From contig NZ_CP060713.1 of assembly GCF_014395785.1 (NCBI RefSeq), positions 2,570,501-2,634,500 of the forward strand: 64,000 bases of DNA, given 5' to 3'. The DNA comes from Nocardioides mesophilus (GTDB taxonomy: Bacteria; Actinomycetota; Actinomycetes; Propionibacteriales; Nocardioidaceae). The notes under the pieces are model-generated. The model searched no databases, was not told the DNA's origin, and saw only the letters and a program-made list of their open reading frames with translations. The position numbers and the translations under genes are program-made. Numbering within the stretch: position 1 is the stretch's first letter; every line of letters starts with the position of its first letter. Below, in pieces: positions 1 to 64,000 of the stretch.

Positions 1-363
1 GAGAGCCGCTCGCTGCACGGCCTGACCCGCACGCTCATCGCCAACATGGTGACCGGCGTGACCGAGGGCTACGAGAAGAAGCTCGAGATCGTCGGAGTCG
101 GCTACCGGGTCCTGTCCAAGGGTCCGACGCAGCTGGAGTTCCAGCTCGGCTACTCGCACACGATCACGTTCAACGCTCCCGACGGCATCACCTTCACGGT
201 GGACGGGCCCACCCGGCTCGGCGTCCAGGGCATCGACAAGCAGCTGGTCGGCGAGGTCGCCGCGAACATCCGCAAGCTGCGCAAGCCCGAGCCTTACAAG
301 GGCAAGGGTGTCCGCTACGCGGGCGAGCAGATTCGTCGCAAGGTCGGAAAGGCTGGTAAGTGA
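1..363 (+). CDS. rplF: 50S ribosomal protein L6 (C-terminal part)
   Basis: The frame is open from the first base of the window, so the N-terminus lies outside. It encodes the second half of L6, a large-subunit protein at the base of the stalk near the GTPase centre. Visible signatures are GVGYRV, the QLGYSH strand and the C-terminal [14 protein letters not shown] motif, which is nearly invariant in bacterial L6. The TGA at 361-363 almost touches the next gene, rplR, as in other spc operons. The first Met in frame, at base 46, is internal and not the start. Confidence 0.97.
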
Positions 364-365
364 CG

Positions 366-749
366 ATGGCTATCTCACTCAAGTCCGGCAAGTACACCAG
401 CGCTCGCACGGCTTCGCGCCTGCGTCGCCAGGTGCGTGGCCGCAAGAAGATCACCGGGACGGCGGAGCGTCCGCGCCTCGTCGTCACTCGGTCGAGCAAG
501 CACATCTCCGTCCAGGTGGTCGACGACGCGGTGGGCAAGACCCTCGCCTTCGCCAGCACGATGGAGGCGGACCTTCGCTCCACCGAGGGCGACAAGTCCG
601 CCAAGGCGCGCAAGGTCGGCGAGCTCGTGGCCGAGCGTGCGAAGGCTGCCGGCGTCCAGGGCGTGGTCTTCGACCGCGCCGGCAACAAGTACCACGGGCG
701 CGTTGCCGCCCTCGCTGAAGGCGCCCGCGAGGGCGGCCTCGCGTTCTGA
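366..749 (+). CDS. rplR: 50S ribosomal protein L18
   Basis: L18 is a 5S rRNA-binding protein of the large subunit. The product is about 127 aa with an Arg/Lys-rich N-terminus, [18 protein letters not shown] and a C-terminal [11 protein letters not shown] motif typical of the family. ATG 366 is taken as the start because it gives the usual short basic N-terminus. GTG 360, two codons upstream and overlapping the rplF stop as GTGA, is an alternative. It lies between rplF and rpsE in standard spc-operon order, so it is translated with its neighbours. Confidence 0.96.
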
Positions 750-783
750 TCGCGAAGACGAGATAGGGAAGAGGTAGTTCGGA

Positions 784-1383
784 ATGAGCGGATCACAGCG
801 CCGTACCGGCGCCGGTGGCGACCGTCGCGGAAACCGTGACGACCGCCGCGGCGGCCAGGGTGCGGACAAGACCGCCTACATCGAGCGGGTCGTCGCGATC
901 AACCGTGTCGCCAAGGTCGTGAAGGGTGGTCGTCGCTTCAGCTTCACCGCCCTCGTGATCGTCGGTGACGGCGACGGCATGGTCGGTGTCGGCTACGGCA
1001 AGGCCAAGGAAGTCCCGGCCGCGATCGCCAAGGGTGTCGAGGAGGCCAAGAAGAGCTTCTTCCGGGTCCCGCGCGTCCAGGGCACGATCCCGCACCCGGT
1101 CCAGGGTGAGAAGGCGGCCGGCGTCGTCCTGCTTCGCCCGGCTGCCCCCGGTACCGGTGTGATCGCCGGTGGCCCGGTGCGCGCCGTGCTGGAGTGCGCC
1201 GGCATCCACGACGTGCTCAGCAAGTCGCTGGGCTCGTCGAACCAGATCAACATCGTGCACGCCACCGTCGAGGCGCTGCGCTCGCTCGAGGAGCCCGAGG
1301 CCGTCGCGGCCCGCCGTGGCCTCCCCGTCGAGGACGTCGCGCCGGCCGCCCTGCTCCGGGCCCGCGCGGAGGTGAGCCAGTGA
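784..1383 (+). CDS. rpsE: 30S ribosomal protein S5
   Basis: S5 is a small-subunit protein that helps control decoding accuracy. It is about 199 aa. A disordered basic Gly/Arg/Asp-rich leader of about 30 residues precedes the double-stranded-RNA-binding-like core ([30 protein letters not shown]). The C-terminal domain contains [13 protein letters not shown] and the [11 protein letters not shown] loop, where ram and spectinomycin-resistance changes map in other bacteria. A GAGG sequence 9 nt before ATG 784 serves as ribosome-binding site. The stop overlaps the next gene by one base (TGATG). Confidence 0.97.
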
Positions 1384-1565
1384 TGGCGCGCCTCAAGGTC
1401 CAGCAGAAGCGGTCGACGATCGGCTGCAAGAAGAACCAGCGGGACACCCTCCGCACGCTTGGTCTCAAGCGCATCGGCGACGTCGTCGTCAAGGAGGACC
1501 GTCCCGAGATCCGTGGCATGCTCCAGACGGTCAGGCACATGATCGTCGTGGAAGAGGTGGACTGA
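1383..1565 (+). CDS. rpmD: 50S ribosomal protein L30
   Basis: A 60-aa bacterial-type L30, a small large-subunit protein. It contains the ferredoxin-like fold signature [17 protein letters not shown] and the closing motif [11 protein letters not shown]. Its ATG at 1383 overlaps the rpsE stop by one base, so translation is coupled, and it ends one base before rplO. The start is fixed by family length: longer in-frame extensions run into rpsE. Confidence 0.96.
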
Positions 1566-1566
1566 C

Positions 1567-2007
1567 ATGACGCTCAAGCTGCACCACTTGCGTCCTGCCC
1601 CCGGCGCCAAGACCGCGAAGACCCGTGTGGGTCGCGGTGAGGGCTCCAAGGGCAAGACCGCCGGTCGAGGCACCAAGGGCACCAGTGCCCGTTACCAGGT
1701 GCCGGCCGGCTTCGAGGGTGGCCAGATGCCCATCCACATGCGGCTGCCGAAGCTCAAGGGCTTCAAGAACCCGTTCAAGGTGGAGTTCCAGGTCGTGAAC
1801 CTCGACCGGATCAACGAGCTCTTCCCCGAGGGCGGCACCGTCGGACCGCAGGAGCTCGTCGCCCGGGGAGCCGTCCGTGACGGCCTCCCCGTCAAGGTGC
1901 TCGGCTCCGGCGACCTCTCGGTCGCCGTCCAGGTGAGCGCGCACTCGTTCTCGGCCTCGGCCAAGGACAAGATCGCGGCCGCCGGCGGAAGCACCACCGA
2001 GCTCTGA
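1567..2007 (+). CDS. rplO: 50S ribosomal protein L15
   Basis: L15 is an early large-subunit assembly protein, here 146 aa. Visible are the Gly/Arg/Lys-rich RNA-binding N-terminus ([19 protein letters not shown]), the GFEGGQMP segment and the C-terminal globular part ending [14 protein letters not shown]. It starts one base after rpmD. It is followed by a 158-bp gap before secY, the largest gap in this part of the operon, holding an inverted repeat at 2042-2103. Confidence 0.97.
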
Positions 2008-2041
2008 CCAGCAGGTCAGGCTCGACAGCCGACTGACATGT

Positions 2042-2103
2042 CAGGGGCCCGGGCGACCGGACGTCATCGCACCTGCGGTGACCTCCGGAGGCTCGGGCCC
2101 CTG
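2042..2103 (+). promoter_or_regulatory. Inverted repeat in the rplO-secY gap
   Basis: The arms CAGGGGCCCG (2042-2051) and CGGGCCCCTG (2094-2103) are perfect complements separated by 42 bases. No T-run follows, so a simple terminator is not well supported. Its place between the ribosomal-protein genes and secY suggests partial termination or an RNA structure that uncouples secY-adk-map from rplO. This is inferred from position and symmetry only. Confidence 0.4.
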
Positions 2104-2165
2104 TTAGGCTTCCGGGGTCCTGCCGCACCAGCGCGGGACGTCTGTGTAGGGGAGAAGAGGACCAG

Positions 2166-3458
<1,293 letters not shown>

Positions 3459-3459
3459 T

Positions 3460-4041
3460 ATGAGACTGATCCTGATGGGCCCCCCGGGGGCAGGCAAGGG
3501 CACCCAAGCCAAGGTCATCGCCCAGCGGCTGGGCATCCCGGCGATCTCGACCGGCGACATCTTCCGGGCCAACGTGTCCGAGGAGACGCCGCTGGGCGTC
3601 GAGGCCAAGCGCTACATGGACGCGGGGGAGTACGTCCCGGACGAGGTCACCAACGCGATGGTGCGCGACCGGATCGCGCAGGCCGACGCGCTCGAGGGCT
3701 TCCTGCTCGACGGCTACCCGCGCACCCTCTCCCAGGTGGAGGAGCTCGACTCGATGCTCGCCGAGCACGGTCAGTCGATCGACGCGGCGGTCGTGCTGAC
3801 CGTGGACCAGGACGAGATCGTGCAGCGGCTGACCCACCGGGCCGAGGTCGAGGGCCGCACCGACGACACCGAGGACGTCATCCGGCACCGTCAGGACGTC
3901 TACGTCGAGCAGACCGCGCCGCTCATCGAGGTGTACCGCGACCGCGGCCAGCTCCAGGAGGTCGACGGCATGGGCGCCGTCGACGAGGTCACCGAGCGCG
4001 TGTTCGCGGTCCTCGGCGACCCCGACGTCACCCCGGGCTGA
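3460..4041 (+). CDS. adk: Adenylate kinase
   Basis: A cytoplasmic kinase that interconverts AMP + ATP and 2 ADP. The P-loop GPPGAGKGT is at residues 7-15, the AMP-binding TGDIFR motif follows, and LLDGYPRT carries the conserved core. The product (193 aa) has the short LID form without the four-cysteine zinc site, as is usual in actinobacteria. It begins one base after the secY stop, so it is probably translated from the same message. Confidence 0.97.
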   Translation: MRLILMGPPGAGKGTQAKVIAQRLGIPAISTGDIFRANVSEETPLGVEAKRYMDAGEYVPDEVTNAMVRDRIAQADALEGFLLDGYPRTLSQVEELDSMLAEHGQSIDAAVVLTVDQDEIVQRLTHRAEVEGRTDDTEDVIRHRQDVYVEQTAPLIEVYRDRGQLQEVDGMGAVDEVTERVFAVLGDPDVTPG

Positions 4042-4050
4042 GCGTCCCTG

Positions 4051-4881
4051 ATGTTCCGCGAGCGCGGCATCGAGCTGAAGACCCCCGAGCAGATCGACCT
4101 CATGCGTGAGGCCGGTCTCGTCGTGGGGGTGACCCTGGAGCTGGTGCGGCACGCCGTCAAGCCCGGCATGACCACCGCCGACCTGGACGCGCTGGCCGAG
4201 GACCACATCCGCTCGCGCGGCGCGGTGCCGTCCTTCAAGGGCTACCACGGCTTTCCGGGCACGCTGTGCGTCTCGGTGAACGACCAGGTCGTGCACGGCA
4301 TCCCCGGCGACCGGGTGATCGAGGACGGCGACGTGGTCTCGATCGACTGCGGCGCCATCGTCCAGGGCTGGCACGGCGACGCGGCGCTCACCGTGGCCGT
4401 CGGCGAGGTGCCGGCCGAGGTGGCCGAGCTGATCCGGGTCACCGAGGAGGCGATGTGGCACGGGATCGCTGCCGCGGCGCTGGGTGGCCGGGTCGGCGAC
4501 ATCTCGCACGCCGTGGAGAGCTACGTCCGCAGCCAGGGCGACTACGGCATCCTCGAGGACTACGTCGGGCACGGCATCGGCTCGGCGATGCACCAGCCCC
4601 CGAACGTGCCCAACGTCGGCCGGCCCGGCAAGGGCCCGAAGCTGGTGCGGGGTCTCGCGCTGGCCGTGGAGCCGATGGTGGTGCTCGGCTCGCCGGACAC
4701 CACGGTGCTCGAGGACGACTGGACGGTCGTGACCGACGACGGGTCGTGGGCGGCCCACGCGGAGAACACCTTCACGCTCACCCCGGACGGCGCCTGGGTG
4801 CTGACCGCCCTCGACGGTGGCGAGGCCAAGCTGGCCGAGCTGGGCGTCCCCTTCGGCGGTCCGGCGGGCGGCTCGAAATAG
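4051..4881 (+). CDS. map: Type I methionine aminopeptidase
   Basis: It removes the initiator Met from nascent proteins. The 276-aa product has the complete metal-ligand set of the family: D99, D110, H174, E207 and E238, plus the substrate-binding H82. It lacks the N-terminal zinc-finger/SH3-binding extension of MetAP-1c types. It sits nine bases after adk at the end of the secY-adk-map group. No clear Shine-Dalgarno sequence precedes ATG 4051, which fits coupling to adk. Confidence 0.96.
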   Translation: MFRERGIELKTPEQIDLMREAGLVVGVTLELVRHAVKPGMTTADLDALAEDHIRSRGAVPSFKGYHGFPGTLCVSVNDQVVHGIPGDRVIEDGDVVSIDCGAIVQGWHGDAALTVAVGEVPAEVAELIRVTEEAMWHGIAAAALGGRVGDISHAVESYVRSQGDYGILEDYVGHGIGSAMHQPPNVPNVGRPGKGPKLVRGLALAVEPMVVLGSPDTTVLEDDWTVVTDDGSWAAHAENTFTLTPDGAWVLTALDGGEAKLAELGVPFGGPAGGSK

Positions 4882-4910
4882 CAGCGGTCGCTGCGGCGTT
4901 GCACTGATCG

Positions 4911-5969
4911 ATGACTCCTTCACCGCTGACCCTGTCCGTGCTCGACCTCGTCCCGGTCCGCTCCGACCAGACCACCGGCGACGGCATCCGGGCGTCCCTC
5001 GACCTGGCCCGGGCCGCCGACGAGGCCGGCTACCGCCGTTACTGGGTCGCCGAGCACCACAACATGCCGGCCGTGGCGGCCACCAACCCGCCGGTGCTGA
5101 TCGCGATGATCGCGGCGGCCACCGCACGGATCCGGGTCGGCTCGGGCGGCGTGATGCTGCCCAACCACGCCCCGTTGGTGGTGGCCGAGCAGTTCGCGCT
5201 GCTGGAGGCCGCCTACCCGGGGCGGATCGACCTCGGCATCGGCCGTGCCCCCGGCACCGACCCGGTCACCCGGTGGGTGCTGCGCAACGGTGCCACCTCG
5301 ACCGAGGAGGACCCGGTCGCGCGGTTCCCCGAGTACGTCGAGGACGTCCGCGCGCTGATGGCGCCGGAAGGCGCCGGCCTCGCCGTACGCGGCGACACCT
5401 TCGAGCTGCGGGCCACCCCGCGGGCCAGCGGGGTGCCGACCATCTGGCTGCTGGGTTCCTCGGACTACTCGGCGCGGCTCGCCGCCCGGATGGGACTGCC
5501 CTACGTGTTCGCCCACCACTTCGCCGGGCAGGGGACCGCGGAGGCCCTCGAGCTCTACCGCGACTCGTTCCAGCCCTCCGCCGAGCTCGACCGGCCGCGC
5601 ACCTTCCTGACCGTGAACGCGGCGGTGGCCGAGACCGCCGAGGAGGCCGAGCGGCTGGCGCTGCCCCAGCTGCACGCGATGGTGGCGCTGCGCACCGGCG
5701 GGACGCTGCGGCCGCAGCTGCTCGTCGAGGAGGCCGAGGCCGCCCAGCTGCCGCCGGCGCACGCGGCGATGCTGGACAGCATGCGCGGCCGCTGGGTCGT
5801 CGGCGAGCCGGAGTCGGCGGCCAAGCAGATCCGGGTGCTCGCCGAGCGCTACGGCGTGGACGAGGTCATGGTGCACCCGGTGGCCGGTGCGGTCGTGGGC
5901 ACGGCGGCCGACTCCTCCCCGGCGCGGGAGCGCACCCTCCGCCTGCTCGCGGAGGCAGTCGACGGCTGA
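4911..5969 (+). CDS. LLM-class flavin-dependent oxidoreductase
   Basis: A 352-aa luciferase-like monooxygenase (bacterial luciferase superfamily, YhbW/MsnO8-like group). Such enzymes use reduced FMN or F420 on small organic substrates; the substrate here is unknown. Family landmarks are the N-terminal SVLDLVPV strand, YWVAEHHNMP, the RVGSGGVMLPNHAPLVVAEQ segment and RIDLGIGRAPGTD. It follows map by 29 bp and has no functional tie to the ribosomal genes. Flavin rather than F420 use is only a guess from group similarity. Confidence 0.85.
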   Translation: MTPSPLTLSVLDLVPVRSDQTTGDGIRASLDLARAADEAGYRRYWVAEHHNMPAVAATNPPVLIAMIAAATARIRVGSGGVMLPNHAPLVVAEQFALLEAAYPGRIDLGIGRAPGTDPVTRWVLRNGATSTEEDPVARFPEYVEDVRALMAPEGAGLAVRGDTFELRATPRASGVPTIWLLGSSDYSARLAARMGLPYVFAHHFAGQGTAEALELYRDSFQPSAELDRPRTFLTVNAAVAETAEEAERLALPQLHAMVALRTGGTLRPQLLVEEAEAAQLPPAHAAMLDSMRGRWVVGEPESAAKQIRVLAERYGVDEVMVHPVAGAVVGTAADSSPARERTLRLLAEAVDG

Positions 5970-5982
5970 CCGGCCGCCCGGA

Positions 5983-6013
5983 TTAACGCTCGGCGCGTGT
6001 TCTCCCCTAGACT
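5983..6013 (+). promoter_or_regulatory. Predicted promoter of the infA operon
   Basis: TTAACG (5983-5988) and TAGACT (6008-6013) are separated by 19 bp, close to a SigA-type -35/-10 pair. Transcription from here would give a leader of about 190 nt before infA and would drive infA-rpmJ-rpsM-rpsK-rpsD. The leader is GC-rich, with several short self-complementary stretches but no clear known riboswitch. Confidence 0.55.
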
Positions 6014-6209
6014 GGGACGTCGGCCCAACGTGGGTCTGTCTCGTGGTGCCCTGCGGCTGCCGCCCAGCGACGCGGTTCCGGTTCTCCGGTTCTGTGGCGC
6101 GCGCGGGAATGGGGTTCCACGAGCTGGTCCCACGAGGTCCACCCGGCTCCGGCCGGGGCGGTTCCCGGGTCGAAACGGTAGACAACCAACCAAGCGGATT
6201 GCGGAGGAC

Positions 6210-6431
6210 ATGCCGAAGAAAGAAGGCGTGATCGAGATCGAGGGCACCGTTGTGGAGGCTCTCCCGAACGCGATGTTCCGGGTGGAGCTCAGCAACGGAC
6301 ACAAGGTCCTCGCTCACATCAGCGGCAAGATGCGTCAGCACTACATCCGGATCCTCCCCGAGGACCGCGTGGTGGTGGAGCTCTCGCCCTACGACCTGAC
6401 CCGTGGGCGGATCGTCTACCGCTACAAGTGA
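6210..6431 (+). CDS. infA: Translation initiation factor IF-1
   Basis: A 73-aa S1/OB-fold factor that occupies the ribosomal A site during initiation. The sequence is canonical: [32 protein letters not shown] and the [12 protein letters not shown] ending. The frame is open further upstream (GTG 5997), but ATG 6210 gives the exact family length and follows a GGAGG at 6203-6207. Spacing to that GGAGG is only 2 nt, which is short. It heads the second ribosomal cluster. Confidence 0.97.
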
Positions 6432-6527
6432 GACACCTGTGGGCTCCGCCTGCGGGGACCCCTGTCCTGGTGGTCACGTCGTGGCGACCGAGGCGGGACA
6501 GCCGAGTCAACGAGAAAGAGCTTCTTC

Positions 6528-6641
6528 ATGAAGGTCAACCCGAGCGTCAAGCCGATCTGTGACAAGTGCAAGGTGATCCGTCGCCACGGCCGCGTCATGG
6601 TGATCTGCGAGAACCCTCGCCACAAGCAGCGCCAGGGCTGA
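6528..6641 (+). CDS. rpmJ: 50S ribosomal protein L36
   Basis: A 37-aa L36, starting [20 protein letters not shown] and ending RHKQRQG. The zinc-binding set C11, C14, C27 and H32 is intact, so this is the zinc-dependent (C+) form. Many actinobacteria also carry a zinc-free paralogue elsewhere. It lies between infA and rpsM as in most bacteria. A purine-rich GAGAAAGAG stretch lies about 7 nt before the ATG. Confidence 0.95.
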
Positions 6642-6656
6642 GCCCCGGCGTTCGGA

Positions 6657-6778
6657 GGGCCGGTACGCCGGCCCGCCGTCGCAACATCTGAACACCACAC
6701 AACGTGATCGCTCCTCACCGGCAGCTCGGTGAGGTCACCCCCGGGCGGAGGCCGGGGCCCGACGGCAGGTCCGTCGGG
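6657..6778 (+). promoter_or_regulatory. Hairpin-rich leader before rpsM
   Basis: Between rpmJ and rpsM there are at least two perfect hairpins. The first is GGGCCGG/CCGGCCC (6657-6663 and 6668-6674) with loop TACG. The second is CCCGACGG/CCGTCGGG (6758-6765 and 6771-6778) with loop CAGGT. Neither has a T-run. In proteobacteria the leader upstream of rpsM is the S4 autoregulation site; that this structure has the same role is inference from position only. Confidence 0.4.
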
Positions 6779-6827
6779 GCGCGACACGACCGACACCTCC
6801 GGAACGTCGAAGGGACACCGCCACCAC

Positions 6828-7202
<375 letters not shown>

Positions 7203-7282
7203 TCCCGGCCGGCCTCAGCCCCGCCGCGATCATCGCCGACTTCCAGATCACGCTCACCCCAGCCATCCCCAGGAGTAACTGA

Positions 7283-7690
7283 ATGCCTCCCAAGAGCCGA
7301 CAGGCTTCCGGCGCCAAGAAGGTGCGTCGCAAGGAGAAGAAGAACGTCGCTCAGGGCGAAGCCCACATCAAGAGCACGTTCAACAACACCATCGTCACGA
7401 TCACCGACCCCACCGGTGCGGTGATCTCGTGGGCCTCTGCCGGCACCGTCGGCTTCAAGGGCTCGCGCAAGTCCACCCCGTTCGCTGCGCAGATGGCCGC
7501 CGAGGCTGCCGGACGCCGGGCGATGGAGCACGGCATGAAGAAGATCGACGTCTTCGTCAAGGGTCCGGGTTCGGGCCGCGAGACGGCGATCCGTTCGTTG
7601 GGTGCGATCGGCCTCGAGGTCGGCACCATCCAGGACGTCACGCCGACGCCCCACAACGGATGCCGCCCGCCCAAGCGCCGCCGCGTCTGA
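7283..7690 (+). CDS. rpsK: 30S ribosomal protein S11
   Basis: S11 lines the platform of the small subunit near the E site. The product is 135 aa with a basic N-terminal tail, the [18 protein letters not shown] core, the VKGPGSGRE loop and the conserved ending [21 protein letters not shown] at 7271-7275 lies 7 nt before ATG 7283, an ideal ribosome-binding site. It is in the usual position between rpsM and rpsD. Confidence 0.97.
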
Positions 7691-7728
7691 CCGCCCCCTG
7701 CCTTAAGCGATACAAGGAGACTTGAGAG

Positions 7729-8337
7729 ATGGCCCGTTACACCGGCCCCATGACGAAGAAGTCGCGCCGTCTCGGCGTCGACCTCGTCGGCGGTGACGCC
7801 GCGTACGAGCGTCGCCCCTACCCGCCCGGCCAGCACGGCCGCGCGCGGATCAAGGAGAGCGAGTACCGCACCCAGCTGCAGGAGAAGCAGAAGGCGCGTT
7901 TCACCTACGGGGTGCTCGAGAAGCAGTTCCACAACTACTACACCGAGGCCAGCCGTCGTCCCGGCAAGACCGGTGACAACCTGCTCCAGCTGCTGGAGTG
8001 CCGCCTCGACAACGTGGTCTACCGTGCCGGGTTCGCCCGCACGCGCCGCCACGCGCGTCAGCTGGTCACGCACGGTCACTTCCGGGTGAACGGCAAGAAG
8101 GTGGACATCCCCTCCTTCCAGGTGACCCAGCACGACGTGATCGACGTACGCGAGAAGTCGCTCGAGATGACCCCGTTCATCGTGGCTCGTGAGACCCACG
8201 GCGAGCGCGTCGTCCCCGCCTGGATGGAGGCGCTGCCCAACCGGATGCGCATCCTGATCCACCAGACCCCGGTCCGTCAGCAGATCGACGTGCCGGTCCA
8301 GGAGCAGCTGATCGTGGAGTTCTACTCCAAGAAGTGA
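7729..8337 (+). CDS. rpsD: 30S ribosomal protein S4
   Basis: S4 is a primary 16S rRNA-binding assembly protein and, in many bacteria, an autoregulator of this operon. The product (202 aa) has the N-terminal segment YTGPMTKKSRRLGVDL, which lacks the zinc-binding cysteines found in C+ S4 proteins. It also has the S4 RNA-binding domain CRLDNVVYRAGFARTR with QLVTHGHFRVNGKKVDIPS. AAGGAG at 7714-7719 precedes ATG 7729 by 9 nt. A short hairpin follows the stop. Confidence 0.97.
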   Translation: MARYTGPMTKKSRRLGVDLVGGDAAYERRPYPPGQHGRARIKESEYRTQLQEKQKARFTYGVLEKQFHNYYTEASRRPGKTGDNLLQLLECRLDNVVYRAGFARTRRHARQLVTHGHFRVNGKKVDIPSFQVTQHDVIDVREKSLEMTPFIVARETHGERVVPAWMEALPNRMRILIHQTPVRQQIDVPVQEQLIVEFYSKK

Positions 8338-8341
8338 CCCT

Positions 8342-8357
8342 CGGGGGTCCGCCCCCG
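8342..8357 (+). other. Short GC hairpin after rpsD
   Basis: Arms CGGGGG (8342-8347) and CCCCCG (8352-8357) flank a TCCG loop of the UNCG type, just after the rpsD stop. No T-run follows. The remaining gap to rpoA (about 157 bp) shows no clear promoter. It may weaken read-through or stabilise the 3' end of an rpsD message. Confidence 0.35.
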
Positions 8358-8514
8358 GGGAACCTGTCGGTCGGCGGGGTCGTTGTTCCCACAGCGGCTC
8401 CGTCCTCCGCGGGCCCCGGTTGGTGGCCGCACCGCTGATCCGGTGCTCCATCGCCATCCGTCCCTGCAGTTCGAGTCCGTCATATAGCGGGTGGGCTCGG
8501 AAAGGAATAACGAA

Positions 8515-9528
8515 GTGCTTATCGCCCAGCGCCCGACCCTGTCGGAAGAGGTCGTCGACGACTTCCGTTCGCGGTTCGTGATCGAGCCTCTCGAGCCCGG
8601 TTTCGGCTACACCCTCGGCAACTCGCTGCGCCGTACGCTGCTCTCCTCGATCCCGGGGGCCTCGGTCACCAGCATCAAGGTCGACGGCGTGCTGCACGAG
8701 TTCTCCACCATCGACGGCGTGAAGGAGGACGTCACCGAGGTCATCCTGAACCTCAAGGACCTCGTGGTCTCCTCCGAGCACGACGAGCCGGTGACGATGT
8801 ACCTGCGCAAGCAGGGTCCCGGTGACGTCACCGCCGCCGACATCGCGCCGCCGGCCGGTGTCGAGGTGCACAACACCGACCTCAAGCTCGCCACCCTCAA
8901 CGACAAGGGCAAGCTCGAGATGGAGCTGGTCGTCGAGCGCGGCCGCGGCTACGTCTCCGCGGTCCAGAACAAGGGCGGCGACAACGAGATCGGCCGGATG
9001 CCGGTCGACTCGATCTACAGCCCGGTCCTCAAGGTCACCTACAAGGTCGAGGCCACCCGTGTCGAGCAGCGCACGGACTTCGACAAGCTGGTGATCGACG
9101 TCGAGACCAAGCCCTCGATCCGCCCCCGTGACGCGATCGCCTCGGCCGGCAAGACCCTGGTCGAGCTGTTCGGCCTGGCGCGTGAGCTGAACGTCGAGGC
9201 CGAGGGCATCGACATCGGTCCCTCGCCCGTCGACGAGCAGCTCGCCGCCGACCTGGCGCTGCCGGTGGAGGAGCTCAACCTCACCGTCCGCTCCTACAAC
9301 TGCCTGAAGCGTGAGGGCATCCACACCGTGGGTGAGCTCATCTCGCGCTCGGAGCAGGATCTGCTCGACATCCGCAACTTCGGTGCGAAGTCGATCGACG
9401 AGGTCAAGGCCAAGCTCGTCGAGATGGGCCTGTCGCTGAAGGACTCCGCCCCGGGCTTCGACCCGCAGGCGGCCCTGGCGGCCTACGACGACGACGATGA
9501 CTCCTTCGTCGAGGACGAGCAGTACTGA
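8515..9528 (+). CDS. rpoA: DNA-directed RNA polymerase subunit alpha
   Basis: Alpha dimerises to seed RNA polymerase assembly, and its C-terminal domain binds UP elements and activators. The 337-aa product has the N-terminal domain ([19 protein letters not shown]), then a linker and the C-terminal helix-hairpin-helix domain ([29 protein letters not shown]). It ends in an acidic [12 protein letters not shown] tail. GTG 8515 is chosen over GTG 8491 because it yields the conserved LIAQRPTL N-terminus and sits 8 nt after AAAGGA (8501-8506). Confidence 0.97.
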
Positions 9529-9609
9529 GCCTCGACCTCGGTCGGCTCGACCACTGTCAAACCCTCTATCCGGGTACCTGGTACGGCCCGGAAGAAATGA
9601 GAAACCACG

Positions 9610-10260
9610 ATGCCTACCCCCAAGAAGGGTGCCCGCCTCGGCGGTAGCCCGGCGCACCAGCGGCTGATCCTGGCCAACCTGGCCACCGCGCTGTTCGAGC
9701 ACGGTCGGATCACGACCACCGAGGCCAAGGCGCGCGTGCTGCGTCCGGTCGCCGAGAAGCTGATCACCAAGGCGAAGAAGGGTGACCTGCACAACCGTCG
9801 CCAGGTTCTCGCCACGATCCGCGACAAGGGCGTCGTGCACGCCCTCTTCGAGGAGATCGGCCCGCGCTACGCCGAGCGTCCGGGTGGCTACACCCGGATC
9901 ACCAAGCTCGGCCCCCGCAAGGGCGACAACGCCCCGATGGCGGTCATCGAGCTCGTGACCGAGGACTACGCGCCGAAGGCTCCCCGGACCAGGACGGCGC
10001 CCGCGGCGGCACCGGCTCCGGCCGCCGAGGAGACCCCGGCCGAGGAGACCCCGGCCGAGGAGGCCCCGGTGGCGGAGACCGCCGACGAGGTCACCGAGGC
10101 GCCCGCCACCCAGGGCACCGAGCCCGAGGCTCCCGCCGAGGAGGCCACCCTCGAGCCCGCCCCGGGCTCCGAGGACCCGGCCGAGCAGGCGGCCACCGAG
10201 GACGCTCCCGCCGAGAAGACCGCCGACGAGGCGGTCGACGAGGCCAAGAAGTCCGAGTGA
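9610..10260 (+). CDS. rplQ: 50S ribosomal protein L17 with long acidic tail
   Basis: The first 120 or so residues are a normal L17 ([60 protein letters not shown]). About 95 further residues form a low-complexity Ala/Glu/Pro/Thr tail with repeats of the type AEETP; at DNA level two 15-bp units repeat near 10024-10053. Family members outside actinobacteria usually stop near 120-130 aa. Acidic tails of varying length are common in actinobacterial L17. A strong terminator closes the operon. Confidence 0.95.
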
Positions 10261-10308
10261 CCTGAGCGGCCACCCGCCGCGCCGGTCCCCGGCACCCCGC
10301 ACCATCCG

Positions 10309-10344
10309 CAAGGCCCGCCCTCCGCTTCTGGAGGGCGGGCCTTG
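10309..10344 (+). terminator. Strong terminator after rplQ
   Basis: A perfect 15-bp stem (10309-10323 paired with 10330-10344; left arm CAAGGCCCGCCCTCC) has a six-base loop GCTTCT. It lies between rplQ and the convergent DUF2786 gene, whose stop is at 10361, so it could end transcription from both sides. Confidence 0.85.
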
Positions 10345-10360
10345 CGTCATGTCCGGGAGC

Positions 10361-11131
10361 TCACCGGCCCAGGCTGCGTCGGGCCTGTGGACCGACCCGG
10401 GCGCCCGCGAGGTCCGCCCGCTGGCCGGCGCCCCAGCCCTGCGGCATGCCCGAGCCGGAGAGGCTGCGCGGGCGGGCGCTGCCGACCCGGGGGTAGGCCG
10501 CCCGGAGCGCCGCCTCGGCGTCGGCGGTCCGGTCGGCGAGCACCAGTGCCGCCGACGTGCCGGTCGCGGAGAACCGGTCGCCGGCCTGCTGCTCGGCGCG
10601 GTCCTCGGTCTCGGCGAGACGCCGGACGACGGCCATCCGGAACCCGGCCAGCCAGGAGCGCCGGAACGCCGCCTTGTGCTCCCACGACGGGACCGGGGTG
10701 CGCGCCAGCTGGCTGGTCGCCTGCAGCAGCAGGCTGGTGTAGAGCAGCTCCACCCGGCGCAGGTCGGAGGCATGGCCGAACAGGTGCACCGCGTGGACGT
10801 CTCCGTCCACGCCGCGCCGCCTGGTGCGCACCGCGGCGCAGCGCAGCCGGCCCGCGACCGCGCCGAGGAGATCGATCTTGTCCGCGGCGTAGGGAGCCCC
10901 GACCGTGACGACGAGGTCGCCGACCGGGTCCGCGGTGGGGTCAGAACGGGCGAGCAGGGCCTGGTCGATCCCGTAGTCGGCGATGAGCTGGGTGGCCTTG
11001 GCGGTGTAGACCTCCGCCTCGTGCGGGGTGGCCGCCGGATCCTCCGCCTTGGTCAGCAGCTTGCGGACCTTGTCGAGGATCGGGTCGGCGAGGCCCGGGT
11101 TCGGGCGGCCGGCCGGGGGGTGCGGGTTCAC
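10361..11131 (-). CDS. DUF2786 domain-containing protein
   Basis: A 256-aa protein whose N-terminal 45 residues match DUF2786 (KVRKLLTKAEDPAATPHEAE followed by YTAKATQLIADYGI). The middle is mostly helical, with DKIDLLGAVAGRLRC and VHLFGHASDLRRVELLYTSL. The C-terminus is Arg/Gly-rich and probably disordered. No function is established for the family; proteins with this domain are often found near phage or nucleic-acid genes. GTG 11131 follows a GGAGGAG Shine-Dalgarno. It converges on the rplQ terminator. Confidence 0.8.
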   Translation of the reverse strand: MNPHPPAGRPNPGLADPILDKVRKLLTKAEDPAATPHEAEVYTAKATQLIADYGIDQALLARSDPTADPVGDLVVTVGAPYAADKIDLLGAVAGRLRCAAVRTRRRGVDGDVHAVHLFGHASDLRRVELLYTSLLLQATSQLARTPVPSWEHKAAFRRSWLAGFRMAVVRRLAETEDRAEQQAGDRFSATGTSAALVLADRTADAEAALRAAYPRVGSARPRSLSGSGMPQGWGAGQRADLAGARVGPQARRSLGR

Positions 11132-11230
11132 GGGCTCCTCCGGGGTCGGTGGGGGTGTAGCAGGAGCGTGGCAGGTGCCGCGGACGGATCCGGTGCGGGG
11201 ACGCGAGGCTGTGGACAGCCGGCGAGGAGG

Positions 11231-11602
11231 TCAGCGCGGCGGCTCGGACCAGGAGCGCTCGAGGAGGCGCTGCGCCTCGGGAAGCGTGAGCCCGTGCCGA
11301 CGGGCGACCCGGGCGAAGCCGTCGGCTGCTCCGGTGAGCTCGCCGGCGGCCGGGCCGCCGGTGGACGAGGCGACGAAGGTGCCGCGCCGGCCGTGGGTCT
11401 CGATCACCCCGTCCGCCTCGAGCCGGCGGTAGGCCTTGGCCACCGTGTTCGCCGCCAGGCCGAGCTCCTCGGCCAGCCCCCGCACGGTCGGCAGCTTCGT
11501 GCCGGCGGGCAGCCGGGAGTCGTGGGCCCGCGCGGCGATCTGGGCGCGCAGCTGCTCGTACGGCGGCACCGGGCCGTGCGGGTCGATCTCGTCGAGGTCC
11601 AT
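11231..11602 (-). CDS. GntR-family transcriptional regulator (short, YtrA-like)
   Basis: A 123-aa winged-helix regulator. Residues 11-75 form the GntR DNA-binding domain: PPYEQLRAQIAARA, AGTKLPTVRGLAEELGLAANTVAKAYRRLEADG and the wing ETHGRRGTFV. The C-terminal part is only about 45 residues, as in YtrA-type members, so there is no large ligand domain. The hexamer TAGGGT sits 6 nt before the ATG, suggesting a leaderless transcript. Neighbours are the DUF2786 protein downstream and a reductase-like fusion upstream. The target is unknown. Confidence 0.88.
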   Translation of the reverse strand: MDLDEIDPHGPVPPYEQLRAQIAARAHDSRLPAGTKLPTVRGLAEELGLAANTVAKAYRRLEADGVIETHGRRGTFVASSTGGPAAGELTGAADGFARVARRHGLTLPEAQRLLERSWSEPPR

Positions 11603-11611
11603 GCCGCGACC

Positions 11612-13315
11612 CTAGGGCGTGGGCGAGCAGGGGGTCATGCCCCCGGGCTGGAGCCAGGCGTGCACGAGAGGCACGACCGAGGCGCCCTCGCCGGTGGCCG
11701 CGGCCACCCGCTTCAGCGAGCCCGCCCGGATGTCACCGGCCGCGAAGATCCCGGGCGCGGTGGTCTCGAGGTTGCCGGGCGGCAGGCCGTCACGCCAGGA
11801 GTGCTTCGGGACGTCGCGACCGGTGAGCACGAAGCCCCGGCTGTCCCGGGCCACCTCCGTCGGCAGCCAGTCGCAGTGCGGGTCGGCGCCGAGCAGCAGG
11901 AACAGTCCGGCGGCCTCGTGCCGGGTGCTGGCCCCGGAGGCCGTGTCGCGCAGGGTGAGCCACTCGAGGCGGCCGTCGCCGCCGCCGTCGACGACCTCGG
12001 TGCACGGGCGGACCGCGATCCGCGGGTTGTAGTGGATCTCGTCGATGAGGTAGCGCGACATGGTGCTCGCCAGGCCGTCACGGCGGACCAGCACGGTCAC
12101 CGACCTGGCGAACCGGGAGAGGTGGACGGCCGCCTGCCCGGCGGAGTTGCCGCCCCCGACGACGTACACGTCCTGGTCCTCGAGCTCCCGGGCGGCGGTC
12201 ATCGCGGCGCCGTAGAAGACGCCGCGGCCCACCAGGGCCTCGAGCGGCTCCACCCGGAGCTTGCGGTAGGAGACCCCCGAGGCGATCACGACCGACCGGG
12301 CCGCCACGTCGCCGCCGTCGGTGCGCACCACGTGCGGCACGCCGCCGGAGCCCACGACCAGCTCGGTGACCGGCCATCCGGTCAGGAACCGGGTCCCGAA
12401 CCGGATCGCCTGCGAGCGCGCCCGCTGGGCCAACCGCATCCCGGAGACGCCGCGCGGGAAGCCGAGGTAGTTGCGGATCATCGAGCTGGTGCCCGCCTGT
12501 CCACCGATCGCCTCCGCCTCGAGCACGACGGTGCTCAGGCCCTCCGAGGCGCCGTACACGGCGGCCGCCAGCCCGGCCGGCCCGGCGCCGACGACGACGA
12601 GGTCGATCACGGAGTCGACGTCGATGTCGCTGGGGGCGCCGTAGATCGAGATCGCCACGTCGCGCACCGACCGGGCGACGACCGGTGCACGATCCATGGC
12701 CTCGACCACCGGGAAGCCGAGGTCGGCCTCGGCCCGTTGCACGCGGGCGAGCACGGCCCGGCCGGTCTCGCTGTCGGGGGAGTAGGTGCGGGCGGGCATG
12801 CCCATCCGGTCGGCGAAGTCGCGGATCGCCAAGCTGAGCGTGTCGTCGACCGGCGTGACGATCCGGACGGTGTCCACCTCGGGATCGGCGGCCGTGGAGC
12901 CCCAGTCCGACAGCAGCTCGGTGACGGCGTTGTGGAACTCCTCGTCCCGCTGGCCGCGTGGCATCAGCAGGAAGGCGTCGTACTTCCCCTTGGCGAGGCC
13001 GTCCCGCAGCAGCTGGCCGTCGTCGCGGAACCGGGACGAGTGCGCCACCACCAGCCGCCGGGCCGTCGGCATGACGGCCCGCCAGGAGTGGAACGCCGCC
13101 AGCACGTGCGCGTCAGGGAGCACCGACTCGGCGACCACCAGAGGCACCTGCCCGCCGGCGGCCTGGACCTCGGCCAGGACCTCGGCGGCGGCCGCCGCCG
13201 ACCGAACGCCGCGGATCGCGTAGTCGCGGGTGTAACGGCCGAACTCGTCGACGAGCAGGTCCAGGTGGTGCTCGGAGACCAGGACGATCACCGGCAGCTC
13301 TCGCGGGGTGCTCAC
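11612..13315 (-). CDS. Response regulator-like / thioredoxin reductase-like fusion
   Basis: A 567-aa protein. Residues 1-140 resemble a receiver domain, 145-230 a thioredoxin-like fold without a CxxC, and 240-560 a thioredoxin reductase-type flavoprotein. The last part has FAD motif GAGPAGLA (243-250), NADPH motif VVGGGNSAGQAAVHL and the closing TAPGIFAAGDIRAGS. At the position of the redox CxxC of TrxR it reads FYGAAMTAARE, so it cannot act as a classical thioredoxin reductase. GTG 13315 is taken as start because TACGAT lies 6 nt upstream. It is divergent from truA. Confidence 0.85.
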   Translation of the reverse strand: MSTPRELPVIVLVSEHHLDLLVDEFGRYTRDYAIRGVRSAAAAAEVLAEVQAAGGQVPLVVAESVLPDAHVLAAFHSWRAVMPTARRLVVAHSSRFRDDGQLLRDGLAKGKYDAFLLMPRGQRDEEFHNAVTELLSDWGSTAADPEVDTVRIVTPVDDTLSLAIRDFADRMGMPARTYSPDSETGRAVLARVQRAEADLGFPVVEAMDRAPVVARSVRDVAISIYGAPSDIDVDSVIDLVVVGAGPAGLAAAVYGASEGLSTVVLEAEAIGGQAGTSSMIRNYLGFPRGVSGMRLAQRARSQAIRFGTRFLTGWPVTELVVGSGGVPHVVRTDGGDVAARSVVIASGVSYRKLRVEPLEALVGRGVFYGAAMTAARELEDQDVYVVGGGNSAGQAAVHLSRFARSVTVLVRRDGLASTMSRYLIDEIHYNPRIAVRPCTEVVDGGGDGRLEWLTLRDTASGASTRHEAAGLFLLLGADPHCDWLPTEVARDSRGFVLTGRDVPKHSWRDGLPPGNLETTAPGIFAAGDIRAGSLKRVAAATGEGASVVPLVHAWLQPGGMTPCSPTP

Positions 13316-13339
13316 GAGCCGATCGTAGGTGGTGGTTGG
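13316..13339. promoter_or_regulatory. 24-bp divergent promoter between reductase fusion and truA
   Basis: The whole intergenic space is 24 bp. On the minus strand TACGAT (plus-strand 13322-13327) is 6 nt before GTG 13315. On the plus strand TAGGTG (13326-13331) is 8 nt before ATG 13340. The two -10-like hexamers overlap by two bases. If both are used, both messages are leaderless and polymerases would compete for the site. Confidence 0.5.
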
Positions 13340-14200
13340 ATGAGCGGCGTGCGGCTGCGAATCGATCTCGCCTACGACGGCACCGACTTCCACGGCTGGG
13401 CCGCACAGCCGTCGCTGCGCACCGTCCAGGGCACCCTGGAGGCGGCCCTGGCGCAGGTGCTCCGGATCGAGAAGGCGTCTGTGACCTGCGCGGGTCGCAC
13501 CGACACCGGGGTGCACGCTCGCGGCCAGGTGGTGCACCTCGACCTGATGGACGACGCGCTGCAGTCCGTTGCCGGCCGGGGTACGGCGCCGGAGGACGCC
13601 CTGGTCCGACGGCTCAACGGCGTGCTGGGCGAGGACGTCCGGGTGCACCGCGTGCTGGTGGCGCCCCCCGGGTTCGACGCCCGCTTCTCCGCGCTGTGGC
13701 GGCGCTACGCCTACCGGGTCGCCGACGAGCCCGGACTGGTGGACCCGCTGGTCCGTGCCGCGGTGCTCGCCTGGCCCCGGCGGCTCGACCTGGAGGCGAT
13801 GAACGCCGCCGCGGACCTGCTGGTCGGCGAGCACGACTTCGCGGCGTTCTGCCGGAAGCGCGACGGGGCCACCACGATCCGCACGTTGCTGGAGTGCCGG
13901 TGGGCCCGCGACGACGCGGGCCGAGCGGTCGCCACGGTGCGGGCCGACGCCTTCTGCCACAGCATGGTGCGGGCGCTGGTCGGCTGCATGCTCTCGGTCG
14001 GGGAGGGGCGCCGCGACCCGCAGTGGGCGGCCGGGGTGCTGCGCGGGCGGGTCCGCGACCCCGGGGTCACCGTGATGCACGCGCACGGGCTGACGCTCGA
14101 GGAGGTCGCCTACCCCGACGACGCCGACCTGGCCACCCAGGCCCGGGCCGCCCGGGTCCTGCGGGTGCTGCCCACCGAAGGGGGTCCGGCCGGTGGATGA
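13340..14200 (+). CDS. truA: tRNA pseudouridine(38-40) synthase TruA
   Basis: TruA isomerises uridines 38-40 in the tRNA anticodon arm. The 286-aa product has RIDLAYDGTDFHGWAAQP and the catalytic motif AGRTDTGVHARGQ with nucleophile D55. HDFAAFCRKRDGATTIRTL and FCHSMVRALVG complete the family pattern. In many actinobacteria truA directly follows rplQ; here three minus-strand genes lie between them. ATG 13340 has no Shine-Dalgarno but is preceded by a -10-like TAGGTG. The end overlaps the next gene by 8 bp. Confidence 0.96.
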   Translation: MSGVRLRIDLAYDGTDFHGWAAQPSLRTVQGTLEAALAQVLRIEKASVTCAGRTDTGVHARGQVVHLDLMDDALQSVAGRGTAPEDALVRRLNGVLGEDVRVHRVLVAPPGFDARFSALWRRYAYRVADEPGLVDPLVRAAVLAWPRRLDLEAMNAAADLLVGEHDFAAFCRKRDGATTIRTLLECRWARDDAGRAVATVRADAFCHSMVRALVGCMLSVGEGRRDPQWAAGVLRGRVRDPGVTVMHAHGLTLEEVAYPDDADLATQARAARVLRVLPTEGGPAGG

Positions 14201-14792
14201 GCACTACTTCTCCGCGGACCCGTCGGTGCCGTTCCGGCGGGCGCCGGTGCGGGCGGAGGTCTGGGGCCACGACCTGGACCTGGTCTCCGGCTCCGGCGTG
14301 TTCGCCCAGGGCAGGCTCGACGTGGGCACGGCCGTGCTGTTCCGGGAGTCCGAACCGCCGCGGACCGGCTCGACCTACCTCGACCTCGGCTGCGGGTACG
14401 GCGTCATCGGGATCGCCCTGGCGACGGCGCGCCCGGCCGCCCGGGTCTGGGCCGTGGACGTCAACGAGCGGGCGGTGCTGCTCGCCAACGAGAACGCCGC
14501 CGCCCTGGGGGTCGCGGACCGGTTCACCGCGGGCACCCCCGACGCGATCCCGGACGACCTCGAGGTCGACGAGATCTGGTCCAACCCGCCGATCCGGATC
14601 GGCAAGGAGGCCCTGCACGAGCTGCTGCTCCGCTGGCTGCCGCGGCTCGCTCCGGGTGGCCGGGCCGTGCTCGTCGTCGGCAAGAACCTGGGCGCCGACT
14701 CGCTCCAGCGCTGGCTCGGCGAGCAGGGCTGGCCGACGACCCGGCTGGCCAGCGCCAAGGGGTTCCGGGTGCTGGAGGTCCGTCGCGCCTGA
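14193..14792 (+). CDS. Class I SAM-dependent methyltransferase (RsmC-like)
   Basis: A 199-aa Rossmann-fold methyltransferase of the RsmC/RlmG (MTS) group. SAM-binding motif I DLGCGYG is at 64-70, the acidic motif II at AVDVN (87-91), and the catalytic-type NPP at 131-133 inside SNPPIRIGKEALHE. The family modifies guanine N2 in 16S or 23S rRNA, so an rRNA target is likely but not proven. GTG 14193 overlaps the truA stop by 8 bp, indicating translational coupling and a shared RNA-modification role. Confidence 0.88.
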   Translation: MDEHYFSADPSVPFRRAPVRAEVWGHDLDLVSGSGVFAQGRLDVGTAVLFRESEPPRTGSTYLDLGCGYGVIGIALATARPAARVWAVDVNERAVLLANENAAALGVADRFTAGTPDAIPDDLEVDEIWSNPPIRIGKEALHELLLRWLPRLAPGGRAVLVVGKNLGADSLQRWLGEQGWPTTRLASAKGFRVLEVRRA

Positions 14793-14829
14793 CCCGGCCA
14801 CTGCTCGCCGGCGGTGGATGATGGGCTCC

Positions 14830-15387
14830 ATGGACGACGGGCTGCTGCCGGTGGTGGAGGCGGATGCTCTGCGGGCGGCGGAGCCGACGTACGCCGAGGT
14901 GGGGCAGACCCGGACGGAGCTGCCCGAGGGCTACCGGCACCTCCGGCGCCGGGCGGATCTGGGCAGCGGGCCGGCTCGTTTCGAGGACGCGGCGCGCACC
15001 CTCCTGCACTGGGGGATGCACCGGAGGGCGGGGGTGCGGGTCCGGCCCTCGAGCGGGAGCGTGCAGCAGGACTCGGTCGCGGTGCTGCGCGTGGGCCCCG
15101 CGGTGCTGGCGGTGAAGGCTCCGGTCCGGGTCGTGTACGTCGTCGACGAGCCGCGTCGCCGGGGCTTCGCCTACGGCACGTTGCCCGGGCATCCCGAGAG
15201 CGGCGAGGAGGCGTTCGTCGTGACCCTCGACGACTCCGGCGCCGTCCGCCTCGAGATCACGGCGTTCTCGCGGGCCGCCACCCTCCTCACCCGTGCCGCC
15301 GGTCCCGCCGGCCGGGCCGCCCAGCGGCTCATCACGCAGCGCTACCTCAGCGCCCTCCAGGAGCGACCGGACCGGGACCGTCGATAA
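14830..15387 (+). CDS. DUF1990 family protein
   Basis: A protein of about 185 aa matching the DUF1990 pattern: YRHLRRRADLGSG, FEDAARTLLHWGMHRRAGVRV, RVVYVVDEPRRRGFAYGTLPGHPESGEEAF and EITAFSRAATLLTRAAGP. No enzymatic function is established. ATG 14830 is preferred, but in-frame ATGs at 14818 and 14821 are equally open and no Shine-Dalgarno separates them. It ends just before the promoter region of the ThrRS attenuator. Confidence 0.8.
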   Translation: MDDGLLPVVEADALRAAEPTYAEVGQTRTELPEGYRHLRRRADLGSGPARFEDAARTLLHWGMHRRAGVRVRPSSGSVQQDSVAVLRVGPAVLAVKAPVRVVYVVDEPRRRGFAYGTLPGHPESGEEAFVVTLDDSGAVRLEITAFSRAATLLTRAAGPAGRAAQRLITQRYLSALQERPDRDRR

Positions 15388-15415
15388 TCCGCAGGCGAGC
15401 GGGTCCCGGCCCGGC

Positions 15416-15421
15416 TAGCAT
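15416..15421 (+). promoter_or_regulatory. -10-like element of the ThrRS leader transcript
   Basis: TAGCAT lies 7 nt before the ATG of the Thr-rich leader peptide at 15429. The same spacing is seen before many leaderless starts in this window, so transcription would begin at or next to the leader-peptide start codon. No good -35 hexamer is visible. Confidence 0.5.
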
Positions 15422-15428
15422 TCCGGGC

Positions 15429-15476
15429 ATGTACCTGCTGCAGCGGACGACCACGCCGGATCCTCTCCGGCGCTGA
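15429..15476 (+). CDS. Thr-rich leader peptide (attenuator of ThrRS-like gene)
   Basis: A 15-codon frame encoding MYLLQRTTTPDPLRR, with three consecutive Thr codons (ACG ACC ACG, 15447-15455). It starts 7 nt after a -10-like TAGCAT. It lies 24 nt before a terminator-like hairpin and 100 nt before a threonyl-tRNA synthetase-type gene. CTCCGG at 15465-15470, just past the Thr codons, can pair with CCGGAG at 15505-15510 in the terminator left arm. A ribosome stalled at the Thr codons leaves that segment free; one reaching the stop codon covers it. This is the logic of ribosome-mediated attenuation. Confidence 0.75.
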   Translation: MYLLQRTTTPDPLRR

Positions 15477-15499
15477 CGTGCAGCACTGAAAGCACCCAC

Positions 15500-15526
15500 A
15501 AGCCCCGGAGCGTGTCTCCGGGGCTT
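15500..15526 (+). terminator. Attenuator terminator before ThrRS-like gene
   Basis: An 11-bp perfect stem (15500-15510 with 15516-15526; arms AAGCCCCGGAG / CTCCGGGGCTT) and loop CGTGT. It lies after the Thr leader peptide and 49 bp before the structural gene, so it is a regulated rather than an end-of-operon terminator. Its left arm overlaps the proposed antiterminator partner at 15505-15510. No long T-run follows, as is usual in GC-rich actinobacteria. Confidence 0.75.
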
Positions 15527-15575
15527 CGTCGTCCCCTGGCACCGCTTCGAGGCACCCCCCGCCGAAGGAGCCCCC

Positions 15576-16847
15576 ATGAACGACCGCACCGCCAGCCGGC
15601 CCGAGCCGCTGGACCACCGCGAGCTCAACCACGACCTGGCTGTCTTCGCCACCGACCCGGGCATCGGTCCGGGGCTGCCGCTCTGGCTGCCCGCCGGGGC
15701 CGTGATCCGGCACGAGGTCGAGCTGTTGGCAGGAGACCTCGCCCGCCGCGACGGCTGTCAGCGGGTGTACACACCGGTGCTGGCCAAGCGGGCGCTCTAC
15801 GAGCAGTCCGGTCACTGGGCGAAGTTCAGCGACGACATGTTCCCGCCGATGCGGATCGGGTCGGAGGACCTGGTGCTGCGCCCCGCGAACTGCCCGCACC
15901 ACGCACTGGTCTACGCCGCCGACCGGCACTCCTACCGCGAGCTGCCGGTGCGTCTCAACGAGCTGGCGCCGATGTTCCGGGCCGAGCGCTCGGGCGTGCT
16001 CTCGGGACTGAGCCGCGTGCGGCAGATCAACCTCGACGACACCCACGTCTTCTGCCGTCCCGACCAGACCGCGGCCGAGGTGGCCCGCGCGCTCCGTTCG
16101 GCGCTGCGGGCCCAGGAGGTGCTCGGCCTGCCCGTCGACCACGTGCGGCTCTCCCGCCGCGACGGGAGCGAGGCGTACCTGGGGTCCGTCGAGCAGTGGC
16201 AGCAGGCCGAGGATGCCCTGCGCAGCGCGGCCGCCGAAGCAGGGTTGGCGGAGCGGGGACTCAGTCTGGTCGAGGCGGAGGGAGAGGCGGCGTTCTACGG
16301 GCCCAAGCTCGACCTGCAGGTCCGCGACGGACGTGGCCACGAGGAGACCATCGCCACCGTCCAGCTGGACTTCAACCAGCCGGAGCGCTTCGACCTCACC
16401 TACGACGCCGCCGACGGCAGCCGGCAACGCGTCGTGATGATCCATCGCGGCACCGTCGGCGCGATGGAGAGGGTCGTCGCCGCGCTGCTCGAGCGCTACC
16501 AGGGGCGGCTGCCGCTGTGGCTGGCGCCGGTGCAGGTCTGCCTGCTCCCGGTCGGTCCTGCCCAGGACCCGGCCGTGCGGAGCCTGGCCGACGACCTGCT
16601 CGCGGCCGGGCTCCGGGTCCGCATCGAGGCCGAGGGGTCGCTGGGGGCCCGCATCCGCGCCAGCCGCCGGCGCCGCGACTGTCTGATCGCGGTCCTGGGG
16701 GCCGCCGAGGTCGAGGCGGACCAGGTGCAGGTCACCGACGTCGCCGCCGGTTTCGCGGGTCCGGTGGCCCGGGACCGGCTGCTCGACCTGTTGCCCCGGG
16801 CGTACGCCGCGCGTGCCGCCTTGGTCGACTGGGCCGCCGGTGGCTGA
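15576..16847 (+). CDS. Threonyl-tRNA synthetase-like, lacking TGS and editing domains
   Basis: A 423-aa class II synthetase. The catalytic core (about 20-305) has the zinc ligands of ThrRS, C106, H157 and H290. It also has motif 2 FRAERSG (134-140) and motif 3 IHRGTVGAMER. An HGTP anticodon-binding domain follows (315-415). Full-length ThrRS is near 640-680 aa; the N-terminal TGS and editing domains, about 240 residues, are absent. All active-site ligands are kept, so it should charge tRNA but cannot clear Ser-tRNA(Thr) itself. It may be a second, inhibitor-resistant or starvation-induced copy. The Thr attenuator upstream supports Thr specificity. Confidence 0.85.
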   Translation: MNDRTASRPEPLDHRELNHDLAVFATDPGIGPGLPLWLPAGAVIRHEVELLAGDLARRDGCQRVYTPVLAKRALYEQSGHWAKFSDDMFPPMRIGSEDLVLRPANCPHHALVYAADRHSYRELPVRLNELAPMFRAERSGVLSGLSRVRQINLDDTHVFCRPDQTAAEVARALRSALRAQEVLGLPVDHVRLSRRDGSEAYLGSVEQWQQAEDALRSAAAEAGLAERGLSLVEAEGEAAFYGPKLDLQVRDGRGHEETIATVQLDFNQPERFDLTYDAADGSRQRVVMIHRGTVGAMERVVAALLERYQGRLPLWLAPVQVCLLPVGPAQDPAVRSLADDLLAAGLRVRIEAEGSLGARIRASRRRRDCLIAVLGAAEVEADQVQVTDVAAGFAGPVARDRLLDLLPRAYAARAALVDWAAGG

Positions 16848-16894
16848 GGCGGCGCGCTGTTTCGCCGGGCGGCGGCCGAGGCAGGATGGGGTCC

Positions 16895-17932
16895 ATGAGC
16901 TCCTACGAGGCCGCCCCTGACCGCTACGGCTCGATGGACTACCGCCACACCGGTCGGAGCGGGCTGAAGCTGCCCGCGATCTCGCTGGGCCTGTGGCAGA
17001 ACTTCGGCGACGACCGCCCCGAGGAGACCCAGCGGGCGATCATCCGCCGTGCCTTCGACCGCGGGGTGACCCACTTCGACCTGGCCAACAACTACGGCCC
17101 GCCCTACGGCCGGGCCGAGTCCAACTTCGGCCGCTACCTCGCCGACGACCTGGCGCCCTACCGCGACGAGCTGGTGATCAGCACCAAGGCCGGCTACGAC
17201 ATGTGGCCGGGCCCCTACGGGCAGGGTGGCGGGTCCCGCAAGTACGTCCTCGCCAGCCTCGACCAGTCCTTGGACCGGATGGACCTCGACTACGTCGACA
17301 TCTTCTACAGCCACCGGTTCGACCCCGAGACGCCGCTCGAGGAGACGATGACGGCCCTGGACCACGCGGTCCGCACCGGCCGGGCGCTCTACGTCGGGAT
17401 CTCCTCCTACGACGCCGCGCAGACCCGGGAGGCCGCCTCGATCGCCCGCGACCTCGGCACGCCGCTGCTGATCCACCAGCCGTCGTACAGCATGTTGAAC
17501 CGCTGGATCGAGCAGGACCTGCTCGACGAGGTGGAGGAGCAGGGCATGGGCGTGATCGTCTTCAGCGCGCTCGCGCAGGGGCTGCTGACCGACCGCTACC
17601 TCGCCGGGGTCCCGGAGGACTCCCGGGCCGCCCGGAAGGGGTCCACGCTGCCGGGCAGTCATCTCGACGAGGCGACGTTGAAGCACGTACGGCGCCTCGA
17701 CGAGATCGCCCGCGGACGAGGCCAGAAGCTCGCACAGCTCGCGCTGCAGTGGGCGCTGCGCGACCGGCGGGTCACCTCCGCGGTGATCGGCGCGTCGTCG
17801 GTCGAGCAGCTCGACACCAACCTCGACGCGCTCGACGGGCCGCCGCTGACCGAGGAGGAGCTGGCCGCCATCGACGCCGACGCCGTGGAGGCCGGGATCA
17901 ACCTGTGGCGGCCGCGGGGCGAGCAGGACTGA
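16895..17932 (+). CDS. Aldo/keto reductase (YghZ-type)
   Basis: A 345-aa NADPH-dependent reductase of the L-glyceraldehyde 3-phosphate reductase (YghZ/Gpr) group. Catalytic residues are D62 and Y67 in FDLANNYGPPYG, K98 in STKAGYDMW and the His in FYSHRFD. YDMWPGPYGQGGGSRKY and QPSYSMLNRWIE are typical of this group, whose role is detoxification of triose-derived aldehydes. ATG 16895 has CAGGAT 7 nt upstream and no Shine-Dalgarno; an in-frame ATG at 16886 lies inside that hexamer. It stands alone between the ThrRS-like gene and ppdK. Confidence 0.92.
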   Translation: MSSYEAAPDRYGSMDYRHTGRSGLKLPAISLGLWQNFGDDRPEETQRAIIRRAFDRGVTHFDLANNYGPPYGRAESNFGRYLADDLAPYRDELVISTKAGYDMWPGPYGQGGGSRKYVLASLDQSLDRMDLDYVDIFYSHRFDPETPLEETMTALDHAVRTGRALYVGISSYDAAQTREAASIARDLGTPLLIHQPSYSMLNRWIEQDLLDEVEEQGMGVIVFSALAQGLLTDRYLAGVPEDSRAARKGSTLPGSHLDEATLKHVRRLDEIARGRGQKLAQLALQWALRDRRVTSAVIGASSVEQLDTNLDALDGPPLTEEELAAIDADAVEAGINLWRPRGEQD

Positions 17933-18028
17933 ACAGGTCGCGCTGGTTGATGCCAGGGGCCATCCTGCCCGACTCGCGGGGGCAGGTGGGCCCTGTCCCA
18001 GGACCATTCCGCGGGGCATGATGCCCCC

Positions 18029-20713
18029 ATGACCTTCGTCTACGACTTCGAGCAGGGAAGCAAGGACCAGAAGGATCTCCTGGGGGGCAAAGGCGCCAAC
18101 CTCGCGGAGATGACCGTCCTGGGACTTCCGGTGCCACCAGGCTTTACCATCACCACGGAGGCCTGCCGGGCCTTCCTGGAGCAGGGGAAGGAGCCCGACG
18201 GGCTGGCCGAGGAGGTCAGCGCGCACCTCGCCGCCCTGGAGCAGAAGATGGGCAAGCGGCTCGGGGATCCCGAGGACCCGCTGCTGGTCTCGGTCCGCTC
18301 CGGAGCAAAGTTCTCGATGCCCGGGATGATGGAGACCGTCCTGAACGTCGGTCTCAACGACCGCAGCGTGCAGGGGCTCGCCGCCGTCGCCGGCGGTGAC
18401 GAGCGGTTCGCCTTCGACTCCTACCGGCGGCTGCTGCAGATGTTCGGCTCCACGGTGCTGGGCCTGGAGGCGTCGGTGTTCCACGAGGCCCTGGACGGGC
18501 TCAAGGCCGACCGAGGCGCCAAGAACGACCTGGACCTCGGCGTCGAGGACCTGCGCGAGCTGGTGGCGACGTACAAGCAGCTGATCCACGACCACACCGG
18601 CCGGGACTTCCCGCAGGAGCCGCGCGAGCAGCTCGACATGGCGGTGCTCGCCGTCTTCGAGTCCTGGAACACCGAGCGCGCGGTGCTCTACCGCCGCCAG
18701 GAGCGGATCCCCGGCGACCTCGGCACCGCGGTCAACGTCTGCTCGATGGTCTTCGGCAACGGCGGCCAGGACTCCGGCACCGGCGTGGCCTTCACCCGCG
18801 ACCCGGCTTCGGGCGCACAGGGCGTCTACGGCGACTACCTCCAGAACGCGCAGGGGGAGGACGTCGTCGCGGGCATCCGCAACACCGTCCCGCTCGCCGA
18901 CCTCGAGGGCATCGACAAGGCCTCCTACGACGAGCTGCTCGGCATCATGGCCACGCTGGAGGGGCACTACCGCGACCTGTGCGACATCGAGTTCACCATC
19001 GAGCACGGCAAGCTCTGGATGCTGCAGACCAGGGTCGGCAAGCGCACCGCCGAGGCGGCCTTCCGGATCGCCTGCCAGCTCGTGGACCAGGGGCTCATCG
19101 ACGAGGACGAGGCGGTAAGCCGGGTGACCGGCGCCCAGCTCGCCCAGCTGATGTTCCCGCGGTTCGACGCCGGCAGCGAGCGGGTCCTCATCGCCAAGGG
19201 CATGAACGCCTCCCCGGGTGCGGCGGTCGGCAAGGCCGTCTTCGACTCGAGCACCGCGGTGGAGTGGGCCGAACGAGGCGAGGACGTCATCCTGGTCCGC
19301 CGGGAGACCAACCCCGACGACCTCCGCGGCATGGTCGCCGCGAAGGGCATCCTCACCAGCCGCGGCGGCAAGACCTCGCACGCCGCGGTGGTCGCCCGCG
19401 GCATGGGCCGCACCTGCGTCTGCGGAGCCGACTCCCTCGACGTCGACGTCAAGGGCACCAAGATGACCGCCGCCGACGCGACGGTGATCTCCGAGGGCGA
19501 CATGATCTCGATCGACGGCACCACCGGCGAGGTCTTCGCCGGCCGGGTCCCGGTGAGGGACTCCCTGGTGGTGCGGCACTTCGAGGGCGACGAGCGGGCC
19601 GAGGACGACCACCTCGTGCTGGCGGTGGAGCGGCTGATGAAGCACGCCGACCATCGGCGACGGCTCGGCGTACGCGCCAACGCCGACACCCCGGAGGACG
19701 CCGCCCGGGCCCGGCGCTTCGGTGCCGAGGGCATCGGGCTGTGCCGCACCGAGCACATGTTCCTCGGTGACCGGAAGGCGCTGGTGGAGGACCTGATCGT
19801 GGCGGGCAGCACCGATGAGCAGGAGGCGGCGCTGTCCGCGCTGCTGCCGATGCAGCGCGACGACTTCGTCGGCATCCTGAAGGCGATGGACGGCCTGCCG
19901 GTCACGATCCGGCTGATCGATCCGCCGTTGCACGAGTTCCTTCCCGACTACACCGAGCTGTCGGTGTCGGTCGCGCTGGAGGACGAGCGCGGCAACCGCG
20001 ACAGCAAGCACCACAAGCTCCTCGACGCGGTGAAGAAGCTGCACGAGCAGAACCCGATGCTCGGCCTGCGCGGCGTGCGGCTCGGCATCGTGATCCCCGG
20101 CCTGTTCTCCATGCAGGCACGCGCGATCCTCGAGGCCGCCTCCGCGCTGATCAAGCAGGGCATGGATCCCCAACCGGAGATCATGATCCCGCTGGTGGCG
20201 ACCGTGCAGGAGCTGGAGCTGGTCAAGGCCGACATCATCCGGGTCGCCGGAGACGTCGAGGACGAGACCGGCGTGAAGCTGAAGTTCAAGGTCGGCACGA
20301 TGATCGAGCTGCCCCGGGCGGTGATGGCGGCCACCGAGATCGCCGAGCAGGCGGAGTTCTTCTCCTTCGGCACCAACGACCTCACCCAGATGACGTGGGG
20401 CTTCTCGCGCGACGACGTCGAGGCGTCGTTCTTCGGCACCTACCTGGACAAGGGCATCTTCGGGGTCTCGCCGTTCGAGTCGCTGGACCGCGAGGGCGTC
20501 GGGGCGCTGGTGCGGCTGGCCGTCGAGAAGGGCCGCGCGGCCCGCCCCGACCTGCACCTCGGCGTCTGCGGCGAGCACGGCGGCGACCCGGACTCGATCC
20601 ACTTCTTCGACGAGGTGGGCCTGGACTACGTCTCCTGCTCCCCCTTCCGGGTGCCGGTGGCCCGGCTGGAGGCGGGACGCTCGGCCGCCGACGCGATCTC
20701 CGACACCGCCTGA
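18029..20713 (+). CDS. ppdK: Pyruvate, phosphate dikinase
   Basis: PPDK converts pyruvate, ATP and Pi to PEP, AMP and PPi (reversible). The 894-aa product has the N-terminal ATP-grasp part (GGKGANLAEMTVLGLPVPPG, MPGMMETVLNVGLND). The swivelling phosphohistidine domain shows SRGGKTSHAAVVARGMG, and the PEP/pyruvate barrel has GTNDLTQMTWGFSRDD and the catalytic Cys in GVCGEHGGDP. It is complete at normal family length. A CATGAT hexamer 6 nt before ATG 18029 suggests a leaderless mRNA; a strong hairpin follows the stop. Confidence 0.97.
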   Translation: MTFVYDFEQGSKDQKDLLGGKGANLAEMTVLGLPVPPGFTITTEACRAFLEQGKEPDGLAEEVSAHLAALEQKMGKRLGDPEDPLLVSVRSGAKFSMPGMMETVLNVGLNDRSVQGLAAVAGGDERFAFDSYRRLLQMFGSTVLGLEASVFHEALDGLKADRGAKNDLDLGVEDLRELVATYKQLIHDHTGRDFPQEPREQLDMAVLAVFESWNTERAVLYRRQERIPGDLGTAVNVCSMVFGNGGQDSGTGVAFTRDPASGAQGVYGDYLQNAQGEDVVAGIRNTVPLADLEGIDKASYDELLGIMATLEGHYRDLCDIEFTIEHGKLWMLQTRVGKRTAEAAFRIACQLVDQGLIDEDEAVSRVTGAQLAQLMFPRFDAGSERVLIAKGMNASPGAAVGKAVFDSSTAVEWAERGEDVILVRRETNPDDLRGMVAAKGILTSRGGKTSHAAVVARGMGRTCVCGADSLDVDVKGTKMTAADATVISEGDMISIDGTTGEVFAGRVPVRDSLVVRHFEGDERAEDDHLVLAVERLMKHADHRRRLGVRANADTPEDAARARRFGAEGIGLCRTEHMFLGDRKALVEDLIVAGSTDEQEAALSALLPMQRDDFVGILKAMDGLPVTIRLIDPPLHEFLPDYTELSVSVALEDERGNRDSKHHKLLDAVKKLHEQNPMLGLRGVRLGIVIPGLFSMQARAILEAASALIKQGMDPQPEIMIPLVATVQELELVKADIIRVAGDVEDETGVKLKFKVGTMIELPRAVMAATEIAEQAEFFSFGTNDLTQMTWGFSRDDVEASFFGTYLDKGIFGVSPFESLDREGVGALVRLAVEKGRAARPDLHLGVCGEHGGDPDSIHFFDEVGLDYVSCSPFRVPVARLEAGRSAADAISDTA

Positions 20714-20729
20714 GGCACCGTCGGTCCGC

Positions 20730-20769
20730 CCGACGGGCGCGCCGGGAGGTGTCCCGGCCCGCCCGTCGG
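20730..20769 (+). terminator. Long hairpin after ppdK
   Basis: The outer arms CCGACGGGCG (20730-20739) and CGCCCGTCGG (20760-20769) and inner arms CCGGGA / TCCCGG (20742-20747 and 20752-20757) stack into one stem with a single mismatch and a GGTG loop. It sits 16 bp after the ppdK stop and just before the next start, which suits a GC-type terminator without a T-run. Confidence 0.6.
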
Positions 20770-20782
20770 GGTAGTGGGTCGC

Positions 20783-21004
20783 ATGGCCGAGAAACAGTTC
20801 AAGAAGGGTGACGAGGTCACCTGGCAGAGCCACGGCAGCACCGCCGAGGGCGTCGTCGAGAAGAAGATCACCGAGGACACCGAGGCGGCCGGTCGCCAGG
20901 TGCGGGCATCCAAGGACGAGCCCCAGTACCTCGTCAAGAGCGACAAGAGCGGCGGTGAGGCCGTGCACAGGCCGACGGCGCTGAAGAAGTCGCGCCGCTC
21001 GTGA
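20783..21004 (+). CDS. DUF2945 / hypervirulence-associated Tudor-like protein
   Basis: A 73-aa basic protein with MAEKQFKKGDEVTWQSHGST, then GVVEKKITEDTE and SKDEPQYLVKSDKSGGEAVHRP. This is the small SH3/Tudor-like fold annotated as DUF2945 (hypervirulence-associated). The molecular role is unknown. ATG 20783 is chosen; an upstream GTG 20774 would add three residues. It follows ppdK by 69 bp, behind a terminator-like hairpin, so it is probably transcribed separately. Confidence 0.8.
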   Translation: MAEKQFKKGDEVTWQSHGSTAEGVVEKKITEDTEAAGRQVRASKDEPQYLVKSDKSGGEAVHRPTALKKSRRS

Positions 21005-21091
21005 CCGCGGCCGACGCGGTCGGCAAGGCCGGGCCACGACCGGCTCGGCCCGGCTCACCGGTGCGAGCGGCGGGGCGTCGGCTCGTGCTGC

Positions 21092-21649
21092 TCAGCCGGT
21101 GTGCGGGCGGCGCACCGACGTACGCCGACCGCCGCTGCCCTGGGCGCTGAGGAGCAGGACCAGGCCGCCGAGGACCATCGGCAGCGCCACCGCACCCGAG
21201 GAGCCGCCCAGGGAACCGCCCGCTCCGGCGCCGCCGGTGAGCGAGCGAGCAGTCAGCGCGACCACCGGCGCCAGGCCGACCAGCACCAGCAGCTGACCGG
21301 CGGTGCGCGGGTCCCGCCGGCCGAGCAGGGCCAGCGGCGCGACCAGCGTCAGCGCTGTGGCGGCATGCACCGGCCCGGTGTCGCGCGGGACGAGGTCGAA
21401 GAGGCCGTCGGCCAGCGCGAACAGCGCCACGGCCACGGCTGCGAAAGTCAGCGCCGGCTCCGCCCACGACAGTCGCCACAGCACCGCCAGGGAGAGCCCG
21501 AGCGTCGGCACGAGGACCAGTGCTGCCACGATCGGCGCCGGGATGTCGCCCGGCTCGGCCGCGGTCTCGCCGAGGAAGAACGCAAGACCGAGCACCGCGA
21601 AGACGAGCAGGAACGTCACGGCTGCCGTGCGCGACACGTTGGCGAGCAT
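21092..21649 (-). CDS. Small multi-pass membrane protein, unknown function
   Basis: A protein of about 185 aa with roughly five to six hydrophobic segments: AAVTFLLVFAVLGLAFFLG, IVAALVLVPTLGLSLAVLW, LTFAAVAVALFALADGLF, AATALTLVAPLALLG, LLVLVGLAPVVALTA and VALPMVLGGLVLLLSA. A Gly/Ala loop precedes the last helix, and the C-terminus is Arg-rich. ATG 21649 is chosen because GGAGG lies 8 nt upstream; longer in-frame extensions have no hydrophobic or conserved content. No family is recognised. It is divergent from the ABC-F gene. Confidence 0.7.
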   Translation of the reverse strand: MLANVSRTAAVTFLLVFAVLGLAFFLGETAAEPGDIPAPIVAALVLVPTLGLSLAVLWRLSWAEPALTFAAVAVALFALADGLFDLVPRDTGPVHAATALTLVAPLALLGRRDPRTAGQLLVLVGLAPVVALTARSLTGGAGAGGSLGGSSGAVALPMVLGGLVLLLSAQGSGGRRTSVRRPHTG

Positions 21650-21777
21650 GGCGGACACCTCCTGGCACGGAAGTCTGGGACTTCTCGGACAGGGCCGGAC
21701 AGTGCCGAACGACCCGACCGCGGGCGCGGGGCTAATCGGGTCGCGGTCGCTGCCGGCTGCGGGGAGAATGCCTGTCC

Positions 21778-23459
21778 ATGGGCCATGTGGACGTCGCCGG
21801 AGTGCGCTACGAGCTACCCGACGGGAGGGTGCTGCTCGACGACGTCTCCTTCCGGGTCGGTGAGGGCGCCAAGGTGGCACTGGTCGGCGCCAACGGGGCG
21901 GGCAAGACCACCCTGCTGCGCATCATCACCGGCGACCTGGTGCCGCACGCCGGCGCCGTGACCCGAAGCGGCGGCCTGGGCGTGATGCGGCAGATGGTGA
22001 CGCACGGCAACGAGGGCAGGACGGTGGCCGACCTGCTGCTCTCGGTCTCGCCGCCGCGCGTCCGGGACGCCGCGGCGGCCGTCGAGGCGTGCGAGCTGGC
22101 GCTGATGGAGACCGAGGACGAGAAGACCCAGATGCGCTACGCGAGCGCGCTCGCGGAGTGGGCCGACGCCGGCGGCTACGACGTCGAGGTGGTGTGGGAC
22201 GTCTGCACGACGGCCGCGCTCGGGGTGTCCTACGACCGCGCGAAGTACCGCCTGCTCACCACGCTCTCGGGGGCGAGCAGAAGCGGCTGGTGCTGGAGTT
22301 CCTGCTCCGCGGCCCCGACGAGGTGCTGCTGCTCGACGAGCCGGACAACTTCCTCGACGTGCCGGGCAAGCTCTGGCTGGAGGACCGGATCACCGAGTCG
22401 CAGAAGACGATCCTGTTCATCAGCCACGACCGCGAGCTGCTGAACAACACCGCCACCCGGGTGGTCACCGTCGAGCTCGGGGCCGCGGGCAACAGCGTGT
22501 GGACCCACCCGGGCGGGTTCGGGACCTACCACGACGCGCGTCGGGCCCGCTTCGAACGGTTCGAGGAGCTGCGCAAGCGCTGGGACGAGGAGCACGCCAA
22601 GCTGCGGGCGCAGATGCTGATGTACAAGCAGAAGGCCGCCTACAACTCCGACATGGCCTCGCGCTACCAGGCGGCGCAGACCCGACTCCGGAAGTTCGAG
22701 GAGGCCGGACCGCCGACGGCGCAGCCGCGCGAGCAGCAGGTGAAGATGCGGTTGCGCGGGGGGCGCACCGGCAAGCGGGCGGTGATCTGCGAGGGGCTCG
22801 AGCTCACCGGTCTGATGAAGCCGTTCGACCTCGAGGTCTGGTACGGCGAGCGGGTGGCCGTGCTGGGCTCCAACGGCTCCGGGAAGTCGCACTTCCTGCG
22901 GCTGCTGGCCGCCGGCGGCAGCGATCCCGACGTCGAGCACCGTCCGGTGAGCGAGGTGCCGGTCAAGCCGGTGGACCACACCGGCAAGGCGCGGCTCGGC
23001 GCCCGGGTGCGCCCGGGCTGGTTCGTGCAGACCCACGAGCACCCCGAGCTGACGGGGCGGACGTTGCTGGAGATCCTGCACCGGGGCGACGACCACCGTG
23101 ACGGCCTGCCCCGCGAGCCGGCCGCCCGGGCGCTGGACCGCTACGAGCTGGCGCACGCCGCGGAACAGCGGTTTGAGTCGCTGTCGGGAGGCCAGCAGGC
23201 GCGCTTCCAGATCCTTCTGCTCGAGCTCAGCGGTGCGACGCTGCTGCTGCTCGACGAGCCCACGGACAACCTCGACGTCGAGTCGGCCGAGGCGCTCGAG
23301 GACGGGCTGGAGGCCTTCGACGGCACGGTGGTCGCGGTCACCCACGACCGCTGGTTCGCGCGTGGCTTCGACCGGTTCCTGGTGTACGGCGCCGACGGCT
23401 CGGTCTATGAGTCCGACGGGCCGGTGTGGGACGAGGGCCGCGTCCAGCGGGCCCGCTGA
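21778..23459 (+). pseudogene. ABC-F ATPase, broken by one missing base
   Basis: Two frames together encode one ABC-F protein (about 560 aa when restored). The first frame has Walker [12 protein letters not shown] and reaches LTTLSG. At the G-run 22269-22273 the signature LSGGEQKR is cut: five Gs are present where six are needed. The second frame continues [24 protein letters not shown], then Walker A GSNGSGKSHFL, LSGGQQARFQ and LLLDEPTDNLD. ABC-F proteins act on ribosomes; this could be a translation or resistance factor. The flawless sequence on both sides argues for a base-calling error or a very recent mutation. GAGAAT lies 8 nt before ATG 21778. Confidence 0.85.
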
Positions 23460-24286
23460 TGCCGGCGGACTCCTCCGCGATCGCGTTCGAGCGCATCGGG
23501 CACCTCGTCCGCATCCCGGTCGACGTGCCGCACGGCAGCCCGGCCCGGTTCCTCGTCGACACCGGGATCGGGATCACCGTCGTCAGCTCGGCTTTCGCTG
23601 CCCGACACCGCCTCGAGCCGACCGGGCGGCACGTCGTCGGGACGCGGATGGCCGGCGACGAGGTGAGGTCGCCGCTCCTGCACCTGCCCAGGATCGAGCT
23701 GGGCGGCGAGCGGCTGAGCGATCTGGTCGTGGCGGTTGCCGACCTCGGCCCGACCACTGGCCCCGACGGCTTCGACGGGATCCTGGGGCTGGACCTGCTG
23801 GGAGAGATGCCGCTGACCATCGACCCGTTCCGGGGCGTCGTACGCCTCCGGGGCCGACCTCCGAGAGCCGGACGCATCGAGGTGCCCGTGGTCGTCGACC
23901 GCGACGGGGAGTCGGTGTGCCTCTCCGTGGAGCTACGGCTGCCGGACGGGACCGTCGTGACCGCGGAGGTCGACACCGGGTCGGGAAGCACGATCCTCGA
24001 CGCGCGGCACACCACCGCCTGCGGCGTCACGCCGGAGGGCCCGGGCGTGCGGTTGGTCCGCGAGGCCAACGAGACCGGGCTCCAGGTGGAGCGCGCCTTC
24101 ATCCCTGTCCCGGGACCGATCTCGCTGGCCGGGGCCTCTCAGACCGCACAGCACGGATCCACGGTGATGTTCCAGGACCTCAGGCTCGACGGGCTGGTCG
24201 GGACGGTCTTCCTGGACCGGTACGTGCAGACCTTCGACACGCGAGACGGCACCCTCACCCTCACACCGCCGACGTCGTGGCCGTGA
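23459..24286 (+). CDS. Retropepsin/pepsin-like aspartic protease with two DTG motifs
   Basis: A 275-aa protein with two aspartic-protease half-sites in one chain. The first is FLVDTGIGITVV (D34), with the hydrophobic-hydrophobic-Gly partner DGILGLDLL (106-114). The second is AEVDTGSGSTIL (D172), with DGLVGTVFLD (244-253). This is the layout of a pseudo-dimeric active site. Most bacterial retropepsin-like proteins carry a single DTG and would dimerise. No signal peptide is seen, so it is probably cytoplasmic. ATG 23459 overlaps the ABC-F stop (TGATG), so the two are co-translated. The substrate is unknown. Confidence 0.75.
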   Translation: MPADSSAIAFERIGHLVRIPVDVPHGSPARFLVDTGIGITVVSSAFAARHRLEPTGRHVVGTRMAGDEVRSPLLHLPRIELGGERLSDLVVAVADLGPTTGPDGFDGILGLDLLGEMPLTIDPFRGVVRLRGRPPRAGRIEVPVVVDRDGESVCLSVELRLPDGTVVTAEVDTGSGSTILDARHTTACGVTPEGPGVRLVREANETGLQVERAFIPVPGPISLAGASQTAQHGSTVMFQDLRLDGLVGTVFLDRYVQTFDTRDGTLTLTPPTSWP

Positions 24287-24322
24287 CGACTCGGGCCCGG
24301 CCCGGGCTCCTCGGGGTCCGCC

Positions 24323-25692
24323 TCAGCGGATCGGGTCGGGGGCAGGAGAGTGATCGGGCACCGGCTCGTCGGTGGCGATGAGCGAGGGTGGACCGACCGC
24401 GATGCCGTCCTCGGCGTCCGGGCTGGAGGCGCGGGCGTCGGCCAGCACGTCGGCAGGGACGTGCTCCTCGATGAATCGGCGGGCCAGCCGGGTCGACGGG
24501 TGCACTCCGACGGTGGCCACCACAATGATGGCGGCGATCACCAACCAGCCTGTGGCGCCCCAGCTCATCGCGAGGAAGGTGTACAGCGCCGGCGCCCACA
24601 CCTTGCCGAGGGTGCTGCTCAGTCCGGCCGCGCCCTGGTAGGCGCCGCGCTGGCGTGGGTCCATCAGCTCGGCCTCGAACGTCCAGCTGGCGGCCGAGAG
24701 GTAGAGCTCGGCCCCGGTCACCGTGACGTGCCCCAGCCAGACCAGGGCGATCGTCACCCAGCCCACGGTGTCGTGGGTGGCCAGCGTGATCAGGCAGGAG
24801 ACCACGAAGAAGGTCGACGACATCCGGATCGCCCGCAGGGCCGTGGTCACGTCGTGGACACCGCGGGCCGCCGCCATCGGCAAGAAGATGCACATCACCG
24901 TGTTGGTGCCGAACAGGAAGGCCACCACCACTCGCGGGGCGTCGGTCTCCTCGACCAGCCACAGCGGGATCACGACGTTGAGCAGCCCTGGTTGGTCCAG
25001 AACACCCCGCCGAAGAAGGACGTGAGGAGCCAGCCGGGGTTGCGCAGCGGTCCGGGGCCGGGAATCCGCACCTTCCGGTCCTCCGCGGTGCGGTCGTCGT
25101 GCGAGGCCCGCGGCAGTCGGCTGATGGCGGCGGCGTTGACCAGGAAGGCCGCCGTGGTGAACCAGGGCAGCGCGTGCAGCACCTTGTTGGACTCGATCGC
25201 GAGCGCGACACCACCGATCATCGAGCCGAGGGTGAACCCGACGTTGAGCGCGGAGTACATGTACGCCCGCGACTTCACCCGCTCCTCAGGCGGCAGCACG
25301 TCGATGGTGTAGGCGCCGTGCGCGGCGCCGCCGAGGGCTCCGATGACCTCCATGCCGACGGCCATGGCGACGTAGCCCTGGAAATCGGTGATGAAGGGCC
25401 ACACCGCGAACATCGCCGCTTGCCCGGTCGCGCTGAGGGACCACATCTTCTTCGGCCCGAAGCGGTCGACCAGCTTGCCCATCGGCAGCGCCGCCAGGAA
25501 CGAGGCGATCCCGGCGAAGGTCAGGCCGAGACCGACCTGGGCGGCGGAGAGCCCGACGATCTGGGTGAAGAACACCGCCGAGCCGGTGAGGAAGGTGCCC
25601 TCGCCGAGCGCGAAGAGCAGTGACTGGGCGGAGAGTCGTCCAGCCAGCGGCGACGGGGGTCGCGCTTGGCGGAGGGCGGCGTCGAGAATCAC
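24323..25692 (-). pseudogene. MFS transporter, broken by one missing base
   Basis: Two adjacent frames join into a 12-TM major facilitator of about 456 aa. The upstream half runs from VILDAALRQARPP through GKLVDRFGPKKMW (loop 2-3 motif) to FFGGVFWTNQG. The downstream half begins IPLWLVEETDAPR and ends in a hydrophilic tail. At 24986-24988 the minus strand reads CAGGGCTGC; one more G gives NQGLLNVVIPLW without interruption. So a single-base deletion in a G-run breaks the gene. The start GTG 25692 has CAGAAT 6 nt upstream. The substrate cannot be inferred. Confidence 0.85.
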
Positions 25693-25775
25693 CCGGAGAT
25701 TCTGCGGGTCCGGAGCGCGGATGTCGCGCCCATTTCCTGCGCTTCTGCAACGAAGGGACCGCTAGCGTCGGAAGC

Positions 25776-26318
25776 GTGGAAGACGAACCTCACCTGATCG
25801 TGCTGCGAGGCAACGCGGCATCGGGCAAGAGCACGTTGGCAACTGCGCTGCAGCGTGCGTTGGGGCCACGCACGGCGAAGGTAGAACAAGACCACCTCCG
25901 AAGGGTGGTCTTGCGTGAGCATGACGTACCGGACGGGGAGAACATCGGCCTCATCGCTCACACGGTCCGCTACTGCGCCGGGATCGGCCACCACACCATC
26001 GTCGAGGGCATTCTCGTGGCGAAGCACTACCGCGACATGCTTTGCGACCTCCTGGATGAGCACCACGGCCCGACTCATGTGTTCTACCTTGACGTGCCGC
26101 TCGAAGAGACAGTGCGTAGGCATCGTTCTCGACCACTCGTGGCGAAGGTCTCGGCGGACGAGCTGCGCCGGTGGTACGTCGAGTCGGATCTCCTCGGGGT
26201 CCCTGGTGAAGTCGTGCTCGACGGCACCGCCACGCCGGAGGTCACCCTTGCAGCCGTCCAGAGTGTGGTCGGACACGTCCTGGCTTTGGAAGACCAAAAC
26301 CCAGGCAGATACCTGTGA
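25776..26318 (+). CDS. P-loop kinase (zeta-toxin / AAA-like)
   Basis: A 180-aa small P-loop phosphotransferase. Walker A is GNAASGKST, followed by a KVEQDHLRRVVL strand with an acidic residue, a central HHTIVEGILV strand, FYLDVPLEETVRRH and a lid-like RSRPLVAKVSADELRRWY. The pattern resembles zeta-toxin/chloramphenicol phosphotransferase-type kinases; no antitoxin partner is adjacent, so a toxin role is not implied. GTG 25776 lies 7 nt after TAGCGT. Codon third positions are less GC-biased than in neighbours, which may mark a more recent arrival. Confidence 0.75.
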   Translation: MEDEPHLIVLRGNAASGKSTLATALQRALGPRTAKVEQDHLRRVVLREHDVPDGENIGLIAHTVRYCAGIGHHTIVEGILVAKHYRDMLCDLLDEHHGPTHVFYLDVPLEETVRRHRSRPLVAKVSADELRRWYVESDLLGVPGEVVLDGTATPEVTLAAVQSVVGHVLALEDQNPGRYL

Positions 26319-26360
26319 GCCGATGCGCCGGGAGGCTCGGACTCGCCGGTGCCGTGGCGG

Positions 26361-27115
26361 CTACCGGGCTTGCGCCTCGATCGTGTCGAGGTCGCGCACG
26401 GCATAGCGGTGGTGCTCCCACTCCTCGTTGAGGATCACGTGCAGGCACGAGACGACGGTCTCCGCGTGCTCTGGGTCCCACGGATTCGTGCGCCGCGCGG
26501 TCAGCTCCTGCGCCGTGACGGTGGTGAGGTAGTTGCGCACCATCGCGACACGACCCGCCCGGACCTCGAGCACCTCGGCGTAGGACGGGGTGAGCGTCGT
26601 GAAGACCGACATGTCGTAGCCGTCGGTGGCGTACTCGACGTTGGGTTGACCGATCGGATGCAAGGGCTGCTCCAGTTCCAGGATCGCTCGGCCCAGCCAC
26701 GTGTCCGTGGCCATGACCAGGTGCCGCAGCGTCTGCGCGAACGACCACTCACCGGCTACCGACACGTCCACGGTGCCGGCCGGCATCGCCGCGACGCGCT
26801 CCAGGGTGGCCGCCCAGGTGCGCTCCACCGCGGCCCAGGCCGCCCGCAGTCCCTCCGGATCGGTGGCCCCCCGCTCCGAGCGGCCGGGGAACCGGCGGTT
26901 GAGCTCGGCGTCGACGAGGGGACGACATCGACGCCGTTGACGCGCAGGAAGGTCTCGCCCTCGAAGAGCCACGGCGCCTCGACGTCCGCGTTCGCCACGT
27001 CCACCGCGCGCATCGTCACGCCGGAGAGGTCGGACCGGACGAACCGGGCGTCGCGCAGGTCCGCGTCGACGAACTCCGCTCCCCGCAGCTCGTCGGATCG
27101 GGTGAAGGACGGCAT
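26361..27115 (-). pseudogene. Pentapeptide-repeat / DinB-type protein, broken by one missing base
   Basis: The N-terminal frame (from ATG 27115, with AAGGAG 5 nt upstream) gives MPSFTRSDELRGAEF, VDADLRDARFVRSDL and WLFEGETFLRVNGVDVVP, a short pentapeptide-repeat stretch. The second frame continues LVDAELNRRFPGRSE and a DinB four-helix domain (WSFAQTLRHLVMATD, EEWEHHRYAVRDL). At 26918-26921 four Gs (plus strand) are present where five would keep VVPLVDAELN in frame. The restored protein is about 251 aa. DinB-fold proteins are often thiol- or metal-dependent transferases; the His set here fits a metal site. The function is unknown. Confidence 0.8.
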
Positions 27116-27289
27116 CACGTCTCCTTGTCGGGTCGCCTCGCCGGTCACCTCGTCATCATCGACACAACCGCCCCTGGCCGCCACCCCTGCCGGGATTCGC
27201 GCATGGGTGTGGTGGTGGCGGCGCGGGGCCGAGGTCCGGGGCCAGGCACGTGGCGGCGACGGCAGGCGTCACGGTCGTAGGGTCCTTCC

Positions 27290-27922
27290 ATGGCCCTCAT
27301 CCACCGAGCGACGCTGACGCCTTCCAAGCTGGAGCTGCTGACCGCCTGGCTGCCCGGCCGTCCCTGGTCCGGTGGCGGGCACGTCGTCGAGCAGGGTCTC
27401 GAGCAGCTGGGCGCCTACCGGTTCGACGACCCGGCGGGGGAGGTCGGCATCGAGGCCTTGCTGCTGCGAGCGGCCGACGGGAGGGTGCTGCACGTCCCGG
27501 TGACCTACCGGGGCGAACCGCTGGAGGGCGCCGAGGAGTTCCTGGTCGGCACCACCGATCACTCCGTCCTGGGGACCCGCTGGGTCTACGACGGCTGCGG
27601 CGACCCGGTCTGGGTGAGCGCGCTCGCCACGGCCGTGCTCGGTGGCAGCACCGGGTCCGAGGAGCTGGTCGAGGTCGACGGGCAGCTCGAGCCGCGGCGA
27701 CCCACGGCGAGCGTCGTGGGAAGCGGCTCCGGGGACACGCCGGTGGGCCGGATCGACAGGCTCAGCAGCCACGACGACGGTCCGACGACGGTGGTCCGGG
27801 CCGGTGCCCTCGAGATCGTGCTCGTTCGGGTGGTCGGCGCCGAGGTGGACGCCGGGCAGACGCTCACCGGACGCTGGGACGGCGGCGGTCCCGCGTTCCT
27901 GGCCGAGGTCCGCGCGACCTGA
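27290..27922 (+). CDS. Maltokinase N-terminal cap-like domain protein
   Basis: A 210-aa protein resembling the free-standing form of the N-terminal cap domain of maltokinases: LIHRATLTPSKLELLTAWLPGRPW, then VGIEALLLRAADGRVLHVPVTYRG and HSVLGTRWVYDGCGDPVW. The kinase catalytic lobes are absent. These orphan cap proteins are common in actinobacteria and have no assigned activity. ATG 27290 lies 6 nt after TAGGGT with no Shine-Dalgarno. A starch-type amylase and treY occur elsewhere in the window but not next to it. Confidence 0.7.
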   Translation: MALIHRATLTPSKLELLTAWLPGRPWSGGGHVVEQGLEQLGAYRFDDPAGEVGIEALLLRAADGRVLHVPVTYRGEPLEGAEEFLVGTTDHSVLGTRWVYDGCGDPVWVSALATAVLGGSTGSEELVEVDGQLEPRRPTASVVGSGSGDTPVGRIDRLSSHDDGPTTVVRAGALEIVLVRVVGAEVDAGQTLTGRWDGGGPAFLAEVRAT

Positions 27923-27976
27923 CCCTGGCGCCGGACGGACGACGGCGAGACCTGACGGCGAAGCCGGGCTGGCGGG

Positions 27977-28120
27977 TCAGCGCTGCGACGCGGAGGGCGG
28001 GAGCTCGTGCCGGCGCAGCGCCTGCAGGGCGGCGGCGCGCCGCTGCCGGCGTCGCCTGCGCTCCCGGCGCTCCGGCGAGACGGAGAGCTGCGCGAAGGTC
28101 GCCATCGGGTGTGGTGTCAT
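27977..28120 (-). CDS. Possible small Arg-rich protein
   Basis: A 47-codon frame beginning MTPHPMATFAQLSVSPERRE, followed by a run of Arg-rich residues and ending PPSASQR. The ATG is preceded only by a weak CAGGGG. The stretch between the cap-like gene and the copper protein is otherwise empty. In a GC-rich genome an Arg-rich short frame can arise by chance, so this is offered as a candidate only. Confidence 0.3.
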   Translation of the reverse strand: MTPHPMATFAQLSVSPERRERRRRRQRRAAALQALRRHELPPSASQR

Positions 28121-28186
28121 GCCCCTGAGGAGCGACTCGGCCCCGCCCTGATACGCGTCGCGCGTCGACGTACCCGGTCATCACAC

Positions 28187-30910
28187 CTAGGGACGCACGT
28201 CGAACAGCCCGTGCGCACCGCGCTCGGCGTCGACCATCACGTGCGAGACGAACGGGTAGTGCCCCGCCTCGGGGAAGCTCAGCTCGACGAAACCGCCCTG
28301 CGCCGGTTGCAGCGCGAGGCTCTGCGAACCACCCGCTCCGGCGCCCGGCCGCAGCAGGTAGGCGCCCTCGGCGTAGACGGTGTCGAACTGCCCGCCGACC
28401 ACGTGGAAGGACGTCGCCCGGTTCGGGCCGGCGTCCAGCACCCAGATCCGGACCCGCTCGCCGACCCGGACCGCGAGCGGCCGGTGGTCGTACTGGTGGG
28501 CGTAGCCGTTGAAGACCACCGCGTCGGGCCGCTCGGCCTGCAGCTTCCCCATGTCGACCGGACCGCCGTCGGCGCCGAGGTAGAGCTCGGACTGGGCGAG
28601 CACGTAGCTGCGGTCCACCCCCGGCAGGCCCGGCGGCTCGATCACCACCGCCCCGAAGAGTCCGTTGGCGATGTGCGCCGACATCGGCATCGACGAGCAG
28701 TGGTACATCCACACCCCCGCCCGGGTCGCCCGGAACCGGTAGACCAGCGACCCGCCCGGCGCGATCGTGCGCATCGGCCGGTCCGGCGCCAGCGACCCGG
28801 CGTGGAAGTCGATCGAGTGCCCGATGGTGCCGTCGTTGACCAGGGTGATCACGAAGACGTCGCCGACCCGGCCGTGCAGCACCGGGCCCGGTGCGCTGCC
28901 GTCGAAGGTCCACAGCCGCTGGGTCACACCGGGCGCGACCTCGCGGTCCAGCTCCCGGACGGTGAGGGTACGGCGGTGCACCCGGGCGGCCTCGAGCGGC
29001 GGCAGCACGGCGTCGTGGGCGACGAAGCCGGGATCCGGAGCGGCCAGGAAGTCCGGCGCGACCGCCCGGGGTACGTCGTCGCGCGGAGCGGCGGGGGACG
29101 CGGACGGCTCCGCGCCGTGCGTCATTGCCGCGCCGGCCGGACCGTGCGCGTGGTCCGCGTGGCCGCCCGCGCCGGAGGCCGCGTCGCCCGTCCCGGTGAC
29201 GTCGATGTGCAGCACCATGCCCATCTGGCGGTGCCCGACCACCGAGCACCAGCCCTCGACGTCCCGGCCGACGACGCCGACGTCGAGCCGGGCCGACGCG
29301 CCGGGGGCGAGCCGGCCGCTGGTGGCGCCCGAGTCCAGCACCAGGTCGTGGACGTCCTCGTGGTCGGTGTTGGTGACCTCGATGACCAGCCGGTTGCCGG
29401 CCGGGACGGAGACGGTGCCGGGGGTGAAGCGCATGTTCGCCGCCTCGACCCGCACCGTGGTGGTCGCTCCGGTGGCGCTCACCCCCGCGGAGGCCGCGGC
29501 CGCTGTTCCGCCGCCGGGCAGCGCGCCGGGGTCGAGGGCCACGCCGACCGCGACGGCGAGCACCACCGCGGCCAGGCCGGTGGCGGCGAGGCCGTGCACC
29601 TGCCCGGGCGGTCGCTCCCCGGACGGCGCCGCCGGGCCGCGGGGGCGACGCCGAGGGGGCTCCGCCGGCGGGTCCTCCGGTGGGTGCACCGGGGATGCCG
29701 ACCGGGCCCGCCGCGACGCCCGCAGCGCCGCGAAGAGCAGCGGCACGAACGCCGCGAGCGCAACCAGCACCAGCGCCGAGCAGATCACCCGGACCAGGCT
29801 CGGCACCGGAAGCGCGCAGACCAGCAGCCCTGCGTTCGCGGTCGTCACCCGCAGCGCCGCGCCGCGGTCCAGGACCGTGTTCGCGGCCCGCACCGGAGCC
29901 GGCCCGCCGCCCAGCGCGACCGGGACCAGGTAGGACAGCGCCCCCAGCAGGACCTGGGCCGCGAACCCCGCGGCCAGGAACGGGGTGAGCCAGGAGAAGC
30001 GGTCGCCGGCGACCACCCAGGACGGGGCGGTGGCCAGGCCGACGGCGAGGGCCGCCAGGCAGCCGACCAGCCAGAGCACCCCGGCCAGCACCGACCAGGT
30101 CGGGAACGAGTGGGGCGGCCGGGTGCGGGCGGCGACGGCCAGCGGTGCCGCCAGCAGCGCGACGCCGGCGAGGTAGCCGACCAGGCCGAGCGCGGCCACC
30201 GGTCGCAGCCCCCACAGTGCGGCGAGCGCGGTCACGACCACGGACCCGGCGAGCACCGGCAGCGCCCGCCGGGCGGCCGCCTCGGACCCGGCGGCGATGC
30301 GGGTGCGCAGCATCGTCGGCCACAGCGTCACCAGGGTGCCGAGCACGGTGAGCCCCATCCAGCCGAGCAGGTTCACCGTCGCGTGCGCGACCACGACCTG
30401 CTCGTGCAGCGGATCGCCCAGCCCGCGGGCGAGCACGGTGCCCAGCGTCGCCCCGACCGGCAGGAAGCACGCCGCGGCCACGTAGTAGCGCACCGTCACC
30501 CCGAACCGGGACGGCAGCGACCGGCGCATCAGCAGCACCAGCGAGACCCCGTGCCAGACGACGGCGCCGGCCACCGCGCCGGCCCCCAGGACGGTGACCG
30601 GCCAGACGTCGCCGACGACCCCGGTCACCACCGCCAGGACCCCGAGGTTGAGCAGCAGCAACCGGATCGACTGCACCCGGCGCTCGCCCTCCCGCGGGGA
30701 GGCATGCAGCAGCGCGTCGGCGAAGTGCCGGCTCCACACCAGGATCGCGTGGCTGGCGGCGCCGAGCAGCAGCAGGTGGATCATCAGCCAGCGCGGCGCC
30801 GGCACGAACGGGTGCGCCAGCGCGACGCCGACCAGGGCCAGCAGCCACAGCACCACCGGGAGGTCGCGCAGCGGCCAGAACCCGCGGCTCGAGGCCGTGC
30901 CGCGGCTCAC
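28187..30910 (-). CDS. Membrane-anchored NirK-like multicopper protein (three-part fusion)
   Basis: A 907-aa protein. Residues 1 to about 430 form about twelve hydrophobic segments resembling NnrS-type membrane proteins. A cupredoxin follows (about 500-590) with a type 1 copper set (VHDLVL and WCSVVGHRQMGM). The last 300 residues form a two-domain copper nitrite reductase. In that last part H703, H737 and H836 fit the type 2 site and D701 the catalytic Asp; H698, C738 and H746 fit type 1. The axial position is L751 (HIANGL) instead of the usual Met. GTG 30910 overlaps the upstream gene (GTGA). Nitrite reduction or another copper-oxidase activity is possible. Confidence 0.85.
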   Translation of the reverse strand: MSRGTASSRGFWPLRDLPVVLWLLALVGVALAHPFVPAPRWLMIHLLLLGAASHAILVWSRHFADALLHASPREGERRVQSIRLLLLNLGVLAVVTGVVGDVWPVTVLGAGAVAGAVVWHGVSLVLLMRRSLPSRFGVTVRYYVAAACFLPVGATLGTVLARGLGDPLHEQVVVAHATVNLLGWMGLTVLGTLVTLWPTMLRTRIAAGSEAAARRALPVLAGSVVVTALAALWGLRPVAALGLVGYLAGVALLAAPLAVAARTRPPHSFPTWSVLAGVLWLVGCLAALAVGLATAPSWVVAGDRFSWLTPFLAAGFAAQVLLGALSYLVPVALGGGPAPVRAANTVLDRGAALRVTTANAGLLVCALPVPSLVRVICSALVLVALAAFVPLLFAALRASRRARSASPVHPPEDPPAEPPRRRPRGPAAPSGERPPGQVHGLAATGLAAVVLAVAVGVALDPGALPGGGTAAAASAGVSATGATTTVRVEAANMRFTPGTVSVPAGNRLVIEVTNTDHEDVHDLVLDSGATSGRLAPGASARLDVGVVGRDVEGWCSVVGHRQMGMVLHIDVTGTGDAASGAGGHADHAHGPAGAAMTHGAEPSASPAAPRDDVPRAVAPDFLAAPDPGFVAHDAVLPPLEAARVHRRTLTVRELDREVAPGVTQRLWTFDGSAPGPVLHGRVGDVFVITLVNDGTIGHSIDFHAGSLAPDRPMRTIAPGGSLVYRFRATRAGVWMYHCSSMPMSAHIANGLFGAVVIEPPGLPGVDRSYVLAQSELYLGADGGPVDMGKLQAERPDAVVFNGYAHQYDHRPLAVRVGERVRIWVLDAGPNRATSFHVVGGQFDTVYAEGAYLLRPGAGAGGSQSLALQPAQGGFVELSFPEAGHYPFVSHVMVDAERGAHGLFDVRP

Positions 30911-32037
30911 CGCCGGCTCCGGGTCGACGCGCACCAGGCGGCCGTCGCGACGAAGAGCAGCAGGGCGGTGACGTTGAGGGCGCCGCCGACCTGCCACGCG
31001 GACTGCCGCCCCAGCGCGTCACCGGCCCACAACCTCAGCACCAGCGAGAGGTGCAGCAGCGCGACGGGCGCCAGCAGCGCGGGCCGGTAGGGCAGCGGCC
31101 GGCGCAGGACCGCCGGCAGGATCACCGGCGCGTGCGCCATGATCATCGAGAGCGTGAAGCCGAGGAAGACCGCGTGCACCACGACGTCGTACCGGACGCC
31201 CTCGGTGGCGGCGCCGCCCAGCGCCCACGTGGTGCCGGCCACGGCCAGCCAGAAGTAGCCGGCGAGCATGCACAGGGCCATGTAGCGGGCGAGCCCGTCG
31301 GCCCGCACCAGCCGCCGCGCCACGTCGTGGAAGGCCAGCCAGCCGACCAGGCCGAGCAGCGCGACCCCGAGCAGCGGGTAGCCGGCGCCCGGCCAGAGCA
31401 GGGCGGCGGTCACCCCGGCGACCAGGACGGCCGAGAGCAGCAGCAGCACCGTGCCGGCCGTCGGTCCCATCGCCAGGCGGGCCAGCTCGAGGCGCTCGCC
31501 GCCGATCGTGAGCACGACGAAGCCCATCAGCCACGGGAGCAGGACCGGCACGCCGACGCCGCCGAGCCAGAGGGCGAGCGCGCCGACGCCGAGCACCGCG
31601 CCGAACGCCTGGACCAGCACGGAGTCGTCGCGCTGCCGCCGCCACAACGGGACGTAGACACCGACCAACGCGACCGCACCGCCGAGCAGCACCCCGCGAC
31701 CGAGCACCAGCGGCGCGGGGGAGACCAGCAGCAGCCCGCCGGCGCCCAGGAGGCCGGGTGCCGCGAAGCCGGCCGGCCGGCGCAGCGCCACCGCGCGCTC
31801 CAACGCGATCGTGGTGCCCACGAAGCCGAAGACCAGCAGCATGCCGTGCACATCCGGCAGCCGGTCGGTGCTGACCGGGGCCGGCAGGCCGAGCAGCATG
31901 AGCGCGGCGTCCAGGCCGGCCAGCATCGCCACGCCGGCCGGGACCAGGAAGACCGCGCGTCGCCACCGGCCCGGGGCGGCGGGCTGCACCGTTGCGGGGG
32001 CGGTGGCGGGGTCCAGCGCCCCGAGGGTCGAGGTCAT
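30907..32037 (-). CDS. NnrS-like polytopic membrane protein
   Basis: A 376-aa protein with about eleven to twelve hydrophobic segments. Conserved His/Gly patterns, LPDVHGMLLVFGFVGTTIAL and VVVHAVFLGFTLSMIMAHAP, are in the style of NnrS, a heme-copper membrane protein linked to nitric-oxide stress. Similar membrane segments form the front of the downstream copper protein, suggesting an old duplication. It overlaps the HTH regulator upstream and the copper protein downstream by four bases each, so the three are one translational unit. Confidence 0.75.
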   Translation of the reverse strand: MTSTLGALDPATAPATVQPAAPGRWRRAVFLVPAGVAMLAGLDAALMLLGLPAPVSTDRLPDVHGMLLVFGFVGTTIALERAVALRRPAGFAAPGLLGAGGLLLVSPAPLVLGRGVLLGGAVALVGVYVPLWRRQRDDSVLVQAFGAVLGVGALALWLGGVGVPVLLPWLMGFVVLTIGGERLELARLAMGPTAGTVLLLLSAVLVAGVTAALLWPGAGYPLLGVALLGLVGWLAFHDVARRLVRADGLARYMALCMLAGYFWLAVAGTTWALGGAATEGVRYDVVVHAVFLGFTLSMIMAHAPVILPAVLRRPLPYRPALLAPVALLHLSLVLRLWAGDALGRQSAWQVGGALNVTALLLFVATAAWCASTRSRR

Positions 32038-32798
32038 CGCCCGGCCCCGGGGTCGAGCAGGTGCAGCCGGCAGGCCCCCGGCTCGGCGAAGGGCACCAGG
32101 TCGGTGCCGGCGGGGTCGGCGCCGTACTCCTCGAGCGCCCCGCGGACGATCCCGAGGTGCACCCCGCAGACGATGTCGGGATGGCGGTGCGCGGCCTCGA
32201 GCAGCGGGCAGCGGGTCAGGCGTACGACGGTCGCGTCCTCATCCGCCTCGGGAGCGAAGCCGACCTCGTCGAGCAGGGCCAGCACCCGGCGGCGCCCGGC
32301 GAGGCCGTCGGGGCCGCCCGGTCCGTCCGGGCCGTCCGGCTCGCGGCCGGAAGCGTCCGCGACGGCACGGGCCTGCGCCAGCTCGTGGCCCCACTCGGTG
32401 CCGGCGGCGATGGCGTCCTCGCGCGGCGTGCTGCTGCTGCGGTGGATCGCGGAGGCCAGCGCGGAGGCCAGCCCGGCGTACTCCGACCGGCCGGGGGAGT
32501 CCTCGGCGCCGGTCGCCTCGTAGAGCCACGCCGGCCGGCCGCGCCCGTTCGGCTCCGCGCGGTGCCGCCGGACCAGGCCGTGCCGCTCGAGCGCGTCCAG
32601 GTGCTCGCGGAGCGTGTTCGCGTGCAGCCCGGTCGCGGCGGTCAGCGCGGCCATCGTGGTGGCTTCGGGCTGGTCCTGCAGCACGTCCAGCAGGGCGGCG
32701 CGGGAGCGCGACAGCGCCGGGCGCCGCGCGGCCGGGAAGCTCGGCCGCGGCCCGAGGACCGGCTCGAGCACCGGACCTGGGCCGGGATTCTTTTCCAC
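32034..32798 (-). CDS. HTH regulator with putative Fe-S cysteines (SufR-like)
   Basis: A 254-aa regulator of the COG2345 type. The winged helix (about 28-95) shows TMAALTAATGLHANTLREHL and RHGLVRRHRAEPNGRGRPAWLY. The C-terminal part holds RCPLLEAAHRHPDIVCGVHLG and GACRLHL, so three cysteines are placed like the [Fe-S] ligands of SufR. Such a cluster could sense NO or redox change, which suits its position in a nitrite/NO gene set; this is inference. GTG 32798 lies 7 nt after TACACT and inside a palindrome, so autoregulation is likely. Confidence 0.8.
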   Translation of the reverse strand: MEKNPGPGPVLEPVLGPRPSFPAARRPALSRSRAALLDVLQDQPEATTMAALTAATGLHANTLREHLDALERHGLVRRHRAEPNGRGRPAWLYEATGAEDSPGRSEYAGLASALASAIHRSSSTPREDAIAAGTEWGHELAQARAVADASGREPDGPDGPGGPDGLAGRRRVLALLDEVGFAPEADEDATVVRLTRCPLLEAAHRHPDIVCGVHLGIVRGALEEYGADPAGTDLVPFAEPGACRLHLLDPGAGR

Positions 32799-32820
32799 GG
32801 AGAAAAGTGTAGTAAATTAG
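32790..32820. promoter_or_regulatory. Divergent promoter and palindromic operator candidate
   Basis: An unusually AT-rich island in a GC-rich region. The palindrome CTTTTC-CACGGA-GAAAAG (32790-32807) covers the regulator start codon. Next to it, GTGTAGTAAATTAG gives minus-strand TACACT (-10, 7 nt before GTG 32798) and plus-strand TAAATT (32813-32818), a possible -10 for the hemerythrin gene. The arrangement fits an operator through which the SufR-like protein controls both directions. Confidence 0.5.
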
Positions 32821-32893
32821 CGAGCGAGCCGCCACCCTGACGGCCGAACCCACGTGACCGAGCCGGTCACCGCCCCGACAGGAGCCCCTCTCG

Positions 32894-33712
32894 ATGAACG
32901 ACGTCGTCATCGCCTCGACCGAGGCCGACGCGGCAGCCGCTGCCGCCGTCGAGCAGCACCACGCCCAGATGGCCGGAGCCCTCGCGCTGCGGGTGGAGAC
33001 CCTGGTCGACGCGGCGGCCCGCGCCGACGAGGTGAACGCCCGCGCGGCCCTCGCGGACCTGACCGGCTGGTGCGAGCACGAGCTGGTGCCGCACGCCCTG
33101 GCCGAGGAGCAGGCGATGTACCCCGCCGCCCGGGCCAAGCCCGAGGGCCGGCTGCTCGTGGACGGGATGCTCGCCGAGCACGTCGTGATCACCGGGCTGG
33201 TGCGCGACCTGACCGGGGCGGCCGACCCGGTGCGCGCCGCGGCCACGGCCCGGGCGCTGCAGGTGATCTTCGACAGCCACCTGGCCAAGGAGAACGAGCT
33301 GGTGCTGCCGCTGCTGGCCGCGGCTCCCGACGTGTCCGTCGCGGACCTGCTCGGCGGCATGCACGAGCTGCTCGGCGGCCACGAGCACGGCCACGAGCAC
33401 GGTGCCGAGCAGGCCCAGGCCGGGGAGCCGGCCGGCGGCTGCGGCGGCGCCTGCGGCTGCGGCGAGGTGGACGGCCCGGGCTACCCCGAGCTGGACGCGC
33501 GAGGCGTGCCGCACGCGATCCGGCACGCGACCATCTTCGGGGCGTTGGAGGCGGTGGCCCCCGGCGGCGGCCTGGTGCTGGTGGCCCCGCACGACCCGGT
33601 CCCGCTGCTGGCCCAGGTGGAGCAGCGCTCCCCGGGCCGGTTCGCGGTGGAGTACCTCGAGCGTGGCCCGGAGGCCTGGCGGATCGCGTTCGTCCGCCGT
33701 ACGGCGGCCTGA
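32894..33712 (+). CDS. Hemerythrin-domain protein with DUF2249
   Basis: A 272-aa protein. The N-terminal hemerythrin-like four-helix bundle has candidate di-iron ligands H22/H23, H62, E71/E72, H96, H129 and E133. A linker with GHEHGHEHG (162-170) and GGCGGACGCG (181-190) looks metal-binding. The C-terminal 75 residues are DUF2249 (YPELDARGVPHAIRHATIFG, PVPLLAQVEQRSPGRF). Hemerythrin plus DUF2249 is recurrently found with denitrification and NO-detoxification genes. It is divergent from the regulator-NnrS-NirK unit, so it probably belongs to the same regulon. Confidence 0.85.
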   Translation: MNDVVIASTEADAAAAAAVEQHHAQMAGALALRVETLVDAAARADEVNARAALADLTGWCEHELVPHALAEEQAMYPAARAKPEGRLLVDGMLAEHVVITGLVRDLTGAADPVRAAATARALQVIFDSHLAKENELVLPLLAAAPDVSVADLLGGMHELLGGHEHGHEHGAEQAQAGEPAGGCGGACGCGEVDGPGYPELDARGVPHAIRHATIFGALEAVAPGGGLVLVAPHDPVPLLAQVEQRSPGRFAVEYLERGPEAWRIAFVRRTAA

Positions 33713-33725
33713 CCCGGGGACGATG

Positions 33726-33759
33726 CAGGGAAGGGATGCGAGGGTCGTCCCCTTTCCTG
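33726..33759 (+). terminator. Hairpin after the hemerythrin gene
   Basis: Arms CAGGGAAGGG (33726-33735) and CCCTTTCCTG (33750-33759) pair over 10 bp with one G-T wobble and a 14-base loop. It lies just after the hemerythrin stop and before the amylase promoter (TAGGGT at 33776-33781), so it probably separates the two transcripts. Confidence 0.45.
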
Positions 33760-33816
33760 CCGGGTCGTCCGAGGTTAGGGTGTGGCCGCCCTCACACCTC
33801 TCGGACTGGAGCCTCT

Positions 33817-36800
33817 GTGCATCGATCCCTCATCGCCGCGACCCTGGCCGCTCTCGCCAGCGGCCTGGTGGCGACCGCGGCGCCCGCCCTCGCGGACCAC
33901 ACCGCCGCCCCACCCCCCGACTCCGTCGCCCTGGTCGGCGACCTGCAGACCGAGCTCGGCTGCCCGACCGACTGGGCCCCCGAATGCGCCGCCACCGAGC
34001 TCACCCTCGCCGACGGCGCCTGGACGGGCACCTTCACCGTCCCGGCCGGCGCCTGGGAATACAAGGTCGCGCTGAACGACGCCTGGACCGAGAACTACGG
34101 CGACGGCCAGGACAACCTGAAGCTGAACCTGCTGCACGACGCCCGGCTGGTGTTCCGCTACGACCCGCACAGCCACGCCGTGTCGGTCGCCCCCGCGGCG
34201 GCGCCCAAGCCGGTGAACCGCGCCGACAAGGCGCTCGCCCAGGACAGCCTGCGCGAGGCGCTGACCCGGGAGCGGCTGTACTTCGTGATGGCCGACCGCT
34301 TCGCCAACGGCGACAAGTCCAACGACACCGCCGGGCTCGGCAAGGACCGCCTCGTGTCCGGCTACGACCCCACCGCCACCGGCTTCTACCACGGTGGCGA
34401 CCTCGCGGGGGTGATCGACCGCCTCGACTACATCCAGGGCCTCGGCACCACCGCCATCTGGCTGACGCCCTCGTTCAAGAACAAGCCGGTGCAGGGCGCA
34501 CCGGGCAGCGAGTCGGCCGGCTACCACGGCTACTGGATCACCGACTTCACCAAGATCGACCCGCACCTGGGCAGCAACCGCGACATGGCCCGGCTGGTGA
34601 AGCTGGCCCACAAGCGTGGGCTCAAGGTGTTCTTCGACATCATCACCAACCACACCGCCGACGTGATCGGCTACGACCGCAGCCAGTACGACGCGAGCGG
34701 GAACCTGCCCTACGTGAGCACCGAGGACGAGCCCTACCGCGACGCCGAGGGCAACCCCTTCGACGACCGGGATTACGCCGACGGCAGCAAGCCGTTCCCC
34801 GAGGTGAACCTCGACTCCTTCCCCTACAAGCCGGTGGTGCCCCAGGCCGAGCAGGACGAGAAGGTCCCCGCCTGGCTGAACGACCCGCGCTACTACCACA
34901 ACCGCGGCACCTCGACCTTCTCCGGTGAGAGCAACACCTACGGCGACTTCCCGTCGGGGCCCTACTCGGCCCTCGACGACCTGTGGACCGAGCATCCCCG
35001 CGTGGTCCGCGGCATGGAGGACATCTACAAGACCTGGGTGCGTCAGGTCGGCATCGACGGCTTCCGGATCGACACCGTCAAGCACAACAACATGGAGTTC
35101 TGGCAGCAGTTCTCCCCGGCGCTGACCGACTACGCCGCCGAGCAGGGCAACAAGGACTTCTTCATGTTCGGCGAGGTCTACGACGCGAGCTCGAAGTTCG
35201 TCTCGCAGTACACCACCGAGGGCCGGCTCCAGGCCGCCGTCGACTTCGGCTTCCAGGCCAACGCCACCGGCTTCGCCAAGGGTGGCGCCACCGACGCGCT
35301 GCGCGACTTCTACGCCGAGGACGACTGGTACACCGACGCGGACTCCAACGCCTACCAGCTGCCCACGTTCCTGGGGAACCACGACATGGGCCGGATCGGC
35401 AGCTTCCTGCGCCAGAACACCGACGGCTGGTCCGAGCGGCAGCTGCTGCGCCGCGACGAGCTCGCCCACAGCCTGATGTACCTCACCCGCGGCCAGCCGG
35501 TCGTCTACTACGGCGACGAGCAGGGCTTCTCCGCCCCGGCCGACGTCCCCGGCGGCATCGGTGACCAGCGGGCCCGCGAGGACATGTTCCCCAGCAAGGT
35601 CGACCTGTACAACGGCTACGACCTGATCGGCTCCGACGACACCACCGCGCAGAGCAACTTCCACCCGAACCGGCCGCTCTACAAGCACATCGCCCGGCTG
35701 GCCCGGGTGCGCGCGGCCCACCCGGTGCTCGCCGACGGTGCGCAGGTGCACCGCTACTCCACCGACGGGCCCGGCATCTACGCGTTCAGCCGGGTCGACC
35801 CGCAGAAGCGGCGCGAGTTCGTGGTCGCGGTCAACAACAGCGGGTCGACGGCCCGCGCCACGTTCGACACCTTCAGCCCCCAGACCCGCTTCGGCCGGGT
35901 CTGGGCCTCCCCGTGGGGTGGCAGCCCCCGGGCCCGGCACACCGACCGGTCGGGTCAGGTGACCCTCCGGGTGCCGGCGTACGGCGCGGTGGTCTACCGC
36001 GCGGACAAGCGGATCCCGGACGACGGGGCCGCTCCGGTGGTCACCCTCGACTCGCTGGAGAACGGCGGCATCGTGGGCGGTCGCGCCGAGATCGGCGCCT
36101 CCGTCGCCAGCGACAGCTTCACCCAGGTCTCCTTCGGGTGGCGCCCGGTGGGGGAGAAGGGCTGGCGTCCGCTCGGCACCGACGACAACGCGCCGTTCCG
36201 GGTCTTCCACGACGTGCGCGACCTGCCGTTCGGCACGCTCGTGGAGTACCGCGCGGTGGTGCGCGACGCCGACGGCGACCTCGCGGTCGACCAGCGGTAC
36301 GGCGTCGTGGGCGAGCCGCCGAAGCAGGACACCACCCCTGACTGGGGCGGGCCGGTCACCCAGCCGACCTCCGTGTCGGTGCCCGGCATGTTCAACAGCG
36401 AGGTCGGCTGCACCGAGGACTGGCAGCCCACCTGCGCGGCGATCCAGCTCGGCCTCGACGAGGAGGACGGTGTCTGGTCCAAGACCTTCACCGACCAGCA
36501 GACGATCCCGCAGGGGGGTCACGGCTACAAGGTGGCCGTCGACTCGCTCGTCCACCCGAACGACCCGTGGGCGGAGAACTACGGCGCCGGGGGTGTCCCG
36601 AACGGCGACAACATCACCCTCGACGCCGACGGCGGGCCGATCACCTTCTGGTACAGCCACGCCACCCACTGGGTCACCAACAGCATCGACACCCCGCACC
36701 TGTACGTCGCCGCCGGCGACTTCCAGAGCGAGCTCGGCTGCGGGGCGGACGACGACCCGACCTGCCTGCGGTCCTGGCTGCAGGACCCGGACGGGGACGG

Positions 36801-37038
36801 GGTGTGGACGCTGCGCAGCCACACGCTGCCGGCGGGCACCTACCACTTCGTGGTCACCCAGGACCAGACCACGGACGGCAGCTGGGGCCAGGGCGGGGCG
36901 CCGAGCGGCACCCCGGTCAGCTTCACCCTGGCCGACGGGCAGGGCGTGGAGATCTCCTTCACCCCGCCGGCCGGCTCCGACCCGGGTCAGGCGGCCGCGG
37001 CGCTGACGGTGCAGACCTACACCGCGCCGACCCCGTAG
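33817..37038 (+). CDS. Secreted GH13 alpha-amylase/pullulanase with three X25-like modules
   Basis: A 1073-aa exported enzyme. A signal peptide covers residues 1-26 (HRSLIAATLAALASGLVA, cut after ALA). An X25-like module follows (LVGDLQTELGCPTDW, ENYGDGQDNLKLNL). The GH13 barrel has NHTADV, nucleophile D419 in GFRIDTVKH, acid E453 in FGEVYD and D523 in FLGNHDMGR. An Ig-like domain and two more X25-like modules complete the protein (MFNSEVGCTEDWQPTC; GDFQSELGCGADDDPTC). Starch- or pullulan-type substrates are likely. GTG 33817 has TGGAG 5 nt upstream; TAGGGT at 33776-33781 may be the -10. Confidence 0.9.
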   Translation: MHRSLIAATLAALASGLVATAAPALADHTAAPPPDSVALVGDLQTELGCPTDWAPECAATELTLADGAWTGTFTVPAGAWEYKVALNDAWTENYGDGQDNLKLNLLHDARLVFRYDPHSHAVSVAPAAAPKPVNRADKALAQDSLREALTRERLYFVMADRFANGDKSNDTAGLGKDRLVSGYDPTATGFYHGGDLAGVIDRLDYIQGLGTTAIWLTPSFKNKPVQGAPGSESAGYHGYWITDFTKIDPHLGSNRDMARLVKLAHKRGLKVFFDIITNHTADVIGYDRSQYDASGNLPYVSTEDEPYRDAEGNPFDDRDYADGSKPFPEVNLDSFPYKPVVPQAEQDEKVPAWLNDPRYYHNRGTSTFSGESNTYGDFPSGPYSALDDLWTEHPRVVRGMEDIYKTWVRQVGIDGFRIDTVKHNNMEFWQQFSPALTDYAAEQGNKDFFMFGEVYDASSKFVSQYTTEGRLQAAVDFGFQANATGFAKGGATDALRDFYAEDDWYTDADSNAYQLPTFLGNHDMGRIGSFLRQNTDGWSERQLLRRDELAHSLMYLTRGQPVVYYGDEQGFSAPADVPGGIGDQRAREDMFPSKVDLYNGYDLIGSDDTTAQSNFHPNRPLYKHIARLARVRAAHPVLADGAQVHRYSTDGPGIYAFSRVDPQKRREFVVAVNNSGSTARATFDTFSPQTRFGRVWASPWGGSPRARHTDRSGQVTLRVPAYGAVVYRADKRIPDDGAAPVVTLDSLENGGIVGGRAEIGASVASDSFTQVSFGWRPVGEKGWRPLGTDDNAPFRVFHDVRDLPFGTLVEYRAVVRDADGDLAVDQRYGVVGEPPKQDTTPDWGGPVTQPTSVSVPGMFNSEVGCTEDWQPTCAAIQLGLDEEDGVWSKTFTDQQTIPQGGHGYKVAVDSLVHPNDPWAENYGAGGVPNGDNITLDADGGPITFWYSHATHWVTNSIDTPHLYVAAGDFQSELGCGADDDPTCLRSWLQDPDGDGVWTLRSHTLPAGTYHFVVTQDQTTDGSWGQGGAPSGTPVSFTLADGQGVEISFTPPAGSDPGQAAAALTVQTYTAPTP

Positions 37039-37062
37039 CGGGCGGGACGCCGCACCTCCCTA

Positions 37063-37114
37063 GGAAAACTGATGCTCCCCATGGCCTGCGGGCCATGGGG
37101 AGCATCAGTTTTCC
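37063..37114. terminator. Perfect 24-bp bidirectional terminator
   Basis: A flawless stem (37063-37086 paired with 37091-37114) with loop TGCG. The left arm starts GGAAAACTGATGCTCCCC and the right arm ends AGCATCAGTTTTCC, so an A-run enters and a T-run leaves the stem on either strand. It lies between the convergent amylase and gltA genes, serving both. The stem is longer than usual and may be a dispersed repeat. Confidence 0.85.
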
Positions 37115-37147
37115 GACATCCCGTGGTGATCGCGGGGACGGTGGGAC

Positions 37148-38473
<1,326 letters not shown>

Positions 38474-38619
38474 GTCGGCTCCTCGCTCTGGGACGACCCG
38501 ACCGGGGGAACTGCACCGGTGGGTGAGCGTGCCCGGGGGATCGGCGTCTCGATCAGGGGGGTGGTGACTTATCCGCTAACCTATGCCCCGATCCCACGAT
38601 TGGGGAAACCGGCCTCGTT

Positions 38620-38649
38620 TTGACCAAGGCCGCGACCCGCCGGTAGTCT
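38620..38649 (+). promoter_or_regulatory. Predicted promoter of rplM-rpsI
   Basis: TTGACC (38620-38625) and TAGTCT (38644-38649) with an 18-bp spacer form a good SigA-type promoter, the best -35 in the window. Transcription would start near 38656 and give a leader of about 114 nt. Between this and gltA a minus-strand TAGGTT (plus 38578-38583) is a weak -10 candidate for gltA. Confidence 0.7.
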
Positions 38650-38712
38650 TGTCGGTCGCGGCTGTCCCCGTGTTCCCCCTGGCTGTTCTGGCCGGCGGCG
38701 CGCGTGACGCCC

Positions 38713-38730
38713 GGCTCGCGGAAGCGAGCC
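38713..38730 (+). promoter_or_regulatory. GNRA-capped hairpin in the rplM leader
   Basis: GGCTCGC (38713-38719) and GCGAGCC (38724-38730) pair over 7 bp around a GGAA tetraloop, about 25 nt before the ribosome-binding site. It could be a protein-binding element for L13 autoregulation. No match to a known leader family can be shown from sequence alone. Confidence 0.4.
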
Positions 38731-38769
38731 AGACCGAGACACATCGATTTCGATCAGAAGGCAATGACC

Positions 38770-39213
38770 GTGCGTACGTACAGCCCGAAGCCCGCTGACA
38801 TCCAGCGCGAGTGGCACGTCATCGACGCCACCGACGTGGTGCTCGGACGCCTCGCCGTCCAGACCGCAACGCTGCTTCGCGGTAAGCACAAGCCCACCTT
38901 TGCGCCGCACGTCGACGGTGGTGACTTCGTCATCATCATCAACGCCGAGAAGGTCGCCCTGTCCGGCGACAAGAAGACCACCAAGATGGCCTACCGCCAC
39001 TCGGGATACCCGGGCGGCCTCTCCGCGACCCCGTTCGGCGAGCTCCTCGAGAAGGACCCGCGCCGCGCGATCGAGATGGCGGTCTGGGGCATGCTCCCCA
39101 AGAACCGCCTCAGCCGTGCGACCTTGAAGAAGCTCAAGGTCTACGCCGGGCCGAACCACCCGCACCAGGCCCAGAAGGCCCAGCCGTTCGAGATCAAGCA
39201 GATCTCCCAGTAA
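38770..39213 (+). CDS. rplM: 50S ribosomal protein L13
   Basis: L13 is an early large-subunit assembly protein. The 147-aa product reads [19 protein letters not shown], then [19 protein letters not shown], the [16 protein letters not shown] strand and [16 protein letters not shown] 38770 is chosen over ATG 38764 because AGAAGG (38756-38761) is 8 nt from the GTG but only 2 nt from the ATG, and homologues begin MRTYSPKP. rpsI follows, the universal rplM-rpsI pair. Confidence 0.96.
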
Positions 39214-39247
39214 GTCTTTCGAGCAGTTCGAAGAGCGAGGATCACCC

Positions 39248-39754
39248 GTGACTGACACCACCGCGACCGACGAGGTCGAGGAGACCTTCGAGGCCAATGA
39301 GCAGGGCGTTGCCTACAGCTCTGAGAGCGCGCCCTCCGAGGACGCGCCGGCTCGTCCGGCGACCATTGCGCCGGCCAACGCGACCGGCCGTCGCAAGGAG
39401 GCCGTGGCCCGGGTGCGTCTCGTCCCCGGCACCGGGCAGTGGACCGTCAACGGCCGCACGCTCGACTCCTACTTCCCGAACAAGCTGCACCAGCAGGTCG
39501 TGAACGAGCCGTTCGTGAACACCGACCTGGTGGGCCGTTTCGACGTGATCGCCCGCATCCACGGCGGCGGCATCACCGGCCAGGCCGGCGCGCTGCGTCT
39601 CGGCGTGGCCCGCGCGCTGAACGCCATCGACATCGAGGCGAACCGCCCATCGCTGAAGAAGGCCGGGCTGCTCACCCGTGACGCCCGCGTCATCGAGCGC
39701 AAGAAGGCTGGTCTGAAGAAGGCCCGCAAGGCTCCCCAGTACAGCAAGCGCTGA
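39248..39754 (+). CDS. rpsI: 30S ribosomal protein S9
   Basis: S9 contacts the P-site tRNA through its C-terminal tail. The 168-aa product has an acidic, probably disordered N-terminal extension of about 45 residues before the core [39 protein letters not shown] and the tail [12 protein letters not shown] follow. Such extensions are common in actinobacterial S9. GTG 39248 lies 7 nt after AGCGAGG. It is followed by glmM after 20 bp, the usual actinobacterial order. Confidence 0.97.
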
Positions 39755-39774
39755 CCCCTCCGGGGCTGCTGGGC

Positions 39775-41130
39775 ATGGGTCGTCTCTTCGGCACCGACGG
39801 TGTCCGTGGTGTCGCGAACGGCGACCTCACCGCAGAGCTGGCCCTGGACCTGTCGGTCGCGGCAGCACACGTCCTCGGCGAGGCCGGTGCCTTCCATCCC
39901 ACGGAAGGTCGCCGGCCTCGTGCCGTCGTCGGCCGTGACACCCGGGTCTCGGGGCAGTTCCTGGAGGCCGCGGTGGTGGCCGGGCTGGCCTCCGCCGGCG
40001 TCGACGTGCTCCTGCTCGACGTGCTGCCGACCCCCGGCGTGGCCCATCTCACCGGCTCCCTGGACGTCGATCTCGGCGTGATGATCTCCGCCAGCCACAA
40101 CCCGATGCCCGACAACGGCATCAAGTTCCTCTCCCGCGGCGGGGTCAAGCTCGACGACGCCATCGAGGTGGCGATCGAGCAGCGGCTCCGCGAGCCCTGG
40201 GAACGACCCACCGGGGCCGGGGTCGGTCGGGTCCAGCGGTACGACGCGGCCGTGTCCGACTACACGCGGCACCTCGTGTCCACGGTGCGGCAGCCGCTCA
40301 CCGGGCTGAAGGTCGTGCTGGACTGCGCGCACGGCGCCGCCTTCGAGGCCGGGCCCCGCGCGCTGCGCGACGCCGGCGCCGAGGTGATCGCGATCAACGT
40401 CGATCCCGACGGGCTGAACATCAACGACGGCTGCGGTTCCACGCACCTCGGGCCGGTGCGGGAGGCGGTCCTCGCCCATGGCGCCGACGCCGGCTTCGCC
40501 CTCGACGGCGACTCCGACCGCTGCCTGGCGGTGGACCACGAGGGCACGGTCGTCGACGGCGACCAGATCCTGGCGGTCCTCGCGCTCGCGCTGCGCGAGA
40601 CCGAGCGGCTGCGCGAGGAGACCGTGGTCGTGACCGTCATGAGCAACCTCGGCTTCGTCCAGGCCATGCGCCGCGAGGGGATCGCGGTCCGCCAGACCAA
40701 GGTCGGCGACCGCTACGTCCTGGAGACCCTGAACGCCGAACGGCTCTCGCTGGGCGGCGAGCAGTCCGGCCACGTGATCATGACCGACCACGCCACCACC
40801 GGGGACGGCATCCTCACCGCGCTGCACGTCCTGGAACGGATGGCGCGCACCGGGCGGACCCTCAAGGAGCTGGGTGCGGTGATGGACCGGCTTCCGCAGG
40901 TGCTGGTGAACGTCAAGGACGTCGACCGGGGCCGCACCTCGGACGAGGTGCTGGCCGCAGCGGTCGTCGCGGCGGAGCTCGAGCTCGGCGACTCCGGGCG
41001 GGTGCTGCTGCGGCCCTCGGGCACCGAGCCGCTGGTGCGGGTGATGGTCGAGGCCGGGACCGCCGAGCAGGCGCACCAGGTCGCGGAGCGGCTCGCCGAG
41101 GTCGTCCGGGAGCGGCTCAGCCTCTCCTAG
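39775..41130 (+). CDS. glmM: Phosphoglucosamine mutase
   Basis: GlmM converts glucosamine-6-P to glucosamine-1-P for UDP-GlcNAc and peptidoglycan. The 451-aa product has [12 protein letters not shown], the active-site phosphoserine loop [15 protein letters not shown], the metal loop LDGDSDRC and the phosphate-binding [14 protein letters not shown]. Together with glmS (about 8 kb downstream) it covers the first amino-sugar steps. It lies 20 bp after rpsI and may share its transcript; a hairpin follows the stop. Confidence 0.97.
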
Positions 41131-41135
41131 CCCCG

Positions 41136-41155
41136 CGCCGGGTTTGGGCCCGGCG
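41136..41155 (+). terminator. Hairpin after glmM
   Basis: CGCCGGG (41136-41142) and CCCGGCG (41149-41155) form a 7-bp perfect stem with loop TTTGGG, five bases after the glmM stop. It is a plausible weak terminator separating rplM-rpsI-glmM from the protease gene. Confidence 0.4.
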
Positions 41156-41208
41156 TTGGGCCCGCGGGCCCTGGTCGCCCCGGTGGCCGCGCAGCCATCG
41201 TGGTCCGC

Positions 41209-42819
41209 ATGCCCACGCCCTCCTCGCGCCGCCCGCCCGCCGCGGGCCCGAGGGACGGCGGTCGTCCCGCACCGAGGGCCGGCCGGTGCAATCGTGACGA
41301 CCGCGGCCAGGGAACCCTGGAGTACGTCGGCATCGCCATCGTGGCCGCGATCCTGGTGGCCGCCGTCGCGGTCACCGACACCGGAGCGGCCGTCCGTGCC
41401 GAGGTCGCCTGCCAGATCCGCAGCCTGGCCAGCCAGGCCGGTGCGTGCGGAGGCGCGAGCGACGCCCCGACGACGTACGACGCGGGCGCCGGCGAGGGCG
41501 ACGGCCCGACCGGCACCGGCAGCACCGGTGGCACCGGAAGCGCCGGTGGCACCGGAAGCGCCGGTGGCACCGGGGTCGGCGGCACCGCACCGGGCACCGG
41601 GGAGCCACCGGGCGTGGTCGACCCCGACCTCGACGGTGGCGGCGGGGCGGGACCGTACCCGACCGGCTGGTCCAACGGGTCCGGTCAGGCCTCGGAGCCG
41701 GTCGACCAGGCGACCGTGGACTCTGCGGTGGACGACTTCCAGGACTCGCTCGACGGCGGCTGGAACGGTGTCGGGGGCGGCGAGCTCCAGGACATCTACG
41801 ACCTGCTGGACGGGCTCACCGGCGCCGAGCTCGACGCGCTGATCGCCGCCATGAGCGACGAGGAGCTGCAGCACTGGGTCGACGAGCTCGACGACGGCTC
41901 GTTGTTCGGGGGCGGCTGGAGCCGCGAGCGCCGCCGCGAGCTGTGGAGCATGATCGCCGCGAAGGCCTCGCCGGCCACCATGCGACGGCTCGACGAGTTC
42001 ACCGACGAGGTGCAGCCGGAGTTCGACGACGTCGGGGGCGACGCCGCCAGCGACGACCCGGAGAGCCCGGTCCACGACGCGGAGTACACCGAGGTGCCGC
42101 ACGAGCTCTTCGTGGGCGACCCCGACGACCCGACGGAACCTCCGGTCGACCCCAGCGACCTCGACCAGGGCATGATCGGCGACTGCTGGCTGATCGCCAC
42201 CATCGGCGCGATCGCCACGAGCAACCCCGAGATCATCGAGCAGATGATCACCGAGAACGCCAACGGCACCTACACCGTCACCCTCTACGAGGACGGCGAG
42301 GCGGTCGAGGTGACGGTCACCCCGGACATCCCGACCGTGCAGGGCAACCCGCTGTTCGCCGACAACCCCGCGGAGAGCGACGCCGGCAGCGGCACCTACG
42401 AGCTGTGGCCACACCTCATCGAGAAGGCGGTAGCGCAGTACTACGGCGACTACGAGGACCTGGAGGGCGACTGGCCGTCCAAGGCGATGGAGCTGCTCAC
42501 CGGTGAGGACGTCGACACCTACGAGGCGGACTGGTTCGGGGCGGACGACCCGGACCCGCCGTCGATCCGCGACCTCGACGCGCTGCTCGACGGCGGCGGG
42601 GCGGTGCTGGTCTCGACCGCGCACGAGAACCTGACCTCGCTCTACGACGACGGCACCATCGTGCAGGGCCATGCCTACTATGTGCAGCAGGTCGACCCGG
42701 ACAAGGGCACGGTGACGATCGTGAACCCCTGGGGCCTGGACAGCTACCCGCCGATCACCATGAGCTACGAGGACTTCGAGAACAGCTTCATCCGATACGA
42801 CACCGCGGACCTGGGCTAG
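41209..42819 (+). CDS. Calpain-type (C2) cysteine protease with Flp-pilin-like N-terminus
   Basis: A 536-aa protein. Residues 32-56 (RGQGTLEYVGIAIV and a hydrophobic run) copy the class III prepilin signal of Flp/TadE proteins. A Gly/Thr/Ser repeat linker covers about 98-130. A helical middle part follows (175-265). The calpain core has catalytic C326 in QGMIGDCWLIA, H488 in GHAYYV and N506 in VNPWG, so the triad is complete. This suggests a protease held at the membrane or cell surface by a pilin-type helix. ATG 41209 is chosen; CATCGT lies 7 nt upstream. A lipoprotein gene follows after 8 bp. Confidence 0.85.
   Translation: MPTPSSRRPPAAGPRDGGRPAPRAGRCNRDDRGQGTLEYVGIAIVAAILVAAVAVTDTGAAVRAEVACQIRSLASQAGACGGASDAPTTYDAGAGEGDGPTGTGSTGGTGSAGGTGSAGGTGVGGTAPGTGEPPGVVDPDLDGGGGAGPYPTGWSNGSGQASEPVDQATVDSAVDDFQDSLDGGWNGVGGGELQDIYDLLDGLTGAELDALIAAMSDEELQHWVDELDDGSLFGGGWSRERRRELWSMIAAKASPATMRRLDEFTDEVQPEFDDVGGDAASDDPESPVHDAEYTEVPHELFVGDPDDPTEPPVDPSDLDQGMIGDCWLIATIGAIATSNPEIIEQMITENANGTYTVTLYEDGEAVEVTVTPDIPTVQGNPLFADNPAESDAGSGTYELWPHLIEKAVAQYYGDYEDLEGDWPSKAMELLTGEDVDTYEADWFGADDPDPPSIRDLDALLDGGGAVLVSTAHENLTSLYDDGTIVQGHAYYVQQVDPDKGTVTIVNPWGLDSYPPITMSYEDFENSFIRYDTADLG
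41531..41573 (+). repeat. 18-bp tandem repeat in the protease linker
   Basis: Two perfect 18-bp copies (41531-41548 and 41549-41566) and the first part of a third encode GTGSAG-type units in the flexible linker of the calpain-type protease. Copy-number change by slippage would alter linker length without shifting frame. Confidence 0.75.
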
Positions 42820-42827
42820 GAGAGTCG

Positions 42828-43217
42828 ATGAGTCGCAGAGGGATCGGTACGTCGCTGGCGCTGGTGCTGGCCGCGGGGAGCCTCTCGGTCCTGGCCGGCT
42901 GCTCCTCCGCCGACGACGGCAACGGTGGCACCGGGGGCGGGGCCGAGGACTATCCGTCGGGCGCGGTCCGGCTGCGCCAGAACGTCCCGACGCCGTGGCA
43001 GGACTACACCTTCACCGCGATCAACCTCGAGGGCCACCGGGGGATCGTGGTCGTCGCGCCGCCCGGTGGCGGCCACACCAACGTGCCGGTGACCAGCGGG
43101 GACACCGCCGCCGCGGACGGGCTGTCCTTCGAGGTGCTCGACGTGGTCGAGGGCGGCGACGGCGGCGACCAGCCCGGCGCCATGGACGGGCTGATCGTGA
43201 TCCTCCCCGAGTCCTGA
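42828..43217 (+). CDS. Small lipoprotein of unknown function
   Basis: A 129-aa exported lipoprotein. The signal peptide has a basic start, a hydrophobic core (SLALVLAAGSLSV) and the lipobox LAGC at about residue 25. The mature part is a Gly/Asp-rich linker, then one small beta-rich domain (FTAINLEGHRGIVVVAPPGG, GLSFEVLDVVEGG). GGAG lies about 5 nt before ATG 42828. It starts 8 bp after the calpain-type protease, so they are one operon; a role as anchor, substrate or inhibitor of that protease is possible but unproven. Confidence 0.75.
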   Translation: MSRRGIGTSLALVLAAGSLSVLAGCSSADDGNGGTGGGAEDYPSGAVRLRQNVPTPWQDYTFTAINLEGHRGIVVVAPPGGGHTNVPVTSGDTAAADGLSFEVLDVVEGGDGGDQPGAMDGLIVILPES

Positions 43218-43306
43218 CCGCTGTCCCGACCGTCCGTCGGCGATGGCCCGGCGGGACGCGGTAATCCGGGTGCGGCGGCGCTCCGGCCTGCCTAGGCTGG
43301 TCGATC

Positions 43307-44302
43307 GTGGACGTGAGAGAGATCGACGGCGCGGACCCCGAGCTCGCACGACGCTACTGGGAGCTCGGGCGGGCCTCCGAGCTGGCCTACCGCGTCTTCG
43401 ACTCCTACTGGCCGTGGCAGACCGCCGAGGTCTCGCTGCGCGAGGGCCGCGCCGGCTGGGAGACGCACCTGCTCGGCGCCTTCGACGGTGACAGGCTGGC
43501 CGGGGTGGGGATGCTGACGCTGCCGTTGCTGGACAACCCGCACCTGGCCTACCTCAACGTGAACGTCGACCCGGCGTGGCAGCGGCAGGGCTACGGCAGC
43601 GCGCTCGCCTCGCAGGTCGAGGAGCTCGCCCGGGAACGCGGCCGACGGGTGATGGCCTGCGACGCCTACGCGCCGCCCGGCGAGGAGACCGCGGGGCTCC
43701 GGTTCCTGCTCGCCCACGGCTACACCGTGGGCCTCGAGGACGCCATGAAGGTCGTCGAGCTGGACGCCACCGAGCCGGGCTGGGCGGCGCTGGAGGCCGA
43801 GGTGGCGCCGCGGACCGCGGGCTACACCTTCGTCACCTGGGCCGACGTCGTCCCGCAGGAGCTTCTGGAGGACTACTGCCGGCTGCAGGAGGCCTTCTTC
43901 GAGCTGGCGCCGCTCGGCGAGATGGAGATCGAGCCGGAGGTCTGGGACGAGCGCCGGGTGCGTGAGCGCGAGGAGTCCAACCGCAACCAGGGCCGACAGG
44001 AGGTGTGCACCGCCGTGCTCGCCGCCGACGGCTCGATGGTCGGCCTCACCGAGGTCGCGCTCAACCGGCACGCGCCGCACCGCGGCTTCCAGAGCGGCAC
44101 GCTGGTGCTGCCGGAGCACCGGGGCCACGCCCTCGGGCTGGCGGTGAAGCTGCGCAACCACCGCGAGCTGCGCTCCCGCTTCCCGCAGTGCCGGATCCTC
44201 GTCACCGGCAACGCGGGGATCAACCTGGCGATGAACGCCGTGAACGACCGACTCGGCTACCGGCTGGTGGAGCGGTGCCTCGAGCTGCAGAAGGACCTGT
44301 GA
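43307..44302 (+). CDS. GNAT acetyltransferase, two-domain (paralogue 1)
   Basis: A 331-aa protein with two GNAT folds. The N-terminal one has the acetyl-CoA motif DPAWQRQGYGSALAS. The C-terminal one has EHRGHALGLAVKLRNH and ends NAVNDRLGYRLVE. Both keep the Q/R-x-x-G-x-G/A pattern at least in part. The layout resembles mycothiol synthase but the sequence is not MshD. The substrate is unknown. TAGGCT lies 8 nt before GTG 43307. It pairs with the next gene (7-bp gap) and has two further paralogues on the other strand nearby. Confidence 0.85.
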   Translation: MDVREIDGADPELARRYWELGRASELAYRVFDSYWPWQTAEVSLREGRAGWETHLLGAFDGDRLAGVGMLTLPLLDNPHLAYLNVNVDPAWQRQGYGSALASQVEELARERGRRVMACDAYAPPGEETAGLRFLLAHGYTVGLEDAMKVVELDATEPGWAALEAEVAPRTAGYTFVTWADVVPQELLEDYCRLQEAFFELAPLGEMEIEPEVWDERRVREREESNRNQGRQEVCTAVLAADGSMVGLTEVALNRHAPHRGFQSGTLVLPEHRGHALGLAVKLRNHRELRSRFPQCRILVTGNAGINLAMNAVNDRLGYRLVERCLELQKDL

Positions 44303-44309
44303 GGACCGC

Positions 44310-45332
44310 GTGAGTGCACTGGAGATCCGACCGCTGGACGCCCACGACGAGGAGGCGCTGGCAGCCTGGCACGCCACCTACCTGGCCGGTGACACCTACG
44401 GCCGTGCCCAGGCGACGCCGTGGATGCTGGAGGAGATGCGTGCCGACTTCACCGGCTCCCGCACGGGTGAGCGCTTCCTGCCGTTCAGCGGCCATGCCGA
44501 CGGCACGGTGGTCGCCGCCGGGCTGCTCGTGCTGCCGCTGCTGGACAACCTCACGTTGGCGCACGCGGAGTGGTGGACGCACCCGGACCACCGGCGGCGC
44601 GGCCACGGCTCCGCGATGCTCGAGCACCTGACCCGGGTGGCCCGCGAGCACGGCCGCACCACGCTGGGGACCGAGACGTCGTTCCCGTTCGACGCCCCCG
44701 CCGACGGCGCCGGGCACCCGCACGCCGACTTCCTCACCCACCGCGGGTTCACCTTCGCGCTGGGCAACGTGATGCGGGTGCTCCCGCTGCCGCCCGACCT
44801 CGACCTGGTACGTCGTCGTGCGGAGGAGGCGGCGCCGTACCACTCCGACTACACGCTGCGCCGCTTCGTCGGCCCGGTGCCCGACGACATCGTGCTGCCC
44901 TTCGGCGCGCTGATCGGCAGCCTGATGACCGAGGCGCCGCTGGGCGCCAAGAACCGGGAGGCCGAGGTCTTCGACGAGGAGCGGATCCGCTCCGACGAGG
45001 CCGTCTTCGCCGCGTCCGGGCGCACGAAGTACACCACCGTCGCGATCGCGCCGGACGGTGCGGTCGTGGCCTACTCGGAGGTCGTGGTGCCCCGCTACGA
45101 CCCGGACGTGGTCTACCAGTGGGGCACGCTGGTGCTCGACGGGCACCGCGGCCACCGGCTCGGGATGGCCACCAAGGCGCACAACCTGCTGTGGCTGGTC
45201 GAGCAGGAGCCGGACCGGTCCCGGCTGGTGACCTTCAACGCCGAGGTGAACCGGCACATGATCGCGGTCAACGAGGCGCTCGGCTTCCGTCCGGTCGAGC
45301 GGCACGCGGAGTTCGAGAAGGAGCTCGGCTGA
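44310..45332 (+). CDS. GNAT acetyltransferase, two-domain (paralogue 2)
   Basis: A 340-aa two-domain GNAT protein. HPDHRRRGHGSAML marks the first acetyl-CoA site, and LDGHRGHRLGMATKAHN with MIAVNEALGFRPVE marks the second. It starts 7 bp after paralogue 1, with GAGGA 4 nt upstream, so the two form an operon. It is convergent with paralogue 3, with only 3 bp between the stops. The substrate is unknown. Confidence 0.85.
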   Translation: MSALEIRPLDAHDEEALAAWHATYLAGDTYGRAQATPWMLEEMRADFTGSRTGERFLPFSGHADGTVVAAGLLVLPLLDNLTLAHAEWWTHPDHRRRGHGSAMLEHLTRVAREHGRTTLGTETSFPFDAPADGAGHPHADFLTHRGFTFALGNVMRVLPLPPDLDLVRRRAEEAAPYHSDYTLRRFVGPVPDDIVLPFGALIGSLMTEAPLGAKNREAEVFDEERIRSDEAVFAASGRTKYTTVAIAPDGAVVAYSEVVVPRYDPDVVYQWGTLVLDGHRGHRLGMATKAHNLLWLVEQEPDRSRLVTFNAEVNRHMIAVNEALGFRPVERHAEFEKELG

Positions 45333-45335
45333 GGC

Positions 45336-46343
45336 TCACAGGTCCAGCAGGAACTCGCCCATCACCTCGACCGGGCGGAAGCCCATCTGCTCGTTGATCG
45401 AGACCATCGGACCGTTCTGCGGTGAGTTGGTGGTGTGCACCAGCGTCCGTTCCGGGAACTCCCGCTGCAGCGCCCGCAGGTTCGCCGCCTTGACGGCCAG
45501 CCCGAGCCGGTGCCCGCGGTGCCGGCGGTCGACGTAGGTGCCCCACTGGCTCACGTGCGGCAGCTCCTCGCCCTTCGGCGGCACCGACAGCGTCGAGTGC
45601 GCGACGGTGGCACCGTCGTGCACGGCGACGCTCACCAGAGCCCGGCGGCCGGAGGCGAGCCGGCGCTCGACCTGGGACCGGAAGATCTCGACCGTCATCT
45701 GGCCGGCCTCGAAGTCGATCTCGCCGGTGGGCGCGTCGACGGCCAGCTGGTTGTGGAGGTCCACGAGCGAGGGCAGCAGCTCCTCGGGCACGGTGTCGAC
45801 GTAGGTGCGCAGCTCGTAGCCCTCGTGGTGCGCGGCCGCCTCCTCGACCCAGGCCTGGATCCGCTCGTCGGGGATCGGCAGCTCCTGGACGCGGCGGAGC
45901 TCGGCGTTGGCCAGCCGCAGGCCGTGCCGCAGCGCGAACGCGCGCACCGGGTGTCCGTCGTCGGCGGAGACGGGGAAGTAGCCCTGCACCAGCAGCAGGC
46001 CGCGGCCCTCGGCGCGCGCCACCTCCTCGGCGTGCTGCAGCGCCGCGGTGCCGGCGCCGCGGCCGCGGTGCGCCGGGACGACGCTGAACGACGAGTACGC
46101 CTTGTCCAGGTTGTCGAGCACCGGCACGAACACGATCCCCGACCCGACCGCCTCGTCCTGCTCGTCGAGCACGAGGTAGGGGTACATCCGCTCCTCGGGG
46201 TCGTCGTCGGTGACGATCAGCAGCGCCTCGTCCTCGGTCCACAGCGGGGTGTCCGGCCGGTCGTGCCGGTGCGCGGCTGCGCCGGTGCGGTGCCACTGGC
46301 GCAGGGCCGGCTTGTCGGCGGGGTCGAGCGCGAGGATCCTCAT
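45336..46343 (-). CDS. GNAT acetyltransferase, two-domain (paralogue 3)
   Basis: A 335-aa two-domain GNAT protein: PAHRGRGAGTAALQHAEE in the first domain, RHRGHRLGLAVKAANL and MVSINEQMGFRPVE in the second. ATG 46343 is chosen because TACCGT lies 7 nt upstream; a longer in-frame start at 46412 would add a non-conserved segment overlapping the DUF389 gene. It follows that gene by 5 bp, so they are co-transcribed or closely spaced. Confidence 0.85.
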   Translation of the reverse strand: MRILALDPADKPALRQWHRTGAAAHRHDRPDTPLWTEDEALLIVTDDDPEERMYPYLVLDEQDEAVGSGIVFVPVLDNLDKAYSSFSVVPAHRGRGAGTAALQHAEEVARAEGRGLLLVQGYFPVSADDGHPVRAFALRHGLRLANAELRRVQELPIPDERIQAWVEEAAAHHEGYELRTYVDTVPEELLPSLVDLHNQLAVDAPTGEIDFEAGQMTVEIFRSQVERRLASGRRALVSVAVHDGATVAHSTLSVPPKGEELPHVSQWGTYVDRRHRGHRLGLAVKAANLRALQREFPERTLVHTTNSPQNGPMVSINEQMGFRPVEVMGEFLLDL

Positions 46344-46348
46344 GGCCG

Positions 46349-47311
46349 TCACGGTAGGGCGCGGGCGCGCGGCCACGCACCCGCTTTTCCGGACGACTGG
46401 ATCCGCGACCACACGACGCGCTCGACGAGCAGTGTGACGGTGCCGGCGACCAGCATGCCGAGCAGGTTCAGACCGAGCTGGAGCGCGGCGTCACCGACCT
46501 CGGACCACACCCCGGCGCCGAGGCACAGTGCGATGGTGCCGACCGCGGGCACCGTGGTGACCGAGATGAACACCCCGACCAGCGGCCCGGACTTCGAGGT
46601 CGTCAGCGACAGGACGCCCGCCACGCCGGCCAGCAGCGCGATCACCAGCGACCAGACGTCGGGCTTGACGATGAACGAGGTGAGCTCGCCGCTGGCGGCC
46701 TGCTCGGCGGAGACCAGGCCGGTCAGGTGGCCGAGCCACCACAGCGGGGTCGCCACCAGGACGGCGATCGCGAAGCCGACCGTCAGGGTGCGCACCGCGC
46801 CGGGCAGCAGGGAGAGCCGCGGCCGGGCCAGCGCGAGGCAGATGGCTGCCACCGGCGAGAACTCCGGGCCGACCACCATCGCCCCCACGATGAGGATCGG
46901 CTGGTCGAGCAGCCGGCCGGCGCCGGCGATCAGCGTGGCGAGGGTGAGGAACGAGCAGAACGACCAGGACAGCACGCTCTCGCTGCGCACGCGGTTCTCC
47001 ACGACGTCCCAGACGACCCCGTCGTCCGGCTCGCCGGGTGCCGCCGCCTCCGCGGCCCTGGCCGCGTCGGAGAGGATCGTCCCGGGCTCGGAGAGCATGA
47101 TCGACCCGCTGTGGTGCAGGTCGAGCGCGCGCAGCGCGGCCACCACCGGGTTCGCGCCCTCCCGGGCGACGTCGGCGAGCACCAGGGCGCCCGGAGGCTT
47201 GGCGTAGCCGTCCGCGAAGACGGCCACGTTGGTCACCGTGTCGTCGTTCTGGAGCAGCTCGGTGACCTCGGGGAGGCGGTGGCGGGGGACCCGCAGCTGG
47301 AGGTGCAACAC
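46349..47311 (-). CDS. DUF389 membrane protein
   Basis: A 320-aa protein with an N-terminal soluble region (LHLQLRVPRHRLPEVTELLQ) and a membrane part of about six helices. The DUF389 signature is VGAMVVGPEFSPVAAICLALA, with the flanking WSFCSFLTLATLIAGAG. The family is found in bacteria and archaea and has no proven function. GTG 47311 lies 6 nt after GACACT, again leaderless-like. It is embedded in a cluster of GNAT paralogues. Confidence 0.85.
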   Translation of the reverse strand: MLHLQLRVPRHRLPEVTELLQNDDTVTNVAVFADGYAKPPGALVLADVAREGANPVVAALRALDLHHSGSIMLSEPGTILSDAARAAEAAAPGEPDDGVVWDVVENRVRSESVLSWSFCSFLTLATLIAGAGRLLDQPILIVGAMVVGPEFSPVAAICLALARPRLSLLPGAVRTLTVGFAIAVLVATPLWWLGHLTGLVSAEQAASGELTSFIVKPDVWSLVIALLAGVAGVLSLTTSKSGPLVGVFISVTTVPAVGTIALCLGAGVWSEVGDAALQLGLNLLGMLVAGTVTLLVERVVWSRIQSSGKAGAWPRARALP

Positions 47312-47375
47312 CCCCTGAGTGTCCTCCCCCGAGGCGCCGGTGCGGGGGACCCGGCGCCTTCGGGTCGGGGCAGTC

Positions 47376-48380
47376 TCAGAGCGTGCGGCGCAGCGTCGGG
47401 ACGACCGCGACGGGGCGGAACCCCAGCCGCTCGTTGATGGCCACCATCCAGGCGTTGGTCTCGGCGTTCGTGGTGATCACCCGGCGCAGGTCGGGTCGGT
47501 GCTCCTGCAGCAGCCGCAGGTTGGCGACCTTGAGCGCGGCCCCGAGCCGGTGCCCGCGGTGGTCGGGATGCACCAGCGTCCCCCACTGGTGGGCCTCGTC
47601 GTCGTCGCGGGCCACGCCGAGGTCGGAGTGCGCGACCACCCGCCCGTCGAGCAGGGCGACCGAGGAGAACATCGTTCGACCGATCTTCTCGTTGAGGTCG
47701 TCGCGCTCGCGGACGTCCTCCGGCGTCGATGCGCCCGCCTCGACCTCCACCTCGCCCATCGGCGCCTCGAGCATGAACATGTTGTTCAGCTCGCACCAGG
47801 ACGGCAGCAGCTCGTCGGGTAGGCGGCCCACGAAGCTGCGCACCTCGTAGTCGCCGCGCTTCTGCTCCGCCTCCTCCGCGACCTCGTCGAGCAGCTCCGC
47901 GGCCACCGGCAGCTCGAGGTTGCGCTGGATCTCGATGTTGGCGGTGCGGAAGCCCTGGCGCGCCGCCCACGCCAGGATCGGCGAGCTCTCCCTGTCCTCG
48001 AAGGGGATCCCGGCGCCGGCCAGCAGCTGGGTGCGCCCCTCGGCGCGGGCCACCTCGACGATGCCGTCGACGAGCACCGCGCCGATGCCCCGCCCGCGCA
48101 GCTCGGGCTCGACCGCCGCGAACACCCAGGCGGAGTCCAGGTTGTCGAGCAGGCCGAGCATCAGGAAGCCGGCCCCGACCATCCGTGAGGTCGCCGGGTC
48201 CCAGGCCGCGACGCCGACGGTCCGGCGCTCGCGGGTCGGCTCGCGGAGGATCCCGGACAGCTCCTCGAGGGTCCACATCGGGTTCCAGGGCCGACCGTCC
48301 TCCTTCTCGGCGCGCCACAGGATCTCGTGGAACCGGCGGACCTGCTGGTCGTCGCGGGGGTCGAACGGTCGGATCTCCAT
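47376..48380 (-). CDS. GNAT acetyltransferase, two-domain (paralogue 4)
   Basis: A 334-aa two-domain GNAT protein: EPELRGRGIGAVLVDG in the first domain, HPDHRGHRLGAALKVANL and MVAINERLGFRPVA in the second. ATG 48380 is chosen because TAGCGT lies 7 nt upstream; an in-frame start at 48416 would add 12 non-conserved residues. It is the first gene of the minus-strand run that includes DUF389 and paralogue 3. The substrate is unknown. Confidence 0.85.
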   Translation of the reverse strand: MEIRPFDPRDDQQVRRFHEILWRAEKEDGRPWNPMWTLEELSGILREPTRERRTVGVAAWDPATSRMVGAGFLMLGLLDNLDSAWVFAAVEPELRGRGIGAVLVDGIVEVARAEGRTQLLAGAGIPFEDRESSPILAWAARQGFRTANIEIQRNLELPVAAELLDEVAEEAEQKRGDYEVRSFVGRLPDELLPSWCELNNMFMLEAPMGEVEVEAGASTPEDVRERDDLNEKIGRTMFSSVALLDGRVVAHSDLGVARDDDEAHQWGTLVHPDHRGHRLGAALKVANLRLLQEHRPDLRRVITTNAETNAWMVAINERLGFRPVAVVPTLRRTL

Positions 48381-48473
48381 GGGCGGCACGCTAGGCGCCG
48401 TCCCCGCTGCAGTCACCTGCTTTTCGCCGACGGCACGGCCACCGGTCCCGGTGCCGCGGACCGGGAAGGGCAG

Positions 48474-49433
48474 TCAGAGCTTGCGGAGCCGGACGAACCG
48501 CACCGAGTGGTCGGCGGACTTGCGCAGCACCAGGGTGGCCCGGCCGCGGGTGGGCTGGACGTTCTGCTTCAGGTTCGGCCCGTTGACCTCGTCCCAGATC
48601 CGGTTGGCCTCGGCGACCGCTTCGTCCGCGCTGAGGGCGGCGTAGCGGGCGAAGTAGGAGGCCGGGTTCCGGAAGGCCGTCTCCCGCAGCCGCAGGAACC
48701 GGTCGACGTACCAGCGGCGGATGTCCGCGGTCGCCGCGTCGACGTACACCGAGAAGTCGAAGAAGTCGCTGATCGCCAGGCCGGTGGAGCCGTCGTCGCG
48801 GGCCCGGGCCGGCTGCAGCACGTTGAGGCCCTCGATGATGACGATGTCCGGGCTCTCGATGAGCACCTTCTCGTCGGGGACCACGTCGTAGACCAGGTGG
48901 GAGTACGTCGGCGCCTCCACCTGGTCCTTGCCGGACTTGATGTCCATCACGAAGCGCAGCAGCGCCCGGCGGTCGTAGGACTCCGGGAAGCCCTTGCGCG
49001 ACATCAGCCCGCGCCGCTCGAGCTCGGCGTTGGGGTAGAGGAAGCCGTCGGTGGTGACCAGCGCCACCGACGGGTGCGCCGGCCAGTGCGCCAGCATGTG
49101 CTGCAGCACCCGGGCGGTGGTGGACTTGCCGACGGCCACCGAGCCGGCCAGCCCGATCACGAACGGGGTGCGGGGCGGCTGCGGCTGGTTGAGGAACGCC
49201 TCCTGGGCCCGGTGCAGCGCGGTCGCGCTCTCGACGTACATGCTCAGCAGCCGCGACAGCGGCAGGTAGACCTGCTGCACCTCGTCGAGGTCGAGCTCGT
49301 CCCCGAGACCGCGGACCCGGTCGATCTCCACCGGCGTCAGCGGTTGCTCGGTCGCGGCCCCCAGGGCGGCCCAGGCGGCCCGGTCGAGCTCGACGTACGG
49401 GCCCGACTCGCGGTCGCCGTGTCCGGAAGACAT
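48474..49433 (-). CDS. coaA: Type I pantothenate kinase
   Basis: It phosphorylates pantothenate, the committed step of CoA synthesis. The 319-aa product has the P-loop [17 protein letters not shown], the [20 protein letters not shown] motif, [11 protein letters not shown] and [12 protein letters not shown], all typical of type I CoaA. ATG 49433 is chosen because CACAAT sits 7 nt upstream; longer frames overlap the glmS promoter. It is divergent from glmS over 82 bp. Confidence 0.96.
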
Positions 49434-49515
49434 GTCCGGCATTGTGCCCGCACGCCCGCACGGCGCCCGCCCGCGGGGTCCAGGAGGTCCCCGCGCCGCC
49501 GGTAGAGTGCAGCCC

Positions 49516-51360
49516 ATGTGCGGAATCGTCGGGTACGTCGGACCCCAGCAGGCCGAGGACATCGTGGTGAACGGGCTGCGGAGGCTCGAGTACCGCGGCT
49601 ACGACTCGGCCGGGGTGGCCCTCGTCGTCGACGGCAAGCTGGTCTCGGAGAAGCGGGCCGGCAAGATCGCCAACCTGGACAAGGCGCTCGCCGACCACCC
49701 GCTGCCCGAGTCGACGACCGGGATCGGGCACACCCGGTGGGCCACCCACGGGCCGCCGACCGACCGCAACGCCCACCCGCACCTCGGCCAGCAGAACCGG
49801 GTCGCGCTCGTCCACAACGGGATCATCGAGAACTTCGCGCAGCTGCGCACCGAGCTGGAGAACGCCGGCCACGAGCTGCGCTCCGACACCGACACCGAGG
49901 TGGCCGCGCACCTGCTCGAGGCCGAGGTGAGCGCCGGCGCGGACCTGACCACCGCGATGCAGCACGTGTGCAACCGGCTCGAGGGCGCCTTCACCCTGGT
50001 GGCCGTCGACGCCCACGACGCCGACCGGGTGGTCGCCGCCCGGCGCAACTCGCCGCTGGTGGTCGGGCTCGGCGAGGGCGAGAACTTCCTGGCCTCCGAC
50101 GTGGCCGCGTTCATCGAGCACACCCGTGAGGCGCTGGAGCTCGGCCAGGACCAGGTGGTGACGATCACCCGCGAGGGCGTCGAGGTCACCGACTTCCACG
50201 GCAAGCCCGCCGAGGCCAAGCCCTACCACGTCGACTGGGACCTCTCGGCCGCCGAGAAGGACGGCTACGACTGGTTCATGCGCAAGGAGATCCACGAGCA
50301 GCCCCGGGCGATCGCGGACTCCATGCTGGGCCGCCGCGACGCCTCCGGCGCGCTGCAGCTCGACGAGATCCGGATCAGCGAGGGCGAGCTGCGCGACGTC
50401 GACAAGATCATCGTCGTCGCCTGCGGCACCGCCTTCTACGCCGGCCTGGTCGCGAAGTACGCCATCGAGCACTGGACCCGGATCCCCTGCGAGGTCGAGC
50501 TGGCCCACGAGTTCCGCTACCGCGACCCGATCCTGACCCGCGACACCCTGGTGGTCGCGATCAGCCAGTCCGGGGAGACCGCGGACACGCTGATGGCCAT
50601 CCGGCACGCCCGCGAGCAGCGCGCCAAGGTGCTGGCGATCTGCAACACCAACGGCTCCACGATCCCGCGGGAGTCCGACGCGGTCATCTACACCCACGCC
50701 GGCCCGGAGATCGGGGTCGCCTCGACCAAGGGCTTCATGACCCAGCTGGTCGCCTGCTACCTGCTCGCGCTCTACCTCGCCCAGGTCCGTGGCACCCGGT
50801 ACGGCGACGAGATCTCCAGCGTGGTCCGCGAGCTGGAGAAGATGCCCGAGCACGTGCAGCGGGTGCTCGACGAGTCCGGCCCGGTGCACGAGCTCGCCGC
50901 GGAGCTCCGCGACGCGAAGTCGGTGCTGTTCCTCGGCCGGCACACCGGCTACCCGATCGCGCTCGAGGGCGCGCTGAAGCTCAAGGAGCTGGCCTACATC
51001 CACGCCGAGGGCTTCGCCGCCGGCGAGCTCAAGCACGGCCCGATCGCGCTGGTCGAGGACCAGATGCCGGTCTTCTGCGTCATCCCCCCGCAGGGTCGCG
51101 ACTTCCTGCACGACAAGATGGTCAGCGGGATCCAGGAGGTCCGGGCCCGCGGCGCCCGCACGATCGTGCTGGCCGAGGAGGACGACGACTCGGTGGCGCC
51201 GTACGCCGACGTGCTGATCCGGCTGCCCAAGGTGCCGACGCTGCTGCAGCCGATGGTCGCGGTGGTGCCGTTCCAGCTGTTCGCCTGCGAGCTGGCCACC
51301 CAGAAGGGCCACGACGTGGACCAGCCGCGCAACCTCGCCAAGTCCGTCACCGTCGAGTAG
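49516..51360 (+). CDS. glmS: Glutamine--fructose-6-phosphate aminotransferase
   Basis: GlmS makes glucosamine-6-P from fructose-6-P and glutamine. The 614-aa protein begins MCGIVGYVG, giving the N-terminal Cys nucleophile after Met removal. A class II glutaminase domain follows ([11 protein letters not shown]) and then two SIS domains ([38 protein letters not shown]) and the [13 protein letters not shown] end. TAGAGT lies 7 nt before ATG 49516, and no glmS ribozyme-like leader is possible in so short a 5' region. acpS follows after 7 bp. Confidence 0.97.
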
Positions 51361-51367
51361 GGCTCTC

Positions 51368-51718
51368 GTGATCGTCGGGGTGGGGATCGACGTGGTCGAC
51401 ATCGGCCGCTTCGAGGCATCGCTGGAGCGGACGCCGGGGCTGCTGCACCGGCTGTTCACCGAGCAGGAGCAGCAGCGGCCGCTGGCGTCGCTGGCGGCCC
51501 GGTTCGCGGCCAAGGAGGCGCTCGCCAAGGCGCTCGGCGCACCGACCGGGATGGCCTGGCTGGACGCCGAGGTGGTCAACGAGGCCTCCGGCGACCCGCA
51601 GTTCGAGATCCGCGGCTCGGTGCGCGCCCGGGCCGACGCGCTCGGCGCGGGCAGCATCCACGTCTCGCTCAGCCACGACGCCGGGATCGCCTCCGCCGTG
51701 GTCGTCATCGAGCGCTGA
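51368..51718 (+). CDS. acpS: Holo-[acyl-carrier-protein] synthase
   Basis: It transfers 4'-phosphopantetheine from CoA to ACP. The 116-aa product contains the magnesium/CoA motif [12 protein letters not shown] and the second motif [29 protein letters not shown] closes the domain. GTG 51368 is 7 bp after glmS. It uses the CoA that coaA's pathway supplies. A short GC stem (CCCGCC/GGCGGG near 51724-51740) separates it from nnrD. Confidence 0.95.
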
Positions 51719-51756
51719 CCGGCCCCGCCTGCGCGGCGGGCCTTAGGGTGGCGGGC

Positions 51757-53133
51757 ATGCGGAGCGCGCACACCGTCGAGCAGGTCCGGGCCGCCGAGGC
51801 CGAGCTGATGGCCCGGATGCCGGAGGGTGCCCTGATGCAGCGGGCCGCCGCCGGGCTGGCCTACGCGGTGGTGGAGTTCCTCGGCCGCTCGTACGGAGCC
51901 CGGGTGCTCCTGCTGGTCGGCGCCGGGAACAACGGCGGGGACGCCCTGTACGCCGGCGCGATGCTGGCCGGCCGCGGGGCCGGCGTGGAGGCGGTGCTGC
52001 TCGCCCCGGAGCACGCCCACGCGGGCGGTCTGGCGGCGTTGCGGGCCGCCGGCGGCCGGGTGGTCCCGGGACCGCGCAGCACGCCGGACGTCGTGGTCGA
52101 CGGGATCGTCGGGATCGGCGGCCAGGGGGGCCTGCGCCCCGAGGCGGCGGCGCTGGTGGCCGGCCTCGGCGACGTACCCGTGGTGGCGGTGGACACCCCC
52201 AGCGGCGTGGACGTCGACACCGGCCGGATCGAGGGGCCGCACGTGCAGGCGGCGGTCACGGTGACCTTCGGCACCCACAAGGTCGCGCACCTCGTCGACC
52301 CGGCGGCCCGTGCCTGCGGGGCGGTGCACCTGGTCGACCTCGGCCTGGACCTGCCGCCGGCCGCGGTCACCGCGCTGCAGGCCGGCGACGTGACGGCGAT
52401 GCTTCCGGTCCCGGAGCCGACCGCCCACAAGTACACCCGCGGCGTGGTCGGGGTCCGCGCCGGCTCGCAGACCTACCCCGGCGCGGCGGTGCTGTGCGTC
52501 GCGGGCGCGGCGACCGGCCTGGTCGGGATGGTGCGCTACGTCGGCGGGGCGGACGACCTGGTGCACGCCACCCACCCCGAGGTGGTGGTCGGTGCCGGCC
52601 AGGTCCAGGCGTGGGTGGTCGGCTCGGGAGGCGGCGAGGGTGCGGCCGCCGCGCTGCGCGAGGCGCTCGCCGACGGCGTCCCGCTGGTCCTGGACGCGGA
52701 CGCCCTCGCGGCCCTCGACGCTCCGCTGCCGGTGCCGGCGCTGCTGACCCCGCACGCCGGGGAGCTGGCCCGGATGCTCGACGTGGACCGGACCGAGGTC
52801 GAGGCCGACCAGCTCGGGCACGCGCGGAAGGCCGCGGACCGGTTCGGCTGCGTGGTGCTGCTCAAGGGCCGGCACACCCTGGTCGCGCACCCCGACGGCC
52901 GGGTCCGCGCCACCACCGTCGGGCCGCCGTGGCTGGCCACCGCAGGCGCGGGTGACGTGCTGGCCGGGCTCTGCGGCTCGCTGCTCGCCGCCGGGCTCGA
53001 CCCGTTCGACGCCGGCTCGGTCGGCTCCTGGCTGCACGGTGCCGCGGCCGCCGCGGCGAGCGCGGGCGGGCCGCTGCAGGCCGGGGACGTCGCGGCCGCG
53101 CTGCCCCGGGTCTGCCGGGCGCTGCTGGCCTGA
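51757..53133 (+). CDS. nnrD: Bifunctional NAD(P)HX epimerase / ADP-dependent dehydratase
   Basis: It repairs hydrated NAD(P)H. The 458-aa product has an N-terminal YjeF/NnrE epimerase domain (about 1-200: LLLVGAGNNGGDALYAGAM, VDTPSGVDVDTG). A C-terminal ribokinase-like NnrD domain follows (210-458: LLTPHAGELARML, VVLLKGRHTLV, TAGAGDVLAGLCGSLL). The fused two-domain form is common in bacteria. TAGGGT is 7 nt before ATG 51757, so a separate leaderless transcript is likely even though the gene follows acpS closely. Confidence 0.95.
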   Translation: MRSAHTVEQVRAAEAELMARMPEGALMQRAAAGLAYAVVEFLGRSYGARVLLLVGAGNNGGDALYAGAMLAGRGAGVEAVLLAPEHAHAGGLAALRAAGGRVVPGPRSTPDVVVDGIVGIGGQGGLRPEAAALVAGLGDVPVVAVDTPSGVDVDTGRIEGPHVQAAVTVTFGTHKVAHLVDPAARACGAVHLVDLGLDLPPAAVTALQAGDVTAMLPVPEPTAHKYTRGVVGVRAGSQTYPGAAVLCVAGAATGLVGMVRYVGGADDLVHATHPEVVVGAGQVQAWVVGSGGGEGAAAALREALADGVPLVLDADALAALDAPLPVPALLTPHAGELARMLDVDRTEVEADQLGHARKAADRFGCVVLLKGRHTLVAHPDGRVRATTVGPPWLATAGAGDVLAGLCGSLLAAGLDPFDAGSVGSWLHGAAAAAASAGGPLQAGDVAAALPRVCRALLA

Positions 53134-53254
53134 CGCGCCCGGCGGCGCTGGCCAGACCGCTGGGGCCGGCGGGGCCAGGTGGGCCGGGTGCCGAAGCCCA
53201 GTGGCCGTGGCCGGACGACGACACCGGCGAGTCCGATGAGAGACTGTCGCCGCC

Positions 53255-54445
53255 ATGACCAGCCCCGAGCGCCCTGCACGCCCCGAGCCCGCCGGCCGGC
53301 GGGTGCAGCGCGCGCCGCGGGCCGAGGTGGTCGTCGACCTGGCCGCGATCCGGGACAACGTGGCCACGCTGCGACGGATCGTCGGCCCGGCGCAGCTGAT
53401 GACGGTGGTCAAGGCCGACGGCTACGGCCACGGCATGGTCGAGGTCGCCCGGGCGGCCCGCGACGCCGGGGCGCAGTGGCTGGGGGTCGCGGTCGCCGAG
53501 GAGGCCCTGGCGCTGCGGGCCGCCGGCGACACCGGTCCGCTGCTCTGCTGGCTGGCCGTTCCCGGCGAGGACTACGCCCCGCTGGTCGAGGCCGGGGTCG
53601 ACGTCACCGCCTACACCGTCGAGGAGCTCGACGAGGTGGTCGCCGCCGCCCGCGGTCTGGGGACGCCGGCCCGGGTGCAGCTCAAGATCGACACCGGCCT
53701 CTCCCGCGGCGGCTCCCCGCGCGAGCTCTGGCCCGCGCTGGTGCAGGCCGCCGTCCGCGCCGAGGCCGGGGGAGCGCTGCGGGTCACCGGAGTCTGGTCG
53801 CACCTCGCCTGCGCCGACGAGCCCGAGCACCCGGCCAACGCCGAGCAGGAGCAGGCGTTCCGGGAGGCCTGCGAGGTGGCGACCGCCGCCGGGCTGGCCC
53901 CCGAGGTGCGTCACCTGGCCAACTCGGCGGCTGCGCTGCTGCGTCCCTCGGCGCGCTTCGACCTGGTCCGGTGCGGCATCGCCAGCTACGGCCTGAGCCC
54001 TGCGCCGGACGTGGTCGGCCCCGCCGAGCTCGGGCTGGTGCCCGCGATGACGGTGCAGGGCCGGCTCGCCCTGGTGAAGCAGATCCCTGCAGGGGCAGGC
54101 GTCTCCTACGGGCACACCTATCGCGCCGCGACGCCGGAGACGGTTGGCGTCGTCCCGCTGGGGTACGGCGACGGGGTGCCCCGGCACGCGTCCGGGCGCG
54201 CCGAGGTGCTGGTCGGAGGCCGGCGCCGTCCGGTCCGCGGCCGGATCTGCATGGACCAGTTCGTGGTCGGCGTGGACGACGACGTACGCACCGGCGACCC
54301 CGTCGTACTGTTCGGCAGGGGAGACGACGGCGCACCCACCGCTCAGGACTGGGCGGAGGCGTGCGGCACCATCTCCTACGAGATCGTCACGCGTGTCGGG
54401 GGCCGGGCGCGACGCAGGCACGTGGACGGAAGGAGCGCGGAGTGA
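53255..54445 (+). CDS. alr: Alanine racemase
   Basis: It makes D-alanine for peptidoglycan. The 396-aa type III-fold enzyme has the PLP lysine K53 in VVKADGYGHG. The catalytic Tyr lies in GVSYGHTYRA, and LGYGDGVPRHASG and RICMDQFVV complete the pattern. GAGACT lies 9 nt before ATG 53255. The 121-bp space before it shows no other feature. The end overlaps the hydrolase gene as GTGA. Confidence 0.96.
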   Translation: MTSPERPARPEPAGRRVQRAPRAEVVVDLAAIRDNVATLRRIVGPAQLMTVVKADGYGHGMVEVARAARDAGAQWLGVAVAEEALALRAAGDTGPLLCWLAVPGEDYAPLVEAGVDVTAYTVEELDEVVAAARGLGTPARVQLKIDTGLSRGGSPRELWPALVQAAVRAEAGGALRVTGVWSHLACADEPEHPANAEQEQAFREACEVATAAGLAPEVRHLANSAAALLRPSARFDLVRCGIASYGLSPAPDVVGPAELGLVPAMTVQGRLALVKQIPAGAGVSYGHTYRAATPETVGVVPLGYGDGVPRHASGRAEVLVGGRRRPVRGRICMDQFVVGVDDDVRTGDPVVLFGRGDDGAPTAQDWAEACGTISYEIVTRVGGRARRRHVDGRSAE

Positions 54446-55532
54446 AGAGGCAACGGCTGCTCGGCATGGCCGCCGCCGGCGTCGGCGCGACCGTGGCCGC
54501 GCTCGCCACCGGGCTGGTCGTCGAGCGCCGGGTGGTCACCAGCCGCAAGGCCGGCGCCGCGGACGCCGACCGGCTCGGGGGGTTGCGCTCGGACCCGGTG
54601 ACGGTCGTCGCCGACGACGGGCTCGAGCTCTACGCCGAGGTCGACGAGGTGAAGCCGTACCGGAACGGCAACGCCGTCCCGCGCGCCGAGCACGAGCCCA
54701 CGCTGGTGTTCGTGCACGGCTACGCGCTGAACCTGGACTGCTGGCACTTCCAGCGACGCCACTACCGGGGCAAGCACCGGATGGTCTTCTACGACCAGCG
54801 CTCCCACGGTCGTTCGGAGCGTTCTTCGCGTGAGAACGCGACCATCGACCAGCTCGGCGACGACCTCGCCGCGGTGATCGACGACCTGGTGCCCGAGGGG
54901 CCGATCGTGCTGATCGGTCACTCGATGGGGGGCATGACGCTGATGACCTTCGCCGAGCAGCAACCCGAGGTGTTCGACGACCGGGTGGTCGCCGCGGCGC
55001 TGATCTCGACGACCGCCGGTGGCCTGCACCCGCACCGGATGCTCAGCACGCTGATCCCCGACCGGGTCGGCGGCACCCTCGGCCCCGGCTGATCGCCATG
55101 CTCGCCCGGGCTCCCGAGCTCGTCGACAGCGCCCGGCGACGCGGCTCGAACATCGGCTTCCTGGTCACCGACCGGTTCGCCTTCGGCGACGAGGTGCCAC
55201 CGTCCTACGTCGAGTTCGTCGACGAGATGCTGGCCGGGACGCCGTTCGACGTGATCGCGGAGTTCTTCCCGCACTTCGAGTCCCTGGACAAGTTCTCGGT
55301 GCTGCACGCCTTCGCCGCCATCCCCACCACCATCCTGTGCGGCACCAAGGACCTGCTGACCTCGGTGGGGCACAGCCGCAAGATGGCCAAGCGCATCGAG
55401 GGGGCGCGGCTCGTCGAGGCGGTCGGCGCCGGCCACATGGTGATCCTCGAGCGGGCGGAGAAGGTGAACAGCGTCCTCGACGAGCTGCTCGCGGAGGTCG
55501 TCCGGCGCCGCGGCGACTCGCAGGCGTCATGA
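54442..55532 (+). pseudogene. Alpha/beta hydrolase, broken by one missing base
   Basis: From GTG 54442 (AAGGAG 6 nt upstream) the frame has one N-terminal hydrophobic helix (MAAAGVGATVAALATGLVV), the oxyanion segment VFVHGYALNLDCW and the nucleophile elbow GHSMGG. It then stops after GTLGPG. The rest (LARAPELVDSARRRG, TTILCGTKDLLTS with the acid, GAGHMVILERAE with the His) is in another frame. At 55083-55086 four Cs are present; a fifth would give GPRLIAMLARAPEL. The restored protein is about 363 aa. The substrate is unknown. Both junctions with neighbours are 4-bp overlaps, so the gene belongs to the alr-tsaE chain. Confidence 0.85.
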
Positions 55533-56491
55533 TCGAGGTCGCCGAGGTCGGTCCCGAGCGTGCCGGCGACGTCGTGTCGGTGATCCACGCCGGGTTCGGC
55601 GCCCGCGAGGTGCTCGACCCGCCGTCGACCGCGACGGAGGAGACGGTGCAGACGGTGGCGGCCGCGCTCACCGCCCACGGCGGTCTGCTGGCGACGGCCG
55701 ACGCCGTCCCGGTCGGGGCGCTGCTGTTCGAGCCGCAGGGCCAGCTGCTCGGCCTGCGCCGGGTCTCGGTCGACCCGGACGAGCAGGGGCGCGGCGTCGC
55801 CCGGGCGCTGGTCCGCCGCGCCGAGCGGGTGGCGGAGGAGCGGGGCTTCGAGGGGGTGCTGCTCACCGCCCGCGCGGAGCTGCCGCGCACCGTCCGATTC
55901 TGGCAGCACCTCGGCTACGCCGAGACCGGCCGCGAGGGGTCGCTGCTGACGCTGGCCCGGGTGCTGCCGGTCCGGGTCGAGGCCGCCACCGCCGAGCAGG
56001 CGCAGGAGCTCGGCCGCCGGCTGGCCGTCGTGCTGCGGGCCGGCGACCTGGTGATCCTCAGCGGGGACCTCGGCGCCGGGAAGACCACCTTCACCCAGGG
56101 CCTCGGCGGCGGCCTCGACGTCCGCGGCTCCGTCACCTCCCCGACCTTCGTGATCTCCCGGGTGCATCCCTCGCTGGTCGGCGGCCCCGCGCTGGTCCAC
56201 GTCGACGCCTACCGGCTGGGCGGCATCGAGGAGCTCGACGACCTCGACCTGGACACCTCCCTGGAGGACGCCGTCACCGTGGTCGAGTGGGGCGAGGGGG
56301 TCGCGGAGGGGCTGGCCGACACCCGCCTCGAGGTCCGGATCACCCGGGCCCGCGCCGACGACACGGCTCCGGTCCCCGACGGACCGGGCCCGGAGGGGGA
56401 CGGGGAGGAGCCGCGCGACCCGCGCACCTTCACCTTCGTCCCGGTGGGCTCCCGGTGGATCGGGTCCGGCCTGCGGTCGGCCCTGGACTAG
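55529..56491 (+). CDS. tsaE: GNAT acetyltransferase-TsaE fusion
   Basis: One continuous 320-aa frame. Residues 1-147 form a GNAT domain (acetyl-CoA motif VDPDEQGRGVARALV, 81-95; FWQHLGYAETGREG at the end). Residues 150-320 are TsaE, the ATPase of the t6A tRNA-modification complex, with Walker A GDLGAGKTT (179-187), SPTFVI (204-209), HVDAYRL (224-230) and VVEWGE (251-256). Most TsaE proteins are free-standing at about 150-170 aa. ATG 55529 overlaps the hydrolase stop (ATGA). tsaB follows 10 bp downstream. The GNAT substrate is unknown. Confidence 0.92.
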   Translation: MIEVAEVGPERAGDVVSVIHAGFGAREVLDPPSTATEETVQTVAAALTAHGGLLATADAVPVGALLFEPQGQLLGLRRVSVDPDEQGRGVARALVRRAERVAEERGFEGVLLTARAELPRTVRFWQHLGYAETGREGSLLTLARVLPVRVEAATAEQAQELGRRLAVVLRAGDLVILSGDLGAGKTTFTQGLGGGLDVRGSVTSPTFVISRVHPSLVGGPALVHVDAYRLGGIEELDDLDLDTSLEDAVTVVEWGEGVAEGLADTRLEVRITRARADDTAPVPDGPGPEGDGEEPRDPRTFTFVPVGSRWIGSGLRSALD

Positions 56492-56501
56492 CCTCGTCGC
56501 C

Positions 56502-57143
56502 GTGCTCCTCGCCTTCGACACCGCCACCGAGGCCGTCACCGTCGCCCTGCACGACGGCGAACGGGTAGTCGCCGCGTCCACCACCGTCGACGCCCGCCGG
56601 CACGGCGAGCTCCTCGCCCCGGCGATCGCGGCCGTGCTGGACCGCGCCGGCATCGTCCGCCAGGACCTCACCGCGCTCGCGGTCGGCGTCGGCCCGGGGC
56701 CGTTCACCGGGCTGCGGGTCGGCCTGGTGACCGCCCGGACCCTGGCCCTGGTGCTCGACGTCCCGGTGTACGGCGTGTGCACGCTCGACGTGCTGGCCGC
56801 CCAGGCGCTCGACGAAGGCGCCACCGGCGGCGAGCCGTTCCTGGTGGCCACCGACGCGCGCCGCAAGGAGGTCTACTGGGCCGGCTACGACGCGGCCGGC
56901 GTGCGGCTGCAGGGCCCCCAGGTCTCGAAGCCGGCCGAGGTCGCAACCGAGGCGTTCGTGGTCGGCCGCGGCGCGCTGCTCTACCCCGACGCCTTCCCCC
57001 GCCCGGTGGGCCCCGAGCACCCCGACGCCGGCGTGCTCGCCGCCGTGGTCGCCGGTGAGCGCGCCGAGCTGCTCGACCCGGAGCCGCTCTACCTGCGCCG
57101 CCCCGACGCGGCGGCCGCGCACCGCCCCAAGCGCGTCTCGTGA
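56502..57143 (+). CDS. tsaB: tRNA t6A37 threonylcarbamoyl complex subunit TsaB
   Basis: TsaB scaffolds TsaD and TsaE in t6A synthesis. The 213-aa ASKHA-fold protein begins LLAFDTATEAVTVALHDG. It has HGELLAPAIAAVLDRAG and the GVGPGPFTGLRVGL motif, and PFLVATDARRKEVYW follows. GTG 56502 lies 7 nt after TAGCCT, whose TAG is also the tsaE stop, so an internal leaderless promoter is possible. The end overlaps rimI as GTGA. Confidence 0.95.
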   Translation: MLLAFDTATEAVTVALHDGERVVAASTTVDARRHGELLAPAIAAVLDRAGIVRQDLTALAVGVGPGPFTGLRVGLVTARTLALVLDVPVYGVCTLDVLAAQALDEGATGGEPFLVATDARRKEVYWAGYDAAGVRLQGPQVSKPAEVATEAFVVGRGALLYPDAFPRPVGPEHPDAGVLAAVVAGERAELLDPEPLYLRRPDAAAAHRPKRVS

Positions 57144-57586
57144 CGCGAGCCGCCGGGCCGGCCGACGTGGCCGCGGTGGTGCGGCTGGAGCAGGAGCTGT
57201 TCGGGCCGGACGCGTGGAGCGAGCCGCAGGTACGCGAGGAGCTGCTCGGCGCGCGCCGCCGCTCCTGGGTGGCGCTCGCCGGCCCGGCACCCGGTCGGGT
57301 GGTCGGCTACGCGGTGACGCTGCGCTCCGGCGACGTCGCCGACCTCCAGCGGATCGGCGTCGACCCGGCGCACCGGCGGCGTGGCCTGGCCCGTGCGCTG
57401 CTGGCCGGCGCGGTCGACGCGGCGGCCGCGGACGGCGCCGTACGCCTGCTGCTGGAGGTGTCCGCCGGCAACGCCGCCGCGATCGGGTTCTACGCCGCCG
57501 TGGGGTTCGCGCCGATCGCCCGGCGACGGCGCTACTACCGCGACGGTTCGGACGCGCTGGTCATGGAGCGACCGCTCCGGAGCTGA
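57140..57586 (+). CDS. rimI: Ribosomal protein S18-alanine N-acetyltransferase
   Basis: A 148-aa GNAT protein of the RimI type, which acetylates the N-terminal Ala of S18 in well-studied bacteria. Seen: [20 protein letters not shown], the acetyl-CoA motif [15 protein letters not shown] and [21 protein letters not shown], then [14 protein letters not shown]. The tsaB-rimI-tsaD order is standard. GTG 57140 overlaps tsaB by four bases. Its last 26 bp overlap the end of the convergent GNAT gene. Confidence 0.92.
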
Positions 57587-58307
57587 ACGTGGTGACGACC
57601 CGGTAGCCGAGCCGCTCGTAGAGCCGCACCGCGGTCGCGTTGTCGCTGTAGACGCCGAGGCTGGCCAGCCCGGTGCCGTCGCGGAGCGCGTGGTTGGTCA
57701 GCGCCGCGCTGAGCGCGGTGCCGAGGCCGGCGCCGCGGGCGTCGGGGTGCACCGCGATGCCGCGCAGCTGGAGAGTGCCGTCGTGCATCCGCTGCAGCGC
57801 ACCGGTGGCCAGCAGCCGGCCGGCGCGCCGCACGCCCAGCCACAGCGCGATCCCCGGTGCGCCCGGCCGCGCGAAGCTGTCCGCGTTGGCGACGTCGAGC
57901 AGCGCGTCGACCGCGGCGCCGTCCGCGGCGGCGTCCAGCCGCTCCACCGGGTGGGTCTCCCGCCCGGCCACCGGCGTGGTGGTGGTCATCCAGTGCCACT
58001 GGTGCGGGTCGGTCAGGTGCCACGCGCCGGGCACCCGGGCCGGGACCTCGACGCGGACCCGGGCCGGCTGGTCGCCGACGCCGACGACGTGCGCCATCAG
58101 CGGCTCGAGCTGCCCGGCCGGACCGAGGCAGGTGTAGACCGAGCCCTCCGGCGCCTCCCCGGGGCGGCCCCGCACCCCGTCGAGGACCACCGCGTCGCCG
58201 AGCAGCCAGGCACGGCGTACGTCGTCCGGGGCGATCTGGTGCCTCAGGAAGGGGTGGCCGGTCCGCGCCAGGGCCACCGGGACCGTCACGTCGCTGATCT
58301 CCTGCAC
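57561..58307 (-). CDS. GNAT family acetyltransferase
   Basis: A 248-aa protein. The first half has [19 protein letters not shown] and [19 protein letters not shown], without a recognised motif. The C-terminal GNAT domain has [20 protein letters not shown] and [19 protein letters not shown] 58307 is chosen because GACAAT lies 6 nt upstream. It lies inverted between rimI and tsaD, interrupting the usual tsaB-rimI-tsaD run. Its promoter region is close to that of tsaD. The substrate is unknown. Confidence 0.85.
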
Positions 58308-58373
58308 CCGGTCATTGTCCGGGTGCGGTGGGTGGGCGTCGCCGCCGGTGCACCGGTCGGCACAATGGAGCCC

Positions 58374-59423
58374 ATGACCGACCGGCCGCTGATCCTCGGG
58401 ATCGAGACCTCCTGCGACGAGACCGGTGTCGGCATCGTGCACGGGCACACCCTGCTCGCCGACGCGGTGGCCTCCAGCGTCGAGGAGCACGCCCGGTTCG
58501 GCGGCGTGGTGCCCGAGGTGGCCTCCCGCGCGCACCTGGAGGCGATGGTGCCCACGATCGAGCGCGCCTGCGAGGACGCCGGCGTGAAGCTGCACGACGT
58601 CGACGCGATCGCGGTCACCAGCGGCCCCGGGCTCGCCGGCGCCCTGCTGGTCGGGGTCGCGGCGGCGAAGGCGCTCGCGGTCGGGCTCGGCAAGCCGCTC
58701 TACGGGGTGAACCACCTCGCCGCGCACGTGGCCGTCGACCAGCTCGAGCACGGACCGCTGCCGGAGCCGTGCATCGCGATGCTGGTCAGCGGCGGGCACT
58801 CCTCGCTGCTGCGGGTCGCGGACGTGACCGGCGACGTCGTACCCCTCGGGGCGACCATCGACGACGCCGCCGGCGAGGCCTTCGACAAGGTCGCGCGGCT
58901 GCTCGGGCTGCCCTTCCCGGGCGGGCCGCACATCGACCGCGAGGCCAGGTCCGGCTCCTCGGTCGCGATCGACTTCCCGCGCGGGCTCAGCTCGCAGCGG
59001 GACCTGCAGCGGCACCGCTTCGACTTCTCGTTCTCCGGGCTGAAGACCGCCGTCGCCCGCTGGGTCGAGGCCCGCGAGCGGGCCGGCGAGCCGGTGCCGG
59101 TGGCCGACGTCGCCGCCTCGTTCCAGGAGGCGGTCTGCGACGTCCTGACCCGCAAGGCCGTCGACGCCGCCGCGGACCAGGGCATCGAGGACATCCTGGT
59201 CGGTGGCGGCGTCGCGGCGAACTCCCGGCTGCGGGTGCTGGTGGAGGAACGCGCGTCCGCCCGGGGGATCCGGGTGCGGGTGCCGCGACCGGGGTTGTGC
59301 ACCGACAACGGCGCGATGGTGGCCGCGCTCGGCGCGGAGATGGTCGCGCGGGGCCGCCGGCCCTCGGGCCTGGACCTGCCGGCGGATTCCTCGATGCCGG
59401 TCACCGAGGTGCTCGCCGGCTGA
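58374..59423 (+). CDS. tsaD: tRNA t6A37 threonylcarbamoyltransferase TsaD
   Basis: TsaD transfers the threonylcarbamoyl group to A37 of ANN-decoding tRNAs. The 349-aa product has [17 protein letters not shown], the metal-binding HLAAH (H114, H118), [10 protein letters not shown] and the [10 protein letters not shown] loop. A conserved Asp lies in [15 protein letters not shown] 58374 has CACAAT 7 nt upstream; ATG 58365 in that region is rejected. Its stop is 7 bp from the end of the convergent membrane protein gene. Confidence 0.96.
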
Positions 59424-59430
59424 TCGGGTC

Positions 59431-60687
59431 TCAGGACCGCGGCACGCCGGCGAACCAGAGCGAGACGTCCATGCCGCCCGGGAAGATGTCGCTGACCTGC
59501 TCCAGCGAGCCGTCCACCCCGGCCCGCACCATCGTCTCCTTGCGGCCGTCGGTGACGGTCGCGAGCACGCTCCGGGAGTCCTCCCACACCGTCTGCTGCA
59601 CAGCGAAGGGCGCGTCGCGGTCCGCGGAGAAGGTGGTGAGGACCTTGCCGTTGCGGGCGTCCAGGATCGACAGGGTGGGCGAGCCGAGGCCGTCCGCGTC
59701 GTTGGTGAACCCCAGCACGAACTGGCCGTCCGGGCTGAAGTCTCCGAGCGCGGTGCGGCAGGTCTTCCACAGCAGGCGGCCGGGGTCCGAGAGCGCGTCC
59801 ACGACGCCGTAGCAGGAGCCGCCGAGCGGGTCGTAGGTCAGCTGACCGGAGACCAGCCCGGTGGACTCCGACGCGCCGCGCACCGAGAGGAAGCGGTCGA
59901 CCTGCTCCAGCCCACCGCCCGGCCGGGCGATGCTGACGGCGGGGCTGCCCCCGGCCAGCGTCTGGACGAGCACGGTGTCGCGGCCGAGGTAGCCGATCGG
60001 ACGGGCGTCCAGGTTCGGCGCGTAGGGCAGCCGCCAGGTGACCGGCCGGCCACCGGCCGTCGGCGCGCTGACCAGGGTGGTCGTGCCGCCGCTGAGGTCG
60101 GTGTAGGCCGCGTGGGTGCCGTCCTCGTCGAGGACCAGCGACCCACCGCTGGGGCTGGCGTCGAGGACCTCGAAGTCGCGGCTGAGCTTCTGCGCCTCGA
60201 CACCTCCGCCCTCGGAGGCGGCGAGGGCGAGCCAGCCGTCGGCGTACGGCACGACCTGCAGGTAGGCCTGCGGCAGGTCGAGCGTGGCGTCCGGAGTCAC
60301 CAGCTGCCGCCGCGGGCCGACGACGTAGCTCGCCTGCGGCTCCGGCCCACGACGCAGCCCCTCCATCGTCAGCGGGAAGGTGCCGTCGGCGCGCGGCTGC
60401 GGAGCCGGGGTGGACTCCTCGCCCTGCGGGGGCTGCCCGGCGACCTGGGCCGGGGTGGGCCCGTCCGGGGTGCTGAGCGCATCGGTGATCGCGATGCCGG
60501 AGGGCACCACGACCGCGGCGACCAGGGCGGCGACGACGCCGCGCACGGCGTTGCGCCGCCGGCGCAGGGTGCGGGCGCGGCCGCGGACGTCGGCCATCCC
60601 GATCGGGTGGCCGCCGATCCCCTCCGAGCGCTCCCGGAGCGCCTGGGCGAGCAGGTCCTTCTCATCGCCTGGTTGCATCGAGCTCAT
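59431..60687 (-). CDS. Membrane-anchored partner of SigE-type sigma factor
   Basis: A 418-aa protein with a cytoplasmic N-terminus of about 48 residues (GDEKDLLAQALRERSEGIGG). One membrane helix follows (GVVAALVAAVVVPSGIAI), then an extracytoplasmic beta-propeller-like region with repeats such as LVLDEDGTHAAYTDLSGG and LGDFSPDGQFVLGFTND. It overlaps the sigma gene by four bases (ATGA) and has GGAGGAGGAACG just upstream. The layout suggests a sensor or anti-sigma factor, but the short N-terminus shows no zinc-type HxxxCxxC motif. Function is inferred from context. Confidence 0.75.
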   Translation of the reverse strand: MSSMQPGDEKDLLAQALRERSEGIGGHPIGMADVRGRARTLRRRRNAVRGVVAALVAAVVVPSGIAITDALSTPDGPTPAQVAGQPPQGEESTPAPQPRADGTFPLTMEGLRRGPEPQASYVVGPRRQLVTPDATLDLPQAYLQVVPYADGWLALAASEGGGVEAQKLSRDFEVLDASPSGGSLVLDEDGTHAAYTDLSGGTTTLVSAPTAGGRPVTWRLPYAPNLDARPIGYLGRDTVLVQTLAGGSPAVSIARPGGGLEQVDRFLSVRGASESTGLVSGQLTYDPLGGSCYGVVDALSDPGRLLWKTCRTALGDFSPDGQFVLGFTNDADGLGSPTLSILDARNGKVLTTFSADRDAPFAVQQTVWEDSRSVLATVTDGRKETMVRAGVDGSLEQVSDIFPGGMDVSLWFAGVPRS

Positions 60688-61232
60688 CGTTCCTCCTCCC
60701 GGTCCTTCGCAAGCACGGGGTTGTCGTGGACGCGGGCCCGCAGGCCTGCCAGTGCCCGGCTGGCCTGGGACTTCACGGTGCCGACGGAGATGCCGAGGAT
60801 GTCGGCGGTCTCGGCCTCGCTGAGGTCCTCGTAGTAGCGGAGCACGACCACCGCACGCTGCTTGCGGGGGAGGGTCTGCACGAACTCCCACAGCGCCGCG
60901 CTGCGGCCGTCGTCGTGGACGTCGGAGACCGTCTGGTGGTCGGGCAGCGTGTCGGTGCTGAACTCGCGGCGCTTCCAGGCCCGGCGCCACAGCGAGTTGT
61001 TCTCGTTGACCAGGATCCGGCGGACGTAGCCGTCGATCAGCTCCCGCTGCGACACCTTGTCCCAGGAGAGGTAGAGCTTGGCCAGCGCGGTCTGCACCAG
61101 GTCCTCGGCGGTGTGCTGGTCACCGGTGAGGAGGTACGCCGTGCGCAGCAGGCTGGGCTGGCGGGCCAGCATGTAGGCCTCGAACTCCTCGTCCCGGGTC
61201 CGGGAACGGTCCTGGACCGACACGGGGCACAT
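60684..61232 (-). CDS. SigE-family ECF sigma factor
   Basis: A 182-aa ECF sigma factor of the actinobacterial SigE group (Streptomyces-type naming). Region 2 shows EEFEAYMLARQPSLLRTAYL and HTAEDLVQTALAKLYLSWDK with VRRILVNENNSLWRRAWKRR. Region 4 shows LPRKQRAVVVLRYYEDLSEA and ISVGTVKSQASRALAGLR. ATG 61232 is taken; TAGGAG is only 2 nt upstream, so a GTG at codon 4 could be the true start. The membrane protein behind it is translationally coupled. Confidence 0.9.
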   Translation of the reverse strand: MCPVSVQDRSRTRDEEFEAYMLARQPSLLRTAYLLTGDQHTAEDLVQTALAKLYLSWDKVSQRELIDGYVRRILVNENNSLWRRAWKRREFSTDTLPDHQTVSDVHDDGRSAALWEFVQTLPRKQRAVVVLRYYEDLSEAETADILGISVGTVKSQASRALAGLRARVHDNPVLAKDREEER

Positions 61233-61439
61233 CACTCCTACATCGACTGCCAGCTCCACTGATCTCACATCCTCTCCTGGCCCGGGCGGTTTCGTGTGCG
61301 GTTTCCGGTCCAAGACGCGGCCGGCGCCACGAAGGTTGCATCCGGGGCCGGGCGGGGCCTTGGCCCCGGCTGGATAGGGTGAGCCGGGCCGCAGGGCCGA
61401 GCACGTGCAGAGCAGTTCGGACGTCGTCCAGGAGGACAG

Positions 61440-62525
61440 ATGCAGAAGGTTCGTGGAGTCGTCGCACGCGGCAAGGGGCAACCGGTCTCGATCGAGACGA
61501 TCCTGGTCCCCGACCCCGGACCCGGGGAGGCGGTGGTGAAGGTGCAGGCCTGCGGGGTCTGCCACACCGACCTGCACTACCGCGAGGGCGGCATCAACGA
61601 CGACTTCCCGTTCCTGCTCGGCCACGAGGCCGCCGGGATCGTGGAGGCGGTCGGCGCCGGGGTCACCGAGGTGGCGCCCGGGGACTTCGTGGTGCTGAAC
61701 TGGCGCGCCGTCTGCGGCGACTGCCGGGCCTGCCGGCGCGGGGAGCCGTGGTACTGCTTCGCCACCCACAACGCCGCCCAGAAGATGACGCTGGAGGACG
61801 GCACGGAGCTGACCCCGGCGCTGGGCATCGGCGCCTTCGCGGAGAAGACCCTGGTGCACGCCGGCCAGTGCACCAAGGTGGACCCGTCCGCCCGGCCGGC
61901 CGCGGTCGGGCTGCTCGGCTGCGGCGTGATGGCGGGCATCGGCGCGGCGATCAACACCGGCAACGTCCGGCGTGGGCAGAGCGTGGCGGTGATCGGCTGC
62001 GGCGGGGTCGGCACCGCGGCCGTGGCCGGCGCCCGGCTGGCCGGTGCGGCGCGGATCATCGCGGTGGACCTCGACGACCGCAAGCTCGGGGGTGCGGTCC
62101 GGATGGGTGCGACGCACACCGTGAACAGCTCCGAGCAGGACCCGGTCCAGGCGATCCAGGAGCTCACCGACGGCTTCGGGGCCGACGTCGTGATCGACGC
62201 GGTGGGCCGGCCCGAGACGTGGAAGCAGGCGTTCTACGCCCGCGACCTCGCCGGCACCGTGGTGCTCGTCGGCGTACCGACCCCGGACATGACGGTGCCC
62301 GAGCTGCCGCTGATCGACGTCTTCGGCCGCGGCGGGTCGCTCAAGTCCAGCTGGTACGGCGACTGCCTGCCGTCGCGGGACTTCCCCGTGCTGGTGGACC
62401 TGTACCAGCAGGGGCGGCTCGACCTCGACTTCTTCGTCACCGAGGAGATCGACCTCGACGGGGTGGAGGCCGCCTTCGAGAAGATGCACCACGGCGAGGT
62501 GCTCCGCTCGGTGGTGATCCTGTGA
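61440..62525 (+). CDS. mscR: S-(hydroxymethyl)mycothiol dehydrogenase
   Basis: It oxidises the formaldehyde-mycothiol adduct with NAD and may also reduce S-nitrosomycothiol. The 361-aa zinc alcohol dehydrogenase has catalytic ligands C41, H62 and C161, structural zinc C92, C95, C98 and C106, and NAD motif GCGGVG (186-191). The start [16 protein letters not shown] and [16 protein letters not shown] are typical of the mycothiol type. AGGAGGACAG precedes ATG 61440, and a TATAGGGT-like -10 lies about 65 nt upstream. It overlaps the next gene as GTGA. Confidence 0.95.
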
Positions 62526-63136
62526 CCTCGGCCCGCGTCGACCACGGCGTCACCAGCGGCACCTTCTCGCTGGACGGGGAGACCTTCGACGTCGACAACA
62601 ACGTCTGGGTGGTCGGCGACGACGCGGAGTGCATCGTGATCGACGCCCCGCACGACGTGGACGGGATCCTGGAGCTCGTCGCCGGGCGGCGGGTGCGGGC
62701 CATCGTCTGCACCCACGCCCACGACGACCACGTCCGGGTCGCGCCGGCGCTGCGTGAGGCGGTGACCGCGCCGATCCTGCTGCATCCCGACGACCGGCCG
62801 CTGTGGGAGCTCACGCACACCGACGAGCTGTGGGACGTCGACCTGCACGACGGGCAGCGGATCGAGGTCGCGGACACCACGCTGCAGGTGCTGCACACGC
62901 CCGGCCACGCCCCCGGCGCGGTCTGCCTCTACGCCCCCGACCTCGGCTGCGTGTTCACCGGCGACACCCTGTTCCAGGGTGGTCCCGGTGCCACCGGCCG
63001 GTCCTTCAGCGACCGCGAGGTGCTCGAGTCCAGCATCCGGGCGCGGCTCTTCGAGCTGCCCGAGGACACGATCGTGCACACCGGCCACGGCGACGACACC
63101 ACCATCGGTGCCGAGCGGGCCGCACTGGGGCGATGA
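62522..63136 (+). CDS. MBL-fold hydrolase, probable S-formylmycothiol hydrolase
   Basis: A 204-aa metallo-beta-lactamase-fold protein with the metal motif HAHDDH at residues 65-70. Further ligands lie in [19 protein letters not shown] and [11 protein letters not shown]. The start GTG 62522 overlaps the mycothiol-dependent dehydrogenase stop. In mycobacteria the same pair occurs, and hydrolysis of S-formylmycothiol to formate and mycothiol is the expected second step. The assignment rests on this context. Confidence 0.88.
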
Positions 63137-63176
63137 TCACGTGTCGCGGCCGCTCCGGGCGGGTACCCACCTGAGG

Positions 63177-64000
63177 TGACCGCGACCTACCGCCTCCAGC
63201 TGCACGCCGGCTTCACCTTCGCCGACGCGCAGCGGGCCGTCCCCTATGTCTCCGACCTGGGTGCCACGCACCTCTACCTCTCCCCGGTGCTCCAGGCCGC
63301 GGCCGGCTCGATGCACGGCTACGACGTCGTGGACCACGGCCGGATCAGCGCCGAGCTGGGCGGCCGGGAGGGTCTGGAGGCGCTCGCCGCGACCGCTCGT
63401 GCCCACGGCCTGGGCCTGGTGGTCGACGTGGTGCCCAACCACATGGCGATGGTCGCGCCGGAGACGGCGAACCCGCAGCTGTGGGAGCTGCTCGCCACCG
63501 GGCCGGAGGGGCCCGTCGCGCACTGGTTCGACGTCGACTGGGCGGCCCTCGACGGCCGGATCGGGCTGCCGCTGCTCGGCGACACCCTCGCCGAGACCCT
63601 GGCGCGCGGCGAGCTGGTGCTGGACGAGCACGACGGCCGGCCGGTGATCCGCTACCACGACCACCTGTTCCCGGTGGCCGAGGACACCGCGCCCGCCGAC
63701 GGCGCCGACGAAGCCGACGTGGCCGCCGTGCTCGAGAAGCAGCACTACCTGCTCGCGAGCTGGCGGGAGAAGGACACGGTGCTGAACTACCGCCGGTTCT
63801 TCGACGTCGACGGCCTGATCGCGGTCCGGGTCGAGGACCCGGACGTCTTCGAGGCCAGCCACCGCACCCTGCTCGAGCTCAACCACCGCGGCGTCATCGA
63901 GGGCTTCCGCATCGACCACCCCGACGGGCTCGCCGACCCCGAGGGCTACCTGCGGATGCTGCGCCGGGCCAGCCGGATCGGCACCGCGATCTGGGTGGAG
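63177..64000 (+). CDS. treY: Malto-oligosyltrehalose synthase (N-terminal part)
   Basis: TreY rearranges the reducing end of maltodextrins to a trehalosyl unit. The frame runs from GTG 63177 to the end of the window, about 274 codons of a protein usually near 700-800 aa. Seen: ATYRLQLHAGFTFADA, HLYLSPVLQAAAGSMHGYDV, the GH13 motif VVDVVPNHMA and, near the end, the nucleophile region GVIEGFRIDHPDGLADPEGY. TreZ would be expected nearby outside the window. The start is 40 bp after the hydrolase. Confidence 0.92.

Follow-up and report, generated by a model that had tools for sequence, protein, structure and literature searches.

The region upstream of a short threonyl-tRNA synthetase (ThrRS) gene in the window (the whole 64,000-nt stretch of Nocardioides mesophilus DNA analysed here) is very probably a ribosome-mediated transcription attenuator of the trp/his/leu type, which would control a spare ThrRS that lacks the editing domain. 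Its anatomy, conservation, covariation and predicted geometry are read from sequence; charged tRNA-Thr is the likely signal, termination is presumably efficient, and the short ThrRS would act as a back-up enzyme. If so, the charging state of tRNA-Thr governs, through an RNA element unmatched in Rfam, a spare ThrRS of patchy distribution. An earlier note on this DNA had proposed attenuation, a reading that was largely borne out by the presence of the element in 59 of 59 orthologs, by covariation and by predicted folding; the regulation itself is what we infer.

In the proposed mechanism, transcription would start at or beside the leader ATG, and the leader peptide would be translated leaderless. 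When Thr-tRNA is charged, the ribosome would reach the stop codon and cover strand 2, and when the ribosome is absent or gone, helix 1:2 would form; with strand 2 engaged in either way, strand 3 would pair with strand 4 and transcription would stop. When threonine runs out or the main ThrRS is blocked, so that charged Thr-tRNA is scarce, the ribosome would stall on the Thr codons and cover strand 1. Strand 2 could then capture strand 3 ahead of the synthesis of strand 4, letting RNA polymerase read through into the synthetase gene.

Architecture of the leader region

All features described here lie on the forward strand. A -10-like hexamer, TAGCAT (15416-15421), stands 7 nt 5' of the leader ATG and suggests a leaderless leader transcript. 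Among 83 leaders examined, a TANNNT box lay 6-8 nt 5' of the start in all 82 that had a start codon where expected, i.e., 15-27 nt before the Thr run (a count made without a shuffle control), and this conserved spacing is consistent with a leaderless transcript whose 5' end is the leader ATG. The leader ORF MYLLQRTTTPDPLRR (15429-15476; ATG at 15429, stop TGA at 15474-15476) has 15 codons and contains the three Thr codons ACG ACC ACG (15447-15455), that is, a codon run for the amino acid of the gene to be regulated, as is characteristic of attenuators.

The CG of the third Thr codon is the start of strand 1, CGCCGGA (15454-15460), which pairs with TCCGGCG (15466-15472) of strand 2 (CTCCGGCG, 15465-15472) in a helix of 7 bp with a 5-nt loop; in this sequence, helix 1:2 is predicted at a probability of 0.99 without a ribosome. 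The other partner of strand 2 is strand 3 (AAGCCCCGGAG, 15500-15510), the 5' arm of the terminator, in which CCGGAG (15505-15510) would form the antiterminator. Strand 4 (CTCCGGGGCTT, 15516-15526), the 3' arm, closes an 11-bp stem with a 5-nt loop. Because strand 1 starts inside the third Thr codon, the classical 1:2, 2:3 and 3:4 set of an attenuator is complete, and pair counts and predicted folding (see below) indicate that 2:3 and 3:4 are mutually exclusive while 1:2 overlaps the control codons.

Most of these parts had been described in the earlier note. A direct reading of the sequence confirms its leader of 15 codons with three for Thr, its -10 box and its terminator of 11 bp, and the terminator stem does lie 3' of the leader stop, at 23 nt instead of the 24 nt given. 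CTCCGG (15465-15470) and the terminator were likewise correctly placed, and strand 1 had been missed. Pairing of CTCCGG with the terminator 5' arm holds, but not its description as "only 6 bp": the predicted antiterminator is longer, because CTCCGG/CCGGAG is joined by GCU/AGC across one C.C mismatch.

The fold of 15430-15535 reached -50.8 kcal/mol (z = -4.61), and none of 200 shuffles was as good. The window terminator is followed by CGTCGTCCC; no U-run extends past the closing UU, and the hairpin may be a weak intrinsic terminator. At other loci the tails range from T-rich to none, and the stem is strong and conserved. A covariance model (R1), built from the 59 rows of alignment A1 (the window being one of these rows), scored the window element at 83.1 bits as the one strong match in the 4.49-Mb genome, and the next-best candidates scored were the antisense of the same hairpin (23.2 bits) and a match of 21.8 bits.

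Downstream, a Shine-Dalgarno (SD) sequence, GAAGGAG (15564-15570), precedes the auxiliary short ThrRS of 423 aa (15576-16847, ATG at 15576). The ThrRS-type gene that had been placed behind the terminator was confirmed by a class II core and an anticodon domain (Pfam) and by a TIGR00418 thrS score of 394.6 bits against a cutoff of 383.65 (NCBIfam); a Pfam search found no N-terminal TGS or SAD editing domain in the 423-aa protein. Since another ThrRS match of the same genome lies inside a 671-aa frame (G000:C1:3957667), the 423-aa ThrRS is a paralog; the gene is an auxiliary, spare ThrRS beside a full-length ThrRS rather than the housekeeping copy.

Conservation and linkage to short ThrRS genes

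A scan of genome contigs covered the best 80 of 440 relatives, including 59 actinobacterial records (L031-L089) with 49-77% identity. Among these best 80 of 440, the leader was present in 59 of 59 actinobacterial orthologs, with Thr-Thr-Thr-Pro (TTTP) in 56 and Thr-Thr in three (L051, L053 and L069), and R1 matched before the gene in all 59 at 36.7-85.3 bits; 45 of them were rows of the model and 14 were not, the two lowest-scoring (L081 and L083) belonging to the 14. The alignment of relatives that the earlier note had called for therefore retained the Thr codons and hairpins in 59 of 59 (among the best 80 of 440), and no ortholog that kept the gene and lost the element was seen among these 59. 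The relatives compared are actinobacteria at large, two of the 59 orthologs (L053 and L069) being Nocardioides records. In 21 other relatives (L090-L110), the single R1 match at E<=1 scored 13.2 bits (L096) and lay away from the gene.

As evidence against the reading of the earlier note, TTTP is kept and the standard strand 2 absent in L002-L004 and L006, and L002-L006 and L026 scored only 13-25.5 bits with R1. These loci form one family, perhaps Actinopolymorphaceae, in which the TTTP leader is kept, the terminator mostly so, and strand 1 seems by eye to be paired otherwise (CGCCGC/GCGGCG).

The RNA and the short ThrRS are linked near one-to-one. We surveyed 296 genomes drawn evenly from the class, taking as short ThrRS the matches of at least 328 bits (other matches had at most 297 bits) and following RNA matches of at least 32 bits. 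Forty-nine of 50 short ThrRS genes were preceded by the RNA; in the exception (G223), the contig ends 106 nt beyond the short ThrRS match. Similarly, 47 of the 50 RNA matches of at least 44.8 bits lay before a short ThrRS of at least 328 bits, and the other three lay before another short ThrRS (G168), before a full-length ThrRS (G307) and at a contig end (G301). Eight RNA matches scored 32-41 bits: two (G278 and G269) stood before short ThrRS genes, and no short ThrRS was tied to the remaining six (G334, G127, G344, G121, the second in G225, and G273), with the TTTP motif absent in G334, G127 and G344, the three of those six looked at.

Several loci deserve separate description. In L177 (G307:C55:36500-38990), the gene behind the attenuator encodes a full-length ThrRS that includes the SAD editing domain; it is the only match listed for this genome at E<=1e-40 and indicates that the switch can be captured by the main ThrRS gene. 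The short ThrRS match in L011, L019 and L151 spans one TGA, reflecting either a late frame end or broken copies. Genes for tRNA beside the cassette showed no general pattern, with one present in 3 of 34 loci scanned; the only tRNA-Thr among the three is a CGT gene in L086 (1583-1678), about 3.3 kb upstream of the short thrS.

Covariation and changes of reading frame

Alignment A1 comprises 59 of 83 loci: L002-L006, L026, L081 and L083 were dropped first (divergent or unclear hairpins), and a further 16 of the remaining 75 were removed as near-duplicates. The terminator end was set by hand for ten loci (L010, L034, L046, L073, L074, L076, L077, L081, L083 and L084). With structures taken from the window's own row and shuffle counts that ignore relatedness, 1:2 and 3:4 together were 92.6% paired and had 53 double-change cells vs 19.9 in shuffles (0 of 500 as high), and 2:3 was 97.4% paired with 16 double-change cells vs 6.0 (0 of 500), a U-A pair of this helix having turned to C-G in 14 sequences. 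Most double changes were held by the 3:4 stem, where seven of the eleven terminator pairs changed on both sides. Helix 1:2 was 94.4% paired, with its outer A-U pair open in 18 of 59 sequences; five of its seven pairs are invariant and so are by themselves uninformative on covariation. Further pair types were marginal for 1:2 and 3:4 (29 of 500 shuffles as high). Compensatory changes, sought in both helices as the earlier note had advised, were thus found in 3:4 and, on some measures, in 2:3, for which two of five measures (pairs with a double change and further pair types) were no higher than in shuffles (363 of 500 each).

At its tail the leader encodes LRR, SGAR or VPAR, corresponding to a CCGGCG core in three reading frames. 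The motif occurred in 111 of 135 genes examined, with the frames split 47, 39 and 25 (L099 being without a start codon). A quick tree built from 110 proteins, with support below 80 at 35 of its 105 inner branches, gives at least seven changes in the frame of strand 2. Pairing is the best explanation for a run of nucleotides that persists while its frame shifts, and if this is true, the amino acids of the leader-peptide tail can vary while its nucleotides are held constant in all three frames.

Predicted folding with a ribosome on the leader

Transcripts of the A1 rows were cut after strand 3 and folded with the ribosome footprint masked, as an equilibrium folding of partial transcripts without kinetics. 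With the footprint edge at P+11 and the A site at Thr columns 1, 2 and 3, helix 2:3 formed at a probability of at least 0.5 in 53, 58 and 57 of 59 sequences, and with the edge at P+14 in 58, 58 and 57 of 59. The counts were 8-15 of 59 with the A site at codons -6 to -2 and 0-7 of 59 at codons +4 to +8. Helix 2:3 was likewise obtained with the A site one codon past the Thr run under edge P+11 (54 of 59) or one codon short of it under edge P+14 (53 of 59); as each neighbouring codon works under one edge setting, it is on the Thr run that the two settings agree. For a ribosome at the stop codon, or none at all, 2:3 reached 0.5 in 0 of 58 sequences, and without a ribosome, the probability of 1:2 reached 0.5 in 48 of 58, not all. 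Helix 2:3 is thus predicted by this model to form mainly with the A site at or beside the Thr codons.

A candidate fifth strand

Between the terminator and the synthetase gene, a candidate strand 5 (GGCACCGCTTCG, 15538-15549) can pair with the end of strand 3 and the loop (15506-15516) or with the SD region. Pairing with the loop was analysed in 97 loci, consisting of 67 of the 83 and 30 others, with 16 left out by a fixed list (unclear hairpins or divergence). Strand 5 and loop of the same locus bind better than re-dealt pairs (mean -16.7 vs -13.5 kcal/mol; 0 of 5000 permutations). Dealing within groups gave 10 of 5000 for 15 Kribbella-type loci, 0 of 5000 for a group of 30 loci, 0 of 5000 for 35 others, and 634 of 5000 for 16 Promicromonosporaceae-type loci, which have only two distinct loops; both group labels are guesses, the Kribbella-type one resting on L009, whose protein is identical to that of L088. 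Covariation of strand 5 and loop is visible by eye in L143 and L131. In 23 loci the loop differs from the one that prevails in the group; the locus's own loop binds strand 5 more strongly than the prevailing one would in 14 of them, and less well in 9, including L014. Overall, strand 5 covaries with the arm and loop of the terminator, with exceptions.

Strand 5 also resembles an anti-SD sequence, for which support is weaker than for the loop pairing: compared with shuffled spacers, SD pairing had a mean of 0.80 vs 0.69, and 18 of 73 loci scored above 19 or more of their 20 shuffles, a weak signal. Release of the SD by strand 5 in the antiterminated state was considered and rejected, as the median SD-unpaired probability was 0.24 in both states (55 sequences), with a rise above 0.2 in none and a fall above 0.2 in three. 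In the 2:3 state, strand 5 was predicted to pair with the loop at a probability of at least 0.5 in 21 of 53 sequences, including the window (0.66), and in the unconstrained fold in 3 of 53 (L038, L043 and L045).

These data leave room for a five-strand switch, in which 15538-15549 would pair with the end of strand 3 and the loop mainly when the terminator is unformed, and strand 5 would lock the antiterminated form and might couple read-through to synthetase translation. We put forward only tentatively, as a rather doubtful extension, both this switch and the idea that it would travel with the short ThrRS as a portable, self-sensing back-up cassette.

Alternative explanations

Control could instead be exerted by Rho-dependent termination, or on thrS translation with SD access governed by strand 5, the 3:4 hairpin then being a spacer or stability element. 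The weak U-run in the window speaks for such control, and strand 5 can pair with the SD region (0 of 3000 permutations over 79 distinct loci; 65, 9 and 242 of 3000 within groups). We nevertheless regard this as unlikely, since the 3:4 stem is where most double changes sit and predicted SD exposure is the same in the two states. Little credence is also due to the idea that the region is a chance assembly of a GC-rich spacer, an unrelated hairpin and a meaningless short frame, whose probability we consider practically nil: high GC content, and nothing further, speaks for it, and it is refuted by the element in 59 of 59 orthologs (among the best 80 of 440) and opposed as well by the -10 spacing, the covariation, the one strong match in the genome, the gene linkage and the frame changes of strand 2.

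The same leader and helices might also serve a general translation-stress gene, with stalling caused by a context-specific ribosome drug or by the TTTP nascent peptide. Chloramphenicol stalls ribosomes whose nascent chain carries a Thr close to its end, which counts in favour of drug-induced stalling. Also in favour, the WblC/WhiB7 translation-drug stress regulon of S. coelicolor, as given in PMC7157823, lists thrS2, which may or may not be the short form. Yet the peptide differs greatly between leaders on either side of the motif (ahead of TTTP and beyond TTTP(D/E)), Pro and the acidic residue next to it are explicable by strand 1 (CGCCGGA) instead of the peptide, three orthologs (among the best 80 of 440) have only two Thr, and a ThrRS lies behind 49 of 50 strong RNA matches, the remaining one being at a contig end; a stress role of this kind is, in our judgement, very improbable. 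If instead the ribosome-mediated attenuator responds to Thr-tRNA charging as we propose, its occurrence would predict which genomes can rescue a failing ThrRS, and the element could act as a sensor for Thr-tRNA charging or ThrRS inhibition.

Distribution and possible lateral spread

The short ThrRS is patchily distributed. In 60 other genomes of the window's family, some of them incomplete, no match exceeded 286.7 bits and 41% identity, which is the level of the main ThrRS; the gene is present in the Nocardioides records L053 and L069. Carriers of the element include Acidimicrobiia and a Nitriliruptoraceae bacterium. In five of six congeners, namely those with both flanking genes on one contig, the slot between these genes contained neither an R1 match nor a thrS match better than E 0.84. 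This slot, between methyltransferase and aldo/keto reductase genes (window 14193-17932), varies in length, from 176 to about 1850 nt in L210-L214 vs 2108 nt here, and is a possible insertion hotspot. Plasmid copies with the leader were found in M. intracellulare subsp. chimaera (L184, 59.4 bits) and S. anulatus (L185, 70.6 bits), the plasmid of Mycobacterium intracellulare subsp. chimaera carrying a short thrS with the leader MLSAQQTTTPDYIRS and a terminator (L184, 2860-2960). The patchy distribution, empty congener slots and plasmid copies are compatible with gene and switch having spread laterally as a unit; repeated loss might also account for the patchiness.

Comparison with known systems

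Thr-related genes are under leader control in other bacteria as well: a T-box regulates thrS in Firmicutes, and the thr operon of E. coli has a Thr leader. Common to these systems and, as proposed, to the element here is that Thr-tRNA charging controls a Thr-related gene; unlike in the T-box, the sensor here would be the translating ribosome. No T-box was matched at E<=1 in window 13000-19000 or at gathering score in L031, L007, L185 and L111, and no Rfam 15 family reached its gathering score in these same sequences, the window region having sub-threshold matches elsewhere only.

An attenuator of the auxiliary, indolmycin-resistant TrpRS1 in Streptomyces was reportedly described by Vecchione and Sello in 2010. 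It would be, like the element proposed here, a case of a spare aminoacyl-tRNA synthetase under ribosome-mediated attenuation, but with Trp codons and a different enzyme; the indolmycin resistance of Streptomyces TrpRS1 is noted in PMC9437257. For the present short ThrRS, resistance to inhibitors such as borrelidin is one conceivable reason for keeping the gene. Actinobacterial attenuators of trp, trpS, leuS and ilvB were described by Seliverstov et al. 2005 (PMC1262725) and, as presented there, share with our element a regulatory-codon leader peptide, an antiterminator and a GC-rich terminator; the words "threonyl" and "thrS" are absent from the text of that article. For Anabaena thrS2, zinc control has been reported (PMC4787780), a mode of regulation that is conceivable for the present gene too.

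The closest relative is thrL of S. lividans TK24, a leaderless Thr-codon leader upstream of thrS that was found by RNA-seq (PMC8079986) and was the one Thr-codon leader before an actinobacterial thrS found in the open-access literature searched. As presented there, its peptide MKRVRPFLETTPGFVPAR has the TTP..VPAR end seen in most leaders of L119-L147, it represents one species with two Thr codons, and its authors call termination unclear and report that a U-run is missing after thrL too. The S. lividans metL leader before metNIQ (Table 4 of PMC8079986) contains ATTTPGAR, similar to the leaders here, and may be a related Thr-codon element assigned to methionine. Alternative strands, conservation and the link to the short paralog are absent from the account of 5'-UTRs in PMC8079986; SLIV_19410 may or may not be the short form. 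One Streptomyces leader of this kind is already published, and what is new here is how widely the element occurs, its make-up of four strands, and a candidate fifth strand located upstream of the thrS start codon.
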